A DNA stretch of 57,885 nt from contig JABIQN010000047.1 in the NCBI GenBank assembly GCA_018699395.1, positions 1-57,885 on the forward strand, given 5' to 3'. The notes below the pieces were generated by a model that saw only the letters and a list, made by a program, of their open reading frames with translations, did no database searches and was not told where the DNA came from. Shown here in pieces: positions 1 to 57,885 of the stretch. A program made the translations under genes and the position numbers. Source of the stretch: Gammaproteobacteria bacterium (GTDB taxonomy: Bacteria > Pseudomonadota > Gammaproteobacteria > Steroidobacterales > Woeseiaceae). The first letter of the stretch is position 1. Each line of letters begins with the position of its first letter.

Positions 1-289
1 CTAAAGATCGTCGCCTTGGTAGGCTTTTACCCTACCAACTAGCTAATCCGGCTTAGGCTCATCCATTAGCGCGAAGCCCCGAAAGGTCCTCCGCTTTCCC
101 CCGTAGGGCGTATGCGGTATTAGCTCGAGTTTCCCCGAGTTGTCCCCCACTATTGGGCAGATTCCTAAGTATTACTCACCCGTCCGCCACTCGACGCCTG
201 GAAGCAAGCTTCCATCGTTTCCGTTCGACTTGCATGTGTTAGGCATGCCGCCAGCGTTCAATCTGAGCCAGGATCAAACTCTTCAGTTT
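1..289 (-). rRNA. rrs: 16S ribosomal RNA, 5' portion (gene runs off the left window edge)
   Basis: Reverse complement contains AGAGTTTGATCCTGGCTCAG at about 263-282 and conserved 16S 5' domain sequence. Confidence 0.97.
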
Positions 290-416
290 AAAGCTTGTAG
301 CTTTTTACTAAAGTGCGTAATCACCAGTACTCAATTACTTAAAACTGACTATTTGGTTCTTACGTCTTTTTTGCCTTCGCAAAGTCCGACGCAAGCACCC
401 ACACAAATTATCTGAT

Positions 417-433
417 TTAAATTTTTAAAGAAC
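417..433 (-). promoter_or_regulatory. rrn leader boxA-like antitermination element
   Basis: Minus strand GTTCTTTAAAAATTTAA between the rrn promoter and 16S, similar to the boxA region of gammaproteobacterial rrn leaders. Confidence 0.65.
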
Positions 434-585
434 GAGCCCTAAGTTCGGCGACAGCACATAGCTGTCTCTTTATTAGAGCTGACCCACCATCTTACAGGCG
501 AAGGAGGTATAAGCAATCATCCTCTTTTGCCTGCGCGTTTCTTTGGGGGCTGCTGAAGTCCACCGTGTCCCTCAGCGAGCCGCGT

Positions 586-613
586 ATTATACGAGCGAAT
601 TGAATTGCGTCAA
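586..613 (-). promoter_or_regulatory. rrn sigma-70 promoter
   Basis: Minus strand TTGACG (608-613), 16-bp spacer, TATAAT (586-591), GC-rich discriminator; AT-rich UP-like tract upstream at about 616-642. Confidence 0.85.
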
Positions 614-918
614 CACCTTTTTCAAGTTTTTTTTAAAATAGCTGAAATGCCCGATTGGCGGGGCTTTGGTAAGGACTGCTCAAACCCTGAAAGGGTCACT
701 TTTCTCCTGTGAGAATACCGTTCCCTGGTTTGACGCCTAGGTCAGCCGGTGGACCATGAAGACGTCTATACGCCTGTAATTAGGGGGGCAAAGCGAGGCT
801 TCATGATGGAATCCCGCAGATTCATACATACTAACAGCCAAGCTCCAGGGCAAGTTCATTTCACAAAACCTCCCACCAGATCGGCTCTGGCTGAGTTCGG
901 GGTGAATCCCGCGAGCCT

Positions 919-2118
919 TCAGGTAAGGCTGACTCTGGCAAACCTCCTCTTGCCTACCTGATACACATTGCTCGTACCGGCCTGTAGCTCCAATGAGCGG
1001 TCTTCAATTTTCTGCCCATCGATCTTGACGGCGCCCTGCTTGATCATTCTGAACGCTTCCGATGTACTGCTAACCAGACCCGCACGCATCAGCAAATGTG
1101 CGATACCTATTTTGCCGTCATCGCTTGCCAAACTGACGTCAGTAATGTTCTCGGGCATTGCCCCTTGCTGGAATCTGGATACAAATTCCTGTCTCGCTGC
1201 ATCCGCTTCCGCATCACTATAGAATCTGGCAACAATTTCAGTTCCAAGTTCAAATTTTACGTCGCGAGGATTCATCCCATCATCGACCGACTTCCTTAAA
1301 GTGGCAATATCCTCAAGCATGCGGAAGCTCAACACCTCGAAGTAGCGCCACATCAAATCATCTGAGATTGACATGATCTTGCCGAACATTTCTCCAGGCG
1401 CATCCGTAATACCAATATAGTTACCAAGCGATTTCGACATCTTCTGGATGCCGTCAAGGCCTTCCAGTAGCGGGGTTGTCATGACGATCTGCGGCTTCTG
1501 GCCGAAGTCCTGCTGCAATTGTCTTCCCACTAATAAATTGAATTTTTGATCAGTGCCACCGAGCTCCACGTCGGCCTTCAAAGCGACGGAGTCGTAGCCC
1601 TGCACCAGCGGGTATAGGAATTCGTGGATTGAGATTGGCTCGCCACCTTTATAGCGCTTGTTAAAGTCGTCACGCTCAAGCATGCGAGCCACCGTATGCC
1701 TTGCTGCAAGTTTAATGAGATCAGCGGCATCCATTTCACCCATCCAGGTCGAATTGAACTCGACTCGCGTTTTTTCCTCATCAAGGATTTTGAAGATCTG
1801 CTTCTCATAAGTCGCAGCATTCGCTGCGATCTGTTCAGCAGTCAAGGGCGGGCGCGTAGCATTCTTGCCACTTGGATCGCCAATCATCCCAGTAAAATCT
1901 CCGATCAGAAATACAACGTCGTGACCGAGTTGCTGGAACTGACGCATCTTGTTGATTAGAACCGTATGTCCAATGTGTAAATCCGGTGCGGTCGGATCAA
2001 AACCGGCCTTGACAATTAATGGCCTGCCTTCTTCGAGCTTGGCTTTCAAGCCATCCTCGGGCAAGACCTCGTCGGTACCACGGGTTAATTCTGCGATTTT
2101 TTCCTGGATGCCTGCCAT
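919..2118 (-). CDS. tyrS: Tyrosyl-tRNA synthetase
   Basis: Class I motifs HIGHT and [16 protein letters not shown]-like region, C-terminal S4-like domain. Confidence 0.97.
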
Positions 2119-2268
2119 ACCTGAGTTGCTCAGTTTTTCACGTCGATAGAGAATGGAACTGTAGCATTCCTTCGCTGGTTAACACCATGAGTTATAACAC
2201 TTTTTCTTTGACGCGAAAAAACCTGCGCGGTAGAGTAGCGACTTCCAGCCACCCATGAGACACAAGAC

Positions 2269-3669
2269 TTGAATCGTCCAGTCAGCCTCCTGTTACACGA
2301 TTACAAGCAGCCTGCTTCAGACCAGCCTAAGAAATCCAAAGCCCTTCAATGGTTTACAGTGGGCCTTGGTATTTCGCTGATCGTCGTTGCGCTGATAAAT
2401 ATGGTCGACATGCCTGCTCCTGGCAAATCTCCATCCAGCGCACCTGTGATGAGCGCCAGCATTAATGAGCCGCCGATTATGCCGCCAGTCGATCGAGTGG
2501 CTCTGATGAAACAAGCCGAAGCGTTGATGCCAGCTCCAGCACTAGCATCCGCACCCGCATTTGAGCAGCTAGTGTTAAATGTAGCCGCCGGTGACACTCT
2601 GGAGAGATTGTTCCGACAAAATAACCTGGATATAGGTCAACTCATGTTGATTACCGAACTGGATGAAGCAAAAACTCGATTTCGCCGCATCAAACCAGGC
2701 GACGTATTTGAGGTGAGCCACAAAGGCGGCCAGGTCATGAGTCTATACACGAAAATCGACCTTACCAGTGCCTTAAAAATCGAGAAACAGGAATCAGGTT
2801 TCACGGCCAAAATCATTGATCGACCGGTCGAACGACGCAAGCGTATGGCGTATGGCGTCATCGACTCATCTTTATTTGAAAGCGCTGCGGCAGCTGGCCT
2901 GTCTGATAAAGTCATCATGAATATCGCTGGGATATTCGCCTGGGATGTCGATTTCGTTCTGGATATTCGTCAGGGCGACAACTATTACGTGCAGTTCGAA
3001 GAAATCTGGCAAGACGGAAAGTATATTTCAGACGGCGAGATCATTGCTGCTGAGTTCAATAATAATGGTCGTACTATTCAGGCGATTCGATTCATCGACG
3101 ATAACGAGCGCAGCGAGTACTTCACACCAAACGGCGACAGTGTGCGTAAAGCCTTTATTCGGGCGCCTGTCGACTTCACACGCATTAGCTCCAACTTCAA
3201 TCCCAATAGAAAACACCCAATTTTGAACACGATTCGAGCACATCGTGGCGTCGATTATGCAGCCCCGCGTGGTACACCGATCAAGGCCTCCGGAGATGGC
3301 AAAGTTATCTTTCGTGGTACCAAGTCTGGCTACGGAAAAACCATCATCGTCCAACATGGCGGAAACATCACAACGTTGTATGCACATATGTCCAGTTACG
3401 TCTTGAAGGTTGCTGTCGGCACCAGAGTTCGCCAGGGTCAGGCTATCGGCTTCGTCGGCAGCACCGGGTTAGCGACCGCGAATCACCTGCATTATGAATA
3501 CCGACTGAATGGTGTACACCGAAACCCACGTACGGTAAGTCTCCCGGATGCAGAGCCGATCGATGAGCAATACCGAGATACATTCATGGCGAGAGCGGCG
3601 CCTATCATGAAAGAACTTGAACAGTTTAAGAGTACGCAGACAGCAGCAGTCGCGTACAGCAGTCAGTAA
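2269..3669 (+). CDS. M23 family metallopeptidase (OapA/MepM-like murein endopeptidase), TTG start
   Basis: N-terminal TM, LysM/OapA-like region, M23 motifs HRGVDYAAPRGTPI and NHLHYEY. Confidence 0.93.
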   Translation: MNRPVSLLLHDYKQPASDQPKKSKALQWFTVGLGISLIVVALINMVDMPAPGKSPSSAPVMSASINEPPIMPPVDRVALMKQAEALMPAPALASAPAFEQLVLNVAAGDTLERLFRQNNLDIGQLMLITELDEAKTRFRRIKPGDVFEVSHKGGQVMSLYTKIDLTSALKIEKQESGFTAKIIDRPVERRKRMAYGVIDSSLFESAAAAGLSDKVIMNIAGIFAWDVDFVLDIRQGDNYYVQFEEIWQDGKYISDGEIIAAEFNNNGRTIQAIRFIDDNERSEYFTPNGDSVRKAFIRAPVDFTRISSNFNPNRKHPILNTIRAHRGVDYAAPRGTPIKASGDGKVIFRGTKSGYGKTIIVQHGGNITTLYAHMSSYVLKVAVGTRVRQGQAIGFVGSTGLATANHLHYEYRLNGVHRNPRTVSLPDAEPIDEQYRDTFMARAAPIMKELEQFKSTQTAAVAYSSQ

Positions 3670-3674
3670 CGCCC

Positions 3675-4772
3675 ATGCCCGATTACTACGTCGGTTTAAT
3701 GTCCGGCACCAGCATGGATGGTATCGACGCGGTTGTCGTTGAATTCGGTGATTCAAGCGTCAGAGTTCATGCTGCATTGTCGCTACCCTACCCCGACGAA
3801 CTCAGAGAATCATTGCTTGCGGCGATTCGCGAGCCGCTTGATGTCGAACTGGACAGCTCGGGTGAACTGGATCGCCGGGTTGGCGAATGTTTTCGAGATG
3901 CGGCTATCGCCGTAATTGGTGAAGGTGGCCTTAGAAGCGAAGATGTCATCGCGATTGGCAGTCATGGTCAGACCTTGCGCCACCAGCCGAATGTGGCAAA
4001 ACCCTTCTCGCTTCAAATCGGCAACGCCTCGATTATTGCCGGTGGGACAGGGACGACCACGGTGAGCAATTTTCGAGAGGCTGATATCGCAGCTGGCGGA
4101 CAGGGTGCGCCGCTTGTTCCGCCGTTTCATCAGTGGTTATTTGCTCAGGAAAGTAAGGCCCGCGTGATCGCTAATATCGGAGGTATTGCCAACATTACGA
4201 TATTAGCTGCGGATAGCGCCGACACGGCCGGCTTTGACACGGGGCCTGGTAATGGCCTGATGGATGCCTGGACTCGCTCACAACTTAACCTGGCTTTCGA
4301 TGAATCTGGAAACTGGGCTGGCCGAGGTTCAGTGATTCCTGAGTTGTTGAACAAATTTCTCGCTGACCCGTATTTCAGTAAAGCACCGCCAAAGAGCACG
4401 GGGTTTGAGTACTTCAATCTTGCATGGCTGCAAAAATTTGACCTAAGCAAATACGATGCAACCGACGTGCAATCAATGTTATGTGAATTAAGCGTCGTAT
4501 CGATATCGCGTGCTATTCAAGAATTCGCCCCCGACACTCAGGAAGTCTTCGTTTGCGGTGGTGGGGCGCACAATCTTGAATTGATGCATCGGCTCGACCG
4601 CTACTCCTTCAAAACGACAAGCACAACGAGCATCGGACTTGATCCTGACTGGGTCGAGGCTTCGGCTTTCGCCTGGCTAGCTATGCGCACGATAAAGGGG
4701 CAACCCGGAAATTTGCCGAGTGTGACGGGTGCCTCTCAACGTGTAGTGCTTGGCGATATAGACTCGCCGTAA
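3675..4772 (+). CDS. anmK: Anhydro-N-acetylmuramic acid kinase
   Basis: MSGTSMDGIDAVVVEF start, GNASIIAGGTGTTTVSNFREADIAAGGQGAPLVP, FDTGPGNGLMDAW. Confidence 0.96.
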   Translation: MPDYYVGLMSGTSMDGIDAVVVEFGDSSVRVHAALSLPYPDELRESLLAAIREPLDVELDSSGELDRRVGECFRDAAIAVIGEGGLRSEDVIAIGSHGQTLRHQPNVAKPFSLQIGNASIIAGGTGTTTVSNFREADIAAGGQGAPLVPPFHQWLFAQESKARVIANIGGIANITILAADSADTAGFDTGPGNGLMDAWTRSQLNLAFDESGNWAGRGSVIPELLNKFLADPYFSKAPPKSTGFEYFNLAWLQKFDLSKYDATDVQSMLCELSVVSISRAIQEFAPDTQEVFVCGGGAHNLELMHRLDRYSFKTTSTTSIGLDPDWVEASAFAWLAMRTIKGQPGNLPSVTGASQRVVLGDIDSP

Positions 4773-4883
4773 CCATGAAAGATCATTGTAAACTTGATGA
4801 TTGATGGCTTGAAGGTCGCCGGCAATCATGTGAAACCATTTGAGCCGAGATCTACGGCCGCGATGACTTCCGCTTAGGTGATC

Positions 4884-5246
4884 TCAGACAGTGAACGAGG
4901 ATCCGCAGCCGCAGGTGGTTTGTGCATTCGGGTTCCGGATAATGAACTGAGCGCCCTGCAAGTCTTCTTTGTAATCAATCTCGGCGCCCATCAGGTATTG
5001 AACGCTCATAGGATCGATCAAAAGCATAACACCCTGATTCTCAATCTGGCTGTCACCATCTTCAACACTTTCGTCGAACGTAAAACCATACTGAAAACCT
5101 GAGCAGCCTCCTCCAGAAATGAACACCCGCAATTTCAGGTTCGGGTTATCCTCTTCGAGGATTAGTTCGCCAACCTTGTGTGCTGCGGTATCTGTAAACA
5201 CGACACTCGGTGGTGGTGGCATGTTGCTGACTGCTATTGTTTCCAT
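4884..5246 (-). CDS. erpA: Iron-sulfur cluster insertion protein ErpA
   Basis: A-type carrier cysteines: [11 protein letters not shown] and CGCGSSF. Confidence 0.95.
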
Positions 5247-5249
5247 AAT

Positions 5250-5678
5250 TTATTTGTACTCGTCGGACGCTGTGGCTTTCTCGTCCATTCGGGTGGTCTG
5301 CTTTAAAAGTGGCGCCTGCCCTTCGGGCTGATGCACCAGCTTGCCATTAATTTCTGCGCCTTCTGCCATCTGAATCAGATTGTAGTACACATTGCCTGTG
5401 ACGCGCGCGGTCGCACCGAGTTCAACACGCTGACTGGCGAATACATCACCTTTCACTATGCCATTTAACACGACATAAGGCACTGTGACGCTGCCGTCAA
5501 CATGGCCTATATCGCTAATGCTCAGCGCAGAATCAGTGTTCAGGTCGGCAGTTAAATTACCTTTAACCCTTCCATCGATATGACACCCACCCTGAAAATG
5601 CAGGTCGCCGTTAAAATTACTGTTAGATCCGATGAGCGTCTCCACGACTGTATGCCTCTTCTGTTTCTTGTTGAACAT
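5250..5678 (-). CDS. Bactofilin family (polymer-forming cytoskeletal) protein
   Basis: GDLHFQGGCHIDGRVKGNL... beta-helical repeat pattern. Confidence 0.92.
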   Translation of the reverse strand: MFNKKQKRHTVVETLIGSNSNFNGDLHFQGGCHIDGRVKGNLTADLNTDSALSISDIGHVDGSVTVPYVVLNGIVKGDVFASQRVELGATARVTGNVYYNLIQMAEGAEINGKLVHQPEGQAPLLKQTTRMDEKATASDEYK

Positions 5679-5714
5679 CTGATTCTCCGTCTACCGCTGC
5701 GCGGCAATAAAGTC

Positions 5715-6434
5715 CTAGCTCTGGCTTATCGTCCAAACGTAACTCTCTTCGATGCTGGATATTGATCTGGTTTTCGATCGTACCTCAATGTTTATGCGCT
5801 CGGGAGTAAAGTCGTCGGGTAATACGACCTGTCTATCAAAATCCTGGAAATATCGAAACGAGAATACCCATGCTCTTTCGGCGCCCTCTGGTAGCAACTG
5901 CGTAAACGCATATGTTGTCTCGATTCCACTCTGATCGCCGACGATACTCAAGTTCACATTACCGGACACTTTGCGATCATGCTTCATCGCCTGCACCAGA
6001 ACCAGTCGAACATTAAACTCGCGCTCCGCCTTACCGCGCGTGAATTTCAAATCCTGGACGCGCAAGCCAGAATTTCCGTCCGATGGCGATACAATTCCGC
6101 GGTAAAAAGCGATCGCATCACGTTGTTCCTGAATTTTTGCTTGTAGGGGAGCGAGGTTAGCCTCAACCGCCTTATACATTTCTCGGTCCACTACAATATT
6201 GGTCGCCAAAATCGCAGCTTCTTGCTTTAACTCGCTAATTTCAGCATCAAGCTTTGTAATGTGATTAATATGGGCTTGCTCAACATTTCTGGCTTCAATG
6301 GTGTCATAGCCAGCTTTGATTCGCCCAAGCTCGAAAATAAGGTATGCGCTAACGGCAACCAATGCCACAAGGACAACACGAACCACAAGAGTCCTGCCTG
6401 TGCTGTGCTGCTGATAAGGAGACTTAATCGTCAA
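5715..6434 (-). CDS. DUF6776-like membrane-anchored coiled-coil protein
   Basis: N-terminal TM, coiled coil, downstream of the bactofilin as in related genomes (recalled). Confidence 0.65.
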   Translation of the reverse strand: MTIKSPYQQHSTGRTLVVRVVLVALVAVSAYLIFELGRIKAGYDTIEARNVEQAHINHITKLDAEISELKQEAAILATNIVVDREMYKAVEANLAPLQAKIQEQRDAIAFYRGIVSPSDGNSGLRVQDLKFTRGKAEREFNVRLVLVQAMKHDRKVSGNVNLSIVGDQSGIETTYAFTQLLPEGAERAWVFSFRYFQDFDRQVVLPDDFTPERINIEVRSKTRSISSIEESYVWTISQS

Positions 6435-6531
6435 TTTGAAGCCGCGCCCGATTGTTCACGAAAGACGTTATGTTACGCGGGTAATCCGGCGAACAAAAGT
6501 TCGCCATGTCACGGATTCTAAAGATACTGAG

Positions 6532-7116
6532 CTATTCGGACTCGTGCTCCGACTTGGAAATATCCTTGTCGAAAACCGAGGTCCACTGCCTTGGCCACCA
6601 GCGTGGCCGTTTCGGCAACCCCTCTGGATGCACTGAATGGCCTAGCTCATGTAGGGCGCGAGCGTAGACGCGGCGTTTGAAATAAATAACCTCATTGACT
6701 GGACGCCAGAAGTCGACCCAACGTACGCGGTCAAATTCTGGTTGATTGCATCGATCAAATCGTATGGCATCATTATCCGATACAAGCCGCAACAGGAACC
6801 AGTGTTGTTTTTGACCAATACAGAGAGGTTTGCTGTGCCGTCGAACGAATTTGTCTGGCAGTTCGTAGCGCAGCCAGTCGCTTGTGACGCCCAATACTTC
6901 CACGTCAGCCTCTACAAGGCCGACCTCTTCGTACAGCTCACGAAACATTGCTTCGACAGGCTCTTCACCTTGCAGCATCCCACCTTGTGGAAATTGCCAG
7001 CCTTTAGAATCGATCCGGCCACCAAGCATGAGCTTTCTATCGGAATTCACAAGGATGATGCCAACGTTAGCGCGATACCCTTCAGCGTCTATCCAATCGT
7101 TGCTCATGGCAACCAT
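6532..7116 (-). CDS. rppH: RNA pyrophosphohydrolase (Nudix)
   Basis: GYRANVGIILVNSDRKLMLGGRIDSKGWQFPQGG and Nudix box GEEPVEAMFRELYEEVGL. Confidence 0.95.
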   Translation of the reverse strand: MVAMSNDWIDAEGYRANVGIILVNSDRKLMLGGRIDSKGWQFPQGGMLQGEEPVEAMFRELYEEVGLVEADVEVLGVTSDWLRYELPDKFVRRHSKPLCIGQKQHWFLLRLVSDNDAIRFDRCNQPEFDRVRWVDFWRPVNEVIYFKRRVYARALHELGHSVHPEGLPKRPRWWPRQWTSVFDKDISKSEHESE

Positions 7117-7334
7117 AATAATCTTTAACTGTTGCTAACTCTACACTAATAATATCCCGCTCAGACCGCGAGCAACTTAGCGTCCTCGTCGTATCAGCTA
7201 GCGACACCGACAGAGCTTAATTTATGCTCACTCGAGCCGAGAGACTTCAGTCTCTGCCGCTAGCTCTTCGGCCGATAGTTTTTCTTTATGATCGCATGAG
7301 CGGCATCTCCCTAGCGCCTCACTTTTTCTATTAT

Positions 7335-8420
7335 CTATCCCCGTAATGCGAGGTAATCGCGCCCCTTTTGCATGAGCTCAACGAATGCCTCTTCATCGCC
7401 GCTTGCAACTGTCTCACGTATTCTCGCTGCGGCTTCACACAATGCGTCGAGCGGTCCCAACCCAAACTTGTTTAAATTCTGAATCTCAAAATATAGATGC
7501 GGGTTGTCCTCTGCAACCGCAGCCGACACCAATAATTGCGAGTCGAATGTCGTTGATGACATTTGCGCAAGCTTTGGTGCTGCCTCGCCACTTTCTGCGA
7601 GCGCAGTGAAGAACGCGATATTGAGTGCATGCGATAAACCCAACACATATGCGATTAAACGATCGTGATCATCGAGCCCCATTTCGAGTTGCTCGACCAT
7701 GGTCGCCGCAAACAATTCCTTTGCAGCGGCAGTAGCATCCGCATCGCCCACATCACAAAAAATCAGATGGCGGCTAGACAGCAAGCGCGTAGTCGGCCCG
7801 AACATGGGATGCAGCGATGTAACGCTGCAGCCAGCTGCCTTTAATTTCCTCAAACCATCGATTAGCGGCGACTTCAATGACCCTATATCGAACACCAGGC
7901 CCTTCGGTTTAAGAGCGGCAAGCTGTGCCAGAATTCTTCCCGAAACGGCCAACGGCGCCGCGACAACGATATAGTCAAAATCGACTCCAGCGTCTGTCCA
8001 GGAACTAAATGACTTCGGTCCATTCTCAACAGACGAATCCGCTATGATGGTTTCATACCCCTGCGACGCAAAAAAATCGGCAAACCATCGGCCCATTTTA
8101 CCCGCGCCGCCAATGACCAGAACACGACTCCCGTCGCCCTTACCCTCCGCAACGACGCGCTCACGCTCCTGGCTCTCCAGCGATGTCCGAATTAACATCT
8201 CCAATAAGCTTTCGATCAGGTCCGGATCGACGCCCATCTCTTCGGCCTGCTTACGACCCATATCTAGTACATCCTTCTCACGGGCATAGTCGCGAGTGCT
8301 GGCACCTGAAGACTGCTTGGACTTACCGATCTGGCCAACAATCCGTTGCCGCTCGGCAATAATTTCTACCAGCTGCCGATCAATTGCCGAAAGATTTTTG
8401 CGAAGATTATCGAGACTCAT
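7335..8420 (-). CDS. tyrA: Bifunctional chorismate mutase/prephenate dehydrogenase
   Basis: Chorismate mutase N-terminus MSLDNLRKNLSAIDRQLVEIIAERQRIV then VIGGAGKMGRWFADFF and LHPMFGP; the open frame extends upstream to 8597. Confidence 0.93.
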   Translation of the reverse strand: MSLDNLRKNLSAIDRQLVEIIAERQRIVGQIGKSKQSSGASTRDYAREKDVLDMGRKQAEEMGVDPDLIESLLEMLIRTSLESQERERVVAEGKGDGSRVLVIGGAGKMGRWFADFFASQGYETIIADSSVENGPKSFSSWTDAGVDFDYIVVAAPLAVSGRILAQLAALKPKGLVFDIGSLKSPLIDGLRKLKAAGCSVTSLHPMFGPTTRLLSSRHLIFCDVGDADATAAAKELFAATMVEQLEMGLDDHDRLIAYVLGLSHALNIAFFTALAESGEAAPKLAQMSSTTFDSQLLVSAAVAEDNPHLYFEIQNLNKFGLGPLDALCEAAARIRETVASGDEEAFVELMQKGRDYLALRG

Positions 8421-8734
8421 TATAGGATGCTGCTTGTCCTTGAAGGTTCGCATCCCTTTTACAGGACTGACGCACACAGTGAAAGCCGACCCGAAGAATT
8501 TCGTGCCATCATTTCTCTTAGTTTGGAAAGGTATAACGGCTGAAATAATTACCTTTCCCATGATTAACCTCTGATTTGACTGAGTACGCCTGCACAATAA
8601 ATGCTGGCATATGAACCAATACTGAATACAACTCTTTGTTTTTTATTCATTTTATAAACATAAGGTGAACGAGCCGAGCAATCGTGAGAACATGCTGATC
8701 TTGAATCGCTTTAGATGATTCTGGGGATATCTAA

Positions 8735-9847
<1,113 letters not shown>

Positions 9848-9936
9848 TACTCAATCTCAGTGACCAATGCTACAGCTCTTTATAGCGACGCAAAAGGATT
9901 GGCTTCTGCTACTGATCCAAGACGTAAGGATGGAAC

Positions 9937-11553
9937 GTGTATTTACGCTTCCTGATTTCTCTGACTCTACTATTCTGTGTGTTTGCTAATGCACAGGTAT
10001 CTATTTCACGGGGTGCCAGTCTTTCTGTCGATGCGGCAAAGGACGGCCGCTTAGCGATCGATCTAAGAGGTGATATCTGGATAGTGCCGAGTGGTGGTGG
10101 CGAATCACGACAACTCACCCAGAACTTGAAGTCCGCACAACGTCCTCGCTGGTCGCCTGATGGTGAACGACTCGCCTATTCGGCCATCACGGATGGTCGC
10201 CAAAGTGTCTGGCTAATTGAGGTCAGTACTGGCCAGACGAAAAACTTGAGCTCAAATTCCAACATGGACATCTACCCTACATGGCATCCAGACGGCCAGC
10301 GGGTGCTATATTCATCGGATACTAAAGGCGACGGATACGACTTGTGGGAAGTCGATATTCCAACGGGCTTGCACTCGCGAGTGAGCAACCGTCCCGGCGA
10401 TGAAACAGAAGGTGCCTGGTCACCTGATGGGCGGGACCTTGTGTACATCCATTACCAGAGTAACCAGTGGTCGTTAATATTACGGCGCCACACACAGCCT
10501 GATGAAGCTTTACTTACAACGAAAAATAAAATCGCGGCGCCAACATGGCGACCGGACGGCAGCTTGATTACGTTCTTCAAGACCGGGGCAATGGGTACCA
10601 GTATCGAGATGGCTATATTGTCCCAGCCTCGTCTGATCCGCACGTATGCATCAAACGAGCAATTCTTCACATCGCCGATCAACTGGTTGGATCGTCACCG
10701 GATGATCTACTCGGCGAACGGTCAGATCCAGCAACGACTATTTAACTCATGGTCATCAAGTCCCTTGAGTTTTCGAGCAACTATTCATCCAGACGTTGCA
10801 AAGACTGTCTGGCGCGAGCGTCCGACTCTTCGATGGCTGGACGAGCCACTAGGGCAACTCGTCATCCGCGCGGCAAGGCTGTTTGATGGCGTCAGCCCCG
10901 GATATCAATATGACAAAGACATCTTGCTGTCAGGTGGTCGTGTAGCAGCGATAGAAGAGCATAAGGACCGGCCAAAATCGATTGTCATCGATATGGGCGA
11001 TCTGACAATCCTTCCAGGGCTTATCGATGCTAATGCTCGATTGCCGGATAACCTATCACCAAGCTACGGTCCGGACCTCTTAACAATGGGAATAACAACA
11101 ATTCTTGGGGGCCATCCAGATCACGATCAACTCAGTACGCTCTGGGCTGGAAGAGAAGTTCCCGGTCCTCGATTTCTAAACACTGAGCGATGGCAGATGG
11201 GGCCGACACCCAGACCCGAACTCGACGTCACGGCGGCTGTCGTCACGAGCAGAACAACCGGCCTCCCAAGTGGTAAGGCACTAGCAACTCAAATTCGAAC
11301 GCTGCAGATTGCTGGCCTGACACCAGAGCAAACCCTGCATAGTATGGGAGTGAATGCTGCTGCAGCCATGCTGGCCGATCCTTATCTCGGTCGAATTGCG
11401 ACCGGCGCTTCGGCCGACTTCGTATTTGTGGATGGCGACCCCTTGGCCAACGTAATGGACGTGCTAAATGTGGTCGCTGTGGTCCGAAACGGTCGTCTCT
11501 ACAGCGTGTCCGGATTGATTGATCGAGCAAAAAGCGCGGAAAGCATCGAATAA
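9937..11553 (+). CDS. PD40/TolB-like propeller fused to a shortened amidohydrolase-like region
   Basis: Repeated PRWSPDGERLAYS / PTWHPDGQRVLYSS blades, then LPGLID...GITTILG...ASADFVFVDGDPL. Confidence 0.8.
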   Translation: MYLRFLISLTLLFCVFANAQVSISRGASLSVDAAKDGRLAIDLRGDIWIVPSGGGESRQLTQNLKSAQRPRWSPDGERLAYSAITDGRQSVWLIEVSTGQTKNLSSNSNMDIYPTWHPDGQRVLYSSDTKGDGYDLWEVDIPTGLHSRVSNRPGDETEGAWSPDGRDLVYIHYQSNQWSLILRRHTQPDEALLTTKNKIAAPTWRPDGSLITFFKTGAMGTSIEMAILSQPRLIRTYASNEQFFTSPINWLDRHRMIYSANGQIQQRLFNSWSSSPLSFRATIHPDVAKTVWRERPTLRWLDEPLGQLVIRAARLFDGVSPGYQYDKDILLSGGRVAAIEEHKDRPKSIVIDMGDLTILPGLIDANARLPDNLSPSYGPDLLTMGITTILGGHPDHDQLSTLWAGREVPGPRFLNTERWQMGPTPRPELDVTAAVVTSRTTGLPSGKALATQIRTLQIAGLTPEQTLHSMGVNAAAAMLADPYLGRIATGASADFVFVDGDPLANVMDVLNVVAVVRNGRLYSVSGLIDRAKSAESIE

Positions 11554-11572
11554 TTTATCAAACTAAGTCTGT

Positions 11573-12367
11573 TTAACTAATGGAGCCGACTAGTTCGGAC
11601 AGATATTTTGCATGCAATGAAGGGTTTGCGGCTAACACAGAACGAATACTCAAATCGGGCTTGTCGCCATTGAGGTCAGTAAAAACTCCGCCCGCTTCGG
11701 TCACGATCACCGACAAGGCTGCGATGTCCAGAATATTGACGTCGGATTCAATTACCGCTTCAATCTTGCCAGCAGCCAATAGATGATAATGATAAAAATC
11801 GCCATAGCCTCGAATTCGATCCGCTCTTTGCACAATACTCCCTAGCGCAGACCAGCCATCACTTTGTGCTAGAGACTTCAAATTACCCGTCGATACTGCG
11901 GCGCATTCCGGATCATCAATATCACTGACCTGCAGTCGCTGACCGTTCAGCCACGCGCCCTGCCCCTTCTCAGCCCATGCAAGCTCACCCATCATCGTGC
12001 CGCTGGACACACCCAGTATCAGCTCACCATTGTGCATTAACGCGATCTGAGTTGAGAAAAAAGGATATTGGCGCACGAATCCCTTAGTGCCGTCGATCGG
12101 GTCGACCAACCAAAGATACTCGGCGCTGAGATCAGTCTGACCAGACTCTTCTCCATAAAAGCCATGCTCTGGATAGACGTTGAGAATCAGGTCGCGAATG
12201 GCCTCCTCACACTCGACATCCGCCTGGGTAACCGGCGTCATGTCAGCCTTGGTGGTGACTGTAAAATTACCCGCGAAATAACTGCGACTTATGTCGGCCG
12301 CTTTATCCGCCGCTGCCAACGCGACCTTGAGATAATCCGAAGCATTTTGTGCATTAAAGCTTTCCAC
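11573..12367 (-). CDS. Inositol monophosphatase family protein (possible HisN-type histidinol phosphatase)
   Basis: GEESG, DPIDGTKGF and DVNILDIAALSVIVTEAGG motifs. Confidence 0.9.
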   Translation of the reverse strand: MESFNAQNASDYLKVALAAADKAADISRSYFAGNFTVTTKADMTPVTQADVECEEAIRDLILNVYPEHGFYGEESGQTDLSAEYLWLVDPIDGTKGFVRQYPFFSTQIALMHNGELILGVSSGTMMGELAWAEKGQGAWLNGQRLQVSDIDDPECAAVSTGNLKSLAQSDGWSALGSIVQRADRIRGYGDFYHYHLLAAGKIEAVIESDVNILDIAALSVIVTEAGGVFTDLNGDKPDLSIRSVLAANPSLHAKYLSELVGSIS

Positions 12368-12478
12368 CTGAGCGCTCGATCCTGATATTCCAATAGATGT
12401 TGTAACTATGGCCGCTGCAGTTCAGAGAAACAAGCATCGCATCTTGACAGTACGCCGCGGCCTACCTATCGTCATCTC

Positions 12479-13027
12479 ATGGGAAATAGACTCAGTAAAA
12501 TTTACACCCGCACCGGAGACGACGGAACAACAGGACTCGGCGATGGCAGTCGCGTTGCAAAAGATTCCATCCGCGTCGAAGCCTATGGCACTGTCGACGA
12601 AGCAAACTCGGCCATTGGCTTGGTACTGGCGGCCCAGTCTTTGCCCGATGAAGTGCGCACCTGCTTAACCGAGGTCCAGCACGACCTGTTCGAACTCGGT
12701 GGTGAGCTCTGCATCCCGGGGCACACTGCGGTAAGCCAAGAATTCATCGATCGGCTCGAGGCGGACCTCGACAAATTTAACGAAGATCTGCCGATGCTTA
12801 AGGAATTCATCTTGCCAGGAGGCGGCCCAGCAGCAGCCGCTTGCCACCTCGCACGAACGATTGTACGTCGCGCGGAACGCCGCGTTGGGACGCTCGCGGG
12901 CGTCGAAGCAATCCGACCAGAAGCTGGAAAATACCTAAATCGACTATCCGACCTGATATTCGTAATCGCGCGAGTACTCGCTCGTGTCGAGTCCGGTCAA
13001 GAGGTTCTTTGGAACCGCAAAAGATAG
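12479..13027 (+). CDS. PduO-type cob(I)yrinic acid a,c-diamide adenosyltransferase
   Basis: KIYTRTGDDGTTGLGDGSRV, VEAYGTVDEANSAIG, ARTIVRRAERR. Confidence 0.95.
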   Translation: MGNRLSKIYTRTGDDGTTGLGDGSRVAKDSIRVEAYGTVDEANSAIGLVLAAQSLPDEVRTCLTEVQHDLFELGGELCIPGHTAVSQEFIDRLEADLDKFNEDLPMLKEFILPGGGPAAAACHLARTIVRRAERRVGTLAGVEAIRPEAGKYLNRLSDLIFVIARVLARVESGQEVLWNRKR

Positions 13028-13045
13028 AACCACCCAGCGGCCCGA

Positions 13046-13162
13046 ATGAATAGACGATTGCTACTCGAGCTTCTCGCGACGACAGCCTTAAGCGCCTGTA
13101 ACACTCGTAAGAATACTGCTAAAAACCTTCGTCTGGTCATCGTTGGCGCTGGAATTATCTGA
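13046..13162 (+). pseudogene. Truncated N-terminus of a lipoprotein-type FAD-dependent oxidoreductase (38 aa, below the ORF-track cutoff)
   Basis: MNRRLLLELLATTALSACNTRKNTAKNLRLVIVGAGII*: lipobox LSAC followed by the Rossmann start VIVGAGIxG, then a stop. Confidence 0.6.
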
Positions 13163-13319
13163 GAGGAATATTGTCGATCGACTTGACGAGTTCCATTCAG
13201 ATCGCAACCGCAAGTTAATTAAGCGCTACTGAGGCCCTTCACACTGTGATTTTCCGCGTCGGAGGTTAAAAACTAGGTCAGACTGAAGGAGTCCCGTTTC
13301 GCCGAGCGTATCGTCAAAC

Positions 13320-14249
13320 TTAACGCGTCGAGCCGTACAAGGTCAGCGCTGCTATTATGACGGCCCAGATAAGTAACAGGCGAAACACGAGTTTGTTGGC
13401 CGCCATCGCGCCACGAATTCCACGTTCATTAATTGACTCATCGCTGTTGTCTTGAAGTGCCAACGCCGCAACACCAACACGAGCTAGCAGATGTTCGCTG
13501 TGCTCCGATATCGTTGCGTCGCGATCTTCCATTGGCGCGCGGAATGCGGCAATCGCATCATCCGCATGACCTGCAGTTGCGTAGCCCAAAGCGGTAAGTC
13601 GAGCCGGTACCCATGCCATTAAGCCATGCACAAACGCCGCCGCGTCACGCATTCGAGCTAAACCACCAGAGTCTTCCTCAAATGCTGCGCTGAACACAGC
13701 TCGACGCCGAACAAGGTCTGTGACGCGATAAGTCCAGGCGGCCAGAGGCCCGATCGAGCCCGCAAATGCGCCCAGAACAACAAACCAGAACACGACTGTG
13801 AACAAGCGGTTATTTGCTTGCACGCAGACAGCTTCCTCAACACGCGCGATCCGCTCGCGCGCATCGGCAGGAACCTCATCTTCGATAATGGCTTTCGCTG
13901 CGATTTGGATCTGCTCTTCATCCTCGGCTTTAAGTGCTTTGCAGTACTCATCGACCTCTTCGCCAATATCCTTCGGTCCGATCGAAAAAAACAGCACGAC
14001 TACCGAGAGGATCAAATACGTAAAGCCCTGCAAAGTATCTCCAAGGCTATAAATGATCCCGAATACAGGCAGTGCCAGCAGGACAATAAGGATGATTACC
14101 GGAATAATTGCAGGCCAGCTTCCGAGTCGCTCCGCTTGACGAAATCCGGCATCAATAATTCGATCCAGCCAGCGCATGCGACGCCAAGGAAACAACTGTG
14201 TTGCAAGTCGCTCAATAGTGAGCCCGATGAGTAAAGCAATCAGGTGCAT
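13320..14249 (-). CDS. ampE: AmpE-like regulatory signaling modulator, membrane protein
   Basis: MHLIALLIGLTIERLATQLFPWRRMRWLD; adjacent to ampD. Confidence 0.8.
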   Translation of the reverse strand: MHLIALLIGLTIERLATQLFPWRRMRWLDRIIDAGFRQAERLGSWPAIIPVIILIVLLALPVFGIIYSLGDTLQGFTYLILSVVVLFFSIGPKDIGEEVDEYCKALKAEDEEQIQIAAKAIIEDEVPADARERIARVEEAVCVQANNRLFTVVFWFVVLGAFAGSIGPLAAWTYRVTDLVRRRAVFSAAFEEDSGGLARMRDAAAFVHGLMAWVPARLTALGYATAGHADDAIAAFRAPMEDRDATISEHSEHLLARVGVAALALQDNSDESINERGIRGAMAANKLVFRLLLIWAVIIAALTLYGSTR

Positions 14250-14845
14250 TAGTCTTTTTTCTCTCTTGATTCTTCAACTGCATCATACAAGCGTAACCAG
14301 TCGAAAGCAGGTCCTGGATCGCTCTTCCGGCCAGGAGCGACATCCGAGTGGCCAGCGAGTTCACGCATTGTCAGTTGTGGGTAGGTCACCATCAGAGCCT
14401 TTAATACAGCGGACAACACATTGTACTGACGATCATTATAGTTGGTCTCATCTTCGCCCTCCAATTCGATACCGATCGAAAAGTCGTTGCATCTCGAACG
14501 ACCACGAAAATGCGATTGGCCGGCATGCCATGCGCGTTCATTGAAAGGCACGAACTGTACAAGATCGCCATCACGTCGAATAAGCAGGTGGGCGGAAACC
14601 TCCATTCCACGGATCTCGACAAAGTACGGGTGGGCACCCCAATCAAGCTCGTTCAAAAAAAACGCCTCTATTTCCGGACCGCCAAACTGACCGGGAGGCA
14701 GACTGATGCCATGCAGTATGATCAATTCGAGGGCACCAACGCCTGGTCGCGCATCTCGATTTGGACTAGGGCACAACCGGGCTGGATTAATCAGCCCGGT
14801 TTCCGGATTCACTGTAAAGTCGCCAGTCATGATGACTTCAGGCAT
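14249..14845 (-). CDS. ampD: 1,6-anhydro-N-acetylmuramyl-L-alanine amidase
   Basis: SPNRDARPGVGALELIILHGISLPPGQFGG, ERAWHAGQS, GHSDVAPGRKSDPGPAFDW. Confidence 0.95.
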   Translation of the reverse strand: MPEVIMTGDFTVNPETGLINPARLCPSPNRDARPGVGALELIILHGISLPPGQFGGPEIEAFFLNELDWGAHPYFVEIRGMEVSAHLLIRRDGDLVQFVPFNERAWHAGQSHFRGRSRCNDFSIGIELEGEDETNYNDRQYNVLSAVLKALMVTYPQLTMRELAGHSDVAPGRKSDPGPAFDWLRLYDAVEESREKKD

Positions 14846-14857
14846 GATTTCAAAGAC

Positions 14858-15592
14858 ATGAGTACGAGGCTATTTGTTTCCAGCGCATTGAGCAACGGTG
14901 TCGAGCTGGAACTTGACGGGGATCGAGCGAAATACCTCGGCAAAGTGCTGCGCGCGCGTGTTGGCGACACGTTGACGATATTCAATGGGGACGGCCCAGA
15001 ATGGCCTGCCACGATCACGAGTATTAGTAAAAGTAGCGTCAATCTGGCGCTCGGCATGAGTATCGATCCAGGCACCGAATCACCGCTAAAAATTCATCTT
15101 GTACAGGGTATATCGCGCGGTGATCGCATGGATTTCGTCGTGCAAAAAGCCACTGAGCTTGGTGTGAAACGTATTACACCAGTCTTGACGGAATACGGCG
15201 TCGTCAAATTAAAATCTGATCGAGCCGAAAAACGGCGCGATCACTGGCAAAAAATTGCTGACAACGCATGCGAACAATCAGGACGCACACGCCAGCCGTT
15301 GATCGACATGCCAATACCTTTGAAAAACTGGTTCGGAAGCAAACCGCCGAAAGTCGATGCCGAAGTTGTTCTCGTACCCAATGCCGCTGCGCCGCTAGCT
15401 CTGATTCCGGCGCCGGAAACCAAAATCTGCGTGTTAATCGGACCAGAAGGTGGCTTTAGCGAAACTGAGTATGGCGACGCCGAGGTTTCTGGATTTCAAG
15501 CTGTGTCCTTGGGGCCGCGGGTATTACGTACGGAATCAGCAGCTATTGCGACGCTCTCCGTCTTGCAGTCAATGTGGGGCGATTTACGCTAG
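14858..15592 (+). CDS. rsmE: 16S rRNA (uracil(1498)-N(3))-methyltransferase
   Basis: LFVSSAL...KYLGKVLRARVGD, VQGISRGDRMDFVVQKATELGV, IGPEGGFSETE; the track start at 14510 is too far upstream. Confidence 0.94.
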   Translation: MSTRLFVSSALSNGVELELDGDRAKYLGKVLRARVGDTLTIFNGDGPEWPATITSISKSSVNLALGMSIDPGTESPLKIHLVQGISRGDRMDFVVQKATELGVKRITPVLTEYGVVKLKSDRAEKRRDHWQKIADNACEQSGRTRQPLIDMPIPLKNWFGSKPPKVDAEVVLVPNAAAPLALIPAPETKICVLIGPEGGFSETEYGDAEVSGFQAVSLGPRVLRTESAAIATLSVLQSMWGDLR

Positions 15593-15627
15593 ACGCTAGT
15601 CACGCCTGCATCGATCGCTATGAATAT

Positions 15628-15750
15628 TTAGCAACTCTCTTTTGACAAAAGTGTTTCTGCTGCTTGGCGGATAGTTTTGCTGTCGTCCACGACGAGTATT
15701 TTTAGCCCATTAAGGCTCCCCGATACGCTAGCTGACAACAAAATTTCCAC
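15628..15750 (-). pseudogene. pilG: pilG remnant (5' fragment of a twitching-motility response regulator receiver domain)
   Basis: Minus strand GLKILVVDDSKTIRQAAETLLSKESC* closely resembles recalled PilG GLKVMVIDDSKTIRRTAETLLKKVGC; divergent from gshB as in Pseudomonas. Confidence 0.75.
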
Positions 15751-15896
15751 ATTGGAAACCAACTTTTACTATATTGATATAACCTCTACTATGAAATACG
15801 CCGCGTTATGCGAAATCATCAGAATTCGGATGCTTACAGTGGATTTCACGGTATAGTTGACCGCTTCCGTTCGAAACAACTCCCGAAACGCAAAAC

Positions 15897-16853
15897 ATGG
15901 CAGAAAACCCGTTAAAAGTTGGCATTGTGATGGATCCGATCGGATCCATCACGCCGAAAAAGGACTCCTCACTCGCTATGCTGCTCGAAGCAACTCGGCG
16001 TGATGCTGAGCTCCATTATTTTGAGCAGCGGGATTTGCGCATGCTTTCGGGAAAGGCTATCGGCGTGTCAACGCGCCTCACGGTTCACGACGATGACAAG
16101 GATTGGTACGATCTCGGCGAACGGCAAGAAATCGATCTAGGCGATTTAGACGTGATACTGATGCGCAAGGATCCGCCCTTTGACATGGAGTATGTCTACG
16201 CCACCTATATATTGGATCGAGCAAAACTCGCTGGCGCACTTATCGTCAACGCGCCACAGGCGTTGCGTGACATGAATGAAAAGGTCTATACGGCCTGGTT
16301 CCCAGAATGCACTCCCCTGACACTCGTAACGCGATCCATGGATGAGATAAAATCCTTCCTCGCCGAGCATCAGCGAATTGTAGTTAAGCCTCTGGACGGA
16401 ATGGGTGGGCGCTCAATATTTGTGGTGCGAAAAGGCGATAACAACGCTAACGTTATTTTTGAAACCCTCACAGATTACGGACGGCGCTTCGCGATGGCAC
16501 AGGTTTTCATTCCGGAAATCGCGGACGGCGACAAACGCATCCTGCTGATTGACGGCGAGCCAGTCCCCTATGCGCTCGCACGCATTCCAACCGGCGACGA
16601 TAACCGTGGCAACATTGTGGCCGGGGCTACGACACGAGGCCAGGAGCTATCGGCTGCGGATATGCGCATCTGTGCGCAGGTGGGCCCGGTGCTCAAAGAA
16701 CAGGGGGTGCTGTTCGCAGGGATAGATGTAATCGGTGACTATATGACTGAAGTCAACGTGACGAGCCCGACGGGTATCCGCGAACTAGATCGGCAATTTG
16801 ATCTCAACATTGCAGGCCTGATGTTTGATGCGATCGAGCGCGCCTTGCCGTGA
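15897..16853 (+). CDS. gshB: Glutathione synthase
   Basis: VGIVMDPIGSITPKKDSSLAMLLEA, MRKDPPFDMEYVYATYIL, EVNVTSPTGIREL. Confidence 0.97.
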   Translation: MAENPLKVGIVMDPIGSITPKKDSSLAMLLEATRRDAELHYFEQRDLRMLSGKAIGVSTRLTVHDDDKDWYDLGERQEIDLGDLDVILMRKDPPFDMEYVYATYILDRAKLAGALIVNAPQALRDMNEKVYTAWFPECTPLTLVTRSMDEIKSFLAEHQRIVVKPLDGMGGRSIFVVRKGDNNANVIFETLTDYGRRFAMAQVFIPEIADGDKRILLIDGEPVPYALARIPTGDDNRGNIVAGATTRGQELSAADMRICAQVGPVLKEQGVLFAGIDVIGDYMTEVNVTSPTGIRELDRQFDLNIAGLMFDAIERALP

Positions 16854-16932
16854 GCGGGCGGCCACCAGAAAGAGTCGTTGGGAACTAGTCCCTTTATTTA
16901 TGTAAGAAAAATGGCGGATTATTTGCGCAAAT

Positions 16933-17826
16933 ATGGCCAATTTAGTACTGCATACTGACCCCCTCGAAAAGATGCGACTTGACTCGCCGTCCGTACCCGA
17001 TCGACTGCCCGCTATGCTTTTCCTAGCAGCGCTTGTGCACGGCATTCTGATCATCGGCATCACCTTTAATCCCGAGCTCGAGAATCAGTTCGCGAGCGCT
17101 ATTTCACTTGAAGTCACGATCGTTGCCGATACGAACCAACAGATCGATCGGCCTGATGCGGCCGCTTATCTCGCGCAAGCGAGCCAGGAAGGTGGTGGCA
17201 ATACGACCGAACAGGTGCGACCAACCGCACCACTGCAGAGCGCCGTGCTGATCGATAATGGAGGTCAGGATGATGGAACGTCTGTATTGGATGCGAAGGA
17301 ACATGTACGTTCGGCTGATGAGTTGCTTGCAACGTCTGATTCAACGGACCGGCAAGTTGACATCGATCCACGATCAGACCCGCGGCTTGAGACCAGCATG
17401 GCAATCATCATGGAGGCTGGTAGTGAAGTAACGCTGCCGCTGCCGCAGGACGACCAGGCAACAATGTTGATCAGTGACGACAAGCTACGACAGCTCATTG
17501 TCAGTGCTGACACACGCGAATCCGTAATCGCCGCGTATCTCGATAACTGGAAGCGTCGAATTGAGGCTGTCGGCGAGTCTTATATCCCGCAGCTGGTCGA
17601 GCTCGATGACATCACTGGTAGCCCGACCTTGATGGTGGCCATCGACGCATCGGGCGAATTGACGGAGGCTGTCATTCGAAAATCCAGTAGCTCAACAATC
17701 CTGGATCTGGCCGCACTCGACATTTTACAACGGGCCTCGCCATTTGATCCCCTCCCCGCTGAAGTAATGGCCGAACATGACATCGTACGTTTCGAGTATA
17801 AATGGCTATTCGGTAATCAGGAATAA
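16933..17826 (+). CDS. Energy transducer TonB-like protein
   Basis: N-terminal TM, long linker, C-terminal TonB-like domain ASGELTEAVIRKSSSSTILDLAALDILQRASPFDPLP; between gshB and yqgE. Confidence 0.88.
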   Translation: MANLVLHTDPLEKMRLDSPSVPDRLPAMLFLAALVHGILIIGITFNPELENQFASAISLEVTIVADTNQQIDRPDAAAYLAQASQEGGGNTTEQVRPTAPLQSAVLIDNGGQDDGTSVLDAKEHVRSADELLATSDSTDRQVDIDPRSDPRLETSMAIIMEAGSEVTLPLPQDDQATMLISDDKLRQLIVSADTRESVIAAYLDNWKRRIEAVGESYIPQLVELDDITGSPTLMVAIDASGELTEAVIRKSSSSTILDLAALDILQRASPFDPLPAEVMAEHDIVRFEYKWLFGNQE

Positions 17827-17868
17827 TGCTGACTTGTGTCACGGGACGTGAGCGCCGATACTAGGATC

Positions 17869-18432
17869 ATGAATTCGGATAGCTTGCTTACAAATCAACT
17901 GCTTATCGCCATGCCTGGCATGGAAGATCCGAATTTCAGCTCGACCGTTACCTTGATCTGTGATCATAACGATGACGGCGCACTCGGCATCATCATAAAC
18001 CGCCCTCTAAGCCTAAAACTCTCCGGCCTTTTCGACCAACTTTCGGCTGAAGATGTCGACCCGGTCGCTGCAAATAATCCCGTTATGTCCGGAGGACCTA
18101 TTGGCACCGAGCGCGGATTCGTTTTGCATGACAAGACGCATAGCTTTGAGAACACACTTTCAGTGTCCGATGATATTCAGTTGACCTTATCGCGCGACGT
18201 TATCGACGCAATGGCGACAGGTATTGGTCCGCAAAAATCACTAATTGCGATCGGCTATGCCGGATGGGATTCAGGACAGCTCGAAGAAGAGATGCTGGCC
18301 AATTGTTGGCTCAACGTCACGGCGACCCCGGAATTGGTATTCAGTACACCTTTTGCGGATCGATGGGATTCCGCGGCGCGTCTTCTGGGCGTCGATCTCG
18401 CTAGTATTTCGCCAGAAGCCGGCCACGCCTGA
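17869..18432 (+). CDS. yqgE: YqgE/AlgH family protein
   Basis: LLTNQLLIAMPGMEDPNFSSTVTLICDHNDDGALGIIINRP. Confidence 0.95.
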   Translation: MNSDSLLTNQLLIAMPGMEDPNFSSTVTLICDHNDDGALGIIINRPLSLKLSGLFDQLSAEDVDPVAANNPVMSGGPIGTERGFVLHDKTHSFENTLSVSDDIQLTLSRDVIDAMATGIGPQKSLIAIGYAGWDSGQLEEEMLANCWLNVTATPELVFSTPFADRWDSAARLLGVDLASISPEAGHA

Positions 18433-18433
18433 T

Positions 18434-18859
18434 TTGTCGCAACCCAGAACAATACTCGCATTTGATTTCGGCCTGCGCCGGATAGGCGTTGCCATCGGTC
18501 AGGATGTCACCAGTTCCTCTTCCCCGCTTGGGATTGTTAGCAATCGCAACGAGAGTGTCGACCACGCAGCAATCGCAGCTATTATCAAGGAATGGCGCCC
18601 GACCGGTATCGTCGTCGGCATGCCCAGCCATGCCGACGGATCGCCAAGCGAAATGCAAAAACCAGTCGAGTCTTTCATTAAAGAACTACGCCGCTACGAG
18701 CTTGATATAGACACAGTCGATGAGCGTTATACCTCAGTCGAGGCAAAGCAGGCTCTGAAATCGGCGCGAGCAGCAGGTACGCGCGGCCGAATCTCCAAGG
18801 AAATGATAGATAGCGCTGCGGCAGTATTTATAGCTGAAAGATACCTCTCATCTGGGTAG
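18434..18859 (+). CDS. yqgF: Holliday junction resolvase-like / pre-16S rRNA nuclease YqgF (probable TTG start)
   Basis: ILAFDFGLRRIGVAIGQ, VVGMPSHADGSPSEM, DERYTSVEA. Confidence 0.92.
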   Translation: MSQPRTILAFDFGLRRIGVAIGQDVTSSSSPLGIVSNRNESVDHAAIAAIIKEWRPTGIVVGMPSHADGSPSEMQKPVESFIKELRRYELDIDTVDERYTSVEAKQALKSARAAGTRGRISKEMIDSAAAVFIAERYLSSG

Positions 18860-18870
18860 AATGCCCCGCG

Positions 18871-19845
18871 ATGCAACCAGATGACACCAAATTGCAGTTC
18901 GACGAGAGGGGCAACCTGCGACATTTTTTATCACTCAAGGGTATCGGGGCAGAGCTGTTAACCCAATTGTTGGACGACGCCGAAAGATACCTAGCAGCAC
19001 CAGGCTCTTTGCCGATACGCAGCCAGTCCCTTGCCGGCCGCACAGTTGGCAACCTCTTTTTCGAGCCTAGCACTCGTACTCGCGCGTCATTCGACCTAGC
19101 AGGTCGACGGCTTGGTGCGGACGTCTTGAATTTGGATGTGAACACGTCATCACGCAAGAAAGGCGAAAGCATTCTTGACACGATTTACACCCTAGAAGCC
19201 ATGCATGTCGATGTGATGGTCGTTCGCGATGCCAGCGATGGTGTGCCAGCCTATATAGCCCGTCATGTTAATGACCACATCAGTGTTCTGAACGCTGGCG
19301 AATCTGATGTGTCGCATCCGACGCAAGGTTTGCTTGATCTAATGACGATTCGTCAGCATAACGATGACTTTGGGAATATGACGGTAGCTATCGTTGGCGA
19401 TATCCAACATTCGCGTGTTGCCATGTCAGCATCTGAAGCATTGCAGACAATGGGGATCGGGGAGTTACGACTTGTTTCACCGGCTGCTCTGGCGCCCGAC
19501 GCGGATCGCTTCCCAGGCGCGCACATCGTCGACAATCTGGCGGATGGCCTAAAGGATGCTGATGTCGTCATGGCATTACGCATTCAGCGCGAACGCATCG
19601 GTAATCTTGACGGTGTGCCAGGTATTAATGAGTACTTCGCCAACTATGGCATTAGTCACGACAGCCTTGTGTATGCGAAACCCGATGCGATTGTGATGCA
19701 TCCGGGTCCGATGAATCGTGGCATCGAAATTGAGGGCACACTCGCTGATGGCCCACGCTCTGTGATCACGAAACAGGTGACGAATGGCGTTGCAGTTCGA
19801 ATGGCCGTACTTGACCGCATAGGCAAGATGATGAACGCACGGTGA
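18871..19845 (+). CDS. pyrB: Aspartate carbamoyltransferase catalytic subunit
   Basis: FFEPSTRTRASFDLAGRRLGADVLN, DGVPAYIARHV, HPTQGLLDLMTI, HPGPMNRGIEI. Confidence 0.96.
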   Translation: MQPDDTKLQFDERGNLRHFLSLKGIGAELLTQLLDDAERYLAAPGSLPIRSQSLAGRTVGNLFFEPSTRTRASFDLAGRRLGADVLNLDVNTSSRKKGESILDTIYTLEAMHVDVMVVRDASDGVPAYIARHVNDHISVLNAGESDVSHPTQGLLDLMTIRQHNDDFGNMTVAIVGDIQHSRVAMSASEALQTMGIGELRLVSPAALAPDADRFPGAHIVDNLADGLKDADVVMALRIQRERIGNLDGVPGINEYFANYGISHDSLVYAKPDAIVMHPGPMNRGIEIEGTLADGPRSVITKQVTNGVAVRMAVLDRIGKMMNAR

Positions 19846-20732
19846 CGACTGCCGATCAAAAAAACGCGCAGCGAAATCGTAATACAATTTACGTCGAAAG
19901 CGGCGAGATAATTAATGTCGATGAATTTCCTGGCAACCAGTTCATCATGCGTATTCGCGCACCGAAGTGTGCGGCAAAAGCAGAGCCCGGTAGTTTCGTG
20001 CACATTACATGTGACGAAGCATTGCCGATGCGCCGCCCTTTATCGATCATGCGTGTCGAAGACGACTGTCTTGACATCCTCTACAAAATCGTCGGCCACG
20101 GACTTCAGAGCTTATCGACGAAAGGTCCGGGGGATGCTGTCAGCGTACTCGGGCCGATCGGACAGCCATTTCGTCTATCTAAAGAGCGACCGAGAGCCTT
20201 ACTAATAGGCGGTGGTGTCGGAATTCCCCCGATAGTACACATCGCGGATCATCTGAGACGGCAAGGAAGTGATTGGGCGCCGCTTGCGATTCTCGGCTCT
20301 GAGCTACCGTTCCCGTTCAAGCTGCAGCGCTCAAATATTAAAACACCATGGCTTGACGATGAAATCACTGCAACGGTGCCGCTCATGGAGGACTGGGGTA
20401 TTTCCTGCCGACTCGCGACTCTTGCCGGGTTCGACGGTTGTTACGACGGCTACGTCACCGACCTTGCTGACCGATGGCTATCGACCTTGTCCAGCGATGA
20501 ACTCACCGAAGTCGGAATATTCTCTTGTGGCCCAACACCGATGCTGAGAGCTGTGGCATCACTTGCTGAAAGATATGGCGTGCCATGCCAAGTGTCTTTG
20601 GAAGAGTTTATGGCTTGCGCTGTTGGTGGATGTGCCGGTTGCACAGTCAAAATCAGTACACCTGACGGCGATGCCATGAAGCGAGTCTGTGTCGACGGAC
20701 CAGTTTTCGATGCCGCTACAGTGGTTTGGTAG
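19842..20732 (+). CDS. pyrK: Dihydroorotate dehydrogenase electron transfer subunit-like protein
   Basis: FAD/NAD-binding reductase fold, LLIGGGVGIPPI, C-terminal 2Fe-2S cysteines ACAVGGCAGCTVK...C; overlaps the pyrB stop. Confidence 0.85.
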   Translation: MTTADQKNAQRNRNTIYVESGEIINVDEFPGNQFIMRIRAPKCAAKAEPGSFVHITCDEALPMRRPLSIMRVEDDCLDILYKIVGHGLQSLSTKGPGDAVSVLGPIGQPFRLSKERPRALLIGGGVGIPPIVHIADHLRRQGSDWAPLAILGSELPFPFKLQRSNIKTPWLDDEITATVPLMEDWGISCRLATLAGFDGCYDGYVTDLADRWLSTLSSDELTEVGIFSCGPTPMLRAVASLAERYGVPCQVSLEEFMACAVGGCAGCTVKISTPDGDAMKRVCVDGPVFDAATVVW

Positions 20733-20735
20733 CGG

Positions 20736-20942
20736 CAGAAATTCTTCGTAATTCTTACGCTACTTGTCATTCATGATGTCGTACACCATGCTATTGACGT
20801 CTTTGTGGGTGAGCGTCGGCATATTAACTCACTTTATGTCGCCATCAACGTGAATCATAAGCGGCACGCCCCCAGACAAATGCAGGTCCGAGACGTTGCT
20901 CTATATCGTGAACGACAAAAGATGAGCTACGTCGACGGCCAT
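20736..20942 (-). pseudogene. pilT: pilT remnant (about 69 N-terminal codons, three in-frame stops, 3' part deleted)
   Basis: MAVDVAHLLSFTI*SNVSDLHLSGGVPLMIHVDGDIK*VNMPTLTHKDVNSMVYDIMNDK*RKNYEEFL is colinear with the PilT N-terminus; divergent from yggS. Confidence 0.88.
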
Positions 20943-21026
20943 ATTTCTCCCTCTTTTGACGAGGCAGGACTTATCATAACCCGGCGCAGAATTGAGCCTA
21001 ATATAGTGAAGCAATAGGACTAAAGC

Positions 21027-21710
21027 GTGATTGGAATCACGGAAAACCTAGCAATAATCAAAGATTTTCTGGCATCTTCAGCTATTGAGGTCGATCGCGA
21101 CCCTCAAGCTGTAAAATTGCTCGCTGTGAGCAAGAAACAGTCTATTTCGAAGATTATCGATGCTGCCAACGCAGGCCAGCGCGATTTCGGCGAAAATTTC
21201 GTCCAAGAGGGACTCGAAAAAATTGCACAGACAAGAAATATGGATCTAGTCTGGCACTTTATCGGGCGTCTGCAGAACAATAAAACACGTAGCGTGGCTG
21301 AGAACTTTGACTGGGTTCACACTGTCGATAATTCGAAAACGGCGCGACGCCTGAGCGAACAGCGGCCAGAATCACTCGGCCCGTTGAATATTTGCCTGCA
21401 AATCAATATTGATAAGGAGCTGGGGAAATCTGGCACCGATGTGTCGACACTGTCCGAGTTGGCCTATATCTGTACACAATTACCGAACATCGCGTTGCGC
21501 GGCTTGATGTGCTTGCCGGCCGTACGGACTGAGTTTACTGATCAGCGAGTACCTTTCAAACAGCTAAAAGAGTTGGCAGATGAGTTACGTTCTGGCGGAA
21601 TAGACACCGACACATTATCGATGGGTATGAGTGGCGACTACCGAGCCGCCATTTTCGAAGGCTCAACCATTGTACGAATCGGTACCGCATTGTTTGGCGA
21701 AAGATACTAG
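21027..21710 (+). CDS. yggS: YggS family pyridoxal phosphate homeostasis protein (GTG start)
   Basis: LLAVSKKQSISKI, DFGENFVQEG, WHFIGRLQNNK, MGMSGDYRAAI, VRIGTALFG. Confidence 0.95.
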   Translation: MIGITENLAIIKDFLASSAIEVDRDPQAVKLLAVSKKQSISKIIDAANAGQRDFGENFVQEGLEKIAQTRNMDLVWHFIGRLQNNKTRSVAENFDWVHTVDNSKTARRLSEQRPESLGPLNICLQINIDKELGKSGTDVSTLSELAYICTQLPNIALRGLMCLPAVRTEFTDQRVPFKQLKELADELRSGGIDTDTLSMGMSGDYRAAIFEGSTIVRIGTALFGERY

Positions 21711-21713
21711 AGG

Positions 21714-22565
21714 ATGGATGCAAAAATGGACTACGGAAAGGTCGCTTTTATCGGCGGTGGCAATATGGCTCGAGCCTTAGCCGGTGGAATGCTGGTTGCA
21801 GGCTACGAGCCCTCACATATTTTGATTTCGGATCCACTCGCACAAAACCGCGATCGCCTGGCTAATGAATTTCCGGGAACTATTATTCGAGCAGACAATC
21901 TGGATGTTGCAAAACAAGCTGAATGTCTAGTACTAGCCGTAAAACCGCAGATCCTATCTACGGTTTGTAAGCCGCTCAGAGATGCCGTGCAAATCACAAG
22001 ACCGCTAATTATCTCGATAGCTGCTGGCGTGCGTAGCGGTGATATCGATACATGGCTGGGCGGTGGACTCTCAGTCGTACGAGTCATGCCTAACCAGCCG
22101 GCTTTATTGCGCTTAGGCATTTCCGGCATGTATGCCAATGAGCGAACTTCCGAAGAAGAACGGAATGCAGCGAGCTGCATTATCTCAACCACTGGGCCGG
22201 TTATTTCTGTATCGACTGAGGATGATATTGATACGGTAACGGCTGTTTCCGGAAGCGGGCCGGCTTATTTTTACCTGCTGGTAGACATGCTAGTGACAGT
22301 AGCAAAAGACATGGGGCTCGACTCTAAATCAGCACTCGCTCTCGTGCTCGAAACTGCGCGCGGCGCCAGTGAAATGGCCGAGCAATCGGGTGAAACTATG
22401 GATACGCTGATCGCCCGCGTACGTTCACCGGGTGGCACTACGGCCGCAGCGTTTGACTATCTCGATAACACTAATTTTCGTGATACCTTCACGGCCGCCG
22501 TTACCGCAGCACGTGATCGGGCGAAAGATCTCGCGGACCAAGCTCATGAAGATGCCAAGGATTAA
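21714..22565 (+). CDS. proC: Pyrroline-5-carboxylate reductase
   Basis: VAFIGGGNMARALAGGML, VLAVKPQ, VRVMPNQPA, SGSGPAYFYLL, SPGGTTAAAF. Confidence 0.96.
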   Translation: MDAKMDYGKVAFIGGGNMARALAGGMLVAGYEPSHILISDPLAQNRDRLANEFPGTIIRADNLDVAKQAECLVLAVKPQILSTVCKPLRDAVQITRPLIISIAAGVRSGDIDTWLGGGLSVVRVMPNQPALLRLGISGMYANERTSEEERNAASCIISTTGPVISVSTEDDIDTVTAVSGSGPAYFYLLVDMLVTVAKDMGLDSKSALALVLETARGASEMAEQSGETMDTLIARVRSPGGTTAAAFDYLDNTNFRDTFTAAVTAARDRAKDLADQAHEDAKD

Positions 22566-23129
22566 TTGATGCCCACAAATGTTTCCACGGCTTTAGTCTA
22601 TATCGTAAACGCGTTAACCAGCCTCTATGTACTCGTTCTACTGCTGAGGTTCTGGCTGCCACTGCTGCGCGCAGATTTCAGGAATCCATTGGCGCAAGGG
22701 ATCTTTAAACTCACGTCACCGCTAGTACTTCCGCTGCGTCGACTCATCCCCGCCATTGGCCGACTAGATACAGCCACTGTTCTCGTGACGGTCACTTTTC
22801 AATGCCTCGCAATTTTTCTAGTCTTGCTCATCGTCGGTGGACGCGCTAGTGCATCGAGCATTTTTGTGTCGGCAATCATAAAATTAGCAATGCTCTCGGT
22901 AAATATTTTTGCTTACGCGATTCTGATCCGAGCCGTACTCAGTTGGATGTCTCCAGGGCAGTATAATCCGGCCACGGCAATTATCGGAACGTTAACGGAT
23001 CCTGTATTGCGACCTTTGCAGCGATTGATCCCTCCGTTGGGTGGAATCGATCTAACGCCAATGCTCGCAATCATTGGCTTATTCGCATTTAATATTCTGA
23101 TTGGTGGGCTCCTGCCGTCGAACGTCTAG
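22566..23129 (+). CDS. yggT: YggT family membrane protein
   Basis: Two repeated hydrophobic halves with RFWLPLLRADFRNPLAQ and LRPLQRLIPPLGGIDLTPM. Confidence 0.93.
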   Translation: MMPTNVSTALVYIVNALTSLYVLVLLLRFWLPLLRADFRNPLAQGIFKLTSPLVLPLRRLIPAIGRLDTATVLVTVTFQCLAIFLVLLIVGGRASASSIFVSAIIKLAMLSVNIFAYAILIRAVLSWMSPGQYNPATAIIGTLTDPVLRPLQRLIPPLGGIDLTPMLAIIGLFAFNILIGGLLPSNV

Positions 23130-23199
23130 TTGCAGCACAATTAGTAATTTCGCATCCGGGTGTAATGGTTTATTAGTATTTTTAGACTAAGGGGTGGGC

Positions 23200-23682
23200 A
23201 TGAACAAAGGAACGCTATTAACTTCTCTGTCGCTGCTCGCGCTGCTTTCGGCGTGCGGTGGCCTTGGTAATTCGGCTGATATACCTGAGGCACAACCTGC
23301 GGGTGCGACATCCGCGGACATCGGGAACCACATCATATACTTCAGTGCCCAGTCAACCGACCAGTTGCTTCCTGCAGTCGCCCGCGAATACGACATCGTT
23401 CGCAGCAAGAATCGGGCGATGCTCAATGTTTCGATAATTCGAGAATCTGACAACTTACCAGTTATGGCCGAGGTCATCGTAAAGGCGGTCAATCTTGCCG
23501 GTCAACTGAAAAATATCACCATGCGCAAGATTGAAGAACCCGATGATGTTATCGCTATTTATTATATCGGTGACACCACCGTAGCGAATCGCGAAGTATT
23601 GGTGTTTGATATCGGCATCAAACCCGAAGGCGAGGATGCGCCTTCTACAGTACGATTCGAACGGCAGTTCTACAGCGACTAG
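23200..23682 (+). CDS. DUF4426 domain lipoprotein
   Basis: Lipobox LSAC; IGNHIIYFSAQSTDQLLPAVAREYDIVRSKNRAMLNVSI. Confidence 0.8.
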   Translation: MNKGTLLTSLSLLALLSACGGLGNSADIPEAQPAGATSADIGNHIIYFSAQSTDQLLPAVAREYDIVRSKNRAMLNVSIIRESDNLPVMAEVIVKAVNLAGQLKNITMRKIEEPDDVIAIYYIGDTTVANREVLVFDIGIKPEGEDAPSTVRFERQFYSD

Positions 23683-23700
23683 ATCAATTCGTACTACTCT

Positions 23701-23731
23701 AAAAAGGCCTTAATTAAAAGGCCTTTTTTCT
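23701..23731 (+). terminator. Rho-independent terminator
   Basis: AAAAAGGCC TTAATTA AAAGGCCTTTTTTC. Confidence 0.8.
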
Positions 23732-23820
23732 ATTATACATATTGAAAACATGTGTTATCGTCGCGCAGAATTCATCGAGGGTATAAGCCCAGTTTATTAT
23801 TTTTTAGGAGTCATTTTTTC

Positions 23821-24141
23821 ATGGCAGCAAACACCAAGAAGCCACCAACCAAATCCGAAATCTACGCACAGATTGTTGACGACACCGGTTTGACGCGCAA
23901 GGACGTAATAGCAGTTTTCGAATCACTGAATGGACAGATTCAGAAGAATCTCGGTAGCCGCGGTGCCGCAGGCATGTTCACAGTCCCAGGTCTATTAAAA
24001 ATGCGTGTTGTGAAAAAGCCAGCCACCAAAGCTCGCAAGGGAACCAACCCATTCACCGGTGAAGAAATGATATTCAAGGCAAAGCCTGCATCGAAAGTTA
24101 TTAAGGTTTCTACCCTTAAGGGCTTGAAAGATATGGTCTGA
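23821..24141 (+). CDS. HU family DNA-binding protein
   Basis: KSEIYAQIVDDTGLTRKDVIAVFESLNGQI, ARKGTNPFTGEEMIFKAKPASKVIK. Confidence 0.92.
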   Translation: MAANTKKPPTKSEIYAQIVDDTGLTRKDVIAVFESLNGQIQKNLGSRGAAGMFTVPGLLKMRVVKKPATKARKGTNPFTGEEMIFKAKPASKVIKVSTLKGLKDMV

Positions 24142-24163
24142 AGTGTAAATTCCCTCTTCAAAC

Positions 24164-24192
24164 TGAAAAGCCGGGGTCGCCCGGCTTTTTTA
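24164..24192 (+). terminator. Rho-independent terminator downstream of the HU gene
   Basis: AAAAGCCGGG GTCG CCCGGCTTTTTT. Confidence 0.9.
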
Positions 24193-24831
24193 TGTCTGCG
24201 ATTCGATGACGAACTCTGCGACCGCTTCGCGCAATTCAACCAACCTACCGTGAAAAAAATGCTCGGCACCGGAAATGATCAATAGTTCGGGCCCAGGCAG
24301 CAGGCCGTTTACCCATTCAACGGTTTTCTCGACATCGACAAGCTCATCCTGATCACCCTGAACGATTAGCCATGGGCACTCTGGTTGAGCCAGAGGACCT
24401 GATGCGCATCGAGTGATTGCAGGCGCGACACTCACGAGACCGTCGACAGTGGTATCGATAGCAGCATCTACAGCGATCGCGGCGCCGAAAGAAAACCCCG
24501 CAAGCCACAGTCTCGTGCCGGGATCCCGAGCGCGCATCCATGAAATGGCGGCCAAAGCGTCATCAAGTTCTCCCACACCTTCGTCATACTCACCTTCACT
24601 GCTTTCTATTCCCCGGAAGTTGAAACGAAGCACGGCATACCCTAACCGGACGAACGCGCGAGCCAAAGTATGGGCAACCTTATTGTGCATAGTACCGCCA
24701 TGTTGCGGGTGTGGATGGCAAACAACGACGCTACCGAGTGGTGAGTGCTCAGCCGAAAGCTCCAAAATTGCCTCTAAGCGGCCGGCAGGGCCATCAATAA
24801 ACAGTCTTTCGGAATAAGGTCGTTTGGACAT
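24190..24831 (-). CDS. Alpha/beta hydrolase
   Basis: VVCHPHPQHGGTMHNKVAHTLARAF, nucleophile elbow LAGFSFGAAI. Confidence 0.9.
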   Translation of the reverse strand: MSKRPYSERLFIDGPAGRLEAILELSAEHSPLGSVVVCHPHPQHGGTMHNKVAHTLARAFVRLGYAVLRFNFRGIESSEGEYDEGVGELDDALAAISWMRARDPGTRLWLAGFSFGAAIAVDAAIDTTVDGLVSVAPAITRCASGPLAQPECPWLIVQGDQDELVDVEKTVEWVNGLLPGPELLIISGAEHFFHGRLVELREAVAEFVIESQT

Positions 24832-24902
24832 CGGGCTTTCCAGAGTGGATAGATTCGTGAATATTGCTGTAAAATTATGACCTTATGTAATGTCGGAATC
24901 AA

Positions 24903-25319
24903 TTGATGCTTGAACTCAATGTTCTACACATCACGGTAATCGCTGTTATGGCTGTTATCGGTACCATCGTCGGATGGGTTCTCCGAGATCGTCGTTCACG
25001 CTTAGAAAAATTCGCGGTCAACATCATGGACGATGTCCAAGCAGCCGTACGTGATAATGGATCGGCCGTCGAAGATGGACCAATTGCTGATTCTGCTAAT
25101 GATATGCGCGACAAGTTGCAAGCGATAAAAGGTGTCGGACCGGCAATCGAAAAAACACTCAATGAGATGGGTATATTTCGATTTCAGCAAATCGCTGAGA
25201 TGAGTGAGTATGATATCGACCGTATCGCCAGGTGCTTAAAGGGACTTCGCAGCCGCATTTATCGCGAAGACTGGTTAGGACAGGCACGGGAATTACGTGA
25301 TCAAAATATCAGTATTTAG
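24903..25319 (+). CDS. Membrane-anchored helix-hairpin-helix protein
   Basis: N-terminal TM, HhH-like LQAIKGVGPAIEKTLNEMGIFRFQQIAEMS. Confidence 0.7.
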   Translation: MMLELNVLHITVIAVMAVIGTIVGWVLRDRRSRLEKFAVNIMDDVQAAVRDNGSAVEDGPIADSANDMRDKLQAIKGVGPAIEKTLNEMGIFRFQQIAEMSEYDIDRIARCLKGLRSRIYREDWLGQARELRDQNISI

Positions 25320-26169
25320 GTGTATTGCCATCGTCCTACTTATCGGTGGTCTGGCCACAGCTCCAAAGCTAAACTTCGATGCCACGTTCGACAGATCGAA
25401 CAACACTGCGCTGCCCGCTCCTACACCGCGTTTTGACTTTCGGTGGCAGCGTGGGACATTGCGGCTTGCTGGCCATACAGCGTCCGCGAATCACGAACAG
25501 AGTCTGCTACAAGTTGCAGCAGCATCCTTTTCAGAGCACTCACTTGAAACAGACTTTATGCCGCTTGGCATTGTTCCCGACCAGTGGGAGGACTTGAGTA
25601 TGAAAGTACTTTATCTGCTGGCTGAGTCAAACTCTTCAGAGGCAGTGCTTACAAATAATGAGATCGACATCCGGGGAGTGACGACCAAGGAAGTCGTATG
25701 GAAGAGCCATCTAGAGGCCCTCCGAATAGTCCTTCCAGAAGGGGTATCTGTTAGCGCGAACATGCTCTATATCGACCCGACGATAGACACTAAACAGGCC
25801 TGTACAATGGCAGCCAAGGCGCTTGTCACCGGAGCGATAAATTTTGAGGAATCCACCGCTGAATTTCTGGACTCAGCCTACCCTCGCCTCAATCGAGTCG
25901 TCGCGCTGGCTGACGTCTGTACGGCAACGATGATCTCCATTACGGGTCATACCGACTCGTCCGGAAGCGACGAATGGAATCAACGACTAAGCTTGAAACG
26001 AGCAGCGGCTGTTAGCGACTATATCGCCCATGGCGGTATCAACAAAGATCGCCTGTTCGTATCTTCAGCCGGCTCTTCCCTGCCCATCGCTGACAACGCG
26101 ACTCATTACGGCCGCAGTCTCAACCGTCGAATCGACATCAAACTCCAAACGGACCAACAGACAAACTAG
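25297..26169 (+). CDS. OmpA family protein
   Basis: C-terminal OmpA-like ITGHTDSSGSDEWNQRLSLKRAAAVSDYI...NRRIDI. Confidence 0.85.
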   Translation: MIKISVFRCIAIVLLIGGLATAPKLNFDATFDRSNNTALPAPTPRFDFRWQRGTLRLAGHTASANHEQSLLQVAAASFSEHSLETDFMPLGIVPDQWEDLSMKVLYLLAESNSSEAVLTNNEIDIRGVTTKEVVWKSHLEALRIVLPEGVSVSANMLYIDPTIDTKQACTMAAKALVTGAINFEESTAEFLDSAYPRLNRVVALADVCTATMISITGHTDSSGSDEWNQRLSLKRAAAVSDYIAHGGINKDRLFVSSAGSSLPIADNATHYGRSLNRRIDIKLQTDQQTN

Positions 26170-26687
26170 TCTGGCGCCGTCAATTTCAAGAGTTCAATTG
26201 TGAAAATCAAAGTGGCATTGGGAGGGATTTCACCACGCCCTGACGGACCGTATGCCAAGTCTCCGTCAACAATAAGCTCACGTGTTTCGCCTTCGAGCAT
26301 GCACGGAACACCAAGATCCCAACCTTTGATCACTTGTCCAGCACCGAGCTGAAACTGAAATACAGTACTGCCTGACTCCCAGATAAACGCGCCATGCTTG
26401 TCCTCTGCCGACTCGTCGTAAAGCCATAGCCAAACATTGGTATCAACATAGTCGCCTGCAACTGCGCTACGACCAAATCCTTTCTTAACAACTCTTGCAC
26501 TCAGTCCCGGAGCAACCTGAATTAGGCCCGATTCATCTGCAGCTGCGCATTCTGCAGTCGCTGCTTCGCTGCCTGTCTCTTCATTAGTCATAGCTTCATC
26601 CTCAGCCACATCATTATTTTCAGCCATATTGCAGGCAGTCAATGTAAAAAAAGTAAAAATAATCACTACTATTAGTTGGTTTTTCAT
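26166..26687 (-). CDS. FKBP-type peptidyl-prolyl isomerase, lipoprotein
   Basis: Lipobox [57 protein letters not shown]. Confidence 0.92.
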
Positions 26688-27076
26688 TCTTGAGAATCCC
26701 TAAAGTCCAATGACGCGGAATTGATGCAGTATCGCAAGCCAGTCGGTTGCGGGCCATCCTCAAAAACATGGCCAAGGTGTGCGTCGCAGTTTTTGCAAAC
26801 CACCTCGCTCCGCGTCATGCCATGGCTCGTATCGATTTTTGTTTGTACCGTATCACCCGCCAGTGGTAGCCAGAAACTAGGCCACCCAGAACCCGAATCG
26901 AATTTTTGCTCGGAGCTAAACAGCTCCGTGTCACAACAAACACATCGATATATTCCTTGAGCCTTATGGTCCACATACTTGCCGGTAAACGCTCGTTCGG
27001 TACCCTTGTTTTGAGTTACCTGAAACTGCTCATCATCTAGTTTCGCTCGCAGTTCATTATTATCGGAATCATCCAT
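26684..27076 (-). CDS. msrB: Peptide-methionine (R)-S-oxide reductase
   Basis: [26 protein letters not shown] and [11 protein letters not shown]. Confidence 0.95.
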
Positions 27077-27083
27077 GGCCAGC

Positions 27084-28949
27084 TTAATCGTTGTCATTTA
27101 GCAAAAAGGCATTCATGCGTTGTACGTATTGCGAAGGATCTTCAAGCTGTGAGCCTTCCGCCAACAGCGCATGATCGAGGACGATATTAGACAGCGCTTC
27201 AAAGCGACTGTCATCTTCCTCGCCAGAAAGTCGTATTACAAGTGGATGCTCGATGTTTATTTCAAGAATCGGTTTCGACTCTGGCAACTCCTGTCCACTG
27301 GCTTCCAACATACGACGTACCTGAGGATTCAGATCCTGATCACTGGCAACAACACAGGCTGGCGAATCAACAAGCCTGCGACTGATATTAACCGCCGCGA
27401 CACGCTCACTCAGCAAATTTTGCATCTTCTCCAACAATTTCTTGTTCTCATCATTGAGTTTGTCTTGCGCTTTTTCGTCATCTTCTTCCGGTATATCAAG
27501 TGCTTCACGAGCAACGTCAACAAGCACCTTTCCCTCATACTCGGTCAGACCATCTGCCAGCCAAGCATCGATTCGGTCAGTCAGCAACAAGACCTCGACG
27601 CCACGGCTTCGCAACCGCTCGATATGCGGACTGGCTACGGCAGTCGCATAATTCTTGGCAAGAATATAATAGATCTTGTCCTGGTCCTCTTTTGCTCTTT
27701 CAAGATAGTCATCCAAAGACTGGTCCTGAGTGTCGTTGCCGTTTTGCGTTGTCGCGAAACGGAGTAATTTGGCAAGCTTGTCCTTATTACTATGATCTTC
27801 GACTACACCTTCCTTTAGCACTTGACCGAATTCACCCCAAAACTTCTGATAGCTGTCCTTATCACCCGCAATCTTCTTCAACATATCCAATACGCGACGT
27901 GTCAAAGCAGAGCGCATCGACGTGAGATCCGGATTCTGTTGCAGCAGCTCTCGCGATACGTTTAGGGGAAGATCCGACGAATCCACTACACCCTTCACGA
28001 AGCGCAGGTATAAAGGTAAAAATTGCTCAGCATCATCCATGATAAAGACGCGCTGTACGTACAGCTTCAGTCCTTTGGGTACCTCGCGATTCCACATGTC
28101 AAACGGTGCAGCACTTGGAATATACAGCAGGCTCGTGTACTCACGTTTGCCCTCAACCCGATTGTGGCTCCACGTCAGTGGATCTGCGAAATCGTGCGAC
28201 AGATGCTTATAAAATTCTTTGTACTCATCCTCTGTCACGTCTGACCGTGAGCGCGTCCACAGAGCGGTCGCAGAATTGACAACCTTAGTCTCTGCATCTT
28301 CTTCGCCGATCGCCGTAAGAGACACGGGAAAGCCAATGTGATCTGAGTACTTTCGAATCAATGATTGGATTCGGAATGACTCCGCGTACTCGGACTCATC
28401 TTTCTTGAGATGCAAAGTAACTCGCGTGCCTCGTTCAGCGCGCTCGATGTTTTCGATCGTGAACTCACCCTCGCCTTCAGACTCCCAACGAACGGCCTCA
28501 TCAGCTGCTAATCCTGCACGGCGAGATTCAACCGTGACCTTATCCGCAGCAATGAAGGCTGAGTAAAAACCAACACCAAACTGTCCGATCAGTTGCGCAT
28601 CATGCTGCTTATCACCCGTCATCTGCTCCAAGAACTCCGCAGTACCCGATTTGGCGATCGTGCCAAGATTGTCAATGAGCTCATCTCGGGACATGCCAAT
28701 TCCGTTGTCGATCACAGACAATGTCTGCTGCTCTTTATCGACTTCGATCTTGATACCCAACTCAGTATCCTCAGTCAGTAAGTCGGAGTTGGCCAACGCT
28801 TCAAAGCGCAGCTTGTCCGTCGCATCAGAGGCGTTGGAGATCAGCTCACGAAGGAAAATTTCCTTGTTGCTGTATAAAGAATGAATCATCAGCTGCAGTA
28901 GTTGACGAACTTCAGTTTGGAACCCAAGGGTCTCACGCTTGTCGCTCAC
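27084..28949 (-). CDS. htpG: Molecular chaperone HtpG (Hsp90)
   Basis: [38 protein letters not shown]. Confidence 0.98.
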
Positions 28950-29094
28950 GCAATCGTCTCCCGACGTAATAAAAGGGATACAAACGATATAGCCTTCACA
29001 GGCTATTTCAAGGCCATATCAGGTATAGCAGGGTAGTTTCTTTAGGTAGCCTCTGACCAATAGGCCTGTGGTGAGATAACTGACCTGTGATCCA

Positions 29095-29595
29095 TCAAGG
29101 ACGAATTTCTACGGGGGTATTGTCGCCGACCATCAACCAGAGGTCGATCATGTCAGAGTTCGAGATGGCGATGCAGCCGTTGGTCCAGTCTTGCGTCCTA
29201 TAGTAAGCCTCTGACCGGCTAGGCTCATTAGGCTGGCCGTGAATCATGATAGCTCCGCCCGGCGACACACCATCGTTCCTAGCTTCCTGACGGTCGGCAG
29301 CGTTGGGATATGAAATATGAATCGACAAGAAATAGTCACTGTTCGGATTACGTGTATCCAAGAGGTATCGACCCTCAGGCGTTTTAAAATCGCCCTCTGC
29401 CTTTTTATCACCTTCTGGAACAATCCCCAAAGCAATTTTAAAAGTGCGGAAAATCTCGCCATCATTCAGCAAATACAGCTCACGATCTGATTTGTCGATA
29501 ACAACCTCGTCCGCAATAGGAAATTCTGCGGCCTGAATCAGGCTGGGAAACAGCAGAATCATGAGCGGGAAGATTGTCTTGATATTGAACCTCAT
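29095..29595 (-). CDS. L,D-transpeptidase (YkuD) family protein with signal peptide
   Basis: KTPEGRYLLDTRNPNSDYFLSIHISYPN, IMIHGQPN...DWTNGCIAIS. Confidence 0.92.
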   Translation of the reverse strand: MRFNIKTIFPLMILLFPSLIQAAEFPIADEVVIDKSDRELYLLNDGEIFRTFKIALGIVPEGDKKAEGDFKTPEGRYLLDTRNPNSDYFLSIHISYPNAADRQEARNDGVSPGGAIMIHGQPNEPSRSEAYYRTQDWTNGCIAISNSDMIDLWLMVGDNTPVEIRP

Positions 29596-30000
29596 CGACC
29601 TAGGCCAACAAACCTTCCACCGGCAGAACACGCCCCGAAGCGCGCTTGTCATGACGCACAGAATACGCCTATGAGGCGATTTATCGTTCTTCATAGATAG
29701 CATGTAGATAATGGCGGCATCCTCCTGTCTGACGTCTCTCTGGGCAGCGCTATTCGCAAGGGTGGCTTGTTCGGCCCAATGACAGACCTAATGAGTAATG
29801 CGAGAACCGAATTGCGATCATTCTATTCCTATAGAATCATCGGTATAGCATGAAATCAAGCTGCCATGCCAAACCGCGCCATATTTCATGTTGGCATTGA
29901 AACCGATGAAGTTTCCGCCAGCGAGGAGGATGTCGATGTCATATGAAAAACCGTCGATGATAGTTACGTGGACAGCATGTCCGAGTAAACTTCAGTCGCT

Positions 30001-30936
30001 ATGACTGAAGATAGAAAACCCCTTAGTAGCTATCGAGCTCCGAAATACTGGCCAATATGGTTTGCTATGGGAGTGCTACGGCTTATCTGCCTACTGCCAC
30101 ACCGGGCCGTTCTTGCAATGGGGCGGATACTAGGCCGGCTGGCGTATTGTGTTAGCAGTTCGCGGCGTCACATCGTCCAACGCAATATTGAACTTTGTTT
30201 TCCCAAGATGAGCCCTCAAGAGCGTCATGCTCTGGTCGTTGAGCATTTCAAAGCACTGGGCATGATGCTCGTCGAAATGGGTCTTGGCCGATGGGCTAGT
30301 GATAAACATCTCCAGTCGATTACAGTCATCAAAGGAATCGAGCACCTGAGAAAAGCCAAGGAGGATGGTCGTGGCGCTATTCTTCTGGCCGCCCATTTCA
30401 CCACTTTGGAAGTGAGCGGTCGCGTTCTCGCCATCAGCCTACCGTTCGACGGCGTTTATCGGAGGAACCGGAGTGACTTCATTACAGAAATTCAACGCAG
30501 CGGTCGCGAGCGTTCGGTCACCAATACGATCGAGAAACGCGACATCAAGAAAATGGTTCGTAATCTGCGCGCTGGCCGAACGGTGTGGTACGCGCCAGAC
30601 CAGAGCTACAATCGAAAGGGCGCGGAAATCATCGATTTCTTTGGCGTGCCGTCCATGCACACAACGGCCACATCGACATTGACTCGGCTAGGTAAGGCGA
30701 TTGCGATTCCATTTTTTTCTCGGCGATTGCCAGATGGCACTTATGAGATCACATTGCTGGCGCCACTCGAGAACTTCCCTAGTGATGACCCTGTGGCCGA
30801 TACACGCCGGTATGTCAGTATTCTCGAAGAGCATATACGCACATGTCCGGAGCAATACTTTTGGGTTCACCGTAAATTCAAGGACCTACCTGACGACTAC
30901 CCGGACTACTACGCAGATTTCGACGCGTCGAAGTAG
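30001..30936 (+). CDS. Lipid A biosynthesis lauroyl/myristoyl acyltransferase (LpxL/HtrB family)
   Basis: RAPKYWPIWFAMGVLRLICLLP, ILLAAHFTTLEVSGR, YAPDQSYNRKG. Confidence 0.92.
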   Translation: MTEDRKPLSSYRAPKYWPIWFAMGVLRLICLLPHRAVLAMGRILGRLAYCVSSSRRHIVQRNIELCFPKMSPQERHALVVEHFKALGMMLVEMGLGRWASDKHLQSITVIKGIEHLRKAKEDGRGAILLAAHFTTLEVSGRVLAISLPFDGVYRRNRSDFITEIQRSGRERSVTNTIEKRDIKKMVRNLRAGRTVWYAPDQSYNRKGAEIIDFFGVPSMHTTATSTLTRLGKAIAIPFFSRRLPDGTYEITLLAPLENFPSDDPVADTRRYVSILEEHIRTCPEQYFWVHRKFKDLPDDYPDYYADFDASK

Positions 30937-31640
30937 CCTTCCAGCAACTCCTCCCAGTTCGCTGCATAGAAATGCAGTTTGGGGTCCAGTCCGAGTACTT
31001 TCACCAGCGACCGATGCAGGCGACCGAGGGTTTCTTGCTGCCAGGGCCCTGGTGATTTCAACGAACCCTTATCAAAGTCGAGCATCCAAATATCCCCGTC
31101 TTTGTCGACCTGTACGTTGTAGGCATTCATATCTGCATGATAAACACCAGCCTCATGGAACTTCCAAATTGCCTGACCGACCGACCGCCAAAACGCTTCG
31201 CCGCGATCCTTTTTCGCTATGTATTGCGATAGCGGAATGACGTCGGGTATGCGAACTGTGATGAGGTCTGCCGTGTAGAAAGTGCCGCGACGGTAGAATC
31301 TCGCCGCCGCTGGGCGCGGAACATTCATGTTGTTCGTCGCCAGCTTGTCCAACAAGCGCCATTCCTTAAATGAGCGCGTCAGATCTTCACCTGCAAAAAC
31401 GTAGGAATCGCGAACGATTTTGCCGAGCAAGCCACCACGCCTGTAATGCCGCAGCACGAACTGGCGAGGAATATTGCCGACGAACATCGTATTACCACGG
31501 CCGCCGGAACGCAGCGATCCGGTCAATACTTCAGAGTGCGGCCAGCCGCCAGCTGTAAATCGTTCGGCCGAGATCTGGTTGATAATCGCCTTATCGTATA
31601 GGATAGCGCCGTTCTTGGTTCTCTCGACGGTTTCGGTCAA
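30909..31640 (-). CDS. kdkA: 3-deoxy-D-manno-octulosonic acid kinase
   Basis: QFVLRHYRRGGLLGKIVRDSYVF, YHADMNAYNVQV, WMLDFDKG. Confidence 0.92.
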   Translation of the reverse strand: MTETVERTKNGAILYDKAIINQISAERFTAGGWPHSEVLTGSLRSGGRGNTMFVGNIPRQFVLRHYRRGGLLGKIVRDSYVFAGEDLTRSFKEWRLLDKLATNNMNVPRPAAARFYRRGTFYTADLITVRIPDVIPLSQYIAKKDRGEAFWRSVGQAIWKFHEAGVYHADMNAYNVQVDKDGDIWMLDFDKGSLKSPGPWQQETLGRLHRSLVKVLGLDPKLHFYAANWEELLEGYFDASKSA

Positions 31641-31658
31641 CGGGTCCGTCCTTCTCTA

Positions 31659-32744
31659 TTGTCGGATTTGATTCTAAAAACGCAGCCAGAAAAAATATGT
31701 GTCATTCGCCTTTCCGCGATCGGTGATACGTGTCATGCACTGGCCGTTGTGCGCCGTATTCAGGATAACTGGCCAAGCGCAAGTATCACATGGATTATCG
31801 GTAAGACAGAAGCTCAACTCATGGCGAATATCCCGGATATCGAGTTTATCATCTTCGATAAATCCAAGGGGTGGGGGGCATATAAGGACGTTCGCAATAA
31901 ACTGGGTGGAGAAACCTTCGATATTGCGCTGTGTATGCATTCATCGATGCGTGTTAATTTCCTCTACCCGATTATTCGAACGCCAATTCGCCTCGGGTTT
32001 GATCGTAAGCGCGCAAAAGACTTTCAATGGCTGTTTACAAGTCGTCGCATTGAAGCCACTCATGGTGAACATGTGTTGGAAGCCATGATGTCATTTGCAT
32101 CTACCATTGGGGCCACACCTAAGCCAATCCGCTGGGACATACCACTTGGTAATGATGAGCGGGAATTTTCCACCAACTTTCAGAGCCCCAATAAGCCGCT
32201 TGTCGTCATTAGTCCTTGCAGCAGCAATCGAAGTAGAAACTTTCGAAACTGGAGTGTCGAAAACTACGCGAAAACGATTGAGCATCTCAACAGGAAAAAA
32301 TGCCGAGTAATATTGACCGGTGGAACAAGTGACCTCGAGATCGAGTATGGAGCAGCACTTTCGAAAAATGCTATGGCTGAGAATTTGGTCGACAAGACAT
32401 CGCTCAAGCAGCTTGCCGCACTGATTGCAGCTGCGGATTTGTTAATTTGCCCGGATTCGGGTCCAGCGCACATGGCGACGGCCTTCAGCACTCCCGTGCT
32501 CGGCTTATATGCCACGTCCAATCCTGAGCGCACCGGACCGTTTACCTCGCGTGAACTTACCGTCAATCGCTATCCTGATGCTGCACAAAAGTACTTGGGG
32601 AAACCCGTCGAGCAGCTACATTGGGGGCAACGAATTCGTCATCCGGATGCGATGGCACTTATCACTGCTAAAGAAGTCATGGGAAAGATCGATGCGTTTT
32701 TCGATCTGGAGTCCGGCGTCGCCGGTTATGACATACACAAATAG
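31659..32744 (+). CDS. Glycosyltransferase family 9 (heptosyltransferase-like)
   Basis: ICVIRLSAIGDTCHALAVVRRIQDNWP, DSGPAHMATAFSTPVLGLYATSNPERTGPF. Confidence 0.92.
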   Translation: MSDLILKTQPEKICVIRLSAIGDTCHALAVVRRIQDNWPSASITWIIGKTEAQLMANIPDIEFIIFDKSKGWGAYKDVRNKLGGETFDIALCMHSSMRVNFLYPIIRTPIRLGFDRKRAKDFQWLFTSRRIEATHGEHVLEAMMSFASTIGATPKPIRWDIPLGNDEREFSTNFQSPNKPLVVISPCSSNRSRNFRNWSVENYAKTIEHLNRKKCRVILTGGTSDLEIEYGAALSKNAMAENLVDKTSLKQLAALIAAADLLICPDSGPAHMATAFSTPVLGLYATSNPERTGPFTSRELTVNRYPDAAQKYLGKPVEQLHWGQRIRHPDAMALITAKEVMGKIDAFFDLESGVAGYDIHK

Positions 32745-32745
32745 C

Positions 32746-32979
32746 CTATTCGTCGTCGCTCAGAATTTCGTATAGCGCGCCGCAGTATGGACACTTCGCT
32801 TCACCGGTCGCCTCAATCGGCAGGTAGACCTTGGGATGTGAATTCCACAAATACATACCGGGCATCGGACAGCTCAAAGGCAATTCCCTCGCTCGCACTC
32901 CATATTTATTCTGGGCATTCGCCGGAATCAGTTTCTGATCAATCGTGCCTATTCTTACCGCCACAGCGCTCTCAGTCAT
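32746..32979 (-). CDS. Zinc-finger (CHCC-type) domain protein
   Basis: ELPLSCPMPGMYLWNSHPKVYLPIEATGEAKCPYCGALYEI; the track N-terminus looks over-extended. Confidence 0.85.
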   Translation of the reverse strand: MTESAVAVRIGTIDQKLIPANAQNKYGVRARELPLSCPMPGMYLWNSHPKVYLPIEATGEAKCPYCGALYEILSDDE

Positions 32980-33040
32980 CTCGTTGGTTGAAGTCCTAAT
33001 TATAAAGCATTGAATTGGTTCGCGGCCACGACAATGCGCT

Positions 33041-35908
33041 TTAACCCAGCCGTTGCTTCCAGATCGACTTGACGAAATTGCGCTCTTTAGTGAAGCGCCC
33101 GACATCGCACTGCGGCTTTTGCCCATCAAGGACAAGATAGTGGAGGTACAATCTGTAGTCTCTGTAAATATCTTGCAAACGCTCACCTATGTCCTCCGCG
33201 AGAATCTTTGCTGCGATCAACGCATCCAGCTGGCGAATGTTGTCAGAATAAGTAATAACCTCCGGATGCGAGCGTACCTCCTTAAGTACCAGGTATTGAA
33301 CCAAGAACTCAATGTCGCCTAGGCCGCCGCCTCCGTTTTTCAAATCGAACACCTTTTCGTCGCTGCAATCGAGCTCTTTACGCATTCGTTTTCGCATCAT
33401 GATCACGTCATCTCGGAGCTGGTCCCGGCGCACTCTGTCAGACAGTGTTTCTCGGCGAATGCGCTCGAACTCGTCTGCGATTTTGTCGCTGCCGGCCACG
33501 GCACGAGCTCGCAGAAGTGCCTGATGTTCCCAAGTCCAGGCGTTATCCTCCTGATAGCGCTCAAACGCATCTGTACTGCTCACAAGAAAGCCTGAACGTC
33601 CATCTGGCCTTAATCGAGTATCAATTTCATAAAGTTCGCCTGAGCCAGTTTGAGTCGTCAGGAAGTGCACCAGGCGACGCACGAGTCTTCCGAAAAACAT
33701 CATATTGTTAAGTGGCTTATCTCCGTCCGTCGTTTGTTGCTCACCTTTCGAGTCGTGCAGGAAAATGATATCGAGGTCGGAACCGTAAGACAGTTCGAGG
33801 CCACCCAATTTCCCGTAACCCGCAATACCGAAACCCGCGGTACGACGGGTGCCGTCCACGACATAGTGTGGCGTCCCATGACGCTCGATTAGGTCATTCC
33901 ATGCAACGCGCAGAGCTTCGTCCAGCACCACCTCGGCAAGCCAGGTCAGCGCATCACTGACCTTCATAATGGGCAGCTTGCCATTAAAGTCGGCAACAGC
34001 GATGCGAAACATCACCGCTCGCTGGAACTGAGCGATAGTCTGCATTTCGGCCTCACTGTCGGTGTTACCCGCGCCGCCAAGCCGCTGCTGAAGCTCGAGT
34101 GATAAATCCACCTTACTTACACTGGAGGAATGGATTCTCGGATCCAGCAACTCATCAAGCAGAACTGGGTAGCGCGCAATTTGTCCAGCGACATACTGGC
34201 TTCGGGCACAAAGGTCTACCAGTCGTGACAACGCATTTTGATTTTCATTCAATAGCGCGAGATAGGCACTGCGACGTAGGATATTCTCGGTGACTGCCAG
34301 TGTTCGTGACAACGCTACAATCGGGCGCTTTGACTCCAAGATTCGCTCAATCAGAATGGGAAGGAAGCGCTGTAATCGTCCACCTGATACTGAGTCGACT
34401 TGTTGCACTGCTGATGATGATGCAAACGCGACGATCCCAGTTGCCAGTTCGTCCGCAAATTTGGAGTCTAGTGCTTTACTCCAGTCACTTGCCGACGCGC
34501 TCGTATTCCAGAGTCGTCCGAAGACTTGCCATTTTGGATTCTCGTCACTACGGCCACGAAATGCGACGGCGTTAAACTGCGCTGATATCGCATGACGATG
34601 TCGGTCAAGCTCGACAATGAGCGCATCCCAGGATTCCGAACGTGTCGCTAGGCATAATCTTGCTCGATCTATATCGTTGGCTGGTAACTCATGCGCTTGC
34701 TCATCACGAATCGCCTGAATGAAGTTCTCGAGTCGACGTAGGTACCTGTACGAATTGAGGATTTCGTCGGCGTCTGGCTGGCTGATGCCTCGCTCGCTCA
34801 CCAGCAATGGCAACACTTTCTGAAATTCGCAGCCCTGCAACTGCGGCTCACTACCGCCTCGAACGAGTTGCAAGGCCTGCACTATGAATTCCGCTTCGCG
34901 AATACCACCCGGACCCAGCTTGACGTTGTCCTGGAGCTCACGCCGTCGAACCTCGGCGGTAATCATGTCCTGCATCTCTCGCACAAATTCGAATACGCCA
35001 TAGTCCAGATAACGCCTGTACACGAAGGGCCTGATCATATTGTCGTTGAGTTCGGCGGCAATCTTCTCTGGCGGCTGTGTACCAACGACTCTCGCTTTCA
35101 CGTAGGCATAGCGCTCCCAATCGCGGCCATGCTTAAGCAGATAAGACTCGAGTGCGGCGAAACTCACAACCGGTGGCCCGCTATCTCCGAAAGGCCGCAA
35201 TCTAGTATCAACTCGAAATACGAAGCCATCGACAGTGACTTCGTCTAGTAGTGCGATGACCTGACGTGATAGTCGCGTGAAGTATTCCTGCGCGCTCTGC
35301 ATCCGTGCGCCGTCAGTCTGACCGTCCTCAGTGAAGCAAAATATGATATCAATATCGGATGAGAAATTCAGCTCGCGCCCACCGAGCTTACCCATGCCGA
35401 GAACGACCATCGGCACGATCTCACCGGTAGCGCTTCGAACGCGGCCGAATCTTGGCATTAGTTGTTTTTCTGCGTAGCGCATCGCAGCATCGAGAAGCCG
35501 ATCTGCCAGCAGCGACAGTTGTTGTAACGTTTCGTCCAGATCCGCCTGACCCTGAATTTCCCGCCATAAAATTCGCAGCAGGGAGCGGTTTCGATATCGC
35601 CGCAATTCTGATTTGACCACTGCGGCGTCCGCATCGCTTGATGCGATGTTCAGAACGAAATTATCTAGCCCTACATCAATAGCAGGCCTCGAAAATGACG
35701 CCACGTTATTCGCGAACCACTGCGCTTCGCGCAGCACTACTTTGGCGGCGAACTCGCTACAGGCGACCAATCGAGAAACCGAAGCGACAATCTCATCCGG
35801 GAGAACGATGTCATGCTCGGCAAACTTTTCGAACCAAAGTGACACTGCTGGCTGCAGCACCTCCGGCAAGTTACTAATATTTGGTACTGTATCCGTCCCC
35901 ATGCTCAC
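33041..35908 (-). CDS. glnE: Bifunctional glutamine synthetase adenylyltransferase/deadenylase
   Basis: Two nucleotidyltransferase halves: GMGKLGGRELNFSSDIDIIF and GYGKLGGLELSYGSDLDIIFLHD. Confidence 0.97.
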   Translation of the reverse strand: MSMGTDTVPNISNLPEVLQPAVSLWFEKFAEHDIVLPDEIVASVSRLVACSEFAAKVVLREAQWFANNVASFSRPAIDVGLDNFVLNIASSDADAAVVKSELRRYRNRSLLRILWREIQGQADLDETLQQLSLLADRLLDAAMRYAEKQLMPRFGRVRSATGEIVPMVVLGMGKLGGRELNFSSDIDIIFCFTEDGQTDGARMQSAQEYFTRLSRQVIALLDEVTVDGFVFRVDTRLRPFGDSGPPVVSFAALESYLLKHGRDWERYAYVKARVVGTQPPEKIAAELNDNMIRPFVYRRYLDYGVFEFVREMQDMITAEVRRRELQDNVKLGPGGIREAEFIVQALQLVRGGSEPQLQGCEFQKVLPLLVSERGISQPDADEILNSYRYLRRLENFIQAIRDEQAHELPANDIDRARLCLATRSESWDALIVELDRHRHAISAQFNAVAFRGRSDENPKWQVFGRLWNTSASASDWSKALDSKFADELATGIVAFASSSAVQQVDSVSGGRLQRFLPILIERILESKRPIVALSRTLAVTENILRRSAYLALLNENQNALSRLVDLCARSQYVAGQIARYPVLLDELLDPRIHSSSVSKVDLSLELQQRLGGAGNTDSEAEMQTIAQFQRAVMFRIAVADFNGKLPIMKVSDALTWLAEVVLDEALRVAWNDLIERHGTPHYVVDGTRRTAGFGIAGYGKLGGLELSYGSDLDIIFLHDSKGEQQTTDGDKPLNNMMFFGRLVRRLVHFLTTQTGSGELYEIDTRLRPDGRSGFLVSSTDAFERYQEDNAWTWEHQALLRARAVAGSDKIADEFERIRRETLSDRVRRDQLRDDVIMMRKRMRKELDCSDEKVFDLKNGGGGLGDIEFLVQYLVLKEVRSHPEVITYSDNIRQLDALIAAKILAEDIGERLQDIYRDYRLYLHYLVLDGQKPQCDVGRFTKERNFVKSIWKQRLG

Positions 35909-36037
35909 AGTCTAACCAACCGAGTCCCGCACCGACACTGTTACGATCACCGCGTATCTCTCGCAGTATCACCTAATGATCGACAAGTACCTTCTTATTT
36001 TAAATCAGAAATTTACGTGCATCTTTGATGCGCTGGA

Positions 36038-36991
36038 TCACAAACTTTCCAGCCAGTCATTATCTGAGCCTTCATTAACGCCTTCGAACAATGGCGTACT
36101 CAAATAACGCTCACCGGTATCCGGCAGCATCGCCAGAATCACGGATCCCTTCGGAGCCTTCTCTGCTGTAGCTAAAGCGGCGGCTAAAGTTGCCCCCGAC
36201 GAAATCCCGGTGAAAATGCCTTCTCGGGCCGCCAACTCACGCGAAACTTCGATTGCGCGCTCATCCGTTACAGTTAAAAGATCATCATAAATTTCCCGAT
36301 TCAAAACCTTCGGAATGAAGTCCGGCGTCCAGCCCTGGATTTTGTGCGGCGCCCAATCAGCGCCGGAGAGTAGCGACGCAGCCTCTGGTTCGACTGCCAC
36401 TATTTCGATGTCCGGGCGGGCCGCTTTCAGAACCTCACCGGCACCGGTCATCGTGCCGCCGGTTCCGTAGCCGGTCACCCAATAGTCGAGTCGCCCACCC
36501 GCAAAGTCTCGTAATATTTCGGGAGCGGTGGTCTGTCGGTGGTACTCCGGATTTGCTTCGTTTTCGAACTGGCGGGCAAGAAACCAGCCATGTTTTTTGG
36601 CAAGTTCTTCTGCTTTTCTTACCATTCCCGTACCGCGCTCCGCCGCTGGTGTGAGAATGACCTTTGCACCCATGCCACGCATGATTTTGCGTCGTTCGAC
36701 AGAGAATGAATCCGACATCGTCGCAACAAACTGGTGTCCCTTAACGGCGCAGACCATTGCAAGTGCGATGCCAGTATTTCCGGATGTTGCTTCGACCACC
36801 GTTTGGCCCGGCTTTAAGGTACCGCGCCTTTCGGCATCATTTATGATTGCGAACGCTAGGCGATCCTTGACCGATGCCAATGGGTTAAATGACTCAACCT
36901 TCACATACATGTCGACGTGGTCTGGACCCATCCGATTGAGGCGTACAATAGGTGTGTTTCCAATTGTTTCCAAAATGCTGTTGTAGATCAT
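36038..36991 (-). CDS. cysM: Cysteine synthase B (O-acetylserine sulfhydrylase)
   Basis: IGNTPIVRLNRM, ESFNPLASVKDRLA, EATSGNTGIALAMV. Confidence 0.94.
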   Translation of the reverse strand: MIYNSILETIGNTPIVRLNRMGPDHVDMYVKVESFNPLASVKDRLAFAIINDAERRGTLKPGQTVVEATSGNTGIALAMVCAVKGHQFVATMSDSFSVERRKIMRGMGAKVILTPAAERGTGMVRKAEELAKKHGWFLARQFENEANPEYHRQTTAPEILRDFAGGRLDYWVTGYGTGGTMTGAGEVLKAARPDIEIVAVEPEAASLLSGADWAPHKIQGWTPDFIPKVLNREIYDDLLTVTDERAIEVSRELAAREGIFTGISSGATLAAALATAEKAPKGSVILAMLPDTGERYLSTPLFEGVNEGSDNDWLESL

Positions 36992-36995
36992 TTTC

Positions 36996-38426
36996 TTAGC
37001 CTTTTTGAGTGATCATGTAGTCAGGGTTAGTATATTTTACGGGCATGTATCGGTCATCCCCCACCTCTGCAATTCCATACGCAGCGACTTCACCAACAAT
37101 GAGTATGGCGGGAGCCACAATCCGATGTGCCTCGGCCAGGAGCGTCAACTGCCCCAGTGTTCCACGGATAACCCGCTGCTCGGGCGTAGCACCCTTTTCG
37201 ATGAAGGCCACAGGGGTAGCCGCAGAACGACCGTTTTCGATCAGATTATTCATGAGGTCTGACAGACGTTTGACGGACATATAGAAAGCGAGCGTCTGTT
37301 TATCTCGGGCGAGAGATGCCCAATCGAGATTATCGATCGAGTCTTTGCCATGTGCGGTTACAAAAGCGACGGACTGAGACACGTTACGATGCGTCAAAGG
37401 AATACCCGCGGACGCTGCACAACCAGCCGCAGCAGTAATCCCTGGAACAACCTGGCATTTCAAATTTTCTTTTGATAGTGCCGCGATCTCTTCGCCCCCT
37501 CGACCAAAAATAAAAGGGTCACCACCCTTTAAACGGCAAACCCTTTTTCCAGAACTAACCAGCTCCACCAATAGAGCATTGATCTGTTCTTGAGAATTAG
37601 CAGTGCAGCCCGGGGATTTACCAACCGAAATCAGATCCGCGTCGCGTCTGGCCAAGTCCAGCACTTGGCCTGAAACCAGCCTATCGTGAACAATCACATC
37701 GGCCGTTTGCATAATCTGTAGTGCGCGCAAGGTTAAGAGGCCAGGATCTCCAGGGCCGGCACCGACGAGCCAGGCTTCACCATCCTGTTGGACGCTTGAA
37801 TCTTCAAGTAACGCTGACATCGCGATTTCAGCGGCGGTGATATCACCCGCTATAGCCAGCTGGGCTGATGGGCCCTCAAATACCGCTTCCCAGAAGCGTC
37901 GTCGGGCAAGAACATCACCCAGGTGTTTGCCGACTCGTCCGCGCCAGTCTCGCGCCAATGCGGCGAGCCGCGAAATTCCGTTTGGCAGCATCGTTTCAAT
38001 TTGACCACGTAGTTTTCGCACAAGCACTGGCGCCGCACCGCCCGAACTTATAGCAACGATGACTGGACTGCGATCGACAATTGCCGGCGTGATGTAACTG
38101 CAATTGGCCACGCTATCCACGCCGTTACAAAAGATACCAGCGCTGCACGCGCTCTTGAACACAGACGCCTCAACTGCGGCATTTCCGGTAGCGCTAACGA
38201 CCAGCCAATTACCAAGAACATCAGACGATCGAAACTTGCGCTTGGCCAGTCGGTGGCCTTTTTCGACTGCAAGGTCAGACAGCGGTCCACTGATATTTGG
38301 CGCTATAATCGTAAGGGTAGCACTGGCCTTACTGAGTAATCGCGCTTTCCGAAGGGCGATATCACCACCGCCTACGATCAGGCAAGGGCGATTTCGAATA
38401 TCAAGAAAGGCAGGAAAATAGTCCAC
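36996..38426 (-). CDS. cysG: Siroheme synthase
   Basis: MDYFPAFLDIRNRPCLIVGGGDIALRKARLL plus SUMT domain VGAGPGDPGLLTLRALQIMQTADVIVHDRLV. Confidence 0.97.
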   Translation of the reverse strand: MDYFPAFLDIRNRPCLIVGGGDIALRKARLLSKASATLTIIAPNISGPLSDLAVEKGHRLAKRKFRSSDVLGNWLVVSATGNAAVEASVFKSACSAGIFCNGVDSVANCSYITPAIVDRSPVIVAISSGGAAPVLVRKLRGQIETMLPNGISRLAALARDWRGRVGKHLGDVLARRRFWEAVFEGPSAQLAIAGDITAAEIAMSALLEDSSVQQDGEAWLVGAGPGDPGLLTLRALQIMQTADVIVHDRLVSGQVLDLARRDADLISVGKSPGCTANSQEQINALLVELVSSGKRVCRLKGGDPFIFGRGGEEIAALSKENLKCQVVPGITAAAGCAASAGIPLTHRNVSQSVAFVTAHGKDSIDNLDWASLARDKQTLAFYMSVKRLSDLMNNLIENGRSAATPVAFIEKGATPEQRVIRGTLGQLTLLAEAHRIVAPAILIVGEVAAYGIAEVGDDRYMPVKYTNPDYMITQKG

Positions 38427-38599
38427 TGGGTTATCCGCAAATGACGGTCAGTCACTATATCCGGAGCATGGATAGTCCAAAAGACGGGCTGTTTCTGCCT
38501 ATATAGCATATAGTTATATGAATCCACCATGTCCGACTCAGGATTTGAAGTTGAACGGATTAATGCTGGTTACACAAAGAACGACTGAGAAAGGTACGT

Positions 38600-39598
38600 A
38601 TGAAACTGCAACAACTTAAATACTTGCTCGCTATTGTCGATAACGGCTTGAACATCACCGCTGCCGCGGAGCGAATGTACACCAGCCAACCTGGTGTCAG
38701 TAAGCAACTCAAGCTGCTTGAAGAAGAGCTCGGTATGCAGTTGTTCACTCGTAAAGGCAAGAGCCTCGGCGACATCACAGTAGGCGGCCTTCAAGTTATT
38801 GACCGCGCCCGCATCATCATGCGCGAGGTTGATAATATCCGCAGTCTCGCGTCGGACTATTATCAAGAAGCGGAAGGCTCGCTGTCGATCGCGACCACCC
38901 ATACTCAAGCCCGCTATGTGCTGCCCCAGATAGTCACCGAATTTCGCAAGCGTTTTCCCAAGGTGAGTTTGAACTTACACCAGGGCACGTCGGAACAAAT
39001 CGCAGACATGGTCGCGGCGAACGATATCGACTTTGCTATTGCGACTGGATCAAACGACCTGTTCGAAAATCTGCTGTTGGTGCCGAGCTATCGCTGGGAC
39101 CGATCCATTGTTGTGCCAAAAGGTCACGCACTTACGAAGCTTGACCGCAAGATAACATTGCAAGATCTTGCCGAGGTTCCGCTAGTCACGTATGTATTTA
39201 GCTTCGGTGGCGAGTCGTCCCTCAAACGCGCGTTCGCTGACGAAGGACTGAAGCCCGATGTGGTATTCACGGCCCGCGATGCAGATGTCATCAAGACATA
39301 TGTTCGCATGGGGATGGGTGTTGGAATAGTCGCCAGTATGGCGGCCGACTGTGCTGATAAAGAAGGCCTTCAGGTTATTGATGCCGAGGGTCTGTTCCCT
39401 CGCAGCACAACCTGGATTGGCTATCGGAAGAACGCTGTCCTGCGTCGCTATATGTTCGAATTCCTGCAGCTGGTCGCACCACATGTATCATCTCAGCAGC
39501 TCGACGACATTCGACGCGCGACGTCGCAGGAGGATATCGACGTTTTATTCGATGCATCGGAACTGCCCCTACGCGGCGGCTGTGATGAACCATTGTGA
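38600..39598 (+). CDS. cysB: LysR-type cysteine regulon regulator CysB
   Basis: MKLQQLKYLLAIVDNGLNITAAAERMYTSQPGVSKQLKLLEEELG. Confidence 0.95.
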   Translation: MKLQQLKYLLAIVDNGLNITAAAERMYTSQPGVSKQLKLLEEELGMQLFTRKGKSLGDITVGGLQVIDRARIIMREVDNIRSLASDYYQEAEGSLSIATTHTQARYVLPQIVTEFRKRFPKVSLNLHQGTSEQIADMVAANDIDFAIATGSNDLFENLLLVPSYRWDRSIVVPKGHALTKLDRKITLQDLAEVPLVTYVFSFGGESSLKRAFADEGLKPDVVFTARDADVIKTYVRMGMGVGIVASMAADCADKEGLQVIDAEGLFPRSTTWIGYRKNAVLRRYMFEFLQLVAPHVSSQQLDDIRRATSQEDIDVLFDASELPLRGGCDEPL

Positions 39599-39718
39599 CT
39601 CAACTACCAATGGATGAATCGCTCATTGAAATCGAGGCAACAGCCAGGAAAAGAAAGTAGTGGAAATACAAGACTCAGACGGAAAAGTTAGAGTCTATTA
39701 TTAGTTCTCTCCACGTTC

Positions 39719-39871
39719 TTATTTTACCTCGGACCTACCTAATTTCCATTTCTGAATATGATTGCCAACAATGCCGGAGAGGAAAATATTACCTTCATCA
39801 TTGACGTCGATTGCATGAAGCCAACTCACCTGGCCATATTGATTGCTCTGTGGCAATGATATTTCCTTAAC
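39719..39871 (-). pseudogene. C-terminal remnant of an NHL/six-bladed beta-propeller protein
   Basis: VKEISLPQSNQYGQVSWLHAIDVNDEGNIFLSGIVGNHIQKWKLGRSEVK*, a terminal propeller-blade pattern with no start codon. Confidence 0.45.
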
Positions 39872-39966
39872 TATTATTCGTTGGCATTACTGCCGATTGA
39901 GCGCCAAAACTGGAGCTCACGATGTGGTGGCCAGGCAAGGCTCTCAGCGCCAGAGTGGCTCGTTCT

Positions 39967-41661
39967 TCAGTTGTCATGAATATGTCTCCCCGCGGTTACT
40001 TCTCGAACGATACCAGCGCGTACCAGGAAATCACCAAAGTGCTCAGCATCGTTTCGCTCTGCCGCGAAACGAGCGAATAATGGATCTAATGCCTCCAGTA
40101 CCTCTGCCTCGTTCGCATTTTCAAGATACGGTGCGCCCAGACGCTCGCCAGCGAATCCCGCACCCAGAAATACCTTATATCGGCCCGGCCCTTTTCCCAC
40201 CAGGGCAATTTCCGCGATATATGGTCTAGCGCAGCCGTTAGCGCAGCCAGTCATGCGAATAGTAATCGGCTTATCAGTCAGTCCATACTGCTTCAAACCT
40301 GCGTCCAGTTTGTCAATTAGTGTGGGCAGATAGCGCTCACTTTCTGCCATAGCCAACCCGCACGTGGGGAATGCTACACAAGCCATTGAATTGAGGCGTA
40401 GCGGGGTCGCACGCTGACTGTTTTGAATGCCAAATTCCGACAGTATCTCAGCAATTCCTGCTTTTTCTGCTTCATCTACTTTGCTGATGATCAGGTTTTG
40501 ATTAGGCGTTAGCCGAAATTCAGTATTGTATCGCTCAGCTATCTTGCGCAGCCCGCTGAGAAGACGCCGTTCGCCAACGTCAACTATTCGTCCGTTCTCG
40601 ACGAATAAGCCATAGTGCCAAGCACCAACATCATCCCTGTGCCAGCCGTAGACGTCTCCATTTGCGACGAAAGCGAATTTTCTCGCCTCCTCGAATTTGA
40701 CTGCAGAGCGCCGCTCAACTTCACCACGAAACCACTCCACTCCACGATCATCGATCGTGTACTTGAGTCGGGCGTGTTTGCGATTTGTCCGATCGCCATA
40801 GTCGCGTTGCGTGGTAACTATAGCTTCAGCAACTGCGAGGATATCTTTCGGCGTTATAAATCCAAGCACATCACCCAGACGTGGGTAAGTGTTCGTTTCT
40901 CCATGCGTCATCCCCATACCGCCACCAACGCTAACGTTAAAACCAACGACGACACTATCCTCAACGATCGTAATGAATCCGAGGTCCTGTGCATAAACAT
41001 CCACGTCGTTTTGTGGTGGCACTACGAAGGCCGCTTTGAATTTTCGCGGCAAATAGGTATCCCCGTAAATTGGTTCGACCTCGTCTTTCGATGACTCCAC
41101 CTTCTTACTGTCCAACCAAATTTCATGGTAGGCGCGGCTCTTGGGCATCAGGTGCTCCGACAGCGACTCTGCATAGCGTTGTACTTGCCTATGAACCGCG
41201 GACAGTGCCGGTAATGGCGGCGACATGACGTTCCGGTTCACATCGCCGCAAGCAGCAATTGTGTCCAGTGTTGCGTGATTTATGTCTGCAACGGTTTGCT
41301 TAAGATCGCGCTTAATAACCCCGTGATACTGAATTGCTTGTCGAGTTGTCAGACGTACGGTCTGGTTCGCATAATCTGTGGCGATGCGATCCACACCAAG
41401 CCACTGCGCGCTCGTAAGAAGGCCTCCTGGGATTCGGGCGCGGATCATGAAACTGTAGGCCGGCTCAAGCTTTTGTCGTGTTCGCTCACTTCGAATATCA
41501 CGATCATCCTGTTGGTAAATGCCATGGAATTTCGATAATTGCGTATCGGGCGGAGATATCGCGCCGGTCAATGGGTCAACCAAACCTTCAGCAATCGAGC
41601 CGCGTAAATGCCGACTGGCTGCCTTGATGATTTCGACTTCTGTTAGTTCGTTGCCACTCAT
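39967..41661 (-). CDS. cysI: Sulfite reductase (NADPH) hemoprotein beta-component
   Basis: FMIRARIPGGLLTSAQWLGVDRIA, TRQAIQYHGVIK, MTGCANGCARPYIAEIALVGKGPGRY. Confidence 0.97.
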   Translation of the reverse strand: MSGNELTEVEIIKAASRHLRGSIAEGLVDPLTGAISPPDTQLSKFHGIYQQDDRDIRSERTRQKLEPAYSFMIRARIPGGLLTSAQWLGVDRIATDYANQTVRLTTRQAIQYHGVIKRDLKQTVADINHATLDTIAACGDVNRNVMSPPLPALSAVHRQVQRYAESLSEHLMPKSRAYHEIWLDSKKVESSKDEVEPIYGDTYLPRKFKAAFVVPPQNDVDVYAQDLGFITIVEDSVVVGFNVSVGGGMGMTHGETNTYPRLGDVLGFITPKDILAVAEAIVTTQRDYGDRTNRKHARLKYTIDDRGVEWFRGEVERRSAVKFEEARKFAFVANGDVYGWHRDDVGAWHYGLFVENGRIVDVGERRLLSGLRKIAERYNTEFRLTPNQNLIISKVDEAEKAGIAEILSEFGIQNSQRATPLRLNSMACVAFPTCGLAMAESERYLPTLIDKLDAGLKQYGLTDKPITIRMTGCANGCARPYIAEIALVGKGPGRYKVFLGAGFAGERLGAPYLENANEAEVLEALDPLFARFAAERNDAEHFGDFLVRAGIVREVTAGRHIHDN

Positions 41662-43488
41662 TCAGTAGATATCTCTTTGGTAACGCCCTGCAGTCCGTAG
41701 TTCTTTCAGCTTCTGTTCGGCCGCCTGATTATCCAACTCACCATAGGTTTCCAACACTTCGATCAATGCATCGTGCACATCGGGCGCCATCTGCTTCGCG
41801 TCTCCACAGACATAGATCGCAGCTCCACGCTCTATCCAACGATGCAGTTCCGCACCGCTTTCACGAATTCGATCCTGGACATAGATTTTCTTACGTTGGT
41901 CGCGCGAAAAAGCGACGTCTAACCGCTTTATGTTTCCTTGCTTGAGGTGTCGTTGCCATTCCAGTTGATAGAGAAAGTCGCTGCCAATATTTCGATCACC
42001 GAAAAACAGCCAGTTATCACCACTCGCATTCTTCTCGACCCGCTCTTCGACGAACGCACGAAACGGCGCAACGCCCGTGCCCGGGCCGATCATCACGATG
42101 GGTACATCGGCTGATGGCAATCGGAAACGGCGATTTTTTTCAACAAATACCGAGACTTTTTCGCCTTCCGTAATCCGATCGGCCAGGTGCGTTGAGGCCG
42201 CGCCCCAATGATCTCGACCAAAGGCATCGTAGCGAACAGCGGCAACAGTGAGATGCACTTCATCAGGATTCGCCTCGAGGCTCGATGCGATTGAATATGA
42301 TCGAGGGCTCAACGGCCGCAGCATCGCGACGAACTGCTGTTCACCGACAGCAGCCGGGTATTGACGTACGACGTCAATGACTTGATTTTGGTCGATGAAA
42401 TCCGTTAATGCCGCTGCGTTTCCTTTCTCCAGTAGCGACTGCAATTCGCTCGCATCTGTCGAGGTCTCAGCCCAGGCCCGCAAGAAATTAAGATTTAACG
42501 CGGTAATTTCCAGTGACGATGACAGCGCGTCCTTCAGATTCCGTTGAGCATCCTTGATCATGACAGGTGCATCGGCTTCAAATTTCAACTCTGTCAAAAA
42601 TTCGGTAACAAGTTGTGGCGGATTGTCCGCGATAACAGCAAGTGCGTCTCCCGGCTCGTAAGTGAGGCCCGATCCTTCCAGCGATAATTCGATGTGGCGA
42701 ACGTCCTTGCTCGATGTACCACCGGTGATTTTCTGGTTGATGAGGACCTCAGCCAGGAACGGATTGGACTTATCAAATATAGATGTCGACTCCACTGCGT
42801 GAAGAATCGGCACTACCGAAACCTGTCCTGCAGCGAGTAATTCAGGCAACCCATCAATGACACGCTCTCTCCAACCAGCCGCCAAGTCTTCGTAGTCGAG
42901 ATCGCACTCAAGCAGCGCTTCGAAACGGCTCGCACCAAGCTCGTTCAAGCGCGAATCGAACTCTCGGCCTGTCTGACAAAAATTGACATAACTACTATCG
43001 CCCAATGCAAGTACCGAGTATTTGAGGTTTGCCAGCTTTGGCGCTTTTTTTGAAAACAAAAACTCATGAAACAGCTCTGCATCATCTGGCGGGTCACCCT
43101 CGCCATGCGTACTGATGACAAAGGTCACCAGCGACTCGCGCTTCAAGTTAGCTGGCTTGTAATCCGACAGACTGACCGCTTGTGCGGCAAAACCTCTTGC
43201 AACGGCATCTCTGACCAATGCAATCGCGAGATCCTCACCATTGCCGGTCTGTGACCCATACAACACGGTTAGTTTTTCCTGGTGACGTTTACTACTGGCA
43301 GCTGCGGCAGAATCAGTATTCGCGGCCTTCACAGCGGGCGCACCAGCGGGCGCACCAGCAGCCGCCAAGCCAGCCGTGTAGCCGGATACCCATAGCAATT
43401 GTTCGGGGGACAGCCCGTGTATCGCGTTCGTAAGGCTTATTGCTTGTTCTGAATCCAGCGGTAAAATGTCAGCGGACGAAGCGCTCAT
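41662..43488 (-). CDS. cysJ: Sulfite reductase (NADPH) flavoprotein alpha-component
   Basis: Flavodoxin domain LTVLYGSQTGNGEDLA, PRSYSIASS, GPGTGVAPFRAFVEER, C-terminal GRYQRDIY. Confidence 0.97.
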   Translation of the reverse strand: MSASSADILPLDSEQAISLTNAIHGLSPEQLLWVSGYTAGLAAAGAPAGAPAVKAANTDSAAAASSKRHQEKLTVLYGSQTGNGEDLAIALVRDAVARGFAAQAVSLSDYKPANLKRESLVTFVISTHGEGDPPDDAELFHEFLFSKKAPKLANLKYSVLALGDSSYVNFCQTGREFDSRLNELGASRFEALLECDLDYEDLAAGWRERVIDGLPELLAAGQVSVVPILHAVESTSIFDKSNPFLAEVLINQKITGGTSSKDVRHIELSLEGSGLTYEPGDALAVIADNPPQLVTEFLTELKFEADAPVMIKDAQRNLKDALSSSLEITALNLNFLRAWAETSTDASELQSLLEKGNAAALTDFIDQNQVIDVVRQYPAAVGEQQFVAMLRPLSPRSYSIASSLEANPDEVHLTVAAVRYDAFGRDHWGAASTHLADRITEGEKVSVFVEKNRRFRLPSADVPIVMIGPGTGVAPFRAFVEERVEKNASGDNWLFFGDRNIGSDFLYQLEWQRHLKQGNIKRLDVAFSRDQRKKIYVQDRIRESGAELHRWIERGAAIYVCGDAKQMAPDVHDALIEVLETYGELDNQAAEQKLKELRTAGRYQRDIY

Positions 43489-43602
43489 CGCTGCAACTCC
43501 TAAATAAAATGGGGCCTCGCGTAGGTGCGCGGCATCTGGAGTTACCTTAGGGGGGTGCCGTTACGGCGTGAACGGTTTGTTTGTTATTGCTTTATAACGC
43601 AT

Positions 43603-43622
43603 GCTTATATCGACGTATAAGC
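43603..43622. repeat. Inverted repeat upstream of cysJ (possible operator)
   Basis: GCTTATA-tcgacg-TATAAGC, perfect 7-bp arms. Confidence 0.4.
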
Positions 43623-43631
43623 GGACCTGAA

Positions 43632-43988
43632 TCAGTAGATTCGAATTCCACCATGACGTTGACGGCTACGGTAATCAGCCCACCACATACCAAGCAAGAA
43701 TCCAGCAATGAGGCAGACGCCAATTGCAGCCGCGATCCAGCTCAATGGCAAACTGCCTCGATATTGTTCCTTCATGCCCTGATGGCTGGCGCTTTCATCC
43801 TGCAGATCAACGATCTTCGAATCGACTTCAGAATTTATCGCCTGAGTGCTATCAGGTATTACGAGTTGCTCAGGATCTCGCCCATCGCTATTACGTGGCA
43901 AGCTGTCTGTGAGATACATTGTGTCAGCCAAAGTCGCCACCGGCATCAGCGCCAAAAGCCCTATTAACCCCCAAATCGCAGGACGCAT
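43632..43988 (-). CDS. Small signal-peptide/C-terminal-TM protein resembling the ends of TIGR04211 (YgiM-like) proteins
   Basis: ADTMYLTDSL N-terminus and LPLSWIAAAIGVCLIAGFLLGMWWADYRSRQRHGGIRIY C-terminus. Confidence 0.6.
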   Translation of the reverse strand: MRPAIWGLIGLLALMPVATLADTMYLTDSLPRNSDGRDPEQLVIPDSTQAINSEVDSKIVDLQDESASHQGMKEQYRGSLPLSWIAAAIGVCLIAGFLLGMWWADYRSRQRHGGIRIY

Positions 43989-44021
43989 TGTTTATCTCCT
44001 TAGTCCGAGAAGAGCCTCGGA

Positions 44022-44062
44022 TATAAAAAGGGCGGCAGCAACGCCCTTCTGTAAGCGGGCGT
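44022..44062 (-). terminator. Probable terminator downstream of the aminotransferase
   Basis: Minus strand GGGCGTTGCTGCCGCCCTTTTTAT. Confidence 0.6.
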
Positions 44063-44064
44063 TG

Positions 44065-45228
44065 CTAGCTCAAAGAATCGAGCACCTTAGGCATAGCCGC
44101 AATGTATTTCTCGACGTCAGGTAGTTTACCAACACTCACTCGAGACCAATGGGTATAGTCCTGATATACGCCTCTAATCATGACATTCTCCTTAGCCATC
44201 CCTTGGCGAAAATCCTCAGCATTGATGTCGCCTAGATTAACGAACATAAAGCTTGTTTGGGACGGCAGCGCAGTAAGTCCATTGGCTGCAACTGCTGTGG
44301 CAATCATCTCTCTTGCTTCCAGAATTTTTGATTTAGAATAGTTTAAGAAAGCAGTGTCGTTGTAACTTGCCACCGCAGCTGCAACACCTGCTTGGTTTAA
44401 ATCATAGAAATGATTATGGCCATATGTAGAGATCAATTGAGCTGTTTCCGGTGCGGCAATCATATAGCCCACTCGCATACCCGCTAATCCATAAATTTTT
44501 GAAAACGTTCGAGTAACTACCACGTTATAGCCATCCTTAATCAATGGAATCATGCTATTTTCTTCCGGCTCATCGGTAATTTCGTTATAAGCTTCATCAA
44601 CGAGCACCATGGTTTTCTGTGAAACTTTTTTACAGAATTCTTGAAGCTTTTGTGGCGATACGATGGATCCAGTAGGATTATTCGGGTTGCAGATTTGTGC
44701 TAACGCAATGCTGCCATCAACAGCAAAGTACATCGCGTCTAAATCAACCGAAAGATCGTCAGTTTTCGGTGTTCGCTTTATCCCATGCTCGCTATTTCGA
44801 GTTCCCATGAAAGATGTTGCATCCCAAAACAGATCGGAACCTAAAATAGAACCTTTCTGCGAAGCCATCATCGCTAAGTTCGTGAGGGCACTGCTTGAGC
44901 CAGAACTTAAGATAATATGATTTTTGGTTAAGCCATGTCGCTCAGCGATCATTGCCTTCAAAGTTTCGCCAGCTCCGCCAACGTAATAAGCCCCTTTGCT
45001 GATTGCTTCGGTCATCGCTATGATGGCTTTGGGGCTAGGGCCATAAGGGTTCTCGTTTGCGTTGAGTTTTGCCACGCCTGGAGGAGGTGCACCGAACAAA
45101 GAAGTAGTGCTACTTATTGCTTTTGATTTAGCAATAGCTAAATGGGGGAAAGCTACCAAACCAGTGCTAACTGCGGCTGTACTCGCAGATAAAAACGCTC
45201 TACGTGATAGGTTCGTTTTCATAGTCAT
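44065..45228 (-). CDS. Tat-signal-bearing class I/II PLP-dependent aminotransferase (HisC-like)
   Basis: NLSRRAFLSASTAAVSTG; LNANENPYGPSPKA, ICNPNNPTGS, RTFSKIYGLAGMRVGY. Confidence 0.9.
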   Translation of the reverse strand: MTMKTNLSRRAFLSASTAAVSTGLVAFPHLAIAKSKAISSTTSLFGAPPPGVAKLNANENPYGPSPKAIIAMTEAISKGAYYVGGAGETLKAMIAERHGLTKNHIILSSGSSSALTNLAMMASQKGSILGSDLFWDATSFMGTRNSEHGIKRTPKTDDLSVDLDAMYFAVDGSIALAQICNPNNPTGSIVSPQKLQEFCKKVSQKTMVLVDEAYNEITDEPEENSMIPLIKDGYNVVVTRTFSKIYGLAGMRVGYMIAAPETAQLISTYGHNHFYDLNQAGVAAAVASYNDTAFLNYSKSKILEAREMIATAVAANGLTALPSQTSFMFVNLGDINAEDFRQGMAKENVMIRGVYQDYTHWSRVSVGKLPDVEKYIAAMPKVLDSLS

Positions 45229-45273
45229 TTTTTACCCTCGTTGTTTAGAAGCTGACCCGGCGCATAACCGTTC

Positions 45274-47076
45274 TCATCGGGGAGCCGGTCTTTTGAGTTT
45301 GTATGTTCTGATTCTATCAGCAAGAGTTGTCGGACGTACGCCGAGGAGTTCTGCTGCCCCACCGGCTCCAGAAACCTTCCAGTTCGCTTGTTCGAGCGCC
45401 TTTTCGAGATTTCTCTTCTGAAGTTCCTTCATGTCTTTTTCACTCATCACTTCGTCGTTGGCCGTAGCCACATCAGCAACCGTATCGATATCGATCTTGA
45501 GTCCTGGCATGGATAGGTCAAGCCGAAGAACCTTGCCAGTCGAAAGAATAACCGCACGTTCGATGACATTCTTCAATTCACGAACATTGCCCGGCCAATT
45601 ATAGGAGCGAAGGTTAACAGTTTGCGTCCGCGTCAGCGTGAGGCCTTCTCGACCAAAGTCCATGCAGGTCTGCTCGAGAAAGTGCTGCGCGAGTTGCACA
45701 ATATCCTCGCCACGCTCTCGTAGCGCGGGTACGTCTATTGGAAATACGCTAAGCCTGTAAAAAAGATCTTCACGAAATTCACCGTTAATGATCAACTTTT
45801 CTAGATCTCTGTTCGTCGCCGCAATGACACGTACATCGACGCTACGGGTTACGTCATCGCCAACTCGCTCAAACTCACTCTCCTGAAGAACACGTAATAA
45901 TTTACCCTGCAGTTCCATCGGAATTTCGCCAACCTCATCAAGAAAAAGGCTACCGCCGTCAGCAAGTTGGAAGCGGCCAATGCGATCACGGTGAGCTCCG
46001 GTAAAAGCACCTTTCACATGACCAAAGAATTCACTCTCGAATAATTCCTTTGGAATAGACGCACAGTTAACTTTAACAAGGGGCCCCTCAGCCCGAGGAC
46101 TTTGAACGTGAATAGCGTGTGCTACCAGCTCCTTACCAACACCGGATTCGCCCTGAATTAGCGCGTTAGCGGGCGTTTCAGCAACCGCCTCCACTTTCTT
46201 CATCATCCGGCGCAATGCCGGACTCGTACCGACAATTCGGCCGAAGTTCATCGAGACATTCACTTCTTCTCGAAGATAATCGCGCTCCTGCTCCAATTCT
46301 TCGCGTAGTCGTGCGTTTTCCCCAAGCGTGCGGCGCAGCGCTCTTTCAGCTTTTCGTCGTTCCGTCACGTCTTTCGAGGCGACGAGCATACGATCAACAT
46401 TGCCATCTTTATCACGATGAGATATTGCGGACATCACCAAATCGAGAACAGTGCCATCTTTGGCAATCATTTGACGCTCGAGATTGTTGAAGTCGCCATC
46501 ACTGATCAGATCACTTAAACGACCATCGGCATAATACTTACTGTCGCGGTCGGAAAAAAAATCAGTGATCGGGCGCCCGACAACTTGCTCCCGTCGAAAA
46601 CCCAGCTTCTGTAGCCAGTGATCGGTCACCGTTACGATGAGCCCGTCTCCGTCGACTGTGTGTAGCATTGCCGGTGTCGCGCGATAAAGCGTTCGGTACT
46701 TAAAGTTTGCTCGAGCCTGATCGGAGATCTCAGCATACATCGCGACGGTGCGCAGAAACTCCCCCTTTTGATCGAACTCCACAATGGCGTTGGACGTACA
46801 GTCGACAACATCACCGGACTTGGTGACAAAGCTGATGGGCTTGTTTTCCAACTTGCCAGTGCGTCGCAAAGTGGGTTTTAGTTCATCTCGCACTCGTGCT
46901 GCGCTTTCGGGTGTCGTGAAATCTTCCGGGCATCGACCGACCATCTCTTCGCGTGTATAGCCCAGTCGGTCCAGCATCGTGTCATTGATGTCCAGATAAA
47001 CGCCATCTTCCGCAATCGAGGTTGCCATCGCCGGCGACTTTCGAAATAACCATTGGTAGTCATCTTGAGTAATCAT
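45274..47076 (-). CDS. Sigma-54-dependent transcriptional regulator (PAS-PAS-AAA-Fis HTH)
   Basis: GESGVGKELVAHAIH, GAFTGAHRDRIGRF, GGSLFLDEVGEIP, NWPGNVRELKNVIERAV; two N-terminal PAS repeats; Fis-type C-terminus. Confidence 0.95.
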   Translation of the reverse strand: MITQDDYQWLFRKSPAMATSIAEDGVYLDINDTMLDRLGYTREEMVGRCPEDFTTPESAARVRDELKPTLRRTGKLENKPISFVTKSGDVVDCTSNAIVEFDQKGEFLRTVAMYAEISDQARANFKYRTLYRATPAMLHTVDGDGLIVTVTDHWLQKLGFRREQVVGRPITDFFSDRDSKYYADGRLSDLISDGDFNNLERQMIAKDGTVLDLVMSAISHRDKDGNVDRMLVASKDVTERRKAERALRRTLGENARLREELEQERDYLREEVNVSMNFGRIVGTSPALRRMMKKVEAVAETPANALIQGESGVGKELVAHAIHVQSPRAEGPLVKVNCASIPKELFESEFFGHVKGAFTGAHRDRIGRFQLADGGSLFLDEVGEIPMELQGKLLRVLQESEFERVGDDVTRSVDVRVIAATNRDLEKLIINGEFREDLFYRLSVFPIDVPALRERGEDIVQLAQHFLEQTCMDFGREGLTLTRTQTVNLRSYNWPGNVRELKNVIERAVILSTGKVLRLDLSMPGLKIDIDTVADVATANDEVMSEKDMKELQKRNLEKALEQANWKVSGAGGAAELLGVRPTTLADRIRTYKLKRPAPR

Positions 47077-47089
47077 CGCCGTAGTATAT

Positions 47090-47140
47090 ACGGTTTTTCG
47101 TTAAAATAATTACGGTTTTTCGTTATTTACGATATTTCGT
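47090..47140. promoter_or_regulatory. Three ACG-N6-CGT repeats, candidate activator binding sites (UAS)
   Basis: ACGGTTTTTCGT at 47090-47101 and 47112-47123; ACGATATTTCGT at 47129-47140. Confidence 0.65.
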
Positions 47141-47187
47141 AATAACTAAATTATAGATAAGTTATTGTTTTTAAAGTATTTACAATG

Positions 47188-47205
47188 TTGGCACGACTCA
47201 TGCAA
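47188..47205 (+). promoter_or_regulatory. Sigma-54 (-24/-12) promoter
   Basis: TTGGCACGACTCATGCAA; GG and GC elements spaced 12 bp, close to the YTGGCACGNNNNTTGCW consensus. Confidence 0.88.
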
Positions 47206-47277
47206 TAAGAATACTGAAGACCAACTGAATGCAGCGGCGAGCAACCTCGACGCAACGATTAACTTTAGGACACGATA

Positions 47278-47415
47278 ATGAACAGCAAATACTTTGGAGA
47301 CGTACTCGCCCTTTTGGGTGCACTAGTTATTCTCATCGGCGTATCAGCCGCTGCCGACATCGCGTCGGCTGGCGACCTTGGCACGATTGAGATTTATAGC
47401 GCTCTCCAAAGGTAA
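47278..47415 (+). CDS. 45-aa hydrophobic small protein, predicted signal/TM, sigma-54-controlled candidate
   Basis: MNSKYFGDVLALLGALVILIGVSAAADIASAGDLGTIEIYSALQR*; AGGA RBS; downstream of the -24/-12 promoter. Confidence 0.65.
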   Translation: MNSKYFGDVLALLGALVILIGVSAAADIASAGDLGTIEIYSALQR

Positions 47416-47433
47416 GAGTTTCAAGAACCCCCG

Positions 47434-47595
47434 CCGGGGCTCGACTGGCCAGACCTCTTCCCCTGACTTCTTGGCTGTCGACCCCGGATCTCACCGAATG
47501 GAATTCGGTGAATAAACGGACCAGGACGGTCCGGCGGCACTCCCCCTGCCGTTAACGCTTAAGGCGCCGAGGATCACTCTTCGGCGCCTTTCTTT
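47434..47595 (+). ncRNA. Candidate structured RNA: five consecutive hairpins with GGA or C-rich loops
   Basis: Manual stem pairing: 47434-47487, 47491-47511, 47517-47533, 47535-47551, 47561-47590. Confidence 0.6.
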
Positions 47596-47596
47596 A
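47561..47596 (+). terminator. Strong rho-independent terminator
   Basis: AAGGCGCCGA-ggatcactct-TCGGCGCCTT followed by TCTTTATT, perfect 10-bp stem. Confidence 0.9.
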
Positions 47597-47704
47597 TTCC
47601 TGATTACTGTCGATGCTTCTCAGTACGATCAGCGCGATCTTCCGCTCAGCGGCGACTGACGTTATCGAGAGAGCTACGCAGGCCGTAAATAAATTTCGCA
47701 TCAT
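47594..47704 (-). CDS. 36-aa small ORF with signal-peptide-like N-terminus
   Basis: MMRNLFTACVALSITSVAAERKIALIVLRSIDSNQE*; TGATG overlap with the upstream small ORF. Confidence 0.4.
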   Translation of the reverse strand: MMRNLFTACVALSITSVAAERKIALIVLRSIDSNQE

Positions 47705-47859
47705 CAATCGTCCTCATCGTCTTCCCATTTCTTCAGCTTGCTCTTATCAACTCGTTTCCATTGGCGATCGCTCTGTCGCACATAAGAGATCACTTTCGCG
47801 ATTGTGTACGCGACAACAACAGCGATAAAAATCAGAAGATATTTCAGGCCATCAGGCAT
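47704..47859 (-). CDS. 51-aa single-TM small protein with acidic tail
   Basis: MPDGLKYLLIFIAVVVAYTIAKVISYVRQSDRQWKRVDKSKLKKWEDDEDD*; below the ORF-track cutoff. Confidence 0.6.
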   Translation of the reverse strand: MPDGLKYLLIFIAVVVAYTIAKVISYVRQSDRQWKRVDKSKLKKWEDDEDD

Positions 47860-48032
47860 TATGGAACTCTCAAAATGACACAAATTAGCAGTTTAAATCA
47901 TTGTAATGAACAATCTGATCGAACAACAATCTACGTTAGACCGCGCGACCGTTTATGAGTCACAAACCAGATGGATATTCAGCAGCACGAGTGACAAACT
48001 CTAAGTATAGAGCCCTGAGAATTTTAACTTCC

Positions 48033-48827
48033 ATGCCAAACCAAAAACTCATAGAAATTCACGATGCCACCCTGTGGCGTGGATCGACTTGCGTTTTCGA
48101 AAATCTGACACTCAGTATTGAAGAGCATGAGCGCGTAGCCATACTCGGCCCGAACGGATCTGGTAAAACAACATTGTTAAAAACGATCAATCGAGAGATT
48201 TATCCAGCAATAAAGGCCGGTTCATACATACGCATTCTCGGCCGAGAAAAATGGAACGTATGGGAGTTACGCAAAAAAATTGGCGTTGTATCAAACGATC
48301 TCCACCAACGCTATACCGCGACTACGACCGCAATTGAGGTTGTCGTCTCAGGGTTTCACTCAAGCATTGGCATCCACGGCACACTCGCTGATCGCGTGAC
48401 CAGAGATCAGATCGACGCTGCCCGAAGAACGCTATCTGAACTCGGAATCGACGAATTACGTCGCACACCATTAAATCGTATGTCCTCAGGTCAACAACGA
48501 CGATGCCTCCTAGCCCGTGCGTTGGTTCATGACCCAGTCACACTAATCCTCGACGAACCAACGACAGGTCTCGACTTTGCGGCCAGTTTCGACTACCTCG
48601 AGCGCATTCGGAAACTCGCGCAAGCAGGTCGCAACATCATTATCGTGACCCACCATTTGAATGAAATACCGCCAGAGGTCGATCGGGTGATTCTACTGCA
48701 AAATGGGATCATTGCCGCTGACGGCCCGAAAGCTACTATCCTGACGGGAGAAACATTAAGTGCCGTTTACGAAACACCGATTTGCGTCACTGAGATTGAT
48801 GACTATTATTTAGCGTACCCCGGCTAG
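48033..48827 (+). CDS. ABC transporter ATP-binding protein (no permease nearby)
   Basis: Walker A GPNGSGKTT, signature MSSGQQRR, Walker B LILDEPTTGLD. Confidence 0.92.
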   Translation: MPNQKLIEIHDATLWRGSTCVFENLTLSIEEHERVAILGPNGSGKTTLLKTINREIYPAIKAGSYIRILGREKWNVWELRKKIGVVSNDLHQRYTATTTAIEVVVSGFHSSIGIHGTLADRVTRDQIDAARRTLSELGIDELRRTPLNRMSSGQQRRCLLARALVHDPVTLILDEPTTGLDFAASFDYLERIRKLAQAGRNIIIVTHHLNEIPPEVDRVILLQNGIIAADGPKATILTGETLSAVYETPICVTEIDDYYLAYPG

Positions 48828-48890
48828 TCATTGTTCAATAACGTGACCTAATACAATACTGCGATCAAATTCAGGTTTATTCTCGGACTT

Positions 48891-49997
48891 ATGTTGAAAA
48901 CAGTACGATCCATGCTAAGCATGCTGTCGCTCATAGCTTTTCCCCGCGTTCGCCATGGGTCAGTAGCTATATGGGTAACTTACGCCAAGCGTACAGCTCT
49001 GACTTTATCGGCGATTATTGCAGTCATCATTATTGCGCTCGCATTCCTATGGCAGGACCGGCCGAGCCTTGAGTCGATCGATTGGCCGTCGCCAGCTATC
49101 GCCCCTACTGTAAACACAGATGCAGTAACAGTAACGTGGCTCGGTGTAACTACGCTGTTATTTGACGACGGTGAAACACAGATCCTCATTGATGGATTTT
49201 TCTCACGGCCATCACTCCTCGATATCGCTCTTGATTTGCCAGTTGATAATGACGCCGCAAGGATTAACTACGCCATGAATAAATTTCGTATGCGTCGACT
49301 CGCAGCGATTATTCCTGTGCATAGCCATTTTGATAACGCCATGGACATTGGCGCTATCGCGAACCGTTCGAGCGCATCCGTTCTGGGTTCTGCATCCACA
49401 GCAAATGTAGCCCGTGGTGCGGGCGTTCCAGAGGAGCAAATCATCGTTCTTGAGGATTCTGGCAGATTCACATTTGGAAACTTTCAAGTCACTCTCTATC
49501 CTGTAACGCATGCGCCGATAGGTTGGGGAGGTTCGATTCCGATCGATGGCGCTATCGAAGCTCCGTTGACGATGCCGCAGCCTGCTTCAACATGGCGCAT
49601 GGGTGGCAATTTCTCGATTGTTATTGAGCACCCGCAAGGTACCGCGCTAGTGCATGGCAGCCCTGGCTACCGCAAATACGCTTTAGGTGATGTTGCTGTG
49701 GACGTTGTTTTCCTGGGTGTCGGCAGCCTCTCCACGCCCGGAAGGGATTACGCGGAGCTTTACTGGCAACACACTGTTACAGCCACGGGCGGACACAGCG
49801 TCTATCCGATCTATTTTGACGATTCCACGAAGCCGTTCGGCGAAGTATCGCTAGCGCCAAAATTCATTTCGAATTTCGCAGAAACAGCACAATGGCTTGA
49901 GGAGTTTCGGCACCGTTGGGACCGTGATTCATCGCTGTTCATGCCGGTCTTCGGCGAGCCGATCACGATATTCTCTCAACCAGCGGCCGAGTCCTGA
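48891..49997 (+). CDS. Membrane-anchored MBL-fold hydrolase-like protein with altered metal motif
   Basis: MBL fold order VTWLG..., HSHFDNAMD, VHGSPGY. Confidence 0.85.
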   Translation: MLKTVRSMLSMLSLIAFPRVRHGSVAIWVTYAKRTALTLSAIIAVIIIALAFLWQDRPSLESIDWPSPAIAPTVNTDAVTVTWLGVTTLLFDDGETQILIDGFFSRPSLLDIALDLPVDNDAARINYAMNKFRMRRLAAIIPVHSHFDNAMDIGAIANRSSASVLGSASTANVARGAGVPEEQIIVLEDSGRFTFGNFQVTLYPVTHAPIGWGGSIPIDGAIEAPLTMPQPASTWRMGGNFSIVIEHPQGTALVHGSPGYRKYALGDVAVDVVFLGVGSLSTPGRDYAELYWQHTVTATGGHSVYPIYFDDSTKPFGEVSLAPKFISNFAETAQWLEEFRHRWDRDSSLFMPVFGEPITIFSQPAAES

Positions 49998-50278
49998 CCT
50001 GCCCGTAGGGTCTGCAAGCTGAGACTGCCATCAATTAGCGCCTCTTTTTCGCTGCGATTAAGTCGTTTGATCCGATACTCGAGACTGGACGCCTCGGGCC
50101 TGTCGCCCACGACCTCGCTGAAAACCAATTGCAATGGCCCTCGCCCTCGAAGGTACTTCGCGCCTCGAGGGCTATTCTCGTGCTCCTTAAGTCGCCGCTC
50201 AACATCCGCGGAGATCCCGGTGTAATAAGAGCCATCGCCACAGTGTACGATATAGACGCTGTATTCAGTGTATGCCAT
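49976..50278 (-). CDS. GIY-YIG nuclease superfamily protein
   Basis: YSVYIVHCGDGSYYTGISADVERRLKEHENSPRGAKYLRGR. Confidence 0.93.
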   Translation of the reverse strand: MAYTEYSVYIVHCGDGSYYTGISADVERRLKEHENSPRGAKYLRGRGPLQLVFSEVVGDRPEASSLEYRIKRLNRSEKEALIDGSLSLQTLRAGQDSAAG

Positions 50279-50283
50279 GAATA

Positions 50284-50502
50284 TCAGCTACGAACGACCC
50301 GCTTGCTCGATGGTGGAAATTTTTCTAGGATTTCCGACGGTCGAATCGCCCACGGCTCGAAATTGCCACCGCAGTTCAGACATACGCCCAAAAGAATGCC
50401 GCTGATACAATCGCTGCAAAAGGTGCACTCAAAAGTATAGATCAGCGAATTCGGCGGAAGGCCTTTGTCACATTGTTCATAGTTCGGCCTAAATTCCAAC
50501 AT
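50284..50502 (-). CDS. DUF1272 domain zinc-ribbon-like protein
   Basis: MLEFRPNYEQCDKGLPPNS...YTFECTFCSDCISGILLGVCLNCGGNF. Confidence 0.85.
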   Translation of the reverse strand: MLEFRPNYEQCDKGLPPNSLIYTFECTFCSDCISGILLGVCLNCGGNFEPWAIRPSEILEKFPPSSKRVVRS

Positions 50503-50507
50503 TTCGT

Positions 50508-50897
50508 TCAGGCGTTGCCGCCAACGAGCATATCGCCAAATACACGAAACGAACCCGCCTCCATACTTTTAAGATTTTCTGGTGTGTCGAGCCAGGTTAA
50601 TACGATGTCGCTTATTCCATCCAACTCTTCAGCGGGATTGAATAATCGTAAAGTCAGAACGTTTCCGGTCATTGCGGCCTCACGGATCAAATTATGTCCA
50701 CCAAACTGCTCTTCATTGATCTCAATATAGATGGATTCTTCGGACTCTTCAGACTCTTCAGACTCTTCGTCAGTGGTGCGCATTAATAATAGATAGTCGG
50801 AAATATCACCTTCATCAGTGGTCTTCGCGAAGAACAACATGGTCGCGTTGTCGCGTACATCGAATGCAACGGTATCGTACTGTCTGCTAGCTACCAT
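50508..50897 (-). CDS. Hypothetical protein with acidic ESE repeat
   Basis: Intact ORF between same-strand genes, overlaps the acyltransferase stop; EESEESEESEES. Confidence 0.6.
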   Translation of the reverse strand: MVASRQYDTVAFDVRDNATMLFFAKTTDEGDISDYLLLMRTTDEESEESEESEESIYIEINEEQFGGHNLIREAAMTGNVLTLRLFNPAEELDGISDIVLTWLDTPENLKSMEAGSFRVFGDMLVGGNA

Positions 50898-51810
50898 TCG
50901 CGTTCCTTGTTTTTTCTTTTACAATCCTGACTATAACTGCATCTTTCTCTTTCCATATATCGCCCAACCAGGAGTGCAGCTCTTTTCGAAATACCCGGTC
51001 GCTCTCGTAATTACCATCTACGAGCCAGCGCTCAAGCTGTCTCTCACGAACTTCGACTATGGCGTGAACGTCTTGGCCACAACACAGATCCCAGAATCTA
51101 GTAGTATTCTCGGGATATACAAGCGTGACATCGACGATGCTATTGAACAACTCACCCATTGACGATAAAGCGACCGCGAAGCCGCCAGCCCTCGGTTGTA
51201 AGAGCTTATTGTAGGGGGACTTTCGGTCTGCCCGCTTCTGCTCCGAAAAGCGCGTTCCTTCGATGAAATTTAGAACCGAGGTCGGTGTATCGCGAAATTC
51301 TTCGCAAGCACGTCGCGTCATTTCCAGATCCTTACCCTTCATATGTGGGTTCTTAGCCAGATACGACAGTGAAAAGCGCTTCATGAATGGCATTCCCATA
51401 GCCCACCATACGACACCTAGGAATGGAAACCAGATCAGTTCCTGCTTGATAAAGAACTTTAGAAACGGCACGCGGCGATTAAATGCCGCCTGCAGAATAA
51501 AAATATCGACCCAGGTCTGGTGATTGGCAATAATGAGGTACCAACCATCGCGCCTGAGCCCATCAACACCGTGGCTTTCGATGCGAACTGATCCGGCATA
51601 TCGCATGAGCCACACATTCACGCTAACCCAGTTCTCACCAATGGCCATCAAAGTACGCGTGATAGCGCGTCGTAAAATCGGTATTGGCAATAATAGCTTG
51701 ACCACAGCGAACACGACGATCGGTATGAACCAAAAAATAGTATTGGCCGTGAGTCCGGCAAAAAATATGACCCCACGGGTATTTCGAAAGAATCTTGTCA
51801 CGGTAACCAA
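50887..51810 (-). CDS. 1-acyl-sn-glycerol-3-phosphate acyltransferase-like protein (PlsC family)
   Basis: IIANHQTWVDIFILQ, FIEGTRFSEQKR. Confidence 0.92.
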   Translation of the reverse strand: MVTVTRFFRNTRGVIFFAGLTANTIFWFIPIVVFAVVKLLLPIPILRRAITRTLMAIGENWVSVNVWLMRYAGSVRIESHGVDGLRRDGWYLIIANHQTWVDIFILQAAFNRRVPFLKFFIKQELIWFPFLGVVWWAMGMPFMKRFSLSYLAKNPHMKGKDLEMTRRACEEFRDTPTSVLNFIEGTRFSEQKRADRKSPYNKLLQPRAGGFAVALSSMGELFNSIVDVTLVYPENTTRFWDLCCGQDVHAIVEVRERQLERWLVDGNYESDRVFRKELHSWLGDIWKEKDAVIVRIVKEKTRNANGS

Positions 51811-51888
51811 TAGCCTATCTAAGGAGCTGTATTTTAGCCTGAATCGCGCTACGGTAAACCCATAAGTGAAATCAAGGACATAACAATA

Positions 51889-52785
51889 ATGACGGTTGCA
51901 AAACGGATAGACGGCAAAGCCAAGGCAGCAGATCTCGCTGAGTCAATTACGCGAGAAACAGCGCTACTGCAGAAAGAGCATGGCATCAAGCCCGGACTTG
52001 CCGTCGTGATTATAGGCGAAGATCCTGCAAGTCAGGTCTACGTGCGAAACAAGAAGCGTGCAGCTGAGTCTTGTGGTTTCCATTCCATACAGCACACACT
52101 TGCTGACGATGCCTCACAAAACGAGGTCCTGCAGCTGATCAGCGAGCTCAATGACGACGATGCCATTCATGGCATTCTTGTGCAATTACCGTTGCCGCGA
52201 CACCTTGATGAGCTGGCCATTACGCAGGCCATTGAACCAACAAAAGACGTTGATGGATTTCACTTCATAAATATCGGCAAGCTGACTGCCGGTCAAACGT
52301 CAGACGCATTTACTCCCTGTACTCCAGCGGGTTGCATGCTGATGATCGAAGATGAACTGGGCGGCGACCTTTCCGGAAAGAATGCCGTTGTCATAGGTCG
52401 GTCGAATATTGTCGGCAAGCCAATGGCCTCGCTTCTATTACAAGCTAATGCGACAGTAACGGTTACCCACAGTCGGACAAAAGACCTGCCGGCAGTGGTT
52501 GCCGCCGCAGATATCATCGTCGCGGCTGTCGGCCGGCCAAATATGGTCAAGGCAGACTGGGTCAAGCCCGGCGCTATTATTATTGACGTGGGCATCAATC
52601 GAGTTGGAAAAGTCATCGATGGCGAAATCAAGATGGGGCTCACTGGCGACGTCGACTTTGACGACGTTTGCAGTGTCGCTGGCGCGGTGACACCAGTGCC
52701 AGGAGGCGTTGGCCCAATGACTATTACTATGCTGATGTCCAATACATTGCGTTCGGCACGACTATCAGCTGGACTCGAAGACTGA
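51889..52785 (+). CDS. folD: Bifunctional methylenetetrahydrofolate dehydrogenase/cyclohydrolase
   Basis: [49 protein letters not shown]. Confidence 0.97.
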
Positions 52786-52879
52786 CTAGCTCGGGTTGTT
52801 CGGCCATGTGGCTTCTTCGTCACGAATTAGTTTGAGAGAAAATATGCATGTGTGAAACGACTTCATTGATTGCAACGTC

Positions 52880-54235
52880 CTATTTACCATCCCGGATCGC
52901 GTAGCGCTCGAGCCTTGCATCAAGCTCGGATGATGGAAGCCATTTTCCGCGAAGCATAACTCCATGAATTCTATTGCTATTCTTGATATTTTCGAGCGGA
53001 TTAGAATCCAGCAGGACCAGATCGGCATCTTTACCTTTAGCAATTACTCCGCCATTAGAATCGAGAAAATTAGCCACATCCACCGTCCCCGTTCTAAGTG
53101 CTTCATACGGTGTCAGTCCCGCAGCAACCAAAGCAGTAAGTTCTCGATGCGTCGAAAATCCCGGTACGTTGAAGGCTTGCGGAGCATATGACCCAAGCAG
53201 CAACCCAGCGCCGGCTTCATGCAACTCAAATATCAAACGACGTCGCAATTTTATGGCGAGGGCCGCTGTATCCAGATCGAATCCACGCTCATTTAGAAGA
53301 GACTCCTTCAGAGTAACCCAGCGCTGCAGAATTTTTGTCGGGACATAGCGTGCTTCCGGTCGCTGCTTGAGCTCAGTCAGAGATATGTCGTCGATCATCT
53401 GTTCTACCAGAACCTGAGTCGGAACGTTCCAGGTGCCGGATGCCCCAGTCATTGCCACTATCTCCGCAATTTTCTCTATATCGATATCTGCAGCGAGCAT
53501 TACATCGAAGAAGCCGCCATAGCCTCCGGATCCATGATTCGTGGATGGCAACATCGCCGCAAAATATCCGTCCAAATGATCGATTGTTGCCATATCGCTT
53601 TTAAGTGCCTGAAAAACACCCGCCGAGACCGGCACATGGCCCGCAAATGGCATCCCTATCTCGTTCGCGGCAGCAGCAAGCGCGACGAACTCATCATTAC
53701 TAAGACCTGGATGCACCTTAATAAAATCATATCCCGCAGCATGCTGCTCACGAACCTGACGGTCGGCATCCATAGCACCGGCGACTGAACCGCCGTTAAG
53801 CGATGGTCCAGATGTTATCAATCGCGGACCAAAGGCCTCGCCGCTTTCAAGCTGATCACGCAGCACCAAATGCTCGGCCTTGCCCAGCATTCCCCGAATA
53901 GTAGTGATTCCGTTCGCGACGAAAAGAGTGCCGAGACGATCTACCTCCGCGTACTCAGTGCTTGTAACATGCGCATGCATCTCCGCGAGTCCCGGCATAA
54001 GAAAGCGCTCCGTCCCGTCGATTAATGCAGCATTCTTGGGAATCGAAATTGCATCGACATGACCGACTTCAAATATTTTTCCATCGACAATAATAACTGT
54101 CTGCTGGAGCAATACCGTGTCCGTGTACATCGGAATAACGTTGACGTTGACCAATACGGTCGTGTCAGCGAGCGCACCACTCGCGGCCAGGACAACGCTG
54201 GCAGCTAATACTGAAAAACTGGAAGGCTTTTTCAA
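52880..54235 (-). CDS. Secreted amidohydrolase family protein
   Basis: Signal peptide; LMPGLAEMHAHV, FIKVHPG, AGHVP, IDHLDGY; GSYAPQAFNVPGFSTHRE. Confidence 0.9.
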   Translation of the reverse strand: MKKPSSFSVLAASVVLAASGALADTTVLVNVNVIPMYTDTVLLQQTVIIVDGKIFEVGHVDAISIPKNAALIDGTERFLMPGLAEMHAHVTSTEYAEVDRLGTLFVANGITTIRGMLGKAEHLVLRDQLESGEAFGPRLITSGPSLNGGSVAGAMDADRQVREQHAAGYDFIKVHPGLSNDEFVALAAAANEIGMPFAGHVPVSAGVFQALKSDMATIDHLDGYFAAMLPSTNHGSGGYGGFFDVMLAADIDIEKIAEIVAMTGASGTWNVPTQVLVEQMIDDISLTELKQRPEARYVPTKILQRWVTLKESLLNERGFDLDTAALAIKLRRRLIFELHEAGAGLLLGSYAPQAFNVPGFSTHRELTALVAAGLTPYEALRTGTVDVANFLDSNGGVIAKGKDADLVLLDSNPLENIKNSNRIHGVMLRGKWLPSSELDARLERYAIRDGK

Positions 54236-55206
54236 GCCTTACTCATAATCGCGGCGATCTTCTCATCGGCAATATTACCGCCACAAATAACAACCACAAC
54301 ATTGCGGCCCAAAATCTCATCCTTGATGGCCAGCAAAGATGCTATTGCGACGCCGGCCGCACCTTCGATCGTGTGGCCCTCAATATTAATATACAAGCGC
54401 ATGGCCTCCATGATCTCCTCTTCACTGACAGTGATAAACTCATCAACTGTGGCCTGATTCAAAGCGAATGTAATAGCACCCGGCTCAATGCCGCCCGCTG
54501 TTCCATCGGACAATGTGGGTTCACTCGGTATGTCCAGCAATTCGCCCTCCGCAATAGACAGCGCCATGACAGCTGAAGCCTTCGGTTGGCAGCCATAGAC
54601 TTTGATGTCGGAATTGTGTGCCTTTAGAACGCTTCCAACGCCGCCAATCAACCCGCCGCCGCCGACAGCGATCAGCACGGTATCAATCTCGGGGTACTGC
54701 TCCAGCATCTCAATTCCGCAAGTGCCCTGGCCAGCAATGACCTGCTCATCGTTATAGGGTGAAACGTAAAACATGCCACTGTCTTCAGCATATTGTCGAG
54801 CATATTGTTCCGTGTCCAACCCATCGGTGCCGAAAAACCGCACATCACCACCGTAGCTTCGAATCTTATCGACCTTAGTGGACGAGGTTTGTTCCGGCAC
54901 AAAGATTACACCGCTCAAACCCAACTTCTGCATCGCGCAAGCCGTTGCGGCCGCGTGATTGCCGCTTGACGCGGTGACACAGCCCTCAGCTTTCTCTTCT
55001 TCCTGAAGTGTCATCAATCGATTAGTCGCACCGCGTAACTTGAAGGACCCAGTCGTTTGCAGGTTTTCCAGCTTGAAGAAAATATTTGCCGATAGCTCAG
55101 TACTAAAAACCTCTGATCGTCGAAGTTCAGTTCGCTCGATTTTCCCCACTATCCGCTCAGCTGCTGCAGCAGCAGCTAGAGCTGTTTGTTGGATAATTTC
55201 GTCCAT
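54232..55206 (-). CDS. Threonine/serine dehydratase (fold type II PLP)
   Basis: IFFKLENLQTTGSFKLRGATNRL, ASSGNHAAATA, AVGGGGLIGGVG. Confidence 0.93.
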   Translation of the reverse strand: MDEIIQQTALAAAAAAERIVGKIERTELRRSEVFSTELSANIFFKLENLQTTGSFKLRGATNRLMTLQEEEKAEGCVTASSGNHAAATACAMQKLGLSGVIFVPEQTSSTKVDKIRSYGGDVRFFGTDGLDTEQYARQYAEDSGMFYVSPYNDEQVIAGQGTCGIEMLEQYPEIDTVLIAVGGGGLIGGVGSVLKAHNSDIKVYGCQPKASAVMALSIAEGELLDIPSEPTLSDGTAGGIEPGAITFALNQATVDEFITVSEEEIMEAMRLYINIEGHTIEGAAGVAIASLLAIKDEILGRNVVVVICGGNIADEKIAAIMSKA

Positions 55207-55272
55207 ATTTAAGTGTCGTCCTTACGACGCTTACAGGGAGGCCGATCGTAAAGAAACAACAGAAAGATAAGT

Positions 55273-55295
55273 AAAAAAACGGACCAAAGGTCCGT
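55273..55295 (-). terminator. Rho-independent terminator
   Basis: Minus strand ACGGACC-TTT-GGTCCGTTTTTTT. Confidence 0.85.
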
Positions 55296-55448
55296 TGTTA
55301 ATCAACAAAAAATTAGTGGTAGCGTTGATGAGGCGCACTGGAACCTTTGTTCCGCCTGAGTCATCAAAATAAATACGGCGAATGCCAGTGTCCGTTATCG
55401 CCAACGTAGGAAGCTCATGCGAAACTCTTCTGAATCAAAAGACATAAA

Positions 55449-55685
55449 TTATTCCTGTGGCTTACCGCCCCATTTTTCGACATGCGCATCATTCGCCAGC
55501 TGGCGAACCTTCGCATGTCGACGATTGAGATTTAGTGAATCGGGATCACACACTTCCTCCCTGATTATTCCAAGATCGCTGGCCGCATCAAACAGGCTCG
55601 GGTACCAGCGCTCCCAGTTCGGAAGCAGGTCTTCAACTTTATCGCGGAGGCTCATTGCCGCAATGTAACTGAGCAACAACAACAA
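55449..55685 (-). CDS. Hypothetical 78-aa protein
   Basis: Intact ORF upstream of a strong minus-strand terminator. Confidence 0.4.
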   Translation of the reverse strand: MLLLLSYIAAMSLRDKVEDLLPNWERWYPSLFDAASDLGIIREEVCDPDSLNLNRRHAKVRQLANDAHVEKWGGKPQE

Positions 55686-55721
55686 GACAATGATGGGCGT
55701 CAGTCAACCTTCCAAGGACGA

Positions 55722-55808
55722 TTAGCGCTCGAGCAACTTCGTGCCCATCAAGCTAACCACAAGCAAAATTCCACCCACCGCAATTATCTGTCGACAACTA
55801 TTTTTCAT
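55722..55808 (-). CDS. 28-aa single-TM small ORF
   Basis: MKNSCRQIIAVGGILLVVSLMGTKLLER*, GGAGAA RBS-like sequence. Confidence 0.4.
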   Translation of the reverse strand: MKNSCRQIIAVGGILLVVSLMGTKLLER

Positions 55809-55861
55809 TGTTGATTCTCCGTCTTTTGAAATTGACAGAATTTATCTGACTGACGTACTAA

Positions 55862-56941
55862 TTACCTGTAGCGGTTTTGAAGCTTCTTCAGTTCAGCAGA
55901 ACCTGGATTCAGGTCCTCAAGAGGCAGCTGCGATAAAGGTGTATCAATATTGCCCATCAACTCATGCATTTCAGCTCGAGATTCATCCAGATACAGGAGG
56001 CCAGTCGTGATTTCTCCCGCATTAAAGCGCTCACGCAGGTGCTTGAATGCTGATGCTCTACTCGTCAAATCATAGTCCTTGTCAACCTTGCGTAAGACAA
56101 TCATGCTGCCATCATGCATTTCGATCGGCATTGCCTCGCCTTCAGCATATGCAGCCTTAATTTCTTCAGCTGGCGGTATGTAGTCGACATCAGTAACATG
56201 GTGGTAGAACTGTCGAGTATGAGCGTAACTTTTCGTTGATCCTTCATGGTCATTAAACGTGACGCAAGGACTAACGATATCGACCAATGCAAAGCCACGA
56301 TGCATTAACGCGCCTTTCAACAATGGTACAAGTTGTGCTTTATCCCCAGAGAAGCTTCTCGCAATATACGTTGCGCCGAGACTTAACGCGGTACTGATGG
56401 GGTCAATTGGCTCCTGATTATTCGGCTCACCTTTCTTGGGCGTGCTGCCGATATCCGCTGAGGCAGAGAACTGTCCTTTTGTCAGACCATAAACACCATT
56501 ATTCTCAATCACATAGCACATGTTAATGTTTCGGCGAATCGCATGCACGAATTGTCCGACGCCAATCGACAATGAGTCGCCATCGCCCGAAACACCAATG
56601 TACATCAAATCACCGTTAGCGGCGTTCGCCCCAGTCGTAACTGATGGCATACGGCCGTGCACGGAGTTAAAGCCATGCGACTGATTAACGAAGTACGCGG
56701 GAGTCTTTGATGAACAGCCAATGCCACTCATCTTCGCCAGCATGTGCGGCTCAACGCCCAGTTCAAAAACCGCCTGAATAATTGCAGCGGTGATTGAATC
56801 ATGGCCACAGCCGGCACACAGCGTCGACACCGTGCCTTCATAGTCCCTCGAGGTCAGCCCGAGTTTATTCTTCGGCATTCCTGGATGTCTAATTTTTGGT
56901 TTCGCTATATAACTCATTAGTCTTCTAACCTCAAGCCGCAC
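55862..56941 (-). CDS. korB: 2-oxoacid:ferredoxin oxidoreductase beta subunit (KorB-like); start probably at internal MSYIAKPKIRHPG
   Basis: TLCAGCGHDSITAAIIQA, GVSGDGDSLSIGVGQFVHAIRRNINM, NNGVYGLTKGQFS. Confidence 0.92.
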   Translation of the reverse strand: MRLEVRRLMSYIAKPKIRHPGMPKNKLGLTSRDYEGTVSTLCAGCGHDSITAAIIQAVFELGVEPHMLAKMSGIGCSSKTPAYFVNQSHGFNSVHGRMPSVTTGANAANGDLMYIGVSGDGDSLSIGVGQFVHAIRRNINMCYVIENNGVYGLTKGQFSASADIGSTPKKGEPNNQEPIDPISTALSLGATYIARSFSGDKAQLVPLLKGALMHRGFALVDIVSPCVTFNDHEGSTKSYAHTRQFYHHVTDVDYIPPAEEIKAAYAEGEAMPIEMHDGSMIVLRKVDKDYDLTSRASAFKHLRERFNAGEITTGLLYLDESRAEMHELMGNIDTPLSQLPLEDLNPGSAELKKLQNRYR

Positions 56942-57885
56942 GGCCCTTTGCGATCTCCTCCAGTACTCGGCTCACCACAAATCCAGAGTTAATTGGCATG
57001 CCGTTATAATGCAACAACGACACCAATTTGCCCTGATTCGCCTCGATATCGTTAATCAGCATGGTTCGTAGCTGTGCATCGCGGTTCTGTTCAACGACGT
57101 ATACAACATCATGTTGTTCGATAAACTCAGCAACGTCTTTATTGAACGGAAATGACCGGATTCGGCAATAGTTCAAGCTGATATCCTCTGCCGCCAATCG
57201 GTCCAGCGCCTCTTTACACGCACCGCCGCCACTGCCGATGGTTATTATCCCAGCTTTATTGGGCTTGGAATATTGAATTTCCGGCCCCGGCAAAATACCG
57301 CGTGCGGTTTCCCATTTTACTAACAGTCGATCGACAACATCCTGATAGGCCACTGAGTCTTCGGTATAAGCGCCTAGCTTGGTATGACCAGATCCTCGCG
57401 TAAAGTACGCACCCTTTGGATGTACACCTGGCAATGTTCGGTAGGGAATGCCGTCGCCGTCGACATCGAGGTATCGATAGAAGTTATCCATCTCCTCAAG
57501 TTGCTCAGCATTCAGGACTTTGCCTCGATCCGGCACATAGGACTCATCCCACTCCAGCTCTGGCACCATCCAGTCATTCATTCCGATATCGAGGTCCGAC
57601 ATAACTATGACGGGTGTTTGCAGTCGCTCTGCCATATCGAACGCTTTGGGTGCCATATAAAAACATTCTTCTGGGTCTGACGGAAAAAATAGGACATGCT
57701 TGGTATCGCCATGGGAGGCATACGCACAACTCAGCAGATCGCATTGCTGTGTGCGTGTTGGCATTCCTGTCGACGGCCCAGTTCGCTGAACATTGAATAT
57801 GACAGTTGGGATCTCGGTGTAATAGGCATAGCCAATGAACTCACTCATGAGTGAGATCCCTGGGCCGCTGGTTGGTGTGAAAGAG
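56931..57885 (-). CDS. korA: 2-oxoacid:ferredoxin oxidoreductase alpha subunit (KorA-like), truncated by the window edge
   Basis: TSGPGISLMSEFIGYAYYTEIPTVIFNVQRTGPSTGMPTRTQQCDL. Confidence 0.92.
   Translation of the reverse strand, partial: SFTPTSGPGISLMSEFIGYAYYTEIPTVIFNVQRTGPSTGMPTRTQQCDLLSCAYASHGDTKHVLFFPSDPEECFYMAPKAFDMAERLQTPVIVMSDLDIGMNDWMVPELEWDESYVPDRGKVLNAEQLEEMDNFYRYLDVDGDGIPYRTLPGVHPKGAYFTRGSGHTKLGAYTEDSVAYQDVVDRLLVKWETARGILPGPEIQYSKPNKAGIITIGSGGGACKEALDRLAAEDISLNYCRIRSFPFNKDVAEFIEQHDVVYVVEQNRDAQLRTMLINDIEANQGKLVSLLHYNGMPINSGFVVSRVLEEIAKGRAA

Follow-up and report, generated by a model that had tools for sequence, protein, structure and literature searches.

We describe a locus of the Woeseiaceae in which five consecutive hairpins, lying downstream of a small peptide gene, almost certainly constitute a structured and conserved RNA. 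Our best reading, to which we attach reasonable though limited confidence, is that this is a sigma-54-dependent, trans-acting RNA whose C-rich loops mask the ribosome-binding sites of mRNAs for TonB-dependent receptors. The whole stretch of DNA analyzed, a contig of 57,885 nucleotides, is referred to below as the window, and the features of the locus are collected in table 1.

Fold, covariation and conserved loops

An earlier reading of the sequence alone had placed five consecutive hairpins in this region, and all five are found in the predicted fold where that reading put them. The 176 nucleotides from 47425 to 47600 fold at -84.2 kcal/mol compared with -56.6 +/- 4.0 kcal/mol for shuffled sequences (z = -6.9), with none of 200 shuffles folding as well; the longer interval from 47211 to 47600 gives z = -5.4. 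Two details require correction. Hairpin H4 is present but has a 6-bp stem that extends over 47534-47552 rather than 47535-47551, and the terminator, which had been described as a 10-bp stem with a loop beginning with GGA, is a 13-bp stem with the loop UCAC, so that its GGA is paired and lies outside the loop. In 38 of 72 relatives (e.g., L010 and L014), the terminator stem encloses extra arms, including a conserved TCCGTGTCGGA / CCGCTCCGTGTCGGATCGG-like hairpin; these arms have been lost in the lineage of the window.

Table 1. Features of the peptide-RNA locus and their positions in the window
Feature	Position	Strand	Basis
Divergent sigma-54 enhancer-binding protein, 600 aa	45274-47076	-	Domain matches
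Three palindromic operators, WACG-N6-CGTW	47089-47102, 47111-47124, 47128-47141	.	Motif scan
-24/-12 sigma-54 promoter, TGGCACGACTCATGCA (TGGCAC-GACTCA-TGCA)	47189-47204	+	Conserved element
Small ORF, 45 aa, one hydrophobic segment, MNSKYFGDVLALLGALVILIGVSAAADIASAGDLGTIEIYSALQR	47278-47415	+	ORF, coding signal
CCCCC ahead of H1	47428-47432	+	CCCC in 46 of 72 loci
H1, two-part stem	47434-47487	+	Fold; every modeled pair covaries
H1 C-rich loop, CUCUUCCCCUGA	47455-47466	+	Fold
H2, GGA loop (GGA at 47500-47502)	47491-47511	+	Fold; 6 of 6 modeled pairs covary
H3, CGGACC-AGGAC-GGUCCG	47517-47533	+	97.4% of cells paired
H4, GCGGCA-CUCCCCC-UGCCGU (C-rich loop at 47540-47546)	47534-47552	+	99.2% of cells paired
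Intrinsic terminator, 13-bp stem including G-U, U-rich tail	47561-47597	+	Terminator scan, fold

The sequence-only reading had named a lack of compensatory substitutions in homologs as grounds for refutation, and such substitutions are found: both sides change in 23 of 31 modeled pairs, and among the 72 relatives compensatory double changes fill 299 cells compared with 82 in shuffles. Standard pairs occupy 92.0% of the pair cells (78.1% when shuffled), the covariation score is 0.414 versus 0.164, and displacing the pairing partners by 1-3 columns leaves pairing at only 28-45%. The alignment of 72 sequences was fitted to the model, which favors structure; despite this, the margin over shuffles is very large. 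The stem of H4 is nearly invariant.

The C-rich loops are close to invariant as well. The H1 loop contains CCCC in all 72 sequences, CCCCC in 70 and UCUCUCC in 47, and the H4 loop contains CCCC in 69 and CCCCC in 63. The CCCCC that precedes H1 is probably single-stranded. GGA is found in the H2 loop of 53 sequences (8 expected) and in the H3 loop of 48 (3 expected).

Locus organization and distribution

The gene divergent from the RNA encodes an enhancer-binding protein composed of two PAS domains, an AAA+ sigma-54 activation domain and a Fis-type helix-turn-helix (Pfam: PAS_9, PAS_4, Sigma54_activat at 1.5e-70, HTH_8), and we presume that this protein activates the peptide-RNA transcript. A homolog is encoded divergently at 71 of 72 RNA loci, the sole exception lying at a contig start. 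The three operator palindromes are the only matches to their motif in the entire window; at least one occurs in 70 of 71 loci, typically two to three per locus, with a mean of 2.1 compared with 0.004 in shuffles, and they are presumably the sites bound by the divergent activator. The -24/-12 promoter is present in 71 of 71 loci compared with 0.9% of shuffled upstream regions, and also in five of five further, more divergent activator loci; transcription is expected to start near 47215. That the peptide gene and the hairpins belong to a single sigma-54-dependent transcript is, in our judgment, very probable.

The interval between promoter and RNA holds an ORF in all 71 loci, and every ORF encodes a membrane or signal-like segment except one, for which the automatic ORF choice failed (L072). 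The ORF is under coding selection, as seen in its codon-position bias and in a ratio of synonymous to nonsynonymous single changes of ~2:1 to 7:1, and the peptide matches no family in Pfam or NCBIfam. Peptide length ranges from 30 to ~100 aa across loci while the hairpins are constant, and in some species the peptide is reduced to as few as 30 aa and the spacer extended to as many as ~100 nt with the RNA kept. Taken together, the conservation across the family, the covariation, the nearly invariant loops and the variable length of the peptide (30-100 aa) uphold the earlier suggestion that the region is a regulatory RNA or a dual-function mRNA rather than a passive untranslated region.

Beyond the terminator, positions 47610-47660 (minus strand) hold the decayed 3' end, with an in-frame stop, of a gene for a PGPGW membrane protein (PF09656). 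In 50 of 70 related loci, a copy of this gene runs convergently toward the RNA; a reduced genome of 1.5 Mb keeps the RNA and has lost the PGPGW gene at the locus. A small ORF on the minus strand (47707-47862; 52 aa from ATG, one hydrophobic segment, an acidic tail and no Pfam family) lies between the RNA and a gene for an ABC-transporter ATPase, and part of a bacterial 16S rRNA gene lies at the contig end (1-289, minus strand).

A DNA search matched 19 of 40 relatives, each from the same genus; the match in genome G005 was weak and lay outside the RNA. Of the 73 genomes of this Woeseiaceae genus, 67 contain the RNA according to a covariance model built from 12 sequences, with one copy each except in a single genome whose copy is split across two contigs. 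The RNA is also found in five further genera of the family, with marginal detection in two. With the model of 72 sequences, another family of the order gave one strong match (G257, 6% contamination) that may itself be contamination, and a class-wide sample gave no match outside the family, nor any outside the genus. The H3-H4 pattern occurs on no viral contig, and a Nevskia match to it falls within protein-coding sequence and is due to chance. Rfam contains no match at the gathering threshold: BjrC68, Scr3202 and mmgR score 14-20 bits, far below the cut-off, by matching a hairpin plus terminator. The RNA is absent from Rfam and represents an undescribed family.

Full-length orthologs of the activator, 59-62% identical, are encoded in three further families of the order (f2, f3 and f9). 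In these families and in two divergent members of the genus, the same promoter and a small ORF are found on the divergent side of the activator gene, together with poly-C-loop hairpins, and the stems at these five loci are unrelated to H1-H4. In the other families, we noticed no hairpin with a GGA loop next to those with C-rich loops. Given that C-rich loops recur on unrelated stems and that 12 of the 72 RNAs have GGA in neither the H2 nor the H3 loop, we conclude that what is conserved in the RNA is its C-rich loops rather than its stems or GGA loops.

Receptor genes as predicted targets and rival readings

The complement of the H1 loop consensus, CAGGGGGAG, was searched as CAGGGGGAG-N3-10-ATG and gave about twice as many matches as the reversed control. 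Inspection of 30 CAGGGGGAG loci identified ~14 plausible gene starts, seven of which belong to TonB-dependent receptors. Receptor genes were also gathered independently via their Plug domain and their leaders then read; in 80 receptor and 294 ordinary genes drawn from the same genomes, GGGGG is located in the ribosome-binding window of 35 receptor genes compared with two ordinary genes (p ~ 1e-24), where start codons were chosen by rule and two rules give 35 and 30-31 of the 80 receptors. GGAGG, found in three of 80 receptors and 18 of 294 ordinary genes, is not enriched in receptors, and neither is AAGGA. The earlier proposal that the C-rich loops can pair with G-rich sites is thereby supported and sharpened to a match between C5 and the GGGGG of TonB-dependent receptor genes.

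Duplex energies between loop and site favor receptors in four of four genomes, with medians of -11.4 to -13.6 kcal/mol compared with -6.3 to -7.9 kcal/mol for controls, and this gap exceeds the one obtained with shuffled loops, which reproduce part of it because the receptor sites are G-rich. In our model, GGGGG is a GGAGG site with one A-to-G change that would still serve the ribosome through one G-U pair and would pair better with a C5 loop (-10.4 kcal/mol) than with the anti-Shine-Dalgarno sequence of the ribosome (-7.8 kcal/mol); for GGAGG, it is the ribosome that forms the stronger duplex (-8.7 vs. -6.0 kcal/mol). We also considered a general mimic of the anti-Shine-Dalgarno sequence and rejected it, since the C-rich loops pair poorly with ordinary AAGGAG sites, and the reading specific for GGGGG is preferred for this reason.

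The genome of the window yielded four receptors, one with a B12 riboswitch, one with a TPP riboswitch, one with AGGGGGGAGAC-ATG and one other; the site TTTTAGGGGGGAGAC-ATG / AGGGGGGAGAC-ATG would form seven exact pairs with the H4 loop. GGGGG is missing from all ten receptor leaders in which a B12 or TPP riboswitch was confirmed, suggesting two exclusive classes of control; examples of riboswitch leaders are L217, L231, L249, L263 and L181 (cobalamin) and L225, L241, L270 and L182 (TPP). More than half of the receptor genes are without a GGGGG site. The reduced genome G000 contains one such site among only four receptors found, and its close relative G004 has none in the three receptors checked.

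We considered whether the C-rich loops act in trans on targets other than receptors or bind a C-specific protein, with GGGGG being a separate trait of the order. In order relatives, GGGGG sites are present in two of 29 top-ranked receptor genes, which are of the vitamin/siderophore type, and in 12 of 39 lower-ranked ones, the latter sample overturning the clean negative that the former had suggested. Some families with GGGGG receptor sites yielded no full-length activator ortholog, which favors this alternative and indicates that the sites are not the private partner of the RNA; they may be older than the RNA, may be used by a different C-loop RNA or may owe their presence to something else. 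Leaders L360, L365, L368, L383 and L384 of genomes G028, G031 and G034 have GGGGG receptor sites with no activator ortholog detected, and another C-loop RNA may be present in these genomes. However, the complementarity between loop and GGGGG is exact, and receptors have GGGGG far more often than do the ordinary genes that accompany them in these genomes; we judge the alternative unlikely.

The sequence-only reading had also proposed binding of CsrA/RsmA, in which the GGA loops of H2 and H3, spaced ~24 nt apart, would titrate CsrA as CsrB and RsmY do. GGA is far above chance in both loops, often as ANGGA, and csrA is present in the genome of the window and in 49 of 61 genomes of the genus. The CsrB/RsmY/RsmZ RNAs have many conserved GGA loops, whereas there are only two candidates here and these are not constant: at least eight of the 12 RNAs without GGA in either loop come from genomes with a csrA match, the paired GGA of the terminator offers no further loop, and the versions in other families keep the C-rich loops, with no accompanying GGA-loop hairpin noticed. 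The proposal is left as a weak one; we regard CsrA titration as distinctly improbable and retain CsrA binding as a possible secondary function. That the hairpins merely stabilize the mRNA of a peptide that is the sole product is very unlikely: every locus does have a selected ORF separating promoter and RNA, which agrees with it, but protection of an mRNA requires neither near-invariant C-rich loops nor a conserved H3-H4 sequence, and the RNA stays where the peptide shrinks and the spacer grows.

Known systems, proposed mechanism and significance

The closest functional parallel is sX13 of Xanthomonas, which has rigid stems with three apical C-rich (4C/5C) loops and represses mRNAs whose start region carries G-rich motifs, some of them at ribosome-binding positions; experiments showed that repression requires both the loops and the motifs (PMC3771888). 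Here, too, several stems (H1 and H4) have apical C-rich loops and the predicted targets have a G-rich ribosome-binding motif. sX13 is a constitutive RNA of 115 nt that is encoded beside polA, occurs in Xanthomonadaceae only and has no peptide (PMC3771888), unlike the Woeseiaceae RNA, which is located 3' of a peptide gene under an enhancer-binding protein and sigma-54, is built from other stems and has receptors as its predicted targets. The RNA is not adjacent to polA, and sX13 is not among the Rfam matches of the region even at E<=10, a result that counts only if Rfam holds an sX13 model. Our best reading is that the RNA would work like sX13; membership in that family is not supported by homology or by locus.

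Cuckoo RNAs (CcsR, CIN1) also carry C-rich anti-Shine-Dalgarno loops. In the CcaF1-CcsR1-4 locus of Rhodobacter, an alternative-sigma promoter is followed by a small protein gene, several hairpin RNAs and one terminator; this alphaproteobacterial system is driven by RpoHI/HII, and CcaF1 is a DUF1127 RNA-binding protein (PMC10253847). The Woeseiaceae locus likewise combines a small protein gene and hairpin RNAs in one predicted transcription unit but differs in having sigma-54 instead of RpoHI/HII and a membrane or exported peptide instead of DUF1127, for which the peptide has no Pfam match. Homology to CcaF1-CcsR is unsupported by the available tests, and we do not consider the locus a homolog. 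Regulatory RNAs driven by an enhancer-binding protein and sigma-54 include Qrr, CrcZ and GlmY/GlmZ, and the Woeseiaceae locus resembles them in having both an enhancer-binding protein and a -24/-12 promoter for its predicted regulatory RNA. We know of no RNA of this type that has C5 loops, is preceded by a peptide gene or depends on this activator.

We hypothesize that a sigma-54-dependent dual transcript is made at this locus and that the hairpin region forms its 3' half. A PAS-PAS activator bound to the operator palindromes would respond to some signal by firing the -24/-12 promoter, and the transcript would yield a small membrane or exported peptide and end in the structured RNA, which may be processed from it. 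The role of the stems would be to display the C-rich loops; the loops of H1 and H4, and the CCCCC ahead of H1, would pair in trans with the GGGGG sites in mRNAs of TonB-dependent outer-membrane receptors and thereby block receptor translation. We favor such pairing, with moderate confidence, as the main function of the RNA, and the exact match between C-rich loops and G-rich receptor sites suggests that the RNA probably lowers nutrient uptake upon a sigma-54 signal. More tentatively, and with less than even confidence, peptide and C-loop RNA may be made together to reset the outer membrane, with GGGGG as the shared address tag of a large, repressed regulon of TonB-dependent receptors; poly-C loops would then have persisted from family to family within the order as their stems were exchanged for others.

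Woeseiales make up 1-22% of 16S sequences in marine sediment (PMC7082342). They are abundant there and mostly uncultured, and our literature searches found no RNA regulator described for the order. Woeseiales would gain an RNA family for which promoter type, activator and a predicted regulon of nutrient receptors can be named, and the locus would offer a clean test case for RNA control of a multigene family via one shared site variant, GGGGG versus GGAGG.
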